39,688 nucleotides of DNA, taken from positions 1 through 39,688 of the forward strand of contig JABLXV010000030.1 in assembly GCA_013177895.1 (NCBI GenBank), given 5' to 3'. The notes beneath the pieces are model-generated. The model saw only the letters and a program-made list of their open reading frames with translations, was not told the DNA's origin and did not search any database. How positions within the stretch are numbered: the first letter of the stretch is position 1; the number at the start of each line of letters is the position of its first letter. Source of the stretch: Brevinematales bacterium. GTDB taxonomy: Bacteria; Spirochaetota; Brevinematia; Brevinematales; GWF1-51-8. The translations under genes and the position numbers were made by a program. Shown here piece after piece: positions 1 to 39,688 of the stretch.

Positions 1-128
1 TGCAGGAAATTCTTAACCCCGTCGAACGCGTTATACCAGTCCCCGGAGCGGTACTTCAGGATAACGAAGTCGAACGGCCATAGCAGTACGGGTAATAGAA
101 TGAATAGCGACAATAAAACTCGTTTCAT
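1..128 (-). CDS. N-terminus of an exported protein (runs off the window)
   Basis: Only the first 42 codons are present, read leftward from an ATG at 128; the rest lies outside the window. They begin MKRVLLSLFILLPVLLWPFD, a basic start followed by a long hydrophobic stretch typical of a signal peptide or N-terminal membrane anchor. A GGAG ribosome-binding site lies six bases upstream of the ATG and a TATAAT-like -10 (plus strand 144-149) sits just beyond it, so this is a real gene start with its own promoter. No lipobox Cys is visible in the part present. Function unknown; too little sequence to assign a family. Confidence 0.6.
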   Translation of the reverse strand, partial: MKRVLLSLFILLPVLLWPFDFVILKYRSGDWYNAFDGVKNFL

Positions 129-476
129 GCGCGCTCCGGGAGTATTATAGCATGGTTTCCCCGTTTTTAAAAATATACGGTTTATAGTTGAAAGTCAAGC
201 GGTTTTATTTTAAAGTATATCAGTTGACCGGAATGATGAAAATATATTTTGGCGGGTAAATAAAATTTCATGTTTGAGCGGAAATTCCGGTATTATGTAT
301 AGATTGCATCTATTGCGCGGGGAAATATCCCGTGTATTCGGGACGGTTTTTCCCGGCGGGAACGGATGTTAATAATAAATTGGGAATCTAAAATATATCA
401 GTTAATATATTTGAAAGTTAAGGTTTTCCATGTTAACCTATTTAAATAGTAGTCATTAAACTGATTGGAGGTTGTG
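129..476. other. AT-rich intergenic region between divergent genes
   Basis: This 348-base gap separates two divergent exported-protein genes and holds no convincing open reading frame. The left edge has the TATAAT-like box of the leftward gene. Near 315-350 are small GC dyads (CCCG-6-CGGG and TTCCCGGCGGGAA) with a short T run, too weak to call a terminator. A poor promoter candidate for the rightward lipoprotein (TTGAAA, 17 bases, TAACCT) lies near 411-440. Similar short motifs (tatatcagtt, ttgaaagt) occur twice in the gap. Confidence 0.5.
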
Positions 477-1466
477 ATGTTAAGAAGAGTTTTTGCGGTT
501 TCCGGGGTAATCATGGTGTCGTTTTTCCTTTCGTTCTGCGCCGGGGTAATTGAGGCTCCCGCGGACGATATGCCGTCCGGGATATGGATGACCGTGCCGT
601 CCTCGCTGGATGACGGGGGAACTGCGATGAGTCCTACGTCAGCGGCTTCTAATAATTCCAATGAAGGGCCGGCATATGAGCATATTAAATCTTATGTACG
701 CGCCGCGAAGATTCTGTGCGCATACGGCGACCAGATAGTTGCCGCCCTGCGCGCGAACTGGACGTATATGCAGAATCATAAGGGCACGCTTGTTGCGATT
801 AACTCTAATGCATGGGTATTTATGAACGATCAGGTTGGCGGCGGGTATTACCTCTATTACGGTACCAATGCCGCGGAGACTAATATCTATTTCGACTGGA
901 CGGGTACGGCGGGGGCATACAAGGGTAAATTAGTATTATTCCTCGACGGGACGAACGATGTCCCGATTCAGGCAGTCGGGTTCTATGACCAGACGCTCGC
1001 GGATCGCCAGTTGGAGATTTACGCGAAGTACGACGGTACCGGCGTATGGTATATCACCAACGTCTATGTCAAACTGACGGAGTTATCGCCCGGCGAGATT
1101 AAGGTGCAGGCGATGGCCGAATACGACAGGCCATACCCGATGGCGTGGCAGTTACAGGGCTACGGTAAGACCGACAGTGACGGCGGCGCGATTGCTTACG
1201 CAACGGGAATCACCAATATTGATACGACGGAGTACTTCGGTACGAACTATATCTATAGCGAGTATTTTAATTCGTTCGGCTATACTACATGGAAACAGGG
1301 TGTGTGCGATCTGTACTATACGAATACCGGGACATTGTATTCAAATAGTTTTGTCGATCCTAATGAAAGTTATACCAATGGTACTAAACCCGCGAGCATC
1401 GAAGGTATTATTACCAATATCGCGCGTTTGGCGGATAGCGATTATCCCGTCCTGAACTTACCTTAG
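477..1466 (+). CDS. putative lipoprotein, unknown function
   Basis: A 329-residue secreted protein of unknown function. The start is the ATG at 477, because GGAGGT at 467-472 is a strong ribosome-binding site; the upstream TTG at 465 overlaps that site. The N-terminus MLRRVFAVSG continues into a hydrophobic stretch ending LSFC, so Cys21 is the likely lipidated residue. Phe at -1 of the lipobox is unusual but recurs in the lipoprotein at 38520. The rest is rich in Tyr, Asn, Gly and Thr, as in surface beta-proteins, with no motif I recognise. A strong terminator follows directly, so it is probably a single-gene unit. Signal peptide and lipidation are inferred from sequence; envelope location is likely, function open. 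Confidence 0.75.
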   Translation: MLRRVFAVSGVIMVSFFLSFCAGVIEAPADDMPSGIWMTVPSSLDDGGTAMSPTSAASNNSNEGPAYEHIKSYVRAAKILCAYGDQIVAALRANWTYMQNHKGTLVAINSNAWVFMNDQVGGGYYLYYGTNAAETNIYFDWTGTAGAYKGKLVLFLDGTNDVPIQAVGFYDQTLADRQLEIYAKYDGTGVWYITNVYVKLTELSPGEIKVQAMAEYDRPYPMAWQLQGYGKTDSDGGAIAYATGITNIDTTEYFGTNYIYSEYFNSFGYTTWKQGVCDLYYTNTGTLYSNSFVDPNESYTNGTKPASIEGIITNIARLADSDYPVLNLP

Positions 1467-1485
1467 AATATCGATTAATCTCTAT

Positions 1486-1517
1486 AACGGGGCTGCTTTC
1501 GGGCGGCCCCGTTTTTT
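1486..1517 (+). terminator. rho-independent terminator after the lipoprotein gene
   Basis: An 11-bp stem (AACGGGGCTGC paired with GCGGCCCCGTT, one G-U pair) closes a six-base loop TTTCGG and runs into six T residues. It lies 20 bases after the stop codon of the lipoprotein gene. Confidence 0.92.
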
Positions 1518-1519
1518 AA

Positions 1520-1648
1520 GGGCGGTTCCAAAAACTATTGATATTTATAACAATAGTATTTATAATTCTTTATAACACGCCCAATGGTCACTTCCTTGTC
1601 CTCTTTTCCTTTATAATTTGGTGGAAAAGAGGGTTATTAGAAGTGACC
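1520..1648 (+). repeat. MITE-like structured repeat, copy 1
   Basis: One of three related 110-150 bp elements in the window (others at 11453 and 14024). It begins GGGCGGTTCC and ends GAAGTGACC, and is flanked on both sides by TTAA (1516-1519 and 1649-1652), like a 4-bp target duplication. Inside are a small dyad ACTATTG/CAATAGT and a long hairpin: GGTCACTTC (1586-1594) with GAAGTGACC (1640-1648), and CCTCTTTTCC (1600-1609) with GGAAAAGAGG (1623-1632). No coding potential. This copy also contains a near-consensus promoter, annotated separately. Confidence 0.8.
1538..1566 (+). promoter_or_regulatory. sigma70-like promoter inside MITE-like repeat copy 1
   Basis: TTGATA, a 17-base spacer and TATAAT. 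A transcript from it would begin just before the long hairpin of the repeat. The other two copies have weaker versions (TTAATA/CATAAT, and TTAACA with a poor -10), so promoter activity is only a suggestion. Confidence 0.45.
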
Positions 1649-1957
1649 TTAATAAGATGTAAGGTAGGGGTCATCTTAGGACAGCCCCGTTTTAAAAGTA
1701 ATATTTAGGAAAACAATGTGAAGGGCGTATAGGTAAACATTTGAATAACGCATATCCCTGTCACTGCGAGCGGCCGGAGGGAGTGACGCAGTCAGTCTAA
1801 CTCATACGCTGAAAAGGATGCGGATTTCTTCGTTAATTCCGCGGATCAACTCGGAATGTTAATCCCTGTTTTCAACATGCCTTTTAAAGAAGTCCTTTTT
1901 ATTGATAATTCCCCCGTTTTCGGCTAAAATATCCCATCGCTTTATCCGGGAAACGCT
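1649..1957. other. intergenic region with a small hairpin and a half repeat
   Basis: No gene seen. It holds a short dyad AAGATG/CATCTT at about 1653-1675, a partial copy of the widespread GTCA(T/C)TGCGAG intergenic repeat at 1759-1795 (a second, fuller copy lies at 37242), and the promoter of the next gene. Confidence 0.55.
1902..1930 (+). promoter_or_regulatory. promoter of the 536-aa gene and ogt operon
   Basis: TTGATA at 1902-1907, a 17-base spacer, and TAAAAT at 1925-1930. The transcript would start near 1937, about 20 bases before the ATG at 1958. Confidence 0.7.
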
Positions 1958-3568
1958 ATGCAGGAATATTCGAAAAAACTTCGTCCGCCGCTCGATGTAT
2001 GGAAGGAATCGCTTCTCAAGGTAAAATTCAATATTTGCAGGCTGGACTGCGAACGCTTCTGGAAATCCGCTCCCGGTAAAACACATGCTTCGAATAAAAG
2101 TGAGATGCCTGTATCGGGCGACGTCGGGATACTGACGGGATTCGAACGGGAGTTCTACCTGCGGCAGACATACGGTAAAGGTAAAATAGGCTGGATGAAG
2201 CGGCGGCGTTTCGAATCGGACTTCAAGCGCCACCGACGGAAGTATCCGCCCTTAATCAAAATTGAAAGTCTTCAGATAGATAACCTTAACCCCGCCGCGC
2301 CGGGGAATTCCCTCGATAAGACGCTGATACCGGGATATTTCCGCGAACTGAAGACGCCGGACGGCGCATACTTTATCAACCTCTTCGGCGCGCCGGTCGA
2401 ACCGGTTACCCCGCTTCTGCAGGAGATTGTCAACGAGCTCAAGCGTCTCACCGACAGCCTCGACCCGTCGGGAGAGAAACGCGAGCGGCTGACGCTTTAC
2501 CTGCAGGATACGAAATGGCTCGGGGAGATCGCGCAATTTCTGAGAAAAATATATGCATACGCGGAGCAGAACCGTTTCGCGCACCTGAAGTCCGGCCACC
2601 TCGTGGCTTTCATGTGCGGCGCGCGGATATTCGCCGAAGACCTGCTCGCCGAGCTTCGCGAGATGGGGTTCGCGGCGGTCAGCGTGCAATCACCCTTGCC
2701 GCTGTACACCCTCGTGGACACGTTCGCGAAACGCGCCGGGGACATTCTGAACGATCTCCTGATCGACCTAGTCATGCCGCTGGCCGAGGGAGCGGGATGG
2801 AAGGTGTCGGTCGAGAAGGGGCGGACGGTGTTCGACGAGCCGGAAACGATAGAACGCGGGTTTTTCTCGTCGGTCGTGGATTTTTTCCTGCGCCTTCTCG
2901 GCAGGGATAAAGATAAAGAAACCAAGCCCGCGTCGAACATACCGGATTCTAAAAAAGACGCGCCGGTAAATATCCCGTCCCAGCCGCGGGTTCAGGTGAT
3001 CGAGAGCGGGCTTTTTTCCGACCTCGCGGGAATGCTCGGTAAATTCGCGGAGGAGCTTCACGGCGACCTCGCGCCGGAGGAGAACGAGAAAGGGGAAGTA
3101 ACCGATTATCATGCGATGTTCGACCAGATGGACATTCCCGCGGCCGAACGCAAGATCGAGCTCAGCACGCATATTCTGCGCGGACGGATGCCCGGCGTCG
3201 ATCCTCTCGACCCTCATTATAAAGACCAGATCATCGTACAATCGACCTATTGGCTATACGACCGGATCAACGATCTCCTCGCGCCGTACCATATCGGGAG
3301 CGAAGGTATCCCGATCGACGATGCGCGGCGTTTTTCCGATGCGGTGCGCGACCTTTTCCTGACCCCGCGTCACGAGTTGAACGAAGCCCTGCAGTACGGG
3401 AACTTTCCGCAGTTCCGCATCAATATACGCCGACTGTTCTCCTCGAACACCCAGCACGATAAATACTTCGGCATCATCAAACAAGTATCCGACCAGTTGA
3501 ATAAAGCGCGCGATTATCTCCTGAGCGAGGAGAAAAAGAATGCATCTCATAAAAATAGCAAATCCTGA
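1958..3568 (+). CDS. conserved-looking hypothetical protein, 536 aa
   Basis: I do not recognise the family. The protein is long, soluble (no signal peptide or membrane segment), rich in charged helices, and appears to have two lobes joined by a Lys/Asp/Pro-rich linker at about residues 314-342. The N-terminal 100 residues are strongly basic (for example KRRRFESDFKRHRRK at 81-95), which could suit nucleic-acid or membrane contact. The ribosome-binding site is weak (GGGAAA eight bases upstream), but a good promoter ends 28 bases before the ATG. Its last 29 bases overlap the ogt gene, so the two are co-transcribed and probably translationally coupled. A role beside DNA alkylation repair is only a guess from position. 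Confidence 0.7.
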   Translation: MQEYSKKLRPPLDVWKESLLKVKFNICRLDCERFWKSAPGKTHASNKSEMPVSGDVGILTGFEREFYLRQTYGKGKIGWMKRRRFESDFKRHRRKYPPLIKIESLQIDNLNPAAPGNSLDKTLIPGYFRELKTPDGAYFINLFGAPVEPVTPLLQEIVNELKRLTDSLDPSGEKRERLTLYLQDTKWLGEIAQFLRKIYAYAEQNRFAHLKSGHLVAFMCGARIFAEDLLAELREMGFAAVSVQSPLPLYTLVDTFAKRAGDILNDLLIDLVMPLAEGAGWKVSVEKGRTVFDEPETIERGFFSSVVDFFLRLLGRDKDKETKPASNIPDSKKDAPVNIPSQPRVQVIESGLFSDLAGMLGKFAEELHGDLAPEENEKGEVTDYHAMFDQMDIPAAERKIELSTHILRGRMPGVDPLDPHYKDQIIVQSTYWLYDRINDLLAPYHIGSEGIPIDDARRFSDAVRDLFLTPRHELNEALQYGNFPQFRINIRRLFSSNTQHDKYFGIIKQVSDQLNKARDYLLSEEKKNASHKNSKS

Positions 3569-4046
3569 CATCGGCATCATCGTAAGTATTGACGACGGCC
3601 GGATTACCCGAATCGAGACCGGCGCCGGGGGTTTTCCCGACGAGTACGGCCCGGCGGTCGAAACGGTCTACAGGCAGTTCAGGGATTACCTCGACCGGAA
3701 AAACTTCGCCTTCGACCTGGTATACGACGAACGCGGGCTGACCGGATTTCAAAAAACGGTCTACCGCGAACTTGAGAAAATTCCAGCCGGGCAAACGGTG
3801 ACCTATTCCGGGCTGGCCGAACGTATCGGCGGAAAGAACCGCGCCCGGGCTGTCGCGCGCGCTCTCGCGGCAAACCCGTTCCCGGTAGCGGTGCCGTGCC
3901 ATCGGGTCGTCGGCATACGCGGGCTCGGAGGATACTCCGGAGGGTTCGAGACAGTCCGCGACCCGGTCAGGGGGTTGGTCTATAAGGTGCGCCTGCTTCG
4001 CCATGAAGGGGTGGAACTCCCCGGATTTTCGGCCTACGCCCGGTGA
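3540..4046 (+). CDS. ogt: methylated-DNA--protein-cysteine methyltransferase (Ogt/MGMT)
   Basis: A suicide repair enzyme that moves the methyl group from O6-methylguanine in DNA to its own cysteine. The 168-residue protein has the diagnostic active-site motif PCHRVV with Cys120, preceded by the helix-turn-helix region (TVTYSGLAERIG, then NRARAVARALAANP) that holds the expected Tyr89 and the arginine finger. Length and domain order match Ogt: a divergent N-terminal domain of about 65 residues, then the conserved C-terminal domain. The start has a good site (GAGGAG eight bases upstream). It overlaps the upstream hypothetical gene by 29 bases and the downstream radical SAM gene by 4, forming a tight three-gene operon. 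There is no Ada-type sensor domain, so adaptive-response control is not indicated. Confidence 0.93.
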   Translation: MHLIKIANPDIGIIVSIDDGRITRIETGAGGFPDEYGPAVETVYRQFRDYLDRKNFAFDLVYDERGLTGFQKTVYRELEKIPAGQTVTYSGLAERIGGKNRARAVARALAANPFPVAVPCHRVVGIRGLGGYSGGFETVRDPVRGLVYKVRLLRHEGVELPGFSAYAR

Positions 4047-4957
4047 GCGGCGAACTTTATACCGGGCTGAATCAGTTCCTTCAGGATCGTTACGGCGAAC
4101 GGGTGTACCGGGTATCGGTGGACGCGGGGTTCACATGCCCGAACCGCGACGGGACGAAGGGCAGTGGCGGATGCGTTTACTGCAACGAGTCCGGGTCGAG
4201 GGCGGGGTATGCCGTGCCGGAAATCCCTGTCGCGGAACAGCTCCGCCGGGGGAAGGAAATTATCGCCCGGATGTACGGCGCCCGGAAATTCATCGCATAC
4301 TTCCAGCCCTATACGAACACCTACGGCGTACCGCTCGAAACTCTCGAACATCTCTATAGAAGCGCGCTCTCGGAACCGGATATCGCGGGTATCGCGATAG
4401 GGACCCGTCCCGATGCGGTCAGCCCCGCGATCATCGATCTCCTCGCGGATATCGCGCGTGAACGGCTTGTTATCCTCGAGTACGGCGCGCAGTCGATGCG
4501 CGACGATGTGCTGGAACGGATCAACCGGCGGCATACTGTCGCGGACACGGAGGCGGCGTTCGGGATATCGCGCGGAAAGGGAATCCACCTCGCGGCGCAC
4601 CTGATATTCGGCCTGCCGGGCGAAACAGCCGCCGATATGCTTGCGGGCGCGATGCGGCTAGTCGAACTGGGCGCGGACGGGTTTAAATTCCACCACCTTT
4701 ATATCGAGAAAAATACCCGCGCGGAACTGATGTATACCGCGGGAGAGATGGCTGTGCAAAGCAGGGACGAGTATGTCGAAATCCTATGCGCGGTGATCGG
4801 GCGTCTGCCGGAACGGATAGTCCTGCACCGGTTGTTCGGGCAATGCGCCCCGGAGACTCTGGCCGCCCCTGAGTGGACGCTCGACAAGAATGGAAACCTC
4901 GACACTCTGCGGAAGGTTCTACGGGAACGCGGTATCCGCCAGGGAATAAACGCCTAG
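4043..4957 (+). CDS. radical SAM protein, YhcC family
   Basis: A 304-residue radical SAM protein. The cluster-binding cysteines are Cys32, Cys44 and Cys47 (TCPNRDGT, then GGCVYC), the CX11CX2C spacing typical of the YhcC/TIGR01212 family rather than the common CX3CX2C. Later family-like stretches include FQPYTNTYG, IAIGTRPD, LEYGAQS and HLIFGLPGE. It should bind a 4Fe-4S cluster and S-adenosylmethionine in the cytoplasm; the substrate is unknown for the family as far as I know. Translation starts at GTG 4043, overlapping the ogt stop codon (GTGA), so it is coupled to ogt. It converges on the CPBP gene with a 4-base overlap of the two stop regions. Confidence 0.9.
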   Translation: MSGELYTGLNQFLQDRYGERVYRVSVDAGFTCPNRDGTKGSGGCVYCNESGSRAGYAVPEIPVAEQLRRGKEIIARMYGARKFIAYFQPYTNTYGVPLETLEHLYRSALSEPDIAGIAIGTRPDAVSPAIIDLLADIARERLVILEYGAQSMRDDVLERINRRHTVADTEAAFGISRGKGIHLAAHLIFGLPGETAADMLAGAMRLVELGADGFKFHHLYIEKNTRAELMYTAGEMAVQSRDEYVEILCAVIGRLPERIVLHRLFGQCAPETLAAPEWTLDKNGNLDTLRKVLRERGIRQGINA

Positions 4958-5688
4958 AGATATACCACCGCGATATCCATGAAAATCGCCACCATCCCGT
5001 GGAGAAGCATCGCATACCAGAACGTGCGGGTCTCGAGCGAGAGGATGCTCAGGAAAATCCCCGCGACAAACGAACCGATGACCTCGGGAAGGGGCTTGCC
5101 GTAGTGCATCAGCACGAACGGGAGCAAGCCGATCAGGATCGCGCCAGGCCTGCCGAACTTCTCCTCATAGGGAAAGACCATGAAGGAGTGATAGAAAAAT
5201 TCCCATCCGATGAAGTAGCTGAAATAGGCGAGCTCGAAGATGACGAAGACGCGGATATTGGTCGCGGCGTATTTCGCGAACGGGTAATATTGCTTGAAGT
5301 CGGGGAACAGCTTGACCGCGATGGTGATTACGACCGCCATCAGGACGAACGCCCCCAAGAGGAGCGGGATACCGATCTTCGGTTTATTGAACGTGAGGCC
5401 GAATTTTTTAAATACGTTCTTTCCCTCGATAATCAGCCCGCCGATAAACGGGATCAGGAACAGATACGCGAAGGAAGAGATAAACCACATCATGTAACGC
5501 CAGTAATCGGATTCACCCGGGCTCATGGGAGTGACGCCGAAAATATTTTTCAGCAGAAAAGAATGGGCGTTCTCATCAAACGAAAGAAACTTATAGATGA
5601 TGATAGCGAGAACAGCGATGGTTAAATATAGGAGTTCTTTTGTCAGATAGGGTTTAATGAATGATAGTTTAGAAATGAGTTTTTTCAT
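4954..5688 (-). CDS. CPBP-family intramembrane protein (possible glutamic endopeptidase)
   Basis: A polytopic membrane protein of about 244 residues with roughly seven hydrophobic segments. The region GWEFFYHSF aligns with the first CPBP/Abi motif (EExxxRG), followed by the second and third motifs with His (LMHYGKPLPE and LLHGMVAIFMD). The first Glu of the EE pair is Trp and the usual Arg is His, so protease activity cannot be assumed. The start is the ATG at 5688, because GGAG lies seven bases upstream; the ATG at 5700 contains that site. It has its own strong promoter and faces the radical SAM gene tail to tail. The family includes prenyl-protein proteases and bacteriocin self-immunity proteins; nothing here tells which. 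Confidence 0.8.
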   Translation of the reverse strand: MKKLISKLSFIKPYLTKELLYLTIAVLAIIIYKFLSFDENAHSFLLKNIFGVTPMSPGESDYWRYMMWFISSFAYLFLIPFIGGLIIEGKNVFKKFGLTFNKPKIGIPLLLGAFVLMAVVITIAVKLFPDFKQYYPFAKYAATNIRVFVIFELAYFSYFIGWEFFYHSFMVFPYEEKFGRPGAILIGLLPFVLMHYGKPLPEVIGSFVAGIFLSILSLETRTFWYAMLLHGMVAIFMDIAVVYL

Positions 5689-5714
5689 ATACCGCTCCAT
5701 TGAGAAAGTATATA

Positions 5715-5743
5715 ATTATAAAACAATTATGTATTCTTGTAAA
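5715..5743 (-). promoter_or_regulatory. promoter of the CPBP gene
   Basis: Read leftward: TTTACA (5743-5738), 17-base spacer, TATAAT (5720-5715), about 26 bases before the ATG at 5688. It is divergent from the promoter at 5776. Confidence 0.75.
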
Positions 5744-5775
5744 CTAAAATATTTGCGGAATTAAAGATATATTAT

Positions 5776-5804
5776 TTGACAATAACCGAATTTAAAATTA
5801 CAAT
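5776..5804 (+). promoter_or_regulatory. promoter of the response-regulator gene
   Basis: TTGACA at 5776-5781, 17-base spacer, TACAAT at 5799-5804. The transcript would have an untranslated leader of about 135 bases before the ATG at 5946; I see no known riboswitch in it. Confidence 0.75.
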
Positions 5805-5945
5805 AAGCCGACTATTTGTTTTTCAAAACCGTTCCGTTTGTGCGCGTCTTGATACAGCATCTTTGCGCCGGTCTTTGAATGGAAATTTGGGGGCAGTTTT
5901 TAAAATTGAAAGTTTACTACTTCTATTCATAGTATGGAGGATGAA

Positions 5946-6665
5946 ATGGCGAGAGTCCTAATCATTGAGGAAGATAAGAACTCCGCGATGGCGATCAAGG
6001 ACAGTCTGGAATTCGAAGGATTTGAGGCTATCATATCCCTGACCGGAAAAGACGGATTAACCCGTTCCCTGAACGAAACCTACGATCTGATCCTGATGGA
6101 GATTCTGCTGCCTGAAATCGACGGGTATGAGGTGATTCGAGAACTGCGGAAGGTAAAGAAGGATATCCCGGTGATTGTCCTATCCGCGAAGAACAACGAT
6201 GAGGACAAAGTGTTCGCGCTGAATCTCGGCGCGGACGATTATGTCACCAAGCCGTTTTCCATGATGGAACTGATCGCGCGTATCCGTGCCCAGCTCAGAA
6301 GGGTCAACCTTCTCAGGGGTTCCGCGGTGTCGCACGTCGGCCCGTATCCCGGATACGAACCGGTTACCATTAAAATCGGCAACTCATTGGTCTATCTGGA
6401 TAAGATGGTCAGCAAGCTGAACGACGACGAATTCCCGCTGACCCCTAAGGAACTGGGAATCATTCGCCTGCTCTACAAGAACCGAGGGAAGGTAGTGGGG
6501 CGCGATATGATGATGAAGGAAATCTGGGGCGAAGAGGTCTATGTCACCGAACGGGTCATCGATACCAACGTCGTATCCATCCGCAAGAAGATCGGCGATA
6601 CAGGAAGGCGCGCGAAGTATATTAAAACGGTTTTCGGCGTGGGTTATAAACTGATCGAAGGTTAA
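5946..6665 (+). CDS. OmpR-family response regulator with Glu at the phosphorylation site
   Basis: A 239-residue regulator: receiver domain (about 1-120) and a C-terminal winged-helix DNA-binding domain (about 135-239, with FPLTPKELGIIRLLYKNRG and the closing YIKTVFGVGYKL). The acidic pocket (E8, E9, D10), the switch Ser/Lys (VLSAK, KPF) and the fold are intact. The phospho-acceptor Asp is replaced: the usual LLDxxLPxxDG reads LMEILLPEIDG, so Glu52 stands there. Glu can mimic phospho-Asp, so the protein may be permanently active or phosphorylation-independent; this is inference. The start is the ATG at 5946, with GGAGG at 5936-5940. There is no adjacent histidine kinase; its stop abuts the stop of the convergent gene at 6666. 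Confidence 0.92.
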   Translation: MARVLIIEEDKNSAMAIKDSLEFEGFEAIISLTGKDGLTRSLNETYDLILMEILLPEIDGYEVIRELRKVKKDIPVIVLSAKNNDEDKVFALNLGADDYVTKPFSMMELIARIRAQLRRVNLLRGSAVSHVGPYPGYEPVTIKIGNSLVYLDKMVSKLNDDEFPLTPKELGIIRLLYKNRGKVVGRDMMMKEIWGEEVYVTERVIDTNVVSIRKKIGDTGRRAKYIKTVFGVGYKLIEG

Positions 6666-7637
6666 TCATTTTATTTCATCGAGAGCATGGCTGAGGCGGC
6701 GAATATCGTACACGCTATGCTCTACGCTCATAAATCCCGTGTCTCCATCGAGGAAGACCCCGTAGGATAATAAGCCGGATTGCGGGTACTCCCGTTTCAG
6801 GCGGAATACTCCGTTCCTTTGAGCCGATACCAGTCTGTCCGGTACTTTGTACCATTGATACTTCCATATCTCATGCCGCAGATAGTACTTCAGCGTTTCA
6901 TTCATGGCGACCGCGAGATAGAGCGGTATCCACTCGCTTTCCGGGGCGAAATTCCCGCCCGAAAGTACCGCCGCGCATGGCATCCCGTTAGCGGGAATAT
7001 CCGCGCAGAGTATCATATCGGCGGAGCCGAGCGAGGCGGAAAAGCCCTTACTCATGCGGAACGCCGTGCGGTCCTCGACCGCGATTTTCACATTCGAGGT
7101 ATACCCGTCGGGACTAAAATTATCTATCCCGCCGCCGAAATCGACGGGCTCGTAAAACAGCGCATCGTAACTTTTTCCCTTCTCCGCAAGTTCTATATTA
7201 TCGACAGGTAATCCGCGCATCCGTCCCAGAAGGTACGGGGCGGCGACACCCACTGATTTGGGAGATAATACCCTGAATATCGCGGCGAGTGCGGGTAGTA
7301 TCCCCGTATAGAACGCGATTCGCTCGAAGTCGGCGAATTCATGGAATGTGCGGATCAGGCGGGGGTGAAATTTGTTCGGGAGGCCGGGCGACGTCCCGAC
7401 GGAAATCCCGTTCTTGATGAAGCGGGTAATCGTGCGATGATTATGCCCGAGCGGGATAGCGCCGAAGCCCATCTGGAAATCGATATATTTATTACCGTCG
7501 AGATCGTATAAATACGCGCCCTTCTGCTTATTGAGTACGAACGGGTATTGCGGGGTAAGGCCGGACTGTGAAAGTTTCGAGCATGCGGCGGCGGAGATAG
7601 GGGAATGATAAGCGGAAGGTTCTGGGAAATCGGACAC
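6666..7637 (-). CDS. degenerate class-III aminotransferase-like protein (lacks PLP Lys)
   Basis: A 323-residue relative of glutamate-1-semialdehyde aminotransferase and other fold-type I class-III enzymes, about 100 residues short. The N-terminal signature is clear (YLYDLDGNKYIDFQMGFG at 43-60, then PLGHNH). The active-site part is decayed: the family motif DEVxTGFR reads VEDRTAFR (187-194), losing the Asp that contacts the cofactor nitrogen, and the Lys of LGKxxGGGxP is missing in LCADIPANGMP (210-220). It therefore probably cannot form the PLP aldimine. The frame is open throughout with a good start (GTG 7637, GGAGG six bases upstream), so it looks like a maintained pseudoenzyme. It lies behind ribonuclease Y and a terminator, so expression may depend on read-through. 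Function unknown. Confidence 0.75.
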   Translation of the reverse strand: MSDFPEPSAYHSPISAAACSKLSQSGLTPQYPFVLNKQKGAYLYDLDGNKYIDFQMGFGAIPLGHNHRTITRFIKNGISVGTSPGLPNKFHPRLIRTFHEFADFERIAFYTGILPALAAIFRVLSPKSVGVAAPYLLGRMRGLPVDNIELAEKGKSYDALFYEPVDFGGGIDNFSPDGYTSNVKIAVEDRTAFRMSKGFSASLGSADMILCADIPANGMPCAAVLSGGNFAPESEWIPLYLAVAMNETLKYYLRHEIWKYQWYKVPDRLVSAQRNGVFRLKREYPQSGLLSYGVFLDGDTGFMSVEHSVYDIRRLSHALDEIK

Positions 7638-7661
7638 GGATGCCTCCGTAAAATAGCGGTT

Positions 7662-7692
7662 AAAAAAAGCGCCGCGCAGGATTGCGCGACGC
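7662..7692 (-). terminator. rho-independent terminator after ribonuclease Y
   Basis: Read leftward: GCGTCGCGC, loop AATCCT, GCGCGGCGC (nine pairs, one G-U), then seven T residues. It lies 20 bases after the rny stop and just before the ribosome-binding site of the next gene, so it could also act as an attenuator for that gene. Confidence 0.88.
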
Positions 7693-7711
7693 CGTATTTT
7701 TTCTGATCAAC

Positions 7712-9247
7712 CTATCTTGCGTATTCGACCACACGGGTCTCGCGGATCACGGTGACTTTTATCTGTCCCGGGTACTTCATCGTACTCTCGATCTTTTTCG
7801 CGATATCCCGCGCGACAATCAGCGCGGTCTCGTCGTTAATCTGTTCGCTGTTCACGAAAATGCGTATCTCGCGGCCGGCCTGGATGGCGTAAGCCTTGTC
7901 CACACCGCCGATGGATGTCGCGATACTCTCCAATGTGTGAAGACGTTTGATGTAGTCCTCAAACGATTCGCGGCGCGCGCCGGGCCGTGACGCGGAAATA
8001 GCGTCGGCGGCGACGATCAGCGAGGCCTCGATAAACTTAGGCTCGGTCTCCCCGTGGTGCGCGGCAATCGCGTTAATCACACCCTCTTCGAGACCGTACT
8101 TGCGCAAGACCTCGGCGCCGACCAGAGCATGACTGCCCTCGCCGTTCGACTTGATGGACTTGCCGATATCGTGCAGGAGTCCCGCGATCTTCGCGTTATC
8201 GACATTACTGCCGATCTCGCCCGCGAGCATTCCGGCGATATTGGCGACTTCGATGGAATGATTGTAGATATTCTGCCCGTAGCTTGTGCGGAATCTCAAA
8301 CGCCCGATATAGGGGTAAAGATCGCGCGGCAGGGTGACCTTGAGGTCGATACAAGCCTGTTTACCAAGCTCGACAATCTCCTGATTGATCTCCTGTTCTA
8401 CTTTCTGAATCACTTCCTCGATGCGTCCCGGGTGGATACGTCCGTCCACAATCAGGCGCTCGAGAGCGATCTTAGCGACTTCACGCCGATACGGATCGAA
8501 CGATGAAATCACCACGACTTCGGGAGTATCGTCGATAATCAGGTCGATGCCCGCTATCGATTCAAAAGCCCGAATGTTTCTTCCTTCTCTTCCTATGATG
8601 CGGCCCTTCATTTCGTCGTTGGGCAGTTGCACAGTGGTAATGGTCTTTTCGGCAGTTACTTCAGCCGCGTTTCTTTCGATCGCGGCAACAATGACTTCTC
8701 TGGCTTTGCTGTCGGCCTCGTCACGGGCGTCTTCTTCGATCTGCTTGATGAGCTTAATCGAATCCCGTTTGGCCTCTTCAACCATTTCTGTTAACAGCTG
8801 TTGTTTCGCCTCTTCAGCGGTCATCTGCGCTACCTTTTCCAGTTCACGGAGATGCCGTTCGTATGCTTTCTGGAGTTCCTGTGACTTTTTCTGGAACTCT
8901 TGCTGCAGTAAAGCAAAATCTTTTTCTTTCTTTTCGAGGCCTTCGTACTTCTTATCCAGAGAATCTTCTTTTTGGATCAGGCGTCGCTGTAATTGCTGGA
9001 GTTCCGTATTCCGTTCGTTGAACTCCCGTTCCAATTGCTTCCGTTCCTGTATGATGTTATCCTTAGCTTCGAATAACATCTCCTTTTTCTTAGCTTCAGC
9101 CTCTTTCTCAGCCTCAGCCAACACCTCTTTAAACTTTTCTTCTGCCGAATGCAACCGGAATTTCGCGTAAAATACCCGGATCACGTAACCGATTACCAAA
9201 CCAATTACTAGAAGAGAAGGGTATAAAGCAATCTCCAATGGTGTCAT
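7712..9247 (-). CDS. rny: ribonuclease Y
   Basis: A membrane-anchored endoribonuclease that starts mRNA decay. The 511-residue protein has the full family order: an N-terminal membrane segment (about 5-25), a long Lys/Glu/Gln coiled coil (about 30-190), a KH RNA-binding domain (GRIIGREGRNIRAFE), an HD metal-dependent hydrolase domain with LLHDIGKS and the following SHALVGAE and AAHHGE, and the C-terminal domain. Length is normal. The start is the ATG at 9247 (AAGGGG five bases upstream), not the upstream in-frame TTG. It has its own promoter and a strong terminator. The coiled coil should drive dimerisation and membrane assembly of the decay machinery. Confidence 0.97.
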   Translation of the reverse strand: MTPLEIALYPSLLVIGLVIGYVIRVFYAKFRLHSAEEKFKEVLAEAEKEAEAKKKEMLFEAKDNIIQERKQLEREFNERNTELQQLQRRLIQKEDSLDKKYEGLEKKEKDFALLQQEFQKKSQELQKAYERHLRELEKVAQMTAEEAKQQLLTEMVEEAKRDSIKLIKQIEEDARDEADSKAREVIVAAIERNAAEVTAEKTITTVQLPNDEMKGRIIGREGRNIRAFESIAGIDLIIDDTPEVVVISSFDPYRREVAKIALERLIVDGRIHPGRIEEVIQKVEQEINQEIVELGKQACIDLKVTLPRDLYPYIGRLRFRTSYGQNIYNHSIEVANIAGMLAGEIGSNVDNAKIAGLLHDIGKSIKSNGEGSHALVGAEVLRKYGLEEGVINAIAAHHGETEPKFIEASLIVAADAISASRPGARRESFEDYIKRLHTLESIATSIGGVDKAYAIQAGREIRIFVNSEQINDETALIVARDIAKKIESTMKYPGQIKVTVIRETRVVEYAR

Positions 9248-9287
9248 AATGTTCCCCTTCAAAATTTTTAAAAGCTATACACCCTTA

Positions 9288-9315
9288 ATTTTAAGGTAAA
9301 ACAGGATATAGTCAA
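9288..9315 (-). promoter_or_regulatory. promoter of rny
   Basis: Read leftward: TTGACT (9315-9310), 16-base spacer, TAAAAT (9293-9288), about 40 bases before the rny ATG. Confidence 0.65.
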
Positions 9316-9659
9316 GTAATTGGGGGAATTATTTAACGGATTAGCGCCGTTGTGGAATTATAGTGAGCATATGGCGATATGAGTCGCGGTTCGTATCCGA
9401 AGTATACGCAGTATGGTAGCAATATGGATAATACGCCTATTATAACGAATAATATACATAATTGTAAATAAAATAATATTAATAAGGTATTGACTCACGA
9501 ATAATAATCATTTAAAATAACGATGGAAATAAATGAAACGAGCGAACGCGGCGGGAGGCGGGATATGGGATAGGATAAGCCGGTAAGTTCTGTAGATAAT
9601 GGGGCGGATAGGTAGTGTCGTCGGGGAGGGATGGATAGGAAATATGGAGGGTGAGGGTT
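9316..9659. other. AT-rich intergenic region with the leader of the next gene
   Basis: No gene seen. The left half is very AT-rich. From about 9519 the sequence becomes a purine-rich, GGA/GGGA-rich leader of about 135 bases that would be transcribed from the promoter at 9490. Several GGAGG-like strings occur in it besides the real ribosome-binding site (9646-9650); no known riboswitch was recognised. Confidence 0.5.
9490..9518 (+). promoter_or_regulatory. promoter of the AT-rich envelope-protein gene
   Basis: TTGACT at 9490-9495, 17-base spacer, TAAAAT at 9513-9518; the leader to the ATG at 9660 is about 135 bases. Confidence 0.6.
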
Positions 9660-10331
9660 ATGGAGAAAATATTTTTTATATTTCTTTTTAATATAGTATT
9701 TTATTCTGTCTGCTTTACTCAAGAAGCAAACAGTAAAAAAAGTGAAATACAGGAATTTTTTGAACATGAGAATCCAGAATATAATAAAACTCATATTGAG
9801 AGTTTAACTATAGGAACAAATGCACAGGAGACAAAATGGCCTAAAGTATTATACTATAATACACCTTATTGTGGTGGATTATTAGGAACACCTACAATAC
9901 CAATAAGCTTTTCAAGATTAGTTTATTCTCCTGATACAAAAGAACTGTATCTTGAGCCGAGTTTTTCTATTGGAGTAGGATATACATTTTTTACAGGTGA
10001 GTTTTATTTTACTGAAGATAATAAAATAAATATTAATCCATACTTTCTATTTGGTTTTTCATTAGATATTGGAGCAAGGAATGAAAGTGCAGAAAAGGCA
10101 ACGGTATTTAGTGTAACTCCTGGAGCCTTTATTGGTTTCTCCTCTTTCTCTCTTTATGTCGGGTGTGAATTAATGTCAAGACAATGGGTTTTAGGAATTG
10201 GGTTTAGATTAGATTTCTTTTCTCTTGATAATTCAAGATTTCATGTATATGGTGATAAAGTAATTCCGGTGTATGGATATCCTAATAATGCAAAACCGAT
10301 AAATACAGAATGGAATTCTGCACCTCACTAA
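9660..10331 (+). CDS. putative outer-membrane or exported protein, AT-rich
   Basis: A 223-residue exported protein of unknown family. The N-terminus MEKIFFIFLFN continues hydrophobically to CFTQEA, a probable signal peptide. The mature part has alternating aromatic/Gly segments (SFSIGVGYTFF, PYFLFGFSLDIG, FIGFSSFSLYVGCELM, LGIGFRLDFF) that look like transmembrane beta-hairpins, so a small outer-membrane barrel is likely. The start is the ATG at 9660 with GGAGG nine bases upstream; the GTG at 9651 directly follows that site. Its base composition is clearly different from its neighbours: A/T-ending codons and only about a third G+C by eye, against the GC-rich codons around it. This suggests recent acquisition. 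Followed by a strong terminator. Confidence 0.75.
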   Translation: MEKIFFIFLFNIVFYSVCFTQEANSKKSEIQEFFEHENPEYNKTHIESLTIGTNAQETKWPKVLYYNTPYCGGLLGTPTIPISFSRLVYSPDTKELYLEPSFSIGVGYTFFTGEFYFTEDNKININPYFLFGFSLDIGARNESAEKATVFSVTPGAFIGFSSFSLYVGCELMSRQWVLGIGFRLDFFSLDNSRFHVYGDKVIPVYGYPNNAKPINTEWNSAPH

Positions 10332-10438
10332 CTAGGTTTTAAGTTGTTCAAATAATGTAGCTGATATTGAATAATTCGTTGTAATGATAGTTTTTGAATT
10401 TTACATTAGTACCTCTCAGTTTCCATTTTCTTAGCATT

Positions 10439-10489
10439 CCCCCTCCGTTTCGTTACCTTATATCCCCGGTAGCGGAACGGGGGTTTTTT
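10439..10489 (+). terminator. rho-independent terminator after the AT-rich gene
   Basis: A long stem: CGTTTCGTTACC pairs with GGTAGCGGAACG (two G-U pairs), extended by CCCC/GGGG with a two-base bulge, then six T residues. It ends transcription about 110 bases after the stop codon. Confidence 0.85.
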
Positions 10490-10537
10490 ATTATCCGGCG
10501 GACATCCCCGCATCGCCTATTCTCACCGCGTCAATTC

Positions 10538-10566
10538 TTGCCAATCCCCATCCGAGGCGTTATCCT
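10538..10566 (+). promoter_or_regulatory. promoter of the methyltransferase gene
   Basis: TTGCCA at 10538-10543, 17-base spacer, TATCCT at 10561-10566; the ATG is at 10596. Confidence 0.55.
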
Positions 10567-10595
10567 ATACCTATCGACGATACGGAGGGATTTTT

Positions 10596-11402
10596 ATGCC
10601 TGACGAATGGAAGCGTTATACCGCCGCGAACAGGACGGCGTGGAACGAGGCGGCGGCGATACACAGGAAGACCCGCCCGGTCGACCTGCATCAATTCTTT
10701 GCAACTCCCGGCGCGACTCTCCTCGACCCCACCGAGACCGCGATACTGGAATCGTTCGGGCTCGCGGGCAAACGTATCGCCCAGTTGAGCTGCAATAACG
10801 GGCGCGAGCTCATATCGGCGGTGAATATCGGCGCGCTCGCGGGGACTGGGTTCGATATTTCGGATGAGTTTATCCGGGAGGCGCGCGAGCTCGCGGAGAT
10901 CGCCCATGCCGACTGCGAATTCGTCCGCGCCGATATCATCGATATCCCGGATACCTATAACTCCTGTTTCGATATCGTATATATCACTGTCGGCGCGCTC
11001 GCGTGGATACCCGATCTGGATATTTATTTCGGGGCGGCGTCGCGGCTGCTGAAACCCGGCGGGAATCTTCTTGTCTACGAGCACCATCCGGTTACCTATC
11101 TCCTCCCGTTTAAGGATAAAGATTATCAACCCGACGGGCTGGTACTGAAACCGGAGTATTCCTACTTTAATAAAGAAGTCATTGAGGGGCAGGGGCTGGA
11201 TTATTTCGGGTTCACCGAGTATGACGCGTCGAAGAATTACGAGTTCCAGCATACGATGGGCGAGATTATCAACTCGGTGATACGCGCGGGGATCGAGCTT
11301 CGCGAATTGAACGAGTATCCCACCGACATCGCGGGTTTTGGATGGGCGGAGGCGCTGGGGATGTTCCCGCTCAGTTACACGCTTACCGGCCGGAAGAAAT
11401 AA
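10596..11402 (+). CDS. class I SAM-dependent methyltransferase
   Basis: A 268-residue cytoplasmic methyltransferase with the Rossmann-like fold. Motif I is degenerate but placed correctly (GKRIAQLSCNNGRELISA, with Asn-Asn-Gly where Gly-x-Gly is usual), followed by GTGFDISDEFI (SAM ribose-binding Asp), CEFVRADIIDIP, FDIVYITVG and LLKPGGNLLVYEHHP. The C-terminal half, with GEIINSVIRAGIELRELNEYP, resembles small-molecule methyltransferases. The start has GGAGGGA seven bases upstream. It stands alone between a terminator and a repeat, so its substrate cannot be inferred from neighbours. Confidence 0.85.
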   Translation: MPDEWKRYTAANRTAWNEAAAIHRKTRPVDLHQFFATPGATLLDPTETAILESFGLAGKRIAQLSCNNGRELISAVNIGALAGTGFDISDEFIREARELAEIAHADCEFVRADIIDIPDTYNSCFDIVYITVGALAWIPDLDIYFGAASRLLKPGGNLLVYEHHPVTYLLPFKDKDYQPDGLVLKPEYSYFNKEVIEGQGLDYFGFTEYDASKNYEFQHTMGEIINSVIRAGIELRELNEYPTDIAGFGWAEALGMFPLSYTLTGRKK

Positions 11403-11452
11403 ATAAACTCCATGGAAATCTTTGTCAGAAAAAATGAATCTGTTTATAATAA

Positions 11453-11601
11453 GGGCGGTTCCCCCCTTGCGGGGACTGACGCAAAAACTATTAACATTTT
11501 TAACAATAGCAATGATATATCTTTAAAATAAGCCCAATGGTCACTTCCTTGTCCTCTTTTCCTTTATCATCTGATTGAAAAGAGGGTTATTAGAAGTGCC
11601 C
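11453..11601 (+). repeat. MITE-like structured repeat, copy 2
   Basis: Begins GGGCGGTTCC, ends GAAGTGCCC (imperfect terminal inverted repeat, seven of nine positions), and is flanked by ATAA on both sides (11449-11452 and 11602-11605). Compared with copy 1 it carries an extra segment of about 22 bases near the left end that forms its own small CCCC-TTGC-GGGG hairpin. The central hairpin is kept: CCTCTTTTC pairs with GAAAAGAGG, inside TCACTTC/GAAGTG. It ends 29 bases before the DUF433 antitoxin gene. Confidence 0.8.
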
Positions 11602-11630
11602 ATAAAATAAACAGAAGGAGTTCAATAAAA

Positions 11631-11867
11631 ATGATTCAGCAATGGATAATATCCGATCCGGGGGTCATGATGGGCAAGCCGGTAATAAAAGGGACGCGTA
11701 TTACTGTCGAATTGATTTTAGAGAAAATGTCAGCCGGAGAAACAATTGAACAAATTATCAGCGAGCATCCCCGTTTGAATAAAGACGCGGTTCTGGCGGC
11801 ATTGGAATTCGCGGCGGAGGTAATGAAAGCGGATGTTATCTACCCGGTAGGATCGGGAAAAGAATGA
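11631..11867 (+). CDS. DUF433 antitoxin
   Basis: A 78-residue protein of the DUF433 family, the usual partner of DUF5615 PIN-like toxins. The sequence is close to the family pattern: SDPGVMMGKPVIKGTRITVE, then a winged-helix-like part with AGETIEQIISEHPRLNKDAVLAALEFAAEVM. It probably binds DNA and neutralises the toxin, repressing its own operon. AAGGAG lies about ten bases upstream. Its stop overlaps the toxin start by 4 bases, the normal arrangement. The promoter is probably at the end of the MITE-like repeat just upstream, where TTAAAATAAG could serve as -10. Confidence 0.88.
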   Translation: MIQQWIISDPGVMMGKPVIKGTRITVELILEKMSAGETIEQIISEHPRLNKDAVLAALEFAAEVMKADVIYPVGSGKE

Positions 11868-12213
11868 CATTTCTCGCCGATGAAAATATCGATACGCAGG
11901 TTGTCCGAACTTTAAGGGAGTCCGGCTATGATATTGAGTATATTGCCGAATTTCAACCGGGTATCCACGATGGTTCCGTCATGGACAAAGCAAACCGCGA
12001 CGGGCGAATCCTGATTACCGCCGATAAGGATTTCGGCGAGCTTGTTTTTCGCCAGAAAAAGATATTACTGGAATAATACTGGTTCGTTTATCGGGTTTCG
12101 ATCCGGCAGATAAAGCGGATATTGTAAAATCGGTTTTACGGGATCATTCTGTTGAGTTACCGGAATCTTTTACAGTTATTTCGAAAAATAATGTACGCAT
12201 TAGGAAGAAATAA
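11864..12213 (+). pseudogene. DUF5615 PIN-like toxin, frameshifted
   Basis: The first 70 codons (11864-12076) encode the N-terminal two thirds of a DUF5615 toxin: MTFLADENID (first acidic residues), RILITADKDFGELVF (acidic pair) and RQKK, then a premature stop. The missing C-terminus follows in the -1 frame: GIILVRLSGFDPADKADIV, then SVELPESFTVISKNNVRIRKK, ending at 12213. Restoring one A in the run of five at 12056-12060 gives a continuous FRQKKDITGIILVRLSG, the expected family sequence. So one A has been lost from a homopolymer, or the gene is phase-variable or recoded there, or this is a sequencing error. The family is a predicted Mg-dependent RNase. Its stop abuts the stop of the convergent cyclase gene. 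Confidence 0.85.
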
Positions 12214-13527
12214 TCATATCCGCTTTCCCCACACCTTCACGACCGCTTCCTTTCCCTTCACCTTTGCCTCGCCGAGCGAGAAGAAACCCTCGCGTAAATC
12301 CTGCGACAGGTACTGATAGAACGCATCGGTGACCATGACGGGAGTACCGTACTGCTTGGTCAGACCCTCCGTGCGCGACGCCAAGTTGACCGTATCGCCG
12401 ATCACCGTAAACTCCATCCGTTCGTCGCTGCCGATCGTGCCGAGCAGAGCCTCGCCGTAATGGATACCGATCCCGTTATCGAACTCCGGCTCGCCGCGTT
12501 CGCGCCATTCGCGGTTCAGCTCGGCAAGCGAGGCGCGCATCGCGGAGGCCGCCTGTAACGCCGAGTCGCACGGGTTCTCGATGGGTGTCACCCCGCCGAA
12601 GTACGCCATAATCGCGTCGCCGATGAATTTATCGACCACACCGCCGTGGGAGGTAATGCATTCCACCATCCGGTTGAAATAGCGGTTGAGATGGCTGACT
12701 ACCTGCGCCGGGCCGCGGGATTCGCTGAAGGTGGTAAACGAGCGGATATCCGAAAACAGCACCGCGATCGTATGGATCTCCCCGGAAACCCCGGATTTCT
12801 CGCGAAGTATCTTCTCCTTGACTTCCTCGGAGACGAATTTCCCGAACAGTTTGCTGATGGATTGTTTCTCGTTCACCTCGGAGAGTATGCGGATGATGAG
12901 GGACTTGAAATGGACGGATAAGGACGCGGTTATGTACCCGGTGAAAATCATCATCATGGCTTTAAAGAAATAGAGCGGGGCGGAGGTGAGGTCCTGCAGT
13001 ACCGTCGGACTTGCCCCTGTCAGGAGGCTGAGTTCGTCTGCCGCGAGCAGATAAGTGACGATATATCCCGCCCCGGTCAGCCATCCCCCCAGACGGGATA
13101 AGGTGCCGTTAAAGAGAAAGCCGGTCATTACGATCAGGAAAAAGTTCAGGTACGAGAACGGGCCGGTGATATAGGCCGCGGCGCCTCCGGCAATAAAAAA
13201 GTGGCTGAGAATGAATAATAAGGTTGGCATGAGAAGATAGGGGATAAATATCCAGTACACCATTTTACCGTTCATTTTTCCCGCGCGTGCGATAAAATAT
13301 AAAACCAGCGACAGCGATCCGGCTGTAAGCGCCATGATACCCGGTATTATAACGTCTTTAATGAGACCTACGGCGATGAGTACCGCTATCAGCGTACCCG
13401 AGCCGAGACCCAGCACCGCGGCGAATATTCCGCCGGTCTGGAGGACGGAATTTACCTCACGGTGGATCTCCTTCTCGACGATACTCCGGTCGAATTCGGT
13501 CATCTGCGACGGGGTTCGATTGTCCAT
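12214..13527 (-). CDS. membrane adenylate cyclase (class III)
   Basis: A 437-residue enzyme predicted to make cAMP from ATP. Residues 30-205 form about six membrane segments with no recognised sensor fold; a short linker (about 210-245) leads to the class III catalytic domain (250-430). Metal-binding Asp260 (FSDIRSFT) and Asp304 (FIGDAIMAYF) are present, as are the adenine-specifying Lys300 (VVDKF) and Asp378 and the transition-state residues Asn381 and Arg385 (GDTVNLASR). A homodimer at the inner membrane is expected. GAGGAGG lies four to five bases from the ATG. It follows the YuiD-like gene after an 18-base gap, so they are one unit. Confidence 0.93.
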   Translation of the reverse strand: MDNRTPSQMTEFDRSIVEKEIHREVNSVLQTGGIFAAVLGLGSGTLIAVLIAVGLIKDVIIPGIMALTAGSLSLVLYFIARAGKMNGKMVYWIFIPYLLMPTLLFILSHFFIAGGAAAYITGPFSYLNFFLIVMTGFLFNGTLSRLGGWLTGAGYIVTYLLAADELSLLTGASPTVLQDLTSAPLYFFKAMMMIFTGYITASLSVHFKSLIIRILSEVNEKQSISKLFGKFVSEEVKEKILREKSGVSGEIHTIAVLFSDIRSFTTFSESRGPAQVVSHLNRYFNRMVECITSHGGVVDKFIGDAIMAYFGGVTPIENPCDSALQAASAMRASLAELNREWRERGEPEFDNGIGIHYGEALLGTIGSDERMEFTVIGDTVNLASRTEGLTKQYGTPVMVTDAFYQYLSQDLREGFFSLGEAKVKGKEAVVKVWGKRI

Positions 13528-13545
13528 AAGTCCTCCTCGGGAATT

Positions 13546-14001
13546 CTACCCCCAGAGCAGGCATATCCCCACTGCGACTGCGATCCCCCAAATGATTCCC
13601 GCGATCACCTCGACGGGGGAATGCCCCTTGAACTGAGGGATTTTCCGTTCGTAGGTCTGCTTCGTGCCTTCGAGCGCCTTCTGTCCCATCTCGAGCGAGC
13701 ATTCCACAGCTGTGCGGAGTTTCAGGATGTCGTAGATCAGGATTGCCGACACGGTTCCCGCTATCGCGAATACGGGGGACGTCCATCCGGCGGTGATACC
13801 GATCGCGGCCGCTGCGGCGACAATGAAGGCCGTATGCCCGGAGGGGATTCCGCCGTACTTGGAAAGCTGGCGGAAATCGGGGGGCTTTCCCTTGAAGACC
13901 GGCAGGATTACTTTGAACAACTGCGCAGAGAGTTGAGCCGCGAGCGCCGATACCAGCGGTTTGTTGAACAGTAATTCCCAGAATTTCCAATCGTTCGGCA
14001 T
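13546..14001 (-). CDS. divergent PAP2 / YuiD-like (DUF212) membrane protein
   Basis: A 151-residue membrane protein of the DUF212 (YuiD) family, distantly related to PAP2 acid phosphatases. The typical motifs are present: KYGGIPSGHTA (phosphatase-type SGH) in the first half, and KGHSPVEVIAG in the second, with three to four hydrophobic segments. A lipid-phosphate or undecaprenyl-phosphate role has been suggested for relatives, but the substrate is not established here. The start is the ATG at 14001, six bases after AGGAG; the upstream TTG is disfavoured. It is followed after 18 bases by the cyclase gene and preceded by MITE-like copy 3, so that element separates its promoter region from the toxin-antitoxin cassette. 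Confidence 0.88.
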   Translation of the reverse strand: MPNDWKFWELLFNKPLVSALAAQLSAQLFKVILPVFKGKPPDFRQLSKYGGIPSGHTAFIVAAAAAIGITAGWTSPVFAIAGTVSAILIYDILKLRTAVECSLEMGQKALEGTKQTYERKIPQFKGHSPVEVIAGIIWGIAVAVGICLLWG

Positions 14002-14023
14002 GGTCAACTCCTGTGTTTGATAG

Positions 14024-14135
14024 GGGCGGTTTCAAAAACTATTAATATTATTTAACAATAGTATTCATAATTCTTTATAACACGCCCAATGGTCACTTCC
14101 TTACAGCCTTGAAAAGGTGGTATTTAGAAGTGCCC
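14024..14135 (+). repeat. MITE-like structured repeat, copy 3
   Basis: Begins GGGCGGTTTC and ends GAAGTGCCC; flanks are ATAG (14020-14023) and ATGG (14136-14139), a degenerate 4-bp duplication. The left 75 bases closely match copy 1 (including the block CACGCCCAATGGTCACTTCC). The tip of the central hairpin is replaced by a shorter one (CCTT-GAA-AAGG), so the sequence differs but a paired structure remains. Confidence 0.78.
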
Positions 14136-14143
14136 ATGGGATA

Positions 14144-14172
14144 TTATACTACGGTTCGCCCGCGAGCGCAAC
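14144..14172 (+). repeat. direct repeat, left flank of the HEPN/MNT cassette
   Basis: TTATACTAC...GCCCGCGAGCGCAAC, repeated almost exactly at 15000-15025. The two copies enclose the promoter and both genes of the toxin-antitoxin module, 856 bases apart. Confidence 0.65.
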
Positions 14173-14202
14173 CGGAAAAAAGAATAAATAAGTATTATCT
14201 CG

Positions 14203-14231
14203 TTGACACTCCGCTTTTTCGATGTTAAAAT
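14203..14231 (+). promoter_or_regulatory. promoter of the MNT/HEPN operon
   Basis: TTGACA at 14203-14208, 17-base spacer, TAAAAT at 14226-14231, 29 bases before the ATG. It lies inside the direct repeats, so the cassette carries its own promoter. Confidence 0.75.
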
Positions 14232-14260
14232 AATGAAAACATATTATAGGTCATAGAAAC

Positions 14261-14590
14261 ATGAAGTTTTCTGAAAATTCCATCCCCGCGATTTTTAAAA
14301 AATATCTGGATGAACTAAAAATACCTTATGAGAAAGTATATCTATTCGGGAGCCGTTCACGTGATTCGTGGAAACCGGATAGTGATTATGATTTTTTTAT
14401 TGTCCTGAAGCGGGATTACTCTAAGGAAGAACGGAACAGAATGTATGCCGTGATTTCTGAAAAAATTCATAGTTCCATTAAGCATACCAGTTTCGATATT
14501 AAGTTGAGGAATAAAAGTTATTTCGAAAAATATATACATGAACTGAATTATCTGGATAATACGGTAGTCACCGAAGGTAAAATGCTATGA
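14261..14590 (+). CDS. MNT-family nucleotidyltransferase antitoxin
   Basis: A 109-residue minimal nucleotidyltransferase, the usual partner of a HEPN toxin. It has the polymerase-beta signature GSX10DXD (Gly30-Ser31, Asp42, Asp44 in LFGSRSRDSWKPDSDYDFFI) and a third acidic residue in SFDIKL. In characterised HEPN/MNT pairs this enzyme adds AMP to the toxin and blocks it; this is family knowledge, not shown here. The codon usage is more AT-rich than that of most of the window. The stop overlaps the HEPN start (ATGA), giving coupled translation. The weak ribosome-binding site is AGG about nine bases upstream. Confidence 0.9.
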   Translation: MKFSENSIPAIFKKYLDELKIPYEKVYLFGSRSRDSWKPDSDYDFFIVLKRDYSKEERNRMYAVISEKIHSSIKHTSFDIKLRNKSYFEKYIHELNYLDNTVVTEGKML

Positions 14591-14976
14591 ATGAATTGCT
14601 TCATACATTAATGGAAAAGGCCGGACACGATTTAGAAACGGCGGATCGTACTTCAGAGAACCGTCCCGAACACACAGATATTATCACTTTTCATTGTCAA
14701 CAGGTTGTGGAAAAATCCTTGAAAGCGTTTCTTGTAAATAGCGAGCGGAAAATAAAAAGGAATCACGATATTCTCGAATTACTTGCGGAATGCATCGATA
14801 TCGATGAAAGTTTTATAGAATTTAAGACCGGTATTGTATATCGCTTGGATGAAATAGGGGTAAGTATCAGATATACGGATATTGAAGATGATCCGTCGCC
14901 GGAGGAAGCATCTGAGTTTTGTAAATATGCAAAAAAAGTTTATATCTTTATAAAAAAGAAAATAAACATTCTATAG
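14587..14976 (+). CDS. HEPN-domain toxin
   Basis: A 129-residue all-helical HEPN protein, predicted ribonuclease of the HEPN/MNT toxin-antitoxin class. The hallmark helix is FHCQQVVEKSLKAFLV, and the RX4-6H nuclease motif is met by Arg54 to His60 in ERKIKRNHDI. No RX4HXY tyrosine, the site of AMP transfer in some pairs, is obvious. It overlaps the antitoxin gene by four bases. The C-terminus ends in a Lys-rich helix (CKYAKKVYIFIKKKINIL). The module lies between direct repeats, which suggests it moved in as a unit. Confidence 0.88.
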   Translation: MNELLHTLMEKAGHDLETADRTSENRPEHTDIITFHCQQVVEKSLKAFLVNSERKIKRNHDILELLAECIDIDESFIEFKTGIVYRLDEIGVSIRYTDIEDDPSPEEASEFCKYAKKVYIFIKKKINIL

Positions 14977-14999
14977 AATCCCACCTTCCTAAAACTCCT

Positions 15000-15025
15000 T
15001 TATACTATCTGCCCGCGAGCGCAAC
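15000..15025 (+). repeat. direct repeat, right flank of the HEPN/MNT cassette
   Basis: TTATACTAT...GCCCGCGAGCGCAAC; the 15-base core is identical to 14158-14172 and the upstream TTATACTA also matches. Confidence 0.65.
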
Positions 15026-15088
15026 TGCACGATTGAAAAAAGTTTCCGCCGCCTCCCTCCGGCGTATTGTCAAATATCTGTTTACGGC

Positions 15089-16147
15089 CTACCTTAAAAA
15101 ATCCCCGACCAGCTTCGCGAACTCTGCGGGTATTCCTTCAGTGGGCTTGCCCTGAGCGTAGTCGAAGGGAAAATGATCCGCGCCGGGGATGACCGCGAGC
15201 GTCGAGTTGGTCAGGAGCGAATGATAGAGCTTACTGCCCTCGACGGAATTGATGTCCTTATCGCCGTGGATAATCAGGGTCGGGACGGTCACCGTCTTCA
15301 CGAAGGCGGTGAAGTCGTACTTTTCGCCCGTGCTGAAGTTCTGGGCGTGGCATGCCCATCCGCCCGTCCGCTCCATCGCGACCGGAGTCATCGGATAGCC
15401 CATATTCGAGCACGCCGCCGCGTAGTAGATGAAAAATTCGTTATTCATCGCGCGAAGGGTCTCCTCGTTCTCCGAGAAAATATTCCCGTAATCGAAGTAA
15501 CGCTGCATATAGGCCTTAAAGTTCGTTATCATCGGGTCGGGGAGATTGAGCATTACGACCTCGTATAAGCCGGGCGTATCGGACGGGAGTTTGACGACAT
15601 TCGCGGGCGCGATCAGAATCATCCTGTCGACACGCTCCGGGAACTCGGCGGCATACAGCGCGGCGAGGAATCCCCCGTAGGAATGCCCGATGAGGATGAG
15701 CTTCTCCGCCCCGAGTATCTGGCGGATCTGCTCGATATCGGATAACAGCGCGCCCAGCCCGAGCTTCGATTCGAGAGTCTTCATATTCTCGAAATAATCC
15801 GGCGAGTCGAGTTCGTAGATAGGGGTATCGGATTTCCCGCACCCGCGCTGGTGAAAGTACTGGAACTGGTACTTACCCGTAAGGGGTTCCAGCCCCGGCC
15901 ACGGTTTCGCGTAGGGGAAGCCCGGCCCGCCGTGCAGGACGAGCGCCGGGACGCCGTGCCCCTCGCTGAAGTGGTAGATTTCGATACCGTCGGACATCTT
16001 CCAGTACGGCGAGATACCTTCCTGCGCGGGCGCGGTGATTTTCGCGTCCTTCAACTTACCCGGCTGGTACATCGACGGCATCATCCCGCCGCAGGATATC
16101 AACGGAAATAAAAACATTGCGATCGCGATCGCTTTGAATAATTGCAT
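15089..16147 (-). CDS. alpha/beta-hydrolase lipoprotein with an in-frame repeat insertion
   Basis: A 352-residue proline-iminopeptidase-like hydrolase attached to the envelope: signal peptide ending LISC with Cys19 as lipidation site. The fold markers are HGGPGFPY (oxyanion hole, about 72-79), the nucleophile Ser156 in GHSYGG, the acid in HGDKD (about 294-298) and His325 in GADHF. Directly after that His, residues 327-338 (PFDYAQGKPTEG) are encoded by a palindromic intergenic repeat (15134-15169) inserted in frame. The gene is otherwise intact and ends normally, so activity may survive. It is the last gene of the PadR-led operon, ten bases after the GyrI-like gene, with AGGAGG before its ATG. 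The substrate is unknown; peptides, esters or lactones are all possible. Confidence 0.88.
   Translation of the reverse strand: MQLFKAIAIAMFLFPLISCGGMMPSMYQPGKLKDAKITAPAQEGISPYWKMSDGIEIYHFSEGHGVPALVLHGGPGFPYAKPWPGLEPLTGKYQFQYFHQRGCGKSDTPIYELDSPDYFENMKTLESKLGLGALLSDIEQIRQILGAEKLILIGHSYGGFLAALYAAEFPERVDRMILIAPANVVKLPSDTPGLYEVVMLNLPDPMITNFKAYMQRYFDYGNIFSENEETLRAMNNEFFIYYAAACSNMGYPMTPVAMERTGGWACHAQNFSTGEKYDFTAFVKTVTVPTLIIHGDKDINSVEGSKLYHSLLTNSTLAVIPGADHFPFDYAQGKPTEGIPAEFAKLVGDFLR
15134..15169 (-). repeat. palindromic repeat inserted in the hydrolase gene
   Basis: The core CCCTTCGACTACGCTCAGGG (reverse strand, 15169-15150) matches the intergenic copy at 33518-33536 except for one extra base. The insert ends (GAAGG/CCTTC) and an internal GGGCTTGCCC are self-complementary. 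In the reading frame it encodes PFDYAQGKPTEG. Confidence 0.75.
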
Positions 16148-16156
16148 AAATTCCTC

Positions 16157-16768
16157 CTATTTTTCCATCGGCTGACGGATAATCGTCTTCCATTTCGCCG
16201 GAGCGGTTCGTTCGATATTGGTCAGGTAGATTTCATGGTGCAGTCCGCGGCGGTGGTATCCTTTATCATTAATAAATTCGTGCAGATGCCGGATAGTCGC
16301 CGGTTCCGTGGTGAACGGCCCCACATGCAGGATTTGCGCGCACAGACCCTCGTCGTAGGTCTCGAACCGCAGTTTGGGGAGCGAACGGGGATTCTTTTTA
16401 CGCCCCACCTCGGCGATCGCGGTATCGAATATCTCGCGGGTGACGAACTCCGGCTGGAATATCATCATCCGCCACTTCCATAAGTCCCGGCGCGATTCGG
16501 TGAAGCTCGACATGTCGTCCGCCCACCAAAGCCCCTGAAGCGGCATCACCCCGAAATCGATTTCGCGCCCTTTTTTTATCGTAAACTTCACCGTGTATGC
16601 CGTCGAATACAGCGCGTTTAACGCATCGGAGTATTCCTTCGACCCGTTGGGATCGCCCTGTCCCTCGATAGCGATAAAGTTCATCGGTGGAACAGCGACG
16701 ATGGAGGGATTTCCCGGCTTCTGCCCGTAGAACTCCTTCATCTCCTTTTTGAAATCCCTTTTCTCCAT
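16157..16768 (-). CDS. GyrI-like small-molecule-binding protein
   Basis: A 203-residue stand-alone GyrI-like (SOUL/BacR effector) domain protein of the type found alone rather than fused to an AraC or MerR regulator. Recognisable parts are PSIVAVPPMNFIAIEGQGDP near the start, TVKFTIKKGREIDFGVMPLQGLWW, and KLRFETYDEGLCAQILHVGPF near the end. The family binds hydrophobic ligands or drugs in a cleft, and some members hydrolyse them. It sits between a NimA-like protein and a hydrolase under a PadR regulator, which fits sensing or sequestering a small compound. AGGAGG precedes the ATG; ten-base gaps lie on both sides. Confidence 0.87.
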   Translation of the reverse strand: MEKRDFKKEMKEFYGQKPGNPSIVAVPPMNFIAIEGQGDPNGSKEYSDALNALYSTAYTVKFTIKKGREIDFGVMPLQGLWWADDMSSFTESRRDLWKWRMMIFQPEFVTREIFDTAIAEVGRKKNPRSLPKLRFETYDEGLCAQILHVGPFTTEPATIRHLHEFINDKGYHRRGLHHEIYLTNIERTAPAKWKTIIRQPMEK

Positions 16769-16777
16769 TCGCGCCTC

Positions 16778-17233
16778 CTATTTTTTACGCTTCGCGGTCA
16801 TGGTTTCTATGTCGATACGGATGATGACAATCCCGTTCAGGTCGCCCGCGCCGAACTCGTACTCCCGCCCGGAGTACTTCCGCATGATCGCGTTCAGCCC
16901 GGCGGCCTTACCCGAGGGATCGTCGACAATAACCGCGCGCCCCTCGATAAACACGCTCTCGTAGAAACTGCTCCAATCGCACGCTTTCTCCGCTCGTATC
17001 ATTTTTGTCTCCCCCACTGCCGTGAACCCGGCGGCGGGATTGTCGCGGATAATATCGAGTTTACGCCCATCCGGCGCGCAGTGGATAAAGACCGCGTTAT
17101 CGGTATAACCGAAATTGACCGCGACCCCATAGGGCTTGCCCTTATCGCAAAGGGAGAGCACGCCGTATTCCGCGCGGGCGAGGATACCCTCCATCTCCGC
17201 ATGGGAAACAATCTCCCGGTCTTTTCTCCGCAT
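16778..17233 (-). CDS. pyridoxamine 5'-phosphate oxidase-like (NimA-type) flavoprotein
   Basis: A 151-residue split-barrel flavin-binding protein similar to the nitroimidazole-resistance protein NimA. Family features are MRRKDREIVSHAEMEGILARAEYGVLSL-type N-terminus (in part), the short strand GKPYGVAVNFGY, FIHCAPDGRKLDIIRDNP, and the later ESVFIEGRAVIVDD. Such proteins bind FMN, F420 or haem and reduce small aromatics; the cofactor cannot be told from sequence by eye. Its ATG follows AGGAGG, and it is one base from the toroid gene stop, so the two are co-translated. Together with the regulator this suggests a response to redox-active or toxic compounds (inference). Confidence 0.88.
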   Translation of the reverse strand: MRRKDREIVSHAEMEGILARAEYGVLSLCDKGKPYGVAVNFGYTDNAVFIHCAPDGRKLDIIRDNPAAGFTAVGETKMIRAEKACDWSSFYESVFIEGRAVIVDDPSGKAAGLNAIMRKYSGREYEFGAGDLNGIVIIRIDIETMTAKRKK

Positions 17234-17234
17234 A

Positions 17235-18200
17235 TTACCTCCTGTAGTAGTCGAGAACCTTCAGCGCGTTCAGGGTCACCCATTCGCTCGGCGCGCCCTG
17301 TTTCTCTATTGCAGTCGCGAGACAGCCGTGGTGATTATGCTCGTTGATCCACCACCCGTCGGGGGGACGTTTAGAGAGAACGAACTCCACAGCGTCGCCG
17401 GTACGCGCGTCCTTCACGCCGAGCTTCGCGAGGATGGAAAGGACTTCGATAATATCGCTGTTCCACATGTGCGGGAAACCGAGCTCCATCCAGCGCTTCA
17501 TAACCGCGCGCGACGGGTCGCGGCTGCTTTTATAGATACGGTGGATCAGGATGTATTCGATGCCTTTCTCGACGGCGGCGGTCATTTTACCCGTGCGCGC
17601 CCCGGCTGGGATTTCCGCGAACGCCTTGAGCATTTTCACAACCCCGTGATGGCAGGTGTGCTTTCCCCAGCACTTCTCGAACCGGTAGAACGGTTCGTCT
17701 CCCGGCTTGCCGTCGCCGTCGTCATAACGCTGGTACTCCGCCATCCATTCGAGGGACTTCCGCACGCGCGGGTCGTCGGCGTATCCGAAACGGATCAGCG
17801 ACCATGCCATATTTCCGGTGAGGCACGGGATAACCCCGTCGGGGTGGCCGGAGTAGGTGAAACCTCCGCTCGACGGGGCGTAGGACGCGGTAAGGATGAA
17901 TTCGCACATCGCGCGGATTCGCTCGTCCGCGGGGTCGGCGCCCAGTTCGGCGAGCAGGGTCATATTCCACACGGTTCCTTTATACTTGCTCCGCATATAA
18001 AAGTCCTCGGGCTTTCCCCAGTATCCGCCGGGCTTCTGCTTGCCGAGGATGACCGGAACCAAGCCTTCGGACATAATCGCGCTTTTCGCCGATAGCACAT
18101 CGGGGTCGTTATCGCTCCGCCCGGCGAGCCCGGTTAATGCATCATACCGTACCGAAGGATTTTTCGACCCTAACAGCGCGGAAACGATTTCATTATTCAT
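17235..18200 (-). CDS. alpha/alpha-toroid (prenyltransferase/squalene-cyclase-like repeat) protein
   Basis: A 321-residue helical-repeat protein of the terpenoid-cyclase/prenyltransferase superfamily. Repeat-like stretches include SVRYDALTGL, KQKPGGYWGKPEDFY, GTVWNMTLLAELG, CLTGNMAWSLIRFGY, HTCHHGVVKMLKAFAE and SKRPPDGWWINEHN, with the Trp/Gly-rich turns of that fold. There is no DxDD or DxxTA cyclase motif, so terpene cyclisation is unlikely. Conserved His and Cys residues (KCWGKHTCHHG, NEHNHHG) could bind a metal. Homologues are sometimes labelled only as hypothetical. It is translationally coupled to the PadR gene by a 4-base overlap (ATGA). Function unknown; possibly a binding scaffold. 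Confidence 0.72.
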   Translation of the reverse strand: MNNEIVSALLGSKNPSVRYDALTGLAGRSDNDPDVLSAKSAIMSEGLVPVILGKQKPGGYWGKPEDFYMRSKYKGTVWNMTLLAELGADPADERIRAMCEFILTASYAPSSGGFTYSGHPDGVIPCLTGNMAWSLIRFGYADDPRVRKSLEWMAEYQRYDDGDGKPGDEPFYRFEKCWGKHTCHHGVVKMLKAFAEIPAGARTGKMTAAVEKGIEYILIHRIYKSSRDPSRAVMKRWMELGFPHMWNSDIIEVLSILAKLGVKDARTGDAVEFVLSKRPPDGWWINEHNHHGCLATAIEKQGAPSEWVTLNALKVLDYYRR

Positions 18201-18772
18201 ATTTCCCCCTTATTGCCGGAATTAATTTGTTCTATCAGGCGCGAAGCGAAATCGATCTCATTCCGCATCGCGGCGAAGGAATGATCGAACAACGCGCGAA
18301 CTGATAATGGAAGATTGTCCCCGCCCTGCGAGAGGTAGGTTTCCCTGACTCCCGCGAGGCTTCTGGAAATCTTTTCGCGCCTCTTCTCAAGAGAGGACAG
18401 GGTTTCCGCGGTACTGAGGAGAGGCATCCCGGATAAGCCGAGGTCGAAACGCCCCCCGCGCGAACCTCCCGACGATAGCGCGTCGAGTACGGAATGTTTC
18501 AATAGTGCGAATCCCTCCCCGGTAAGGCTGTACAGTTTCGGTAACGGCCCTTTTCCGGTCTTCTCAAGATCGACGCGCGAAGAGGCAAGCCCCTTCTTGT
18601 TGAGTTTTTCCAGCCCGACATAGATGGAGGTCGTGCCGATATCCGCCCATTCCCGGTAGCCCCGTCCTTCCACGAAGGTATTGATTTCATACCCGGATAT
18701 CTCGCGGCATTCCGCGATAATCTCCATCAGCATGAATTCCACATTGGAAACCGGATCGTTTATATACTTCAT
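18197..18772 (-). CDS. PadR-family transcriptional regulator
   Basis: A 191-residue PadR-type repressor, first gene of a five-gene operon. The winged-helix domain (about 8-90) shows VEFMLMEIIAECREISGYEI, then GTTSIYVGLEKLNKKGLASS (recognition helix and wing) and PLPKLYSLTGEGFALL; the C-terminal helical dimerisation region follows (about 115-185). Family members usually sense phenolic or other lipophilic compounds and repress adjacent detoxification genes and themselves. The promoter lies directly upstream with a dyad over its -10 box, and the predicted transcription start falls on the ATG itself, so the message may be leaderless. No ribosome-binding site is visible before the ATG. Confidence 0.9.
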   Translation of the reverse strand: MKYINDPVSNVEFMLMEIIAECREISGYEINTFVEGRGYREWADIGTTSIYVGLEKLNKKGLASSRVDLEKTGKGPLPKLYSLTGEGFALLKHSVLDALSSGGSRGGRFDLGLSGMPLLSTAETLSSLEKRREKISRSLAGVRETYLSQGGDNLPLSVRALFDHSFAAMRNEIDFASRLIEQINSGNKGEI

Positions 18773-18773
18773 G

Positions 18774-18789
18774 TATGTAATATATCATA
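18774..18789 (-). promoter_or_regulatory. candidate PadR operator
   Basis: The 16-mer TATGTAATATATCATA is an imperfect palindrome (12 of 16 positions symmetrical) of the ATGT-N8-type favoured by PadR proteins, and overlaps the -10 box of the padR promoter, which fits autorepression. Confidence 0.45.
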
Positions 18790-18807
18790 AATATACTATT
18801 GTGTCAA
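18779..18807 (-). promoter_or_regulatory. promoter of the PadR operon
   Basis: Read leftward: TTGACA (18807-18802), 17-base spacer, TATATT (18784-18779), then six bases to the ATG. The predicted start site coincides with the A of the start codon. Confidence 0.75.
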
Positions 18808-18872
18808 GGGGGGACGGAATATTTTTTTTATTTTCAAATCATGTTATAATGTCAGGCAAACAGGAGGATACT

Positions 18873-19715
18873 ATGATACTCAGACTGCTGGATAAGTTAT
18901 TCGGGAATAAGAAGACCCGTATCGATATCGCGCGCGAAGCGTATCAAAAGAAAGACATGAATTTACATAATAAGTCGCACGACGAGCACGAAATAGGCAA
19001 GGAACCGTGGCATAAGACCGGGGAGGGGCGGTATATCGGCGCGGCGGTGTTCGGGGCGAGCGACGGTATAGTCACCACGTTCGCGGTGGTGGCGGGGGTC
19101 GCCGGGGCGGATTTATCCCCGGGTATCGTGCTGATCTTGGGGTTCGCGAACCTGTTCGCCGACGGCTTCTCGATGGCGGTGGGGGATTATCTCTCATCCA
19201 AGTCCGAGAAGGATTATGTAAAAAGCGAACGGGCGCGGGAGGAATGGGAAGTGGACGTCAACCCGAAGGGGGAAGTCTACGAGATCCGGGAAATCTATGC
19301 GCGGAAGGGGCTGACGGGGGAAGCGCTCGATCAGATGGTCGAGATAATCACGTCGGATAAGAAGCTCTGGGTCGATACGATGATGCACGAGGAGCTTGGG
19401 ATTATCGAGGACGAGGAAACGTCGCCGATGAAGAGTTCGGTCGTGACATTCCTCGCGTTTGTGATCGCCGGGTTTATGCCGCTGTTCGCGTATGTGTTCG
19501 CGTCGCTTATCCCTCTGATTCAGGGACACCTCTTCCTGTCGGCGTCGATTATTACCGGGCTGACGCTGTTTACCGTGGGCGCGCTTCGCCAGCGGATTAC
19601 CGGGGTGAAATGGTATCTCGGCGGGCTGGAGATGCTGATAGTCGGCGGACTGTCGGCGGGTGTGGCGTATCTGGTCGGTTTCGTCCTGCGGACATTGTTT
19701 AACGTCAGCGTCTGA
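18873..19715 (+). CDS. VIT1/CCC1-family transporter
   Basis: A 280-residue inner-membrane protein of the VIT1/CCC1 family, which exports or stores Fe2+ or Mn2+. The family signature GAAVFGASDGIVTTFAVVAG (TM1) and GFANLFADGFSMAVGDYLS (TM2) are followed by a cytoplasmic Glu-rich helical domain (EREEWE-type region, EVYEIREIYARKGL, MMHEELGI) that supplies the metal-binding residues, then three more membrane segments. Five segments in all, normal length. The start is the ATG at 18873 with GGAGG five bases upstream, not any upstream in-frame codon; a TATAAT at 18845-18850 is the likely -10. The stop overlaps the ispH start by one base (TGATG). Confidence 0.92.
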   Translation: MILRLLDKLFGNKKTRIDIAREAYQKKDMNLHNKSHDEHEIGKEPWHKTGEGRYIGAAVFGASDGIVTTFAVVAGVAGADLSPGIVLILGFANLFADGFSMAVGDYLSSKSEKDYVKSERAREEWEVDVNPKGEVYEIREIYARKGLTGEALDQMVEIITSDKKLWVDTMMHEELGIIEDEETSPMKSSVVTFLAFVIAGFMPLFAYVFASLIPLIQGHLFLSASIITGLTLFTVGALRQRITGVKWYLGGLEMLIVGGLSAGVAYLVGFVLRTLFNVSV

Positions 19716-20593
19716 TGAAGATATTAATCCCCGCCCATTCGGGGTTCTGCCCGGGGGTGAAGACCGCCGAGACCGGGATACTCCAATCCCGCGCGCGTAC
19801 CGGAGAAACTCCCATCTATGTCTACGGTGAGCTGATTCATAATAAACGATACATCCGGCATCTCGAAGAACAGGATATCCGTACCGCCCGCGATAAGAAC
19901 GATATCCCCGCCGGCGCGGTCGCGGTAATCCGTACCCACGGGCTCGACCGGAAAGAGGAAGCGGAACTGCGGGAGCGTTTCGAGGTAATCGACCTGACAT
20001 GCGTTACGGTGAAGAAGCTGCAGGAGCTGATCGGGAAATACGCCGCCGGCGGGTATTACACGGTGATCGCCGGGAAGAAGGAGCATCCCGAGGTGCGCGG
20101 ACTGATCAGCTATGCGGGGGAATGCACGGTGATCGAGGACGAACTGGAACTCGTCGATTTCGTGGACGATATCCGCGGCAGGAATGATATATCACGGATA
20201 CTGATCGTCTCGCAGACCACGTCGCCGGAGGAACTTTTCCGATGCGTCGCGGAAACAATCCGCGCGAACCTGCCGGAAAGTATCGCGGTCGAGGCGGTCG
20301 ACTCGATCTGCCGGGTAACCACTCTTCGCGAGGAACGGTCGCTCGATCTCCAGAAACGGGCGGATATCACGTTCGTGATCGGCGACGAGAAGTCGTCCAA
20401 CTCCCGTAAGTTGTACGAGGCGCTGAAGCGGGGTTCGCCCGCGACATATTTTATCGAGAGTCTCGACGGTATCAGGGAGATTGAGGCGGCGGGCGTGGAA
20501 CTGACGCCGGGGATGACTGCGCTCGTAGTATCGTCGTCGTCCACGCCGGGATTTATCGAAGAAGAAATTAAGAATTATTTGAAAAATATTTGA
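19715..20593 (+). CDS. ispH: 4-hydroxy-3-methylbut-2-enyl diphosphate reductase (IspH)
   Basis: The last enzyme of the MEP isoprenoid pathway, reducing HMBPP to IPP and DMAPP with a 4Fe-4S cluster. The three cluster ligands are Cys12 (GFCPGV), Cys96 (DLTCVTV) and Cys199 (DSICRVT). The substrate-binding residues are at the expected places: His42, His74 (RTHG), His124 and Glu126 (KKEHPEVRG), Thr168/169 (QTTS) and the SSN near 231. The sequence around the second and third Cys is divergent but the key positions hold. Length is normal for IspH (292). It follows the VIT1-like transporter with a one-base overlap, which may link iron handling with an iron-sulfur enzyme (inference). The next gene starts 65 bases later. 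Confidence 0.95.
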   Translation: MKILIPAHSGFCPGVKTAETGILQSRARTGETPIYVYGELIHNKRYIRHLEEQDIRTARDKNDIPAGAVAVIRTHGLDRKEEAELRERFEVIDLTCVTVKKLQELIGKYAAGGYYTVIAGKKEHPEVRGLISYAGECTVIEDELELVDFVDDIRGRNDISRILIVSQTTSPEELFRCVAETIRANLPESIAVEAVDSICRVTTLREERSLDLQKRADITFVIGDEKSSNSRKLYEALKRGSPATYFIESLDGIREIEAAGVELTPGMTALVVSSSSTPGFIEEEIKNYLKNI

Positions 20594-20658
20594 AAGTATT
20601 GCACAAAAGAAATATAATCAATAATTATCGAAATGAGGAATGGGGGAAAGGTATCCGC

Positions 20659-23600
20659 ATGGATGATCTGGAAAGAATCATTCTGGAAAAATGTGAAGAA
20701 GCCGGGCGGAGGATTATTAAAACTGTTCTCCTTCAAAATATCACCTCAGCTTTCGAAAGTAATGTATTAAATAGTATTCGAGAAAAAACCGGCCCGGATA
20801 TCCGGTTTTTTCAGTATGATTTTCAGAAAAACTTTCCTGTTGCTCCTTTCTATCCGTTCCTTGAAATAATCAAAACGTTACTGACAAAAACGGACTTTAC
20901 CCGGCTCGAAAAAATCCTGAAAAATGCGGGAGTCTATTCGCAGCATATCCGAATCTTCAGGATGTATTTGACCGAGGGGATTTCAGAGCGGGACGAGGAA
21001 ATAATCGATGAAGAACAGGCATTCGAAATTTACCGGATGAAAGAATCGGTTACCGGTCTCCTTGCCTATCTTTCCCGGGAACGCCCGTTTTGTATCCTGC
21101 TGGAAAATATCCAGGATATGAGCATCTCGTCGCTGGAACTGCTGGAATTCATCAATCACAAGGTTCTCAGGGGCAAGGGGGTTATTATCCTCACTTATGT
21201 TTCCGAACGGGTATCCGCGTTCGAGAAGCAAAAACCTGTTCGAAAATCATCCCGAACGGGCGATAAGGGACTGGATTATATCATCCGGCAAATAATCGAG
21301 GCCAAGCAGGTTGGAAATACGGTGGGGGATAAACCGTTTTCAAAAGGGGATATCCATTCCCAAATCGGCCTGAGCAACAACCTGCTGAATTTTTTCAACC
21401 TCCCCGAGTGTAAAAGCTATACGCTGGAATTGTATGCTAAAATAGGGCAGATGCACGAGACCGCGGGAAACCTTGTATTGAAGGTTCTGACCGTGCTCGG
21501 GGACGTGCATAAATTCCTGAACGAGAATGACGGCGCATTGCTGTACTACAATCTCCTGATCGATAACGCGAGAAAGTTCAATGAAACGATACTCATTTCG
21601 AGAACGCTGCGCCGCATAGGCTTCATTTATTTCTACCGGGGTAATCTGGAGGAAGCGAAGCATCAGGCGCTGACAGGGATAAAACTTACGGAACAGTACG
21701 GATACGACGATGAAATCTTCCTCCATCATTTTTCGCTATATCTTTTTTATCAGCATGAGCAGCGAAATCACCTGATGCGGGAAGAGGCGGAGATTCTGTT
21801 CAAACTGATCGATAAGGTGAATAAACCGAATCACGCGGCGATTGTTTACCTGGTCGATCTCTACGATCCCGACAGCGGGTATGTCGTATCGCGGAAGATG
21901 GCAAAGGGTATATCGATTTTCCGCAGGCTGAAAAATCGTTTCCGTCAGGCTCAATATTATCATCAGGCGGGCGCGATACAGATATATTCAGGCCGGCCCG
22001 AGGAAGGATTGAATAATCTCCAGAAAGCGCGACGGATATACCACCGGATCGGGGAATACAAAATTACCCAGAAAATTTACAATAGCCTCGGCTATCATTT
22101 TTTTATCTCCGGGCGTTACGCCGAATCCCTGCAATTATTTTATAAAGCCCTCGAGCTGGTTATCAGTATCAAGGATTATTACGAAACGACCATCACCGTT
22201 TTTAATATCGCGTTTCTGCTCTTTTTTATCTACGATTACCGTCTTGCGCTGGAGTACTTCGAATACCTCATTCTGATTATGAAGGCGCTGGACCTGCGCT
22301 TTATCCCGTATCACCCGATCGAGGAAATTTACCTTTTCTGCGGAATTATCTGCCGGAAATTCGGGCTGATAAAAGAAGCGGAATATTATTTCTCTCAGAC
22401 GAAAACCCGGATTCTGGCCTCGAACACGTTTCTGGAAGATTGGGCCGAACCGAGGGTATGGGTGTATCTCTATCACGCGTTAACCACAGGCGAGGAGTCC
22501 TATTTTATCAAGATCGTCGATGAGATGAGCAAACCGCGGAACAATAATTATTTTACAACGGTCGCGCCGCATCTCTACCTGGAATACGGCCGGTTTCTCC
22601 GGGATACTCTCGGTGATCCGGTTCGCGCGGCGAAAATTTTCGACGAGGGATTGGCGCTTTGCGGAAAAAAGGACCCGCATCCGTTCGCGCGGTTTATCCT
22701 GAAAGAAACCGGGCATTCCGGCGGGGATACTTCCGTAACGGTTCCGCGAAATAAAATCGATGCGCTCGCCGCACTTTTACCCCTGATCGAACAGGAAAGA
22801 AATATCAATAAAATTCATTCCCTGATCGATAGGATTCACTTTTTAAACTCATTTCAATCCCAGATGGAAAATTCCCTGCAAAGCAGCGGGATTATAGCCC
22901 ATGCGTTTAAATTAATCCGCGATAATATGATTGTCGAGACTTCATATTTTGTCCTTATTAATAAAGAAGGAAAGATGTTTTTCATGGATGAGCCATCCGG
23001 CGAGGAAAAAGCGGGGCTCGAGAGCATGATGGAGTACCTGATAAAATTCCCTTCGTTCTATTCGGACGATGCTTTTGAGCATGAGGAAATAAAAAAAAGG
23101 AATCCCTTTCATTTCTATACCTGCGCCTCGTTTGTCATCGAGGATAAAAATTTCGGGAAATATTTTTTCCTATACGGCACCAAACGGCTGGGTGGACGAA
23201 TCGCTCCGGAGGATTTCCAGATATTATCGCTTCTATCCAGCCAGCTGGTATCGACTATGGAAAAATACCACCTCTATGAGGAATTGGAAAAGGAGCGGAA
23301 CGATCTGTATAACCGCAACAAGCTGATCGATAACGAGCTCCTGATGGCCAGGAAAATTCAGTCGAATATGATCCCCCAGCGCAGTCCTATGCCGGGAACG
23401 GCGTTTTTCTATCTCCCCATGGAACAACTGGGTGGGGATTTCTTCGATTTTATCCGTATCTCGCCCGAGAAAATCGGGGTTTTCATATCGGATGTTTCCG
23501 GGCACGGGGTATCCGCCGCATTTATCACATCCATGATAAAAAGCTATATCCTTCAAACGCCCTACCGGGACGATCCGGCGCAGTTTCTCATTCATCTTAA

Positions 23601-24090
23601 CTACTCCCTGTTCAACCAGACAGCCGGGCTTTTTATTACCGCATTCTACGGGATAATCGATTTTTCCGATCACACGCTCCGTTTCTCGAACGCCGGGCAC
23701 AATCTCCCGTTCCTGTTGGATCAGTCGCGCCCGTCGGACGAACCTGAGATGATTCCCTGTACGAATCAGGGAGTGCCGATCGGGGTATTTTCGATGGATG
23801 AATTGATTAAAATATCTAAGGAATACATTAATCAGGAGATTCCGTTTGCCGGGAACAGCAGGTTTGTTTTTTATACAGACGGGCTTACCGAGACGGTTAA
23901 TATAAAAGAGGCCGGGAGTACCGCCGAGAGTAAGGACTATGAATCGGTCAGATTTTTGGAAATCCTGAAGTCCGGGCTGGGAAAGAATTCCCAGGAATTC
24001 CTGAATATGGTATACACCGATCTGGTGGCTTTCCGCGGGAGTAAGAATTTTGACGACGATATCTGCATGATATGTATCGATGTTCCGTAG
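20659..24090 (+). CDS. large ATPase-like/TPR/GAF protein with C-terminal PP2C (SpoIIE) phosphatase
   Basis: A 1143-residue cytoplasmic signalling protein. Residues about 1-220 resemble the AAA_16/STAND ATPase module that precedes TPRs in large regulators: VAPFYPFLEIIKTLL matches the usual PFxE motif and PFCILLENIQD...SSLELLEFI the Walker B region. The Walker A loop is absent (TVLLQNITSAFESN where GxxGxGKS is expected), so it probably does not hydrolyse ATP. Then come many TPR-like helical repeats (about 240-740), a GAF-like domain (about 760-920), a coiled coil, and a SpoIIE/RsbU phosphatase domain with its metal-binding Asp residues (GGDFFDF, ISDVSGHG, NAGHNLPF, YTDGLTE, DDDI). The chosen start is the ATG at 20659. 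Likely target: an anti-sigma-factor antagonist or similar Ser phosphoprotein, not encoded nearby. Confidence 0.88.
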   Translation: MDDLERIILEKCEEAGRRIIKTVLLQNITSAFESNVLNSIREKTGPDIRFFQYDFQKNFPVAPFYPFLEIIKTLLTKTDFTRLEKILKNAGVYSQHIRIFRMYLTEGISERDEEIIDEEQAFEIYRMKESVTGLLAYLSRERPFCILLENIQDMSISSLELLEFINHKVLRGKGVIILTYVSERVSAFEKQKPVRKSSRTGDKGLDYIIRQIIEAKQVGNTVGDKPFSKGDIHSQIGLSNNLLNFFNLPECKSYTLELYAKIGQMHETAGNLVLKVLTVLGDVHKFLNENDGALLYYNLLIDNARKFNETILISRTLRRIGFIYFYRGNLEEAKHQALTGIKLTEQYGYDDEIFLHHFSLYLFYQHEQRNHLMREEAEILFKLIDKVNKPNHAAIVYLVDLYDPDSGYVVSRKMAKGISIFRRLKNRFRQAQYYHQAGAIQIYSGRPEEGLNNLQKARRIYHRIGEYKITQKIYNSLGYHFFISGRYAESLQLFYKALELVISIKDYYETTITVFNIAFLLFFIYDYRLALEYFEYLILIMKALDLRFIPYHPIEEIYLFCGIICRKFGLIKEAEYYFSQTKTRILASNTFLEDWAEPRVWVYLYHALTTGEESYFIKIVDEMSKPRNNNYFTTVAPHLYLEYGRFLRDTLGDPVRAAKIFDEGLALCGKKDPHPFARFILKETGHSGGDTSVTVPRNKIDALAALLPLIEQERNINKIHSLIDRIHFLNSFQSQMENSLQSSGIIAHAFKLIRDNMIVETSYFVLINKEGKMFFMDEPSGEEKAGLESMMEYLIKFPSFYSDDAFEHEEIKKRNPFHFYTCASFVIEDKNFGKYFFLYGTKRLGGRIAPEDFQILSLLSSQLVSTMEKYHLYEELEKERNDLYNRNKLIDNELLMARKIQSNMIPQRSPMPGTAFFYLPMEQLGGDFFDFIRISPEKIGVFISDVSGHGVSAAFITSMIKSYILQTPYRDDPAQFLIHLNYSLFNQTAGLFITAFYGIIDFSDHTLRFSNAGHNLPFLLDQSRPSDEPEMIPCTNQGVPIGVFSMDELIKISKEYINQEIPFAGNSRFVFYTDGLTETVNIKEAGSTAESKDYESVRFLEILKSGLGKNSQEFLNMVYTDLVAFRGSKNFDDDICMICIDVP

Positions 24091-24092
24091 GC

Positions 24093-24974
24093 CTATCCCC
24101 AATACTTTCCGTACAGCGGCGCGAGACGCGTCTTTGCCTCGGGGGAAATCGCCCTGAGGTCGGTCATTACCGCGTATTTCGCGGCGTCCATGCATCCGCA
24201 CGTCCGTTCCCCGGACAGGCCGTCGATAATCAGCGGGAGGAGCGCGTTCACCGTGCGGTTGTTCTCCTTCATATTCTCCACCACCATCCCGACCCCGACA
24301 TCCTCCGCGTCGCCGCGCCAGCAGTCGTAGTCGGTCGACATCGCGAGCGTGACATAGCACATCTCCGCCTCGCGCGCGAGTTTGGCCTCCGGTAACGCCG
24401 TCATACCGATAATCCCCGCGCCCCAACTCCGGTATAGGCGGCTTTCCGCGCGGGTCGAGAACTGAGGGCCTTCCATCACGACAAGGGTCTCGGATGCGAA
24501 GAGGCGTTTCGAGGGCTGCTCGGCGGCTAGATATTTCTCGATAATCGCGGCCGTCTTCGCGCGGGTTTCTTCGCAGAACGGGTCGGCGAACCCGATATGC
24601 CCGACGATACCGTCTGAAAAGAACGTGCATGGGCGCGATTTAGTACGGTCGATCATCTGCGACGGGAGCACGATGTCGGTCGGGCGGATTTCCTCCTTCA
24701 GGCTGCCGACCGCGCTGACGGAGACGATCTTCTCCACGCCGAGCGTCTTGAGGGCGAAAATATTCGCGCGCTGGGGGAGTTCCGAGGGCGAGTAACGGTG
24801 TCCGCGCCCGTGACGGGGCAGGAACGCCGCCTTGCGCCCGCCGAGCTCGCCGATCAGGATTTTATCCGACGGTTTCCCGAAGGGGGTATCGATGTCGAGT
24901 TCTTCTATTATCTTGAGGCCGTCGAGCGCGTAAACCCCGCTTCCGCCGATTACGCCGATATGGATGGGTTCCAT
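24093..24974 (-). CDS. mtnP: S-methyl-5'-thioadenosine phosphorylase
   Basis: A 293-residue purine phosphorylase that splits methylthioadenosine to adenine and methylthioribose-1-phosphate in the methionine salvage pathway. Features of the MTAP family are IGVIGGSGVYAL at the start, LPRHGRGHRYSPSELPQRANI (phosphate and base site, partly), VSAVGSLKEEI, MEGPQFSTRAESRLYR, and GMTALPEAKLAREAEMCYV. The start is the ATG at 24974 (AAGGAG eight bases upstream), inside the end of tsaE by 25 bases; a longer frame exists upstream but has no ribosome-binding site. It shares an operon with tsaE and a cyclase. The C-terminus ends two bases from the convergent PP2C gene. Confidence 0.94.
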   Translation of the reverse strand: MEPIHIGVIGGSGVYALDGLKIIEELDIDTPFGKPSDKILIGELGGRKAAFLPRHGRGHRYSPSELPQRANIFALKTLGVEKIVSVSAVGSLKEEIRPTDIVLPSQMIDRTKSRPCTFFSDGIVGHIGFADPFCEETRAKTAAIIEKYLAAEQPSKRLFASETLVVMEGPQFSTRAESRLYRSWGAGIIGMTALPEAKLAREAEMCYVTLAMSTDYDCWRGDAEDVGVGMVVENMKENNRTVNALLPLIIDGLSGERTCGCMDAAKYAVMTDLRAISPEAKTRLAPLYGKYWG

Positions 24975-25402
24975 TTCAGTTCTCCTTCGATTTGAAGTAT
25001 GCGCTGGTTCTCTTCCGCTCCCATCAGGATGCGCACCCGGTACACCGGGATTTCGAGGAGCGTTTCCGCGATCTCCGGCCACTCGATCAGCGTGTAGTCC
25101 GACGCCTCGATGATGTCTTCGAGGCCGAGTTCCGCCGCCTCCGTGCCGGATTTAAGCCGGTACAAGTCGAGATGCGACACGGTATAATCGTTACCCCGGT
25201 ACTCGTTCACGAGCGTAAAGGTCGGGCTGGAGACGAGGGTGCCGGGGATCAGCTCGTTGACAAACCCCCGGGCGAAGCAGGTTTTCCCCGCCCCGAGGTC
25301 GCCCGTGAGGAGCAGGACGCTCTTCCGGGGAAGGGCTCGCGCGTAATCCGCGCCGACCTGCCCGGTCTGTCCATGGCCTGCGGTGATATATTCAATAATC
25401 AA
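24950..25402 (-). CDS. tsaE: tRNA threonylcarbamoyladenosine biosynthesis ATPase TsaE
   Basis: A 150-residue P-loop ATPase that assists TsaB-TsaD in making t6A37 of ANN-decoding tRNAs. The Walker A loop is GDLGAGKT (34-41), followed by SSPTFTLVNEY, SHLDLYRL (Walker B-like), ELGLEDI and LIEWPE, all diagnostic of the family. Length is normal. Translation appears to start at a TTG (25402), overlapping the cyclase by 11 bases, with no good ribosome-binding site, so translation is probably coupled to the cyclase. Other tsa genes are not present in this window. Confidence 0.95.
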   Translation of the reverse strand: MIIEYITAGHGQTGQVGADYARALPRKSVLLLTGDLGAGKTCFARGFVNELIPGTLVSSPTFTLVNEYRGNDYTVSHLDLYRLKSGTEAAELGLEDIIEASDYTLIEWPEIAETLLEIPVYRVRILMGAEENQRILQIEGELKWNPSISA

Positions 25403-26855
25403 CTCTGTATACCTCGATGGGTTTGGACTTGCCTTTTACCATAATCGCGTCGAGTTTGGTGATGCCCGTTTTATTGGGAAGGAGGTCGAAGACCGAGCGT
25501 GATATCATAATATCGTCCTGCGCCGCCGCGCTGCAAAGACGCGCGGTCAGGTTGACATTATCGCCGATCACGGTGTAGTCCTTGCGGTCGTGCGAGCCGA
25601 TGCTTCCCCGCACCACGATACCGTTATTGACGCCGATACCGACATGCACGGTGAATAATCCCTTTTCCTCGCGATCCTTATTGATCTTGGTGATGGTCTT
25701 CTGGATCGCGCGGGCGGCGGCCACGGCGCGCTGGCATTTCTGCTTGTCGTCGAATACCGCGACTATCTCGTCGCCGACGAATTTATCGATATCCCCGTCG
25801 AATTTGCGGATGATCTGGGTCTGCACGTCGAGGAAGAGGTTCAGCATATCGACAACCTGCTGAGGGTCGAGCGATTCGCTTAGGGAGGTGAATCCCCGGA
25901 TGTCGGAGAAAAGCAGGGAGACCTCGACCCGCTTGGTCTTTCCAAAATCGCTCTGCGATACCGATGTCTGGATCATCTTGACCGTGGACGTGGATACGAA
26001 TTTCTGCATCTCGAGCTTCTCGCGGATGGACAGCACCATATCGTTGAACGTGTTCGCGAGAATACCGATCTCGTCCTTGTACGGGAGTTCGATCCGGGCG
26101 TTAAAATCGCCGTCCCCGAAGCGCTTGACCATATTCGTGAGCTTGAGGATCGGTTTTACTATCGAGTTCGCGCCCCTGAATGAGATGCCGATCCCGATCA
26201 GGATAATCGCGGCGGTAATAATAGTAATCAACCCGCGAACTTTATCGATCTCCCGGTCGATCAGCTCCTTCGAGAAACGCAGTACGATGATGCCGATTTG
26301 TTTATTATTCAATTCTTCGATACGTACCGGGATAACATACTCGAACCCCGGTATGATTTTTTGCCCGTTAGTGAAAGTCTGGGTCGCGGGATTGAGGTAA
26401 AACCCATCCAATGACTTATATTTTTCCGATTCGGAGGCAAGCCAATTCGTATCGGGCGGATTTCCGATATAGAGATGCACCTTATCGAGCGAAGCGGTCA
26501 GGATGCCCGAATAACCGAGGTAGAGTATTCCATCGGTGTCTTTCAGCGAGTTGATAGCGTCATGGGTCATCGCCTGCGAATCGAAATTCATGGCGATCGT
26601 CTTCGCGAGATCGGTGACTATTTTCCGCGACATCTGGTGCGTCTTCTCGATCAGTACGTTTTCCATATTCATTGTGATAATCGTCCCGATCGGGACGGCG
26701 ACTAATAGAATGATGAGTATCTCGAAAAATATGACTTTCGCCTTTATTTTCCGGGACAGGTATTCGAAAAACGCCATGATAAAGAATTTCTTCTGCTGAG
26801 CCGCCTTTTCTTCATTACTCATAATCGGTTCTTTTGTCTGAATATCGTTTCCCAT
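25392..26855 (-). CDS. HAMP-containing membrane adenylate cyclase (class III)
   Basis: A 487-residue sensor cyclase: first membrane segment (about 42-62), an extracytoplasmic sensory domain of about 145 residues (Cache-like, unclear family), second membrane segment (about 208-226), HAMP domain (to about 285, with RFGDGDFNARIELP), then the catalytic domain (305-487). The metal Asp318 (LLFSDIRGFT) and Asp362, adenine-specifying Lys358 (DIDKF), and YTVIGDNVNLTAR are all present. The start is the ATG at 26855: it follows GGAAGGG, and the promoter start site lies at about 26875, after the alternative ATG at 26882. It heads the operon with tsaE and mtnP. Confidence 0.92.
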   Translation of the reverse strand: MGNDIQTKEPIMSNEEKAAQQKKFFIMAFFEYLSRKIKAKVIFFEILIILLVAVPIGTIITMNMENVLIEKTHQMSRKIVTDLAKTIAMNFDSQAMTHDAINSLKDTDGILYLGYSGILTASLDKVHLYIGNPPDTNWLASESEKYKSLDGFYLNPATQTFTNGQKIIPGFEYVIPVRIEELNNKQIGIIVLRFSKELIDREIDKVRGLITIITAAIILIGIGISFRGANSIVKPILKLTNMVKRFGDGDFNARIELPYKDEIGILANTFNDMVLSIREKLEMQKFVSTSTVKMIQTSVSQSDFGKTKRVEVSLLFSDIRGFTSLSESLDPQQVVDMLNLFLDVQTQIIRKFDGDIDKFVGDEIVAVFDDKQKCQRAVAAARAIQKTITKINKDREEKGLFTVHVGIGVNNGIVVRGSIGSHDRKDYTVIGDNVNLTARLCSAAAQDDIMISRSVFDLLPNKTGITKLDAIMVKGKSKPIEVYRVDY

Positions 26856-26880
26856 TTCCCTTCCTTGATCGGTCAGGTTC

Positions 26881-26909
26881 ATTATAAGTCAAACATCGAA
26901 TTTTTGCAA
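26881..26909 (-). promoter_or_regulatory. promoter of the cyclase-tsaE-mtnP operon
   Basis: Read leftward: TTGCAA, 17-base spacer, TATAAT (26886-26881). The inferred start site near 26875 excludes the longer reading frame that begins at 26882. Confidence 0.7.
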
Positions 26910-26944
26910 AGATTAAGTTTGGGACAGAAATAGCGGAATATTAC

Positions 26945-26972
26945 TTGACAGATTTAATTTATGTATTAAATT
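26945..26972 (+). promoter_or_regulatory. promoter of the MEMO-family gene
   Basis: TTGACA at 26945-26950, 16-base spacer, TAAATT at 26967-26972, 31 bases before the ATG; divergent from the cyclase promoter. Confidence 0.7.
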
Positions 26973-27003
26973 AATAGGGTAGGTTAAAAATAGGGGGATC
27001 ACT

Positions 27004-27855
27004 ATGGGAGAAGTTCGTAAGCCCGCGGTAGCGAGTATGTTCTACCCGGACGAAAAAATCAGCCTGAAAAAGATGATCAACACCTTTCTCTCCGAAGTTC
27101 CCGACGATGTGACGGAATTTTTTATCAAGAAGCGAATCGACAACCTGTTCGGGCTGATAGCCCCTCACGCGGGGTATGTTTATTCCGGAGGGGTTGCGGC
27201 GCACTCGTTCGCGCTTCTCAAGCAGAAAGCTATCGATACGGTTATTCTGATCGGCCCCAGTCATTACAACCAGTTCTCCGGTTATGCCCTGACGCACTTC
27301 CAGTCATTCGAGACACCCTTAGGCGCAATTCCGGTCGATGAAAAACTGACCGCGCTGATCAACGAAAAGGGCAAAAATGTTTTCGAATATATCGACACCG
27401 CCCATATCCGGGAACATAGCCTCGAAGTACAGCTTCCGTTCCTGCAATCGACGCTTATCAATAATTTTAAGATCGTGCCCATCCTGATGGGCGAACAGAC
27501 CCTATCCAATGTCACCCTGGGGGCGGATATTATTAAGAGCGTCCTCGACGATTATGAAAAGTCTTATATTATTGTAATATCCAGCGATCTGTCGCATTAC
27601 TATAACGACGAGGCCGCGCATAAGCTGGACGACCGTTTCCTCGATCTGGTGGACGGGATGAACGCGCAGAAACTGATGCAAGCGATATCGGTGGGAGAGG
27701 CCGAGGCGTGCGGAGCGGGGCCGGTGGCGTTCCTGCTGGAACTCGCGAAGAAAATGAACCGGACGTCGGTAAAGAACCTTGTCTATAATAATTCAGGCGA
27801 CTCTTCGGGCGACTACTCGAGGGTGGTGGGTTATCTCGCGTCGGTGATCTGGTAG
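27004..27855 (+). CDS. amrB: MEMO-family protein (AmmeMemoRadiSam system protein B)
   Basis: A 283-residue MEMO1-family protein with a dioxygenase-like (LigB) fold. The metal-binding residues expected from human MEMO are His55 (APHAGYVYSG), His87 (GPSHYNQ) and Cys236 (AEACGAGP), with further conserved EHSLEVQLPFL and SSDLSHYY. In most bacteria this gene sits with an AMMECR1 protein (component A) and a radical SAM component C; neither is beside it here. Its ATG follows GGGGGA, and it has its own strong promoter. The reaction is not established; a redox or metal role is likely. It converges on the flavin reductase gene. Confidence 0.92.
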   Translation: MGEVRKPAVASMFYPDEKISLKKMINTFLSEVPDDVTEFFIKKRIDNLFGLIAPHAGYVYSGGVAAHSFALLKQKAIDTVILIGPSHYNQFSGYALTHFQSFETPLGAIPVDEKLTALINEKGKNVFEYIDTAHIREHSLEVQLPFLQSTLINNFKIVPILMGEQTLSNVTLGADIIKSVLDDYEKSYIIVISSDLSHYYNDEAAHKLDDRFLDLVDGMNAQKLMQAISVGEAEACGAGPVAFLLELAKKMNRTSVKNLVYNNSGDSSGDYSRVVGYLASVIW

Positions 27856-27910
27856 ATTTATAGGCGGGCGATAGATATTATGGATTTATCCGGCGGAATC
27901 GGAATGCAGC

Positions 27911-28417
27911 CTATTTGATATATACCCGGAGGATTTCCCCGATATACATCCGGTGGTAATCCTTTCCGTGATAGTTCTTTTCAATCGACGGGTCGAGGAA
28001 ATTCCCCGGCGCGAGGTCGTTAAAGTATATCTTTTTGCATTCCATGACGAGTTCTGCTTCGGCGAAACCTGTAGCTCCGGATTCCGAAACAATCGGGGTC
28101 AGCCCGCATTCCCGCGTCTTGTTCACATCCCTTCCCGAACGCGACCCGCAGAAATTGAGCGTATCCCGGCGGGATTCATCGAAGAAGTTCAGCGTAAACA
28201 AGTCTCCCCGCTCGATAAACTGATAGGTGAAGCGGCTGGGACGGACAAAGATTATCGCAACCGGTTTATTCCATAAAATCCCCGCGGAACCCCAGCTTGC
28301 GGTCATCATATTATGCTTCCCGACCGTGCCCGCGCCGATCAGCATCCACTGATCGCCGATCATCCTGAAAATATTCCCGGTCAACTCGCCCGGCGTAATA
28401 CTATTAAATCCCTGCAT
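27911..28417 (-). CDS. flavin reductase family protein
   Basis: A 168-residue FMN-binding split-barrel protein of the flavin reductase-like family. Typical stretches are PGELTGNIFRMIGDQWMLIGAG, KHNMMTASWGSAGILWNKPV (the FMN-contact part), FVRPSRFTYQFIERGDLFTLNFF and a short insert CGSRSGRD. Such proteins reduce or bind FMN with NAD(P)H and often support monooxygenases or flavoredoxin-type electron transfer. The ATG follows GAGG and lies nine bases after the stop of the upstream lipoprotein, so the two form an operon. No partner oxygenase is nearby. Confidence 0.9.
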   Translation of the reverse strand: MQGFNSITPGELTGNIFRMIGDQWMLIGAGTVGKHNMMTASWGSAGILWNKPVAIIFVRPSRFTYQFIERGDLFTLNFFDESRRDTLNFCGSRSGRDVNKTRECGLTPIVSESGATGFAEAELVMECKKIYFNDLAPGNFLDPSIEKNYHGKDYHRMYIGEILRVYIK

Positions 28418-28425
28418 ATTCGCCT

Positions 28426-29103
28426 CTAATTCGCTAAATAGATCTGGTACTCTTTCGTGATCAGGTTCTGCTGGCTGTCGCGGTCGGTTTTATATACCGC
28501 GAACAGGTATTCGCCCTCGGGATACCCCGAAAGGTCGAGGTTCATCGACGGTTTCTGTACGGCCTGCCGGAATACCAATTCCTTCCCGGGGCTGTAAATT
28601 TCAAGGACATAGTTGTATCCCTTCTCGCATCCGCCGAAATACACGGTGAGCGGGGAGTTTTTCAGACGGCTGATGGTCTCGAACGGGTAGACGCTCAGGT
28701 TGCCCTTCAATTTCTTCATATCGAAATTGTTATAGACATAGCTGGCGCCGCTTTTCGTTTCGATGACCAGTTCGAGTTTCTTTTTCAGTACGGAAAGGCT
28801 TTTTATCGGGGTCTGGATGTAAATCAGGTTTTTATTCTCATAGGAGTAGGAGAGGTCGCCGGCCCCGGATTTCATCGCGATCAGTTTGCCGCCGGACAAG
28901 ACTTTAATGGCAGTTACATCGTTCCATAAATTCTGCCGCGCGTCAATCCAGAAACCCAGAACGGTTTCACGCGAAAGGTTATTATACCGTATCCGGTAAC
29001 CGTACTCGACATGAAACTCCGCGCTATTCAGCTCGATTTTCGACCCGCAGCCGGATAACAGAAATATCCCCGCGACGAATAATAAATTTAGAATTCTCCG
29101 CAT
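28426..29103 (-). CDS. putative lipoprotein, unknown function
   Basis: A 225-residue envelope lipoprotein: signal peptide MRRILNLLFVAGIFLLSGC with Cys19 as lipidation site (standard LSGC lipobox). The mature part looks like beta-rich, immunoglobulin-like strands with no known motif: SAEFHVEYGYRIRYNNLSRE, then a region of Lys/Leu-rich strands and PEGEYLFAVYKTDRDSQQNL near the end. GGAG lies six bases upstream. It is followed after nine bases by the flavin reductase gene. The upstream 174 bases contain a possible leftward promoter (TTGAAA, 18-base spacer, TAATAA). Confidence 0.75.
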   Translation of the reverse strand: MRRILNLLFVAGIFLLSGCGSKIELNSAEFHVEYGYRIRYNNLSRETVLGFWIDARQNLWNDVTAIKVLSGGKLIAMKSGAGDLSYSYENKNLIYIQTPIKSLSVLKKKLELVIETKSGASYVYNNFDMKKLKGNLSVYPFETISRLKNSPLTVYFGGCEKGYNYVLEIYSPGKELVFRQAVQKPSMNLDLSGYPEGEYLFAVYKTDRDSQQNLITKEYQIYLAN

Positions 29104-29277
29104 AACATGCTCCGATTTTTCATTTCAGGCGTATCGATTAGCTCAATAAAATAGTATGAGATATATGATAGATATCGAACGTGAATATCGCCCTTCATTA
29201 TTATCGGAGCATTTTAGAAAATTTCAAGCGCAATCGGCCGGATATTTTACCCGGACCGGCAGGAGGAAGGGTATCAG
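29104..29277. other. intergenic, possible promoter for the leftward lipoprotein
   Basis: No gene seen. A short CCGG-rich dyad lies at about 29239-29261 (after the DUF134 stop when read leftward) but has no T run, so termination is not convincing. Confidence 0.4.
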
Positions 29278-29553
29278 TTAATCCTTGAAAGCGATGGATT
29301 TCCCCTCGGAGAACGCCTTCGCAACCTTTTTCCGCGCTCTGTCGTATATTCTCGTTAAAGTTGGACGGGAAACGCCCATCTTTTCGGCGGCTTCTTCCTG
29401 AAAAAGGTCTTCGTAGTCGCAGAGACGAATCGCTTCATACTCTTCCATCAGAAGACGGACTTCATCTTTGGGATCGGCCTTTTCTCCAATCGGCTTAAAT
29501 CCCGTAACTGTCGGAGGCCCCTGGATCTTCCTCGGTTTCTTCTGTCTTGACAT
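29278..29553 (-). CDS. DUF134 family helix-turn-helix protein
   Basis: A 91-residue small DNA-binding protein of the DUF134 family. The N-terminus is rich in Arg/Lys (MSRQKKPRKIQGPP) and the core has a sigma-factor region-4-like helix-turn-helix (LMEEYEAIRLCDYEDLFQEEAAEKMGVSRPTLTRIYDRAR). Members often lie beside dinitrogenase iron-molybdenum cofactor (NifX-like) proteins, absent here. The start is the ATG at 29553: it has GAGGTAGG upstream, and the alternative ATG at 29577 lies within the upstream gene. It follows the GGDEF-nitroreductase gene by 13 bases and is probably in its operon. Confidence 0.88.
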   Translation of the reverse strand: MSRQKKPRKIQGPPTVTGFKPIGEKADPKDEVRLLMEEYEAIRLCDYEDLFQEEAAEKMGVSRPTLTRIYDRARKKVAKAFSEGKSIAFKD

Positions 29554-29566
29554 ATACGCACCTACC

Positions 29567-31498
29567 TCATGAAACATTATTTTCTTTGTCTCTTTTCCCC
29601 CATTTATTTGAAAAAACCCTATCCTTATTGTATCTGTTGGCGGGCGGTTTGTAAACCGCGGGATATCCGATAGGTATCAGCGCGAACGGGATAATCTGTT
29701 CGGGGATACCCATGAGCTTGCGAAGCCCCTCGACCCGATCCTCACGGGGATAAACTCCCAGCCATACCGCGCCGAAACCGAGCGTCTGTACCTCTATCAG
29801 CATATTCTCAACTGCCGCGGAACAGTCCTGCACCCAGTATCCCTTGTGTTTCTCAAGGGAGGGGTCTCCGCAGACCAGTATCGCTACCGGCGCTTCCAGT
29901 ATCATGTTTGAGTGGGGATGGATGCCGGGCACCTGATCGAGGATAGCCCGGTCGTCGATAACAATGAAGTGCCAAGGCTGTTGATTTCCCGCGGATGGAG
30001 CCGCCATCGCGGCACGAAGCAGGGTCTCGATCGCCTCGCTCGGAATACTTTCCCTCCGGTAATGCCGGATACTGCGGCGGTTGAAAATCGCGCAAAAAGC
30101 CGGCGATTCTTCATCGCTATTATTATAACATAAGCCATCAATATTTTGAAATATTTCTTTGGAATCCGCATCTTTTTTTATTTTAACCGGCGTGTCTTTT
30201 ATAAAAACTTCGACCCGGTTTCTGCCGCTGTCTTTCGCATAATACAACGCGTTATCGGCGCGTTTGATCAATTCGTCGACGCTCTCGCTGCCGATCAGGT
30301 GAGTGACCCCGAAACTACAGGTGAGAGTCCCGATATTATCGATATCCAACTGCGCGATTTTTACCCGCAGACGTTCCGCGATCAGCGCCGCTTCCGCTAT
30401 AGGGGTCTCCGGCAGACAGAGGATAAATTCCTCGCCCCCGTATCGGCCGAACACGTCGGTTGCGCGGATACTCTGACGGACGAGTTTGACTATCTGGAGG
30501 ATTGCCTTATCGCCGGTCTGGTGGCCGTAAGTATCGTTGATACGCTTGAACAAATCGATATCGAACATGATGAGCGCCAGCGGGTGCTGGTAACGGGTGC
30601 TGCGCTGGATTTCAGTTAATAACACGTCCAGAAACTTCTTCCGGTTATAGATACGGGTCATCGAGTCCTTCATGGATAGTTCGTGATACAGCGATTTGAT
30701 AGTTTCCAGCAGGGTGATGTCCGTAAACGAAAGCAGGTAAAACCCGCTATCCGGCATGACAGTCACATGTACGAGAAACGTATGCGTCTCATCCTCGGGG
30801 TCGTTGGCTCCGCTGAGATACATGGTAAAATCGAGATCCGGGTGCTGCACAATCTCCCCGAACCAATCGGCAAACTTTTTCTTTTCGTAAAAATCCCCGT
30901 CTTTAGCGACCAGAAAATCATCGATTGTTTTTCCGCTTTTCTGGTAATCGATATAAGAATTGAAGCCTAAAAAGTCGAGAAATGTTTTATTCAGCTTGGT
31001 GATTTCCTGCCCGTCGGTAATCAGGAGGAGAGACGGAATCACATCCATAATCGTCTGGATGAGACGGTTGCCGCGGTCGATGGATTTCCGTTCGCTGTTC
31101 AGGATAGCGAGTTTTTCCATCGCGGAAATCAACCTGTTCTGGTCGATAGGTTTTTTCAGGTAATTATCGACATTCAGCTCAATCGCCTCGAGAAGAAACT
31201 CCTCATCGTTATGCCCGCTCGTAATGATGATGGGCGTGTTACTGGTCTTGCGGATTTCGTGGATCATGTCAAGCCCGTTGAGTTCGGGCATTCGGATGTC
31301 GGTGATAACGATATCGGGTTTCTTGTCCCTGAATACCGACAGGCCTTCCTTTCCGTCGGAGGCCACATAAATCTCTTTTACCCGGCGTTTCAGGATTCTC
31401 TCCATGCTGGAACGGACTACTTCCTCGTCCTCCACGAAAAGAACGGTCATCTCCCTCAGGAAATTACCGTGCGAATTAGTTAAATCTATTTTATTCAT
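29567..31498 (-). CDS. REC-PAS-GGDEF diguanylate cyclase fused to a nitroreductase
   Basis: A 643-residue fusion. Residues 18-130 form a receiver domain with phospho-acceptor Asp67 (IVITDIRMP); about 145-265 a PAS-like domain; 275-432 a GGDEF diguanylate cyclase with FDIDLFKRIND, the active-site GGEEF at 354-358 and an intact I-site RxxD (Arg345-Asp348) five residues before it. After a 40-residue linker, residues 472-634 form a nitroreductase domain (RRSIRHYRRESIP, AAPSAGNQQPWHFIV, APVAILVCGD, QTLGFGAVWLGVY), which should bind FMN. The frame is open across the junction and the linker has no in-frame Met. The combination suggests redox or flavin input to c-di-GMP signalling. The promoter puts the start site on or beside the first ATG. 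Confidence 0.93.
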   Translation of the reverse strand: MNKIDLTNSHGNFLREMTVLFVEDEEVVRSSMERILKRRVKEIYVASDGKEGLSVFRDKKPDIVITDIRMPELNGLDMIHEIRKTSNTPIIITSGHNDEEFLLEAIELNVDNYLKKPIDQNRLISAMEKLAILNSERKSIDRGNRLIQTIMDVIPSLLLITDGQEITKLNKTFLDFLGFNSYIDYQKSGKTIDDFLVAKDGDFYEKKKFADWFGEIVQHPDLDFTMYLSGANDPEDETHTFLVHVTVMPDSGFYLLSFTDITLLETIKSLYHELSMKDSMTRIYNRKKFLDVLLTEIQRSTRYQHPLALIMFDIDLFKRINDTYGHQTGDKAILQIVKLVRQSIRATDVFGRYGGEEFILCLPETPIAEAALIAERLRVKIAQLDIDNIGTLTCSFGVTHLIGSESVDELIKRADNALYYAKDSGRNRVEVFIKDTPVKIKKDADSKEIFQNIDGLCYNNSDEESPAFCAIFNRRSIRHYRRESIPSEAIETLLRAAMAAPSAGNQQPWHFIVIDDRAILDQVPGIHPHSNMILEAPVAILVCGDPSLEKHKGYWVQDCSAAVENMLIEVQTLGFGAVWLGVYPREDRVEGLRKLMGIPEQIIPFALIPIGYPAVYKPPANRYNKDRVFSNKWGKRDKENNVS

Positions 31499-31503
31499 AA
31501 TAC

Positions 31504-31532
31504 AATTTAAAAGGCAATCGGTCTTTTGTCAA
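31504..31532 (-). promoter_or_regulatory. promoter of the GGDEF-nitroreductase gene
   Basis: Read leftward: TTGACA (31532-31527), 17-base spacer, TAAATT (31509-31504), then five bases to the ATG at 31498. The start site is predicted at the ATG, so the message may be leaderless; an in-frame ATG at 31450 after GAGGGAG is an alternative start. Confidence 0.65.
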
Positions 31533-31575
31533 GAAGTGAGCCTCCCTTATCCTCTAAAAACAATAGTATTAATAT

Positions 31576-33111
31576 TTATTCCGTCTGTTCGAATACGAAC
31601 GTACTGATATCGTCCTCAAACACATCGGCGCCGGATTTATTTTTTAAGTCGGCGATGATAGCCTCGATCATATCGGGGGGCGGCATTTTCAGCTTTTTAT
31701 TCACCAAGTCGCGGATATAATTCACGCCCAGCAGGTTACCGTTCTTAGCGTCCTGTATCTCGAATAACCCGTCCGTAAAGAGAAACACCCTATCGTTCGG
31801 CTTCAATTTTATCTGGTCGGTATCCCAACGGCGCTGGGGGATAATCGGCGAAATAAAACTGCTCTTTTTGCCGATAATCTCGGCCTTTTTATCGTTATAG
31901 ATAATAAACGGCGGATGCCCGGCGCGGGTATAGTATAAGGTCCGCTCGTCGGGATCGATCAACATGACGGACATGGTAATAAAATATCCCTCGATCAGGT
32001 AATCCTGTATTTCCGCGGCGACTTTCTCCAATAGACTGAGAGTATCGATCACCCCGGCGAGTATCGTCTTGATGATGCCGCGCAGGAGGAATGTGAATAA
32101 CGCCGCGATCAGCCCATGGCCGGAGACGTCCCCGGATATAATAAATATCAGCGAATCGACGTTGATAATCTCCAGGTAATCCCCGCCGATTTCTTCGCAT
32201 GGGATATAACGGGTATAGATACGGTAGTTTTTTTCAGTGATAATATCCGGGGGTTCCAATGACTGCTGGAGACGCGCGGCGAACAGGAGTTCGGTTTTTA
32301 TCTTTTCGTTGTACGCCCTCAGTTTGTTCTGCACCTCGCGCTGTTCGGTGATATCCTGAAGGATCACGAGGTATCCCGCCTGATCCGTCTGGAGCTGATT
32401 AATAACTATGGAATAATAGTTGATGCAGTTATTATTGGAAAGGGTTTTTAGTTTACAGAAGTCGATCGTTTTCTCGAATTTTACCGAGCCCTTCTGTTCC
32501 AGTGTATCCAGCAATTCGGGGTTGACGAACGGGGCGTCCCCGAGGCGATAGGCGCGAAGTTTCCCGATATCGTCGATACCGAAAAACTGGAGCAGGGCGT
32601 CGTTAGCGAAGTCCAGCGTCCCGTCCGCCTCATACAGGGCGATACCCATCGGGGACTGGGAATAAATACTCTTCAGCCGGGTCTCGTTTTCCTTGGATTC
32701 GCGCACCAGCTTATGCCGTTCCATCGCGTAGTTGATCGAACGGAGCAGGATGTTCTCGTTGATCTGTCCCTTCACGAGGAAATCCTGCGCGCCGAGCTTC
32801 ACCGCTTCCATCGCGATCGTATCGTCGTTCAGACCGGTCAGCAGAATAGTGGGGATTTGATAAACATACCTGACGATTCGTTTAAACGTATCCAGGCCGC
32901 GGCTGTCCGGTAGGAAGAGGTCGAGCAGGATAAGATCGTAGGTATTTTTCGCGAAATCCTGCTCCGCGTCCTTGATGGAAAAAAACTCCCGTATCTGGAA
33001 AAATACCGGTACGGATGCGTTCTGCTGGGAGTTTTGGAGCATCTCCTTCAATAAAAACGCGTCGTGGGCATTATCCTCCACAACCGCGATGCGCAATTCA
33101 CGGATTTCCAT
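31576..33111 (-). CDS. REC-PAS-PP2C (RsbU/SpoIIE-type) phosphatase
   Basis: A 511-residue response-regulator phosphatase. The receiver domain (about 7-125) has the phospho-acceptor in LILLDLFLPD; a PAS domain follows (about 140-260: SPMGIALYEADGTLDFAN, VILQDITEQR), then a coiled coil (LRAYNEKIKTELLFAARLQQS) and a SpoIIE phosphatase domain with the Mn-binding Asp motifs (EEIGGDYLE, SGDVSGHG, RAGHPPF, LFTDGLFE, EDDISTF). It probably dephosphorylates a Ser-phosphorylated anti-sigma antagonist when the receiver is phosphorylated. The start is the ATG at 33111 after AGGA. Its stop is 77 bases upstream of the GGDEF gene start. A TTGACA-type promoter with an inverted repeat lies upstream. No kinase partner is in the window. 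Confidence 0.92.
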   Translation of the reverse strand: MEIRELRIAVVEDNAHDAFLLKEMLQNSQQNASVPVFFQIREFFSIKDAEQDFAKNTYDLILLDLFLPDSRGLDTFKRIVRYVYQIPTILLTGLNDDTIAMEAVKLGAQDFLVKGQINENILLRSINYAMERHKLVRESKENETRLKSIYSQSPMGIALYEADGTLDFANDALLQFFGIDDIGKLRAYRLGDAPFVNPELLDTLEQKGSVKFEKTIDFCKLKTLSNNNCINYYSIVINQLQTDQAGYLVILQDITEQREVQNKLRAYNEKIKTELLFAARLQQSLEPPDIITEKNYRIYTRYIPCEEIGGDYLEIINVDSLIFIISGDVSGHGLIAALFTFLLRGIIKTILAGVIDTLSLLEKVAAEIQDYLIEGYFITMSVMLIDPDERTLYYTRAGHPPFIIYNDKKAEIIGKKSSFISPIIPQRRWDTDQIKLKPNDRVFLFTDGLFEIQDAKNGNLLGVNYIRDLVNKKLKMPPPDMIEAIIADLKNKSGADVFEDDISTFVFEQTE

Positions 33112-33146
33112 CGGCATTCCTGAACGTTTATTAAAATACTTGTATT

Positions 33147-33175
33147 ATGATAATTGAAAATTTCGGGTTTGTCAA
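33147..33175 (-). promoter_or_regulatory. promoter of the REC-PAS-PP2C gene
   Basis: Read leftward: TTGACA (33175-33170), 17-base spacer, TATCAT (33152-33147), about 36 bases before the start codon. Confidence 0.7.
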
Positions 33176-33180
33176 CCCGA
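33163..33180. promoter_or_regulatory. perfect inverted repeat over the -35 box
   Basis: TCGGGTT-TGTC-AACCCGA: seven-base arms, four-base centre, placed exactly over the -35 hexamer of the REC-PAS-PP2C promoter. It looks like an operator, but no regulator can be assigned. Confidence 0.5.
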
Positions 33181-33517
33181 TGCAGGTGTGCTGTGGGAAA
33201 CCTCGAACCATACCGCGTTTCACGCAGACTTTACGATTCTTTTCCCCCTGTTGTTTGTATTTTGTCTTTTCCCCCGCCCCGCTTCTAGTGGCATCCATGC
33301 CGTCGCGGGACTCCTCGCATCCTGCGAGTCGCGCACTAAAATTCTTTGCTCTTTCTTCCCCTGTTGGAAAGAAAGTAGAGATTCCCCAGTTGGTTCGCTT
33401 CCGGCGTTATATAGCTCTTTCTTGTTACTTCCTGTAACCAGAACACATTAAAATATGCGAAACTATTGCAGTAATGGTAGACATAAGTATTACATATATT
33501 GCCCCTTTACCTTAACA

Positions 33518-33536
33518 CCCTTCGACTAGCTCAGGG
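33518..33536 (+). repeat. intergenic copy of the CCCTTCGACTA...CTCAGGG palindromic repeat
   Basis: Matches the core of the insertion at 15150-15169 with one base missing. It is followed by GTGAC, as is usual for this widespread intergenic repeat type. Confidence 0.7.
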
Positions 33537-33637
33537 TGACGTCGCAGGCTCGCGGTAAAAAAAGTACATACTCTGGTAATAGGTCTAGCCCGCGCAATAT
33601 AGTTCGACAAGCTCACTATGACTGACAATCCTTAATC

Positions 33638-33727
33638 ACGGGCTATTTTTATCTTATAAAGTATAGTTTGATATCGGGTCTAGCCCTCACGCAGGTGCTG
33701 CGCACACTAGTCCCGATACCAGCCCGT
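33638..33727. repeat. nested inverted repeat
   Basis: Outer arms ACGGGCT (33638-33644) and AGCCCGT (33721-33727); middle arms TATCGGG-T-CTAG (33672-33683) and CTAG-T-CCCGATA (33707-33718); inner GCAG-GTG-CTGC. The three levels fold into one branched or extended hairpin. Confidence 0.6.
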
Positions 33728-33771
33728 TATTAATCATCCGCCGCCGCGCCCGTGTATAAGATTAGCGCTCT

Positions 33772-35046
33772 CTATTCACGCGGTGATTTAATCTTATCCA
33801 GCCAGTCGCGGATTTTCTTCTCGAACCCGAGGTCGCCGGGCTCGTAGTACCGGACGTCCTTCTCCGTGTATTTCTCATCGACATAATGATTGGGGAAGCT
33901 GTGCGGGTATTTGTATCCCACTCCCTTGCCGGTATCCTTCTCGGCCTCGAACACCGCGTTCTTCAGGTGGAGCGGCACCTTCATCACGTTCCCGTTACGG
34001 ATATCCCCGCGCGCCTTGTTGATACAGAGGGCGGTGTTGCTTTTCGGGACGCCCGCGAGGAGAAGGGTGGTTTCCGACAGGACGAGCTGAGCCTCGGGGA
34101 GTCCGATGAACTGCACCGCCTCGTAGCACGCGACCGCCATCGGCAGCGCCTCCGGGTACGCGAGGCCGATATCCTCGCTCGCGAGGATGATGAGACGGCG
34201 CGCGATAAATAGCGGGTCTTCCCCGCTCTCGAGCATCATCGCGAGATAATAGATCGCCGCGTCGACCGCGCTTCCCCGTACCGACTTAATGAATGCCGAT
34301 ATGACGTCGTAATGCCCCTCCTCGGAGGAGTAACGGGTCTCGGACTTCTGCAATATATTGAGGATACCCTCTTCGGTGACACGCACGGTTTCGGCCGCGC
34401 CCTGGGACAGGACGACCATCTCGAGGGTGTTCAGCATCATCCTGGGGTCGGGGGTATATTCGATCAGTTTCCCGCGCGCGCCCTCGCCGAACTCGATATG
34501 CAGGTTTTTCAGCATATTGTCTTCCGCGAGCGAACGTTCCAGTATCCTGTCGAGATCGTCCTTATCGAGAATCTTGAACTCGTAGATAAACAGTCTCGAA
34601 CGGAACGCGGGCTGGATAATAAAGTACGGGTTTTCGGTGGTCGCCCCGATGATGGTGACGATCCCGTTCTCCATCGCGGAGAGGAACGCGTCCTGCTTAG
34701 GCTTGATAAGGCGGTGGATTTCGTCGATAAACACGACCGTCCGTTCCCCGGCGAGGCTGCGGTTCTCGGCCTGCACGAGTAACTTGCGAATCTCTTCGTT
34801 ATCCATCGTCAGCGCGTTGGTCATCACGAAATGGTATTCGAGCTTATTGGAAAGGATTTCCGCGAGGCTGGTCTTTCCGGTGGCGGGCGGGCCGTAGAAT
34901 ATCATCGAATGCAGTATACGGTTTTCAAGCATGACGGCGACCGGTTTCCCGGGTGCGGTGAGGTGGGTCTGTCCGGCGAATTGTTCGAGAGTCTGGGGCA
35001 TCATCCTGCGGGATAGGGGTTGGTTGAGGTTCGAAAAAAGCCCCAT
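33772..35046 (-). CDS. rarA: replication-associated recombination protein A (RarA/MgsA)
   Basis: A 424-residue AAA+ ATPase of the RarA/WRNIP1 family, acting at stalled replication forks. It has an N-terminal PLSRRMMPQTLEQFAGQTHL, Walker A GPPATGKT (52-59; Ala replaces the usual second Gly), Walker B VVFIDEIHR (104-112), sensor 1 GATTENPYF and the arginine finger AFRSR, and then the family C-terminal tetramerisation domain (SAFIKSVRGSAVDAAIYYLA, ASEDIGLAYPEAL, HSFPNHYV). Length is normal. Its ATG overlaps the thyX stop by one base (TGATG), so it is translated together with thyX in a three-gene operon. Confidence 0.96.
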   Translation of the reverse strand: MGLFSNLNQPLSRRMMPQTLEQFAGQTHLTAPGKPVAVMLENRILHSMIFYGPPATGKTSLAEILSNKLEYHFVMTNALTMDNEEIRKLLVQAENRSLAGERTVVFIDEIHRLIKPKQDAFLSAMENGIVTIIGATTENPYFIIQPAFRSRLFIYEFKILDKDDLDRILERSLAEDNMLKNLHIEFGEGARGKLIEYTPDPRMMLNTLEMVVLSQGAAETVRVTEEGILNILQKSETRYSSEEGHYDVISAFIKSVRGSAVDAAIYYLAMMLESGEDPLFIARRLIILASEDIGLAYPEALPMAVACYEAVQFIGLPEAQLVLSETTLLLAGVPKSNTALCINKARGDIRNGNVMKVPLHLKNAVFEAEKDTGKGVGYKYPHSFPNHYVDEKYTEKDVRYYEPGDLGFEKKIRDWLDKIKSPRE

Positions 35047-35708
35047 CAGTCCCTCGGGTCCAGCACGGAGACTTCCTTCATAAATACCGTCTGCTTATAT
35101 TCGAAATCCTTGCTCCAATGCTCGAAGTAGGTAAGGCCGAAAACGACCGGGGCGATATTATAGAGCAGTTTCCATATCTTAACAGTCATATCGCGGATTT
35201 CCCATTGCGCGTGACGGCTGACCCGCAGGTCGATAATATGGAGCCACTCGCGGAAATTCGCGGTAATCGTCAGCGTCGTGGGGGTGGCGTTCGGCAGGAG
35301 GAAACGCGCGTCCTCCTTGCGGATACCCATCTCGAGGAGGCGGTGATAGCTGTCCTGCAATGATTTCATCGTCGTTTCGTAAAGTACGAGCGCCTCGGGA
35401 TTTTCGCTGACGGAGTCGGGGATAATATACTCGAATTTCGTCTCGGTGACATACCGTTGGGAACGCTGGGTGAAGCTCGCGATCCGGTGACGCACGAGCT
35501 GGTGGGACGCCGCGCGGGAAATCCCGGTGATATGCATACTCGCCATCGAATGCTCGAATATGGAGAGATGCCCGTTCTTCAGCAGGGTCGGCAGGAACTT
35601 GATATAGGAATCGTCCGACATCTTCTCGTGCGAATCATAGCAGATGCGCGCGTTAAACTCGATATGTTTTTCAGGGTCGGGATTGTGCGATAGTAAAATG
35701 ACTTCCAT
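35046..35708 (-). CDS. thyX: flavin-dependent thymidylate synthase ThyX
   Basis: A 220-residue flavoenzyme that methylates dUMP to dTMP using methylene-tetrahydrofolate and reduced FAD. The ThyX signature RHRxxS...SQRY is at 73-86 (RHRIASFTQRSQRY), followed by ARFLLPNATPTTLTITANFREWLHI and the Arg-rich RVSRHAQWEIRDM. It replaces ThyA; no ThyA is seen in the window. The ATG follows GAGG and lies 12 bases after the stop of the Bax-inhibitor-like gene; the stop overlaps the rarA start. A link between nucleotide supply and fork rescue is natural but inferred. Confidence 0.96.
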   Translation of the reverse strand: MEVILLSHNPDPEKHIEFNARICYDSHEKMSDDSYIKFLPTLLKNGHLSIFEHSMASMHITGISRAASHQLVRHRIASFTQRSQRYVTETKFEYIIPDSVSENPEALVLYETTMKSLQDSYHRLLEMGIRKEDARFLLPNATPTTLTITANFREWLHIIDLRVSRHAQWEIRDMTVKIWKLLYNIAPVVFGLTYFEHWSKDFEYKQTVFMKEVSVLDPRD

Positions 35709-35720
35709 GCGGCCTCTTTT

Positions 35721-36479
35721 CTAACGGTTTCTGAGCTTGGCGAGCAGGCGCAGTATCTCGAGATACAGCCATATCAGGGTGACCATCAGTCCGAACGCCC
35801 CGTACCATTCGAGGTACTTCGGCGCGCCGGAACGGCTGCCCTGACTGATGAACTCGAAGTCGAGCAGGAGATTGAACGCCGCGATCGCGCAGACTACGAC
35901 GCTGACCGCGATACCGAGCGGGCCGGAGTCGTGGATAAAGCCGAAACCCGCGCCGCCGAACGCCCGCATCAGCAGGTTGATTCCGTATAGCAGCGCAACC
36001 CCGCCCGTGGCCGCGATAATCGCGGTGCGTACCCCTCCGGTGACCTTAATCAGCCCGGTGGTGTAGATGAGGAGCATGGCCGCGAAGATCGCCATCGTGA
36101 TCATCACAGCGTTTATAACAATACCCGGATATGCTTTTTCGATAAGCGCGGAAAGCGTGCCGAGAACCACACCCTCGGCGATCGCGTAAACCGGCGACAG
36201 GAAGGGCGCGGTCGTCTTGACGAATATAATGACGAGCGACAGGATGAATCCGAGGACGGATGCGCCGATGAGTACGGGAATAATCAGATCCTGGTACTGA
36301 CGCCATACCGACCAGACCAATCCGGCGGGTAGGAGGAGGAGAACGAATAAGATGACGGTCTTAATCATCGTTCCCGACATCGTCATCGTGCCCTGCATCG
36401 GTTCGCCGGAAACCTGCGTTCCCTGATCCGCGAAAAGGTCCTTTGTAAACACGGGATTACCCGATTTGAATAGAGCCAT
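35721..36479 (-). CDS. Bax inhibitor-1/YccA-like membrane protein
   Basis: A 252-residue inner-membrane protein of the BI-1/TMBIM type (YccA-like branch with an N-terminal soluble tail of about 35 residues: GNPVFTKDLFADQG, a pattern common to this branch). Seven hydrophobic segments follow, with FLSPVYAIAEGVVLGTLSALIEKAYPG as the family core and NLLLDFEFISQGSRSGAPKYLEWYGAFGLMVTLIWLYLEILRLL-type C-terminus (only partly quoted), containing the Asp residues thought to matter for calcium leak in relatives. AGGAGG lies before the ATG, and TTGCGA-17-TATAAT is a good promoter. It leads the operon with thyX and rarA. Ion leak or protein quality control are both possible roles. Confidence 0.92.
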   Translation of the reverse strand: MALFKSGNPVFTKDLFADQGTQVSGEPMQGTMTMSGTMIKTVILFVLLLLPAGLVWSVWRQYQDLIIPVLIGASVLGFILSLVIIFVKTTAPFLSPVYAIAEGVVLGTLSALIEKAYPGIVINAVMITMAIFAAMLLIYTTGLIKVTGGVRTAIIAATGGVALLYGINLLMRAFGGAGFGFIHDSGPLGIAVSVVVCAIAAFNLLLDFEFISQGSRSGAPKYLEWYGAFGLMVTLIWLYLEILRLLAKLRNR

Positions 36480-36505
36480 ATTGTCCTCCTGAAAAGGGTG
36501 TGCAT

Positions 36506-36534
36506 ATTATAATACTCCCGCGAGTTCTTCGCAA
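36506..36534 (-). promoter_or_regulatory. promoter of the Bax-inhibitor-like/thyX/rarA operon
   Basis: Read leftward: TTGCGA (36534-36529), 17-base spacer, TATAAT (36511-36506), about 27 bases before the ATG. Confidence 0.7.
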
Positions 36535-36602
36535 TAATCGGCTAAATCGTGAAATTGAAGAAATCCGCCGGGCGATACCGATACACATACCGGAGCGTAA
36601 AA

Positions 36603-37184
36603 ATGGATTGGATTCTCTTCGCGCAGAGCGATTTGTTCAAATGGGTGATTCTCCCGCTGCTGATTATCGCCGCGAGGCTATGCGACGTCAGTCTCGGGAC
36701 GATGCGGGTGATCTTTATCGGCAAGGGCTACCGTTTCCTCGCGCCCTTAATCGGCTTCTTCGAGGTGATGATCTGGCTCCTCGCGATCAGCCAGATTATC
36801 AACAATCTGACGAATATCTTCTATATGATTACTTACGCGACCGGGTTCGCGCTGGGGAATTTCCTCGGGATGTATATCGAGAAACGTATCTCGCTGGGTA
36901 CGGTGATTGTCCGGGTGATTACCCATGTGGACAGCGTCGAACTGGTGGAATTCCTGCGGACGATCGAATACGGCATCACCGTGATCGACGGCGAGGGCTC
37001 GACCGGCCCGGTGAAACTTATTTTCACCGTGTTGGAGAGGAAGCAGATACCGGAATATATCGAGATCGTGAAACGTTTCAATCCCGGCGCGTTCTATACG
37101 ATCGAGGACGTCCGGTTCGTGGAGGGCGGGATTATCGACACCGGGCGCGAAAAACGCCGCGGCCTCCAGTCGAAACGGAAGTAA
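36603..37184 (+). CDS. UPF0316-like membrane protein with DUF2179 domain
   Basis: A 193-residue membrane protein: three hydrophobic segments (about 8-80, including LIIAARLCDVSLGTMRVIFIGKGYRFLAP and GFFEVMIWLLAISQIINN in part) followed by a soluble C-terminal domain (about 95-175) with TVIVRVITHVDSVELVEFL and GPVKLIFTVLERKQIPEYIEIV, the DUF2179 (DUF5698 plus DUF2179) arrangement. The start is the ATG at 36603 with GGAG seven bases upstream, because the longer frame starting at 36549 adds a basic tail without a site. Function unknown; it may bind a nucleotide or small ligand in the C-terminal domain. Confidence 0.88.
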   Translation: MDWILFAQSDLFKWVILPLLIIAARLCDVSLGTMRVIFIGKGYRFLAPLIGFFEVMIWLLAISQIINNLTNIFYMITYATGFALGNFLGMYIEKRISLGTVIVRVITHVDSVELVEFLRTIEYGITVIDGEGSTGPVKLIFTVLERKQIPEYIEIVKRFNPGAFYTIEDVRFVEGGIIDTGREKRRGLQSKRK

Positions 37185-37403
37185 TCAGTTCTGCGCCGGC
37201 CCCATGATAGGGTATCTTATAAAGAAGATTCATAATAATCCTGTCATTGCGAACCCCGCGCCGGAAATTTGTTTTTATACGCGGGGTGAAGCAATCTTTT
37301 TCGCTAATTGTATAGTCCGCTTCGTCGTTTCACTCCTCGCGGTGACGGTAGGAATGTTTTTCAAATCCGTAGAGGAGATGAGTCTACAAGTATTTCAGGA
37401 GAT
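37185..37403. other. intergenic region with a GTCATTGCGA-type repeat
   Basis: No gene seen. The region is nearly filled by the degenerate inverted repeat at 37242-37349. Confidence 0.6.
37242..37349. repeat. degenerate GTCATTGCGA inverted intergenic repeat
   Basis: Left end CTGTCATTGCGAA and right end CTCGCGGTGACGG are inverted copies, with GAAGCAATCT inside; this is the type of intergenic repeat found in many environmental genomes. A partial copy lies at 1759-1795. Confidence 0.65.
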
Positions 37404-38357
37404 TTAGTTCTGCACCAGCCCCATGAGCGGACGGTAGAACCATACCTGCCCGGACGTCTTATTATTCAAATCGAGCTCCGATACGGTCACGACCTTCGTG
37501 TTAAACACGTTCTGGTGCGCCAACTGGTAATGCAGTTTGCCGAGCACCTTATAGACTATCGCGGTATGATCGGGGCTCCCGTAGGTCTCCCATGCCGTAC
37601 CGTTCTTGGTCGCATAGGTGACTTTCACCGTCTTGAACTGGACGATATCGCCGGGAAGCACCTCGTCCTTAGACGGGTCTAACGGCATCCCGAATCCGGT
37701 CGTCCTCGTCCAATCTGCGCTGAGCATATCCAGCGCGGCCTGCGCCAAATCCCAGCATTCGCCGCGCCCGACAGTCTGCCCGATATGCGCGTTGACGAAA
37801 TCGATGATATACGGGTTGAGCGAGAGTTTCTGGATATCCTTCGGCGCGTCCGCCTGCGAATTGATATTGAACGCGAGGAGAGCCTGGAACGTCTGGGAGT
37901 CCGGGTCGTCCGCCGCGAACAGGGTCACCTTATAGTCACCCGCGCCGTCCTTGAGGATATAGTACAGGCTGAAGTTACCGTCCCATCCGGGGGTGAATTT
38001 CAGGTCGTGCGTCTTGCCGCCGGGCTTCCCTACCTGTACCCACAGGATTTTATACTTTGTCCATCCCGCGATCGGGAGGGAGTACCCGATTTTCGCCGGG
38101 ACGGGCTGGAGTTTCACGGTGTTCTCGCCGCCGATATAGGTCTGCATCTTGACGGTCAGGTTATTCTTATACGTATCGTAATCGAACGGGATGGGGGACT
38201 GTACCGCCTTCCCGGTCTTTTGCGCGATGAGGTCGAAATCCTCGGTCTGCTTCTGCGATGGCGCGTTCTTTTCCTCTTTCCCTTTGACGGCCTGCCCCCC
38301 GCATGAGGAAAGCACAGCCAACGCGGCGACGGTAAATAGGACGGATAGTTTTTTCAT
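37404..38357 (-). CDS. lipoprotein with a papain-like (NlpC/CHAP or BBC1/AIM3-like) C-terminal domain
   Basis: A 317-residue envelope lipoprotein: signal peptide MKKLSVLFTVAALAVLSSC with Cys19 as lipidation site. Residues about 55-165 form a beta-rich N-terminal domain of unknown type; residues about 185-310 look like a cysteine-peptidase fold: Cys201 in GRGECWDLAQAAL, PGDIVQF, His264 in PDHTAIVY and LAHQN (281-283). The pattern (GECWD...PGD...DHTAIV) is close to the BBC1/AIM3 cysteine-proteinase-fold domain and related to NlpC/P60 and CHAP. A hydrolase acting on peptide or cell-wall bonds is possible, but the catalytic set should be checked. It has its own TTGACA-17-TAATAT promoter and GGGGGCG site. 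Confidence 0.78.
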   Translation of the reverse strand: MKKLSVLFTVAALAVLSSCGGQAVKGKEEKNAPSQKQTEDFDLIAQKTGKAVQSPIPFDYDTYKNNLTVKMQTYIGGENTVKLQPVPAKIGYSLPIAGWTKYKILWVQVGKPGGKTHDLKFTPGWDGNFSLYYILKDGAGDYKVTLFAADDPDSQTFQALLAFNINSQADAPKDIQKLSLNPYIIDFVNAHIGQTVGRGECWDLAQAALDMLSADWTRTTGFGMPLDPSKDEVLPGDIVQFKTVKVTYATKNGTAWETYGSPDHTAIVYKVLGKLHYQLAHQNVFNTKVVTVSELDLNNKTSGQVWFYRPLMGLVQN

Positions 38358-38384
38358 AACGGACGCCCCCTGAATAATGGATAA

Positions 38385-38413
38385 ATATTACAGGGACGCG
38401 CGGGATTTGTCAA
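38385..38413 (-). promoter_or_regulatory. promoter of the papain-fold lipoprotein gene
   Basis: Read leftward: TTGACA (38413-38408), 17-base spacer, TAATAT (38390-38385), about 28 bases before the ATG. Confidence 0.75.
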
Positions 38414-38470
38414 CTGCGGCGGGGATTGACTTTAATACGAATACTTCTGCGGGTGTTTAAAAATTTGCTA

Positions 38471-38483
38471 TTTTTTTTTTTTT
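38471..38483 (+). repeat. homopolymer T13 upstream of the DUF1565 lipoprotein
   Basis: Thirteen consecutive T residues about 37 bases before the ATG, next to a possible -35 box TTGAGT (38482-38487); the only -10-like box (TATACT, 38503-38508) is at a poor 15-base distance and too close to the ribosome-binding site, so the promoter is uncertain. Confidence 0.5.
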
Positions 38484-38519
38484 GAGTGTAAACTACCGTA
38501 CTTATACTAGGAGGTTACT

Positions 38520-39506
38520 ATGAAGAATCGGGTATTTTTTATGTTTTCCGCGGTCATCGCCGCGTCTCTCATGCTGTCGTTCTGTAGTCCGGGCACTACG
38601 GATACTACTAATCCGTCCGCCGCTACAGACTTCGGTCCGAAGTTTACCGTATTTGTATCCGCTGCGGGTAATGATGCCAACTTCGGTACGAATAAAAACG
38701 CTCCGATAAAATCGATATCCAACGCGATCGCGACTGCTTCCGCTCTTGGATTTACCAATATCTATATCGCCGCAGGAACTTATACCCCCGGGAACGGGAT
38801 TATGTCCGCTCCTTATGGCGTGGATATCGCGGTTAATAACATTCATCTCATCGGTGGGTGGAATTCGACATTTACTGCGATATCGGGGTATTCAGTGTTT
38901 GACGGAAATACTCAAAGCTACGACCATTCACTTTATATACACGGTGTAAAAAATATTTCTCTTTCGTCTATTATTTTTCAAAACTCCACAAATGATGGAA
39001 CCTACCCATTGATAAATATTACAAAAGTTAATGGCTTAAACATATTTAATTGTATATGCACAAATAATATTAGCCCTTATAACGATATAATTGACCTCTT
39101 TTATAATACTAATGTAGTATTAGATCATGTTAATATTATTGGGAATACTTCTCAATCATTCATTGTATCTGTTTCAGGAAGCTCGAATTTTGTTATTCTT
39201 TCATCGATGCTTTATAAAAACAATACTGACCCGGGCTTACCTCTAATAACATTTGCATCCTCACCATACACAAGAGCATTAGTAATATCGAATAATATAT
39301 TTGGAGGAAAACCTGGTTTTTCAGAAGCAATTGCAGTATTATCTTGGGTATCAAACCATATTTTTGTAAATAATAGCTTTGTATCAGGTAGTCTAAATTA
39401 CTACTATCGTTTTAGAACTATTTCTACTAACGACATTAATGCGGTAAATGATACTGCGTTTACCAAGGCTACGATTTCCAGTGGAAATAAACTGACGAAT
39501 TTCTAA
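38520..39506 (+). CDS. DUF1565-type right-handed beta-helix lipoprotein
   Basis: A 328-residue surface lipoprotein. Signal peptide MKNRVFFMFSAVIAASLMLS then FCSPG: Cys22 in an LSFC lipobox (Phe at -1, as in the lipoprotein at 477). The mature N-terminal part has the DUF1565 pattern FVSAAGNDANFGTNKNAPIKS, ISNAIATA and IYIAAGTYTP, followed by beta-helix rungs (HLIGGW, NISLSSIIFQNSTNDG). Base composition changes inside the gene: GC-rich to about 38930, clearly AT-rich from there to about 39420, then GC-richer again. This suggests a recombined or transferred segment. GGAGG precedes the ATG and a strong terminator follows. Adhesin or polysaccharide binding is possible but unproven. Confidence 0.82.
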   Translation: MKNRVFFMFSAVIAASLMLSFCSPGTTDTTNPSAATDFGPKFTVFVSAAGNDANFGTNKNAPIKSISNAIATASALGFTNIYIAAGTYTPGNGIMSAPYGVDIAVNNIHLIGGWNSTFTAISGYSVFDGNTQSYDHSLYIHGVKNISLSSIIFQNSTNDGTYPLINITKVNGLNIFNCICTNNISPYNDIIDLFYNTNVVLDHVNIIGNTSQSFIVSVSGSSNFVILSSMLYKNNTDPGLPLITFASSPYTRALVISNNIFGGKPGFSEAIAVLSWVSNHIFVNNSFVSGSLNYYYRFRTISTNDINAVNDTAFTKATISSGNKLTNF

Positions 39507-39518
39507 GTAACAATCCAT

Positions 39519-39562
39519 GGGACGGCGCCTAGTTTAAAACAGAGTGAAGCGCCGTCCCTTTT
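39519..39562 (+). terminator. rho-independent terminator after the DUF1565 lipoprotein
   Basis: A perfect ten-base stem GGGACGGCGC / GCGCCGTCCC with a 20-base loop, then TTTT. It starts 12 bases after the stop codon. Confidence 0.9.
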
Positions 39563-39688
39563 CTATTTCAATAAAGTATCACCCTAAAATAATTCATAAT
39601 CTGTAATCAACTTCCCTCTAATCCCGCTTTCATGTCAAGCAGAATCCCGGGCATGGTCGAGGGGTATCATATCTTTTTGTCCCCCCCC
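39563..39688. other. window end, no feature
   Basis: No gene or repeat recognised. The sequence ends in eight C residues, which may be an assembly edge. Confidence 0.5.

Follow-up and report, generated by a model that had tools for sequence, protein, structure and literature searches.

A predicted response-regulator diguanylate cyclase carrying a C-terminal nitroreductase domain in a genus of Brevinematales

Where an enzymatic partner follows a GGDEF domain in the same polypeptide, it is usually a phosphodiesterase domain. The switching of REC-GGDEF proteins is known to run through phosphorylation of the REC domain, a shift in coiled-coil register and an encounter of the GGDEF domains, and in Leptospira DgcR it is phosphorylation that activates the REC-GGDEF dimer (PMC8041772). 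Redox control of c-di-GMP enzymes has been described for AxDGC2, RmcA and CdgF, where it is provided by flavin PAS domains (PMC8846402); nitroreductases, for their part, are typically homodimers with FMN held at the interface (PMC10404671, PMC8484813).

Here we describe a gene in which a response-regulator cyclase and a nitroreductase-like domain (NTR) share one reading frame. In the window, by which we mean the whole 39,688-nucleotide stretch of DNA analysed, one open frame (29567-31498, minus strand) encodes 643 residues uninterrupted by any stop, and all four Pfam domain matches within it exceed their curated cut-offs. Translation and Pfam thereby bear out the initial annotation, which had read REC-PAS-GGDEF followed by a nitroreductase in one frame and had placed the RATD and GGEEF motifs exactly where they are found. 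The arrangement is conserved in relatives: two sisters in a GTDB-based collection carry the whole fusion in the same gene order, namely L004 (Brevinematales bacterium MAG, 82% identity) and L005 (Spirochaetes bacterium GWF1_51_8, 67% identity), which correspond to genomes G007 and G006, of the same genus, in the order-wide search. Gene-joining errors are common in metagenome assemblies, a point in favour of reading the fusion as an assembly or annotation artefact in which a sequencing error joins two separate genes, and the initial annotation had itself allowed for split genes in relatives and an error at about 30090-30190. However, the frame is continuous across the GGDEF-NTR junction (LCYNN-DEE--PALCAIFNRRSIRHYR) in both further genome assemblies, and the identical frame and junction in three syntenic assemblies with conserved flanking genes exclude such an error, leaving the artefact a vanishingly small probability. 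The features of the gene are as follows.

29567..31498, minus strand: whole fusion gene, REC-PAS-GGDEF-linker-nitroreductase (frame, Pfam, full-length orthologues in two sisters)
31118..31444, minus strand: REC domain, residues 19-127 (Pfam Response_reg, 2.3e-27)
30917..31063, minus strand: PAS-like domain, Pfam core at residues 146-194 (PAS_8, 1.4e-05)
30215..30670, minus strand: GGDEF diguanylate cyclase domain, residues 277-428 (Pfam, 4.3e-43)
30455..30466, minus strand: inhibitory I-site RATD, residues 345-348 (motif inspection)
30425..30439, minus strand: active-site motif GGEEF, residues 354-358 (motif inspection)
30101..30190, minus strand: disordered linker, residues 437-466 (about 30 residues, pLDDT <50, least conserved internal segment)
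29597..30100, minus strand: nitroreductase domain, residues 467-634 (Pfam, 7.9e-26, match from 472)

On motif inspection, the REC domain (PF00072, 95.8 bits) keeps the acidic pair E23/D24, the phospho-acceptor D67 (in DIRMP), S94 and K116-Pro; with acidic pair, acceptor aspartate, serine and lysine all in place, the fusion is classed by sequence as a response regulator. Behind it, a PAS-like fold spans about residues 140-261 as alpha/beta elements in the AlphaFold model. The GGDEF domain scores 147 bits against PF00990 (cut-off 23.8) and also stands above the cut-off of NCBIfam TIGR00254; its GGEEF motif is unchanged across all three species, and the I-site reads RTTD and RTED in the sisters. 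By profile and motif this half is assigned to the diguanylate cyclases and is predicted to synthesise c-di-GMP. Outside the NTR, the best Foldseek matches of the model are WspR, PleD and DgcR. Because the window genome holds ten PilZ matches, it likely encodes receptors for the second messenger.

The C-terminal domain scores 91.7 bits against PF00881 (cut-off 23.5) and shows the motifs RRSIR (474-478), PSAGNQQPWHF (501-511), QDCSAA (557-562) and GAVWLG (576-581) together with R622, so that profile and conserved FMN-pocket motifs place it in the nitroreductase superfamily. Its closest relatives in the PDB by sequence are 3kwk (6.5e-44), 3m5k and 3e10 (E-values of 1e-40 to 1e-44), and the modelled domain matches 3kwk at 1.4 A rmsd and a TM of 0.94 of target (Foldseek). 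Across 45 stand-alone relatives, 50 positions are conserved at 90% or more. All three fusions are identical at 46 of these; among the other four, 512, 540 and 575 carry conservative swaps (I/V or L/F), and H629 is a real replacement. As an FMN reductase, this half is apparently intact.

The AlphaFold monomer (mean pLDDT 82.5) folds every domain confidently and falls below a pLDDT of 50 only at residues 1-11, 437-466 and 640-643; its pTM of 0.40 makes the relative placement of the domains uninformative, and in the alignment behind it a small GGDEF tail is misaligned in three rows. Since the linker is both of low confidence and the least conserved internal segment, rigid signal transfer between GGDEF and NTR is disfavoured, and the model argues for a flexible tether. 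The linker motif CY..(x)EE.PxxCAI is kept in the three species, with Cys457 at the linker end and Cys469 at the NTR start invariant in the three fusions; this could mean a specific role, for instance as a cysteine redox pair. Between codons 429 and 473 the window linker holds no in-frame ATG, GTG or TTG, which upholds the earlier claim that the window gene makes one product and sets aside a separate NTR product by internal initiation. The accompanying argument from a missing in-frame Met stands for the window but not as a general rule, as L005, alone of the three, has an in-frame ATG in its linker (KT-M-CYTTG). Also within the linker lies an extended -10 type promoter match, TTCAAA-N17-TATAAT (30150-30122, minus strand), whose -10 is present in L004 and missing in L005. 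The next ATG after it (30114) belongs to a different frame from the NTR; on these two counts we set aside a separate NTR product driven from this site. The match could be a relic of a once-separate NTR gene, or chance.

We propose, and give about an even chance to, a phosphorylation-controlled diguanylate cyclase covalently joined to a functional FMN reductase, the homodimer of which helps keep two cyclase chains together. A histidine kinase would phosphorylate Asp67, and the REC signal would pass along long helices via the PAS-like domain to the GGDEF domain, where c-di-GMP would be made, subject to product inhibition at the RxxD site by analogy with WspR, PleD and DgcR. Since a PAS-like domain separates REC from GGDEF, signal transfer would not strictly be the DgcR case. 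At the other end, the NTR would act as a working FMN enzyme, using NAD(P)H on a small acceptor, and would dimerise around two FMN pockets as its relatives do. Combining REC-GGDEF switching with NTR homodimers, the holo-protein would be a dimer joined at both its cyclase end and its NTR end, in which the flexible linker of about 30 residues ties the reductase to the cyclase without rigid coupling. The main gain from fusion would then be fixed stoichiometry, co-localisation and cyclase dimerisation. We infer the phosphorylation, both activities, the NTR dimerisation and the functional benefit, that of co-localisation solely because no sign of rigid coupling is seen.

The initial annotation had suggested that redox state might be coupled to c-di-GMP, or that c-di-GMP might control the oxidoreductase. 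It is possible, though in our view unlikely, that the NTR is a redox or metabolite sensor, in which reduction of FMN by NAD(P)H or a ligand at the dimer interface alters how the two GGDEF domains meet and thereby links the redox state of the cell directly to c-di-GMP synthesis. Flavin-based redox control of c-di-GMP enzymes does exist (AxDGC2, RmcA and CdgF; PMC8846402), the two halves stay joined in three species and Cys457 and Cys469 are invariant among them; but the known redox sensors in that review use other domains, the NTR sits C-terminally behind a disordered linker, and its active site stays enzyme-like with no decay to a binding module. A more specific form, which we would rate slightly lower still, makes the NTR dimer an internal sensor of redox state or NAD(P)H, placed C-terminal to the GGDEF domains and gating their synthesis of c-di-GMP from that side. 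Control may conceivably run the other way, with c-di-GMP made by the GGDEF domain or bound at the I-site controlling the NTR, such that the flavoenzyme would be a regulated two-component output. The reductase does occupy the C-terminal end, the usual output place of a response regulator, and the I-site is intact; yet no c-di-GMP-binding motif was noticed in the NTR, the linker is flexible in the AlphaFold model, and with GGEEF kept the GGDEF domain looks fully active and not like a degenerate receptor, all of which leaves this a decidedly slim prospect.

To return to the cyclase tethered to a working reductase, both of its halves appear to be under selection. Between the window and L004, a pair in which dS is about 1 or saturated (saturated in REC), dN/dS is 0.07 in the PAS-like domain, 0.06 in GGDEF and 0.09 in the NTR, whereas the linker reaches 0.19 and the short C-tail (last nine residues) 0.72; for this pair, purifying selection on the NTR is thus estimated to be nearly as strong as on GGDEF. 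Among NTR amino acids, 75-82% are kept despite high to saturated synonymous divergence.

The initial annotation had called a C-terminal flavoenzyme on a GGDEF protein unusual, a judgement that holds up across the genomes, plasmids and literature searched. No other single frame with both domains was returned by a GGDEF plus NTR query of 1,926 genomes from six phyla (393 Spirochaetota; 300 from the phylum of Heliorestis; 317 and 319 from the phyla of Desulfogranum and a Rhodospirillales-labelled bin; 296 and 301 from those of a Nitrospirae bacterium and a Dehalococcoides-labelled bin), a scan that scored the top few candidates per genome under strict thresholds and that strongly diverged fusions could escape. 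Plasmid records likewise gave no convincing GGDEF-NTR fusion, the widest matches being annotated GGDEF/EAL proteins, and the combination of diguanylate cyclase and nitroreductase domain is undescribed in the literature searched. The other NTR relatives among 80 loci stand alone, each being about 165-200 residues long, and have at most spurious upstream extensions: the long frames of L119-L122 were rejected as NTR fusions, their N-terminal extensions being spurious and non-coding, and L137-L139 are stand-alone NTRs. At L123 (G304, ORF 901-2037), a QueH-like (epoxyqueuosine reductase) sequence is immediately followed, in the same frame, by a related NTR that has a Met just ahead of it; this is either a fusion or a pair of adjacent genes.

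A tree of NTR sequences puts the three fusions in one clade (support 100/99), nested in a group (96/88) where they are joined by stand-alone NTRs, mainly from other Spirochaetota. Because the fusions make up one supported clade among stand-alone NTRs, the tree fits a single fusion in the common ancestor of the genus. Such an event might have been neutral and of operon type, the cyclase stop being lost and the frame reading on into an NTR gene, so that only co-expression couples the halves. A related, unfused REC-PAS-GGDEF protein in the same-order genome G008 stops exactly where the linker begins (GKNRVEK-stop), NTR relatives are otherwise stand-alone, and suitable neighbours do arise, as at L137 (G1456, Nitrospirota), where a GAF-GGDEF-like gene comes about 22 nt past the stop codon of a stand-alone NTR gene (61%) and shares its direction and frame. 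Against a neutral origin, the fusion has persisted in three species whose synonymous divergence is high to saturating, and part of its junction is conserved; had it been neutral, splitting or loss of one half somewhere would be expected. Moreover, a GGDEF gene lies nearby at only 2 of about 100 NTR loci, not above a rough chance estimate, and we reject an ancestral NTR-GGDEF operon on this count. We regard neutral fusion as improbable. The architecture is best described, from the sequences at hand, as a known type of protein, the response-regulator diguanylate cyclase, to which a new C-terminal enzyme has been added, and it is confined as far as seen to one genus.

The surroundings of the gene are as follows.

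31504..31532, minus strand: promoter-like TTGACA-N17-TAAATT, ending 5 nt before the ATG (31498)
31576..33117, minus strand: upstream neighbour, REC-PAS-SpoIIE (PP2C-type) phosphatase response regulator (Pfam; all three species)
29278..29577, minus strand: downstream neighbour, DUF134 small sigma-70-region-4-like protein (Pfam; all three species)
28426-29103: lipoprotein-like gene, between the DUF134 and flavin-reductase-like genes
27911..28417, minus strand: flavin-reductase-like protein (Pfam Flavin_Reduct; synteny)

The promoter-like sequence keeps the same spacing from -10 to ATG in the three species, the intergenic DNA around it being otherwise diverged, and no clear Shine-Dalgarno sequence is seen upstream of the fusion ATG in any of them. 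Since the -10 ends so close to the ATG, transcription probably starts at or next to it, giving a leaderless fusion mRNA; and as the fusion has a promoter-like sequence of its own, it need not rely on the upstream phosphatase gene for expression. Two response regulators with similar N-terminal halves (REC-PAS), the phosphatase and the cyclase fusion, stand side by side, and no kinase gene was found among the scanned neighbours of the fusion. The order RsbU-type phosphatase, fusion, DUF134, lipoprotein-like and flavin-reductase-like gene is common to the three species, with MgsA, Thy1 and BaxI upstream of the locus in each. The DUF134 gene overlaps the fusion by 11 bp; a conserved NTR-DUF134 pairing was looked for outside the genus, and none was seen. 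In L060 and L036, too, flavin-reductase-like genes lie close to stand-alone NTR genes. Elsewhere in the window, 37404-38357 (minus strand) matches PF25459 (AIM3/BBC1 cysteine-proteinase fold), a fungal-named family, and is conserved in sister species. A fourth genome of the genus, G005 (73% complete), yielded no copy of the fusion; its contig ends beside MgsA (about 225 bases left), and loss of the fusion cannot be claimed there.

A stable fusion of GGDEF with an apparently competent FMN reductase lends itself to asking, in a natural system, whether redox metabolism can be covalently wired to c-di-GMP; were the NTR indeed a sensor, it would represent a new coupling of flavoenzyme turnover to second-messenger output. 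In either case, we are dealing with a lineage-specific architecture long maintained in a genus represented here by environmental assemblies alone.

Set beside known systems, the locus resembles SiaABCD of Pseudomonas aeruginosa in that genes for a SpoIIE/PP2C-type phosphatase and a diguanylate cyclase lie next to each other; in contrast to SiaABCD, both window proteins are response regulators of REC-PAS type, and a promoter-like sequence of its own precedes the cyclase gene. SiaC (PF09345) has no match in the window genome, but the control genomes gave none either, which makes the control uninformative. With WspR, PleD and Leptospira DgcR the fusion shares a REC input, a helical stalk, the GGDEF active-site motif and an RxxD I-site, but those proteins end after GGDEF, whereas the fusion places a PAS-like domain after REC and continues past GGDEF into a linker and NTR. 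The stand-alone nitroreductases of about 170 residues (3kwk, 3m5k and 3e10, from Bacteroides, Parabacteroides and Clostridium) have the fold of the fusion NTR (TM 0.93-0.94, about 1.3-1.6 A); they are single-domain proteins, whereas here the NTR is the tail of a signalling protein. The ThiF-NTR protein OxzB likewise holds an NTR within a larger protein (PMC10404671), but its partner domains serve one biosynthetic pathway, while the partner here is a second-messenger enzyme. AxDGC2, RmcA and CdgF, finally, are like the fusion in bringing a flavin into one polypeptide with a GGDEF/EAL enzyme (PMC8846402), the FMN of the fusion being predicted; in those proteins the flavin resides in PAS domains, whereas in the fusion it is predicted to reside in a C-terminal NTR enzyme.
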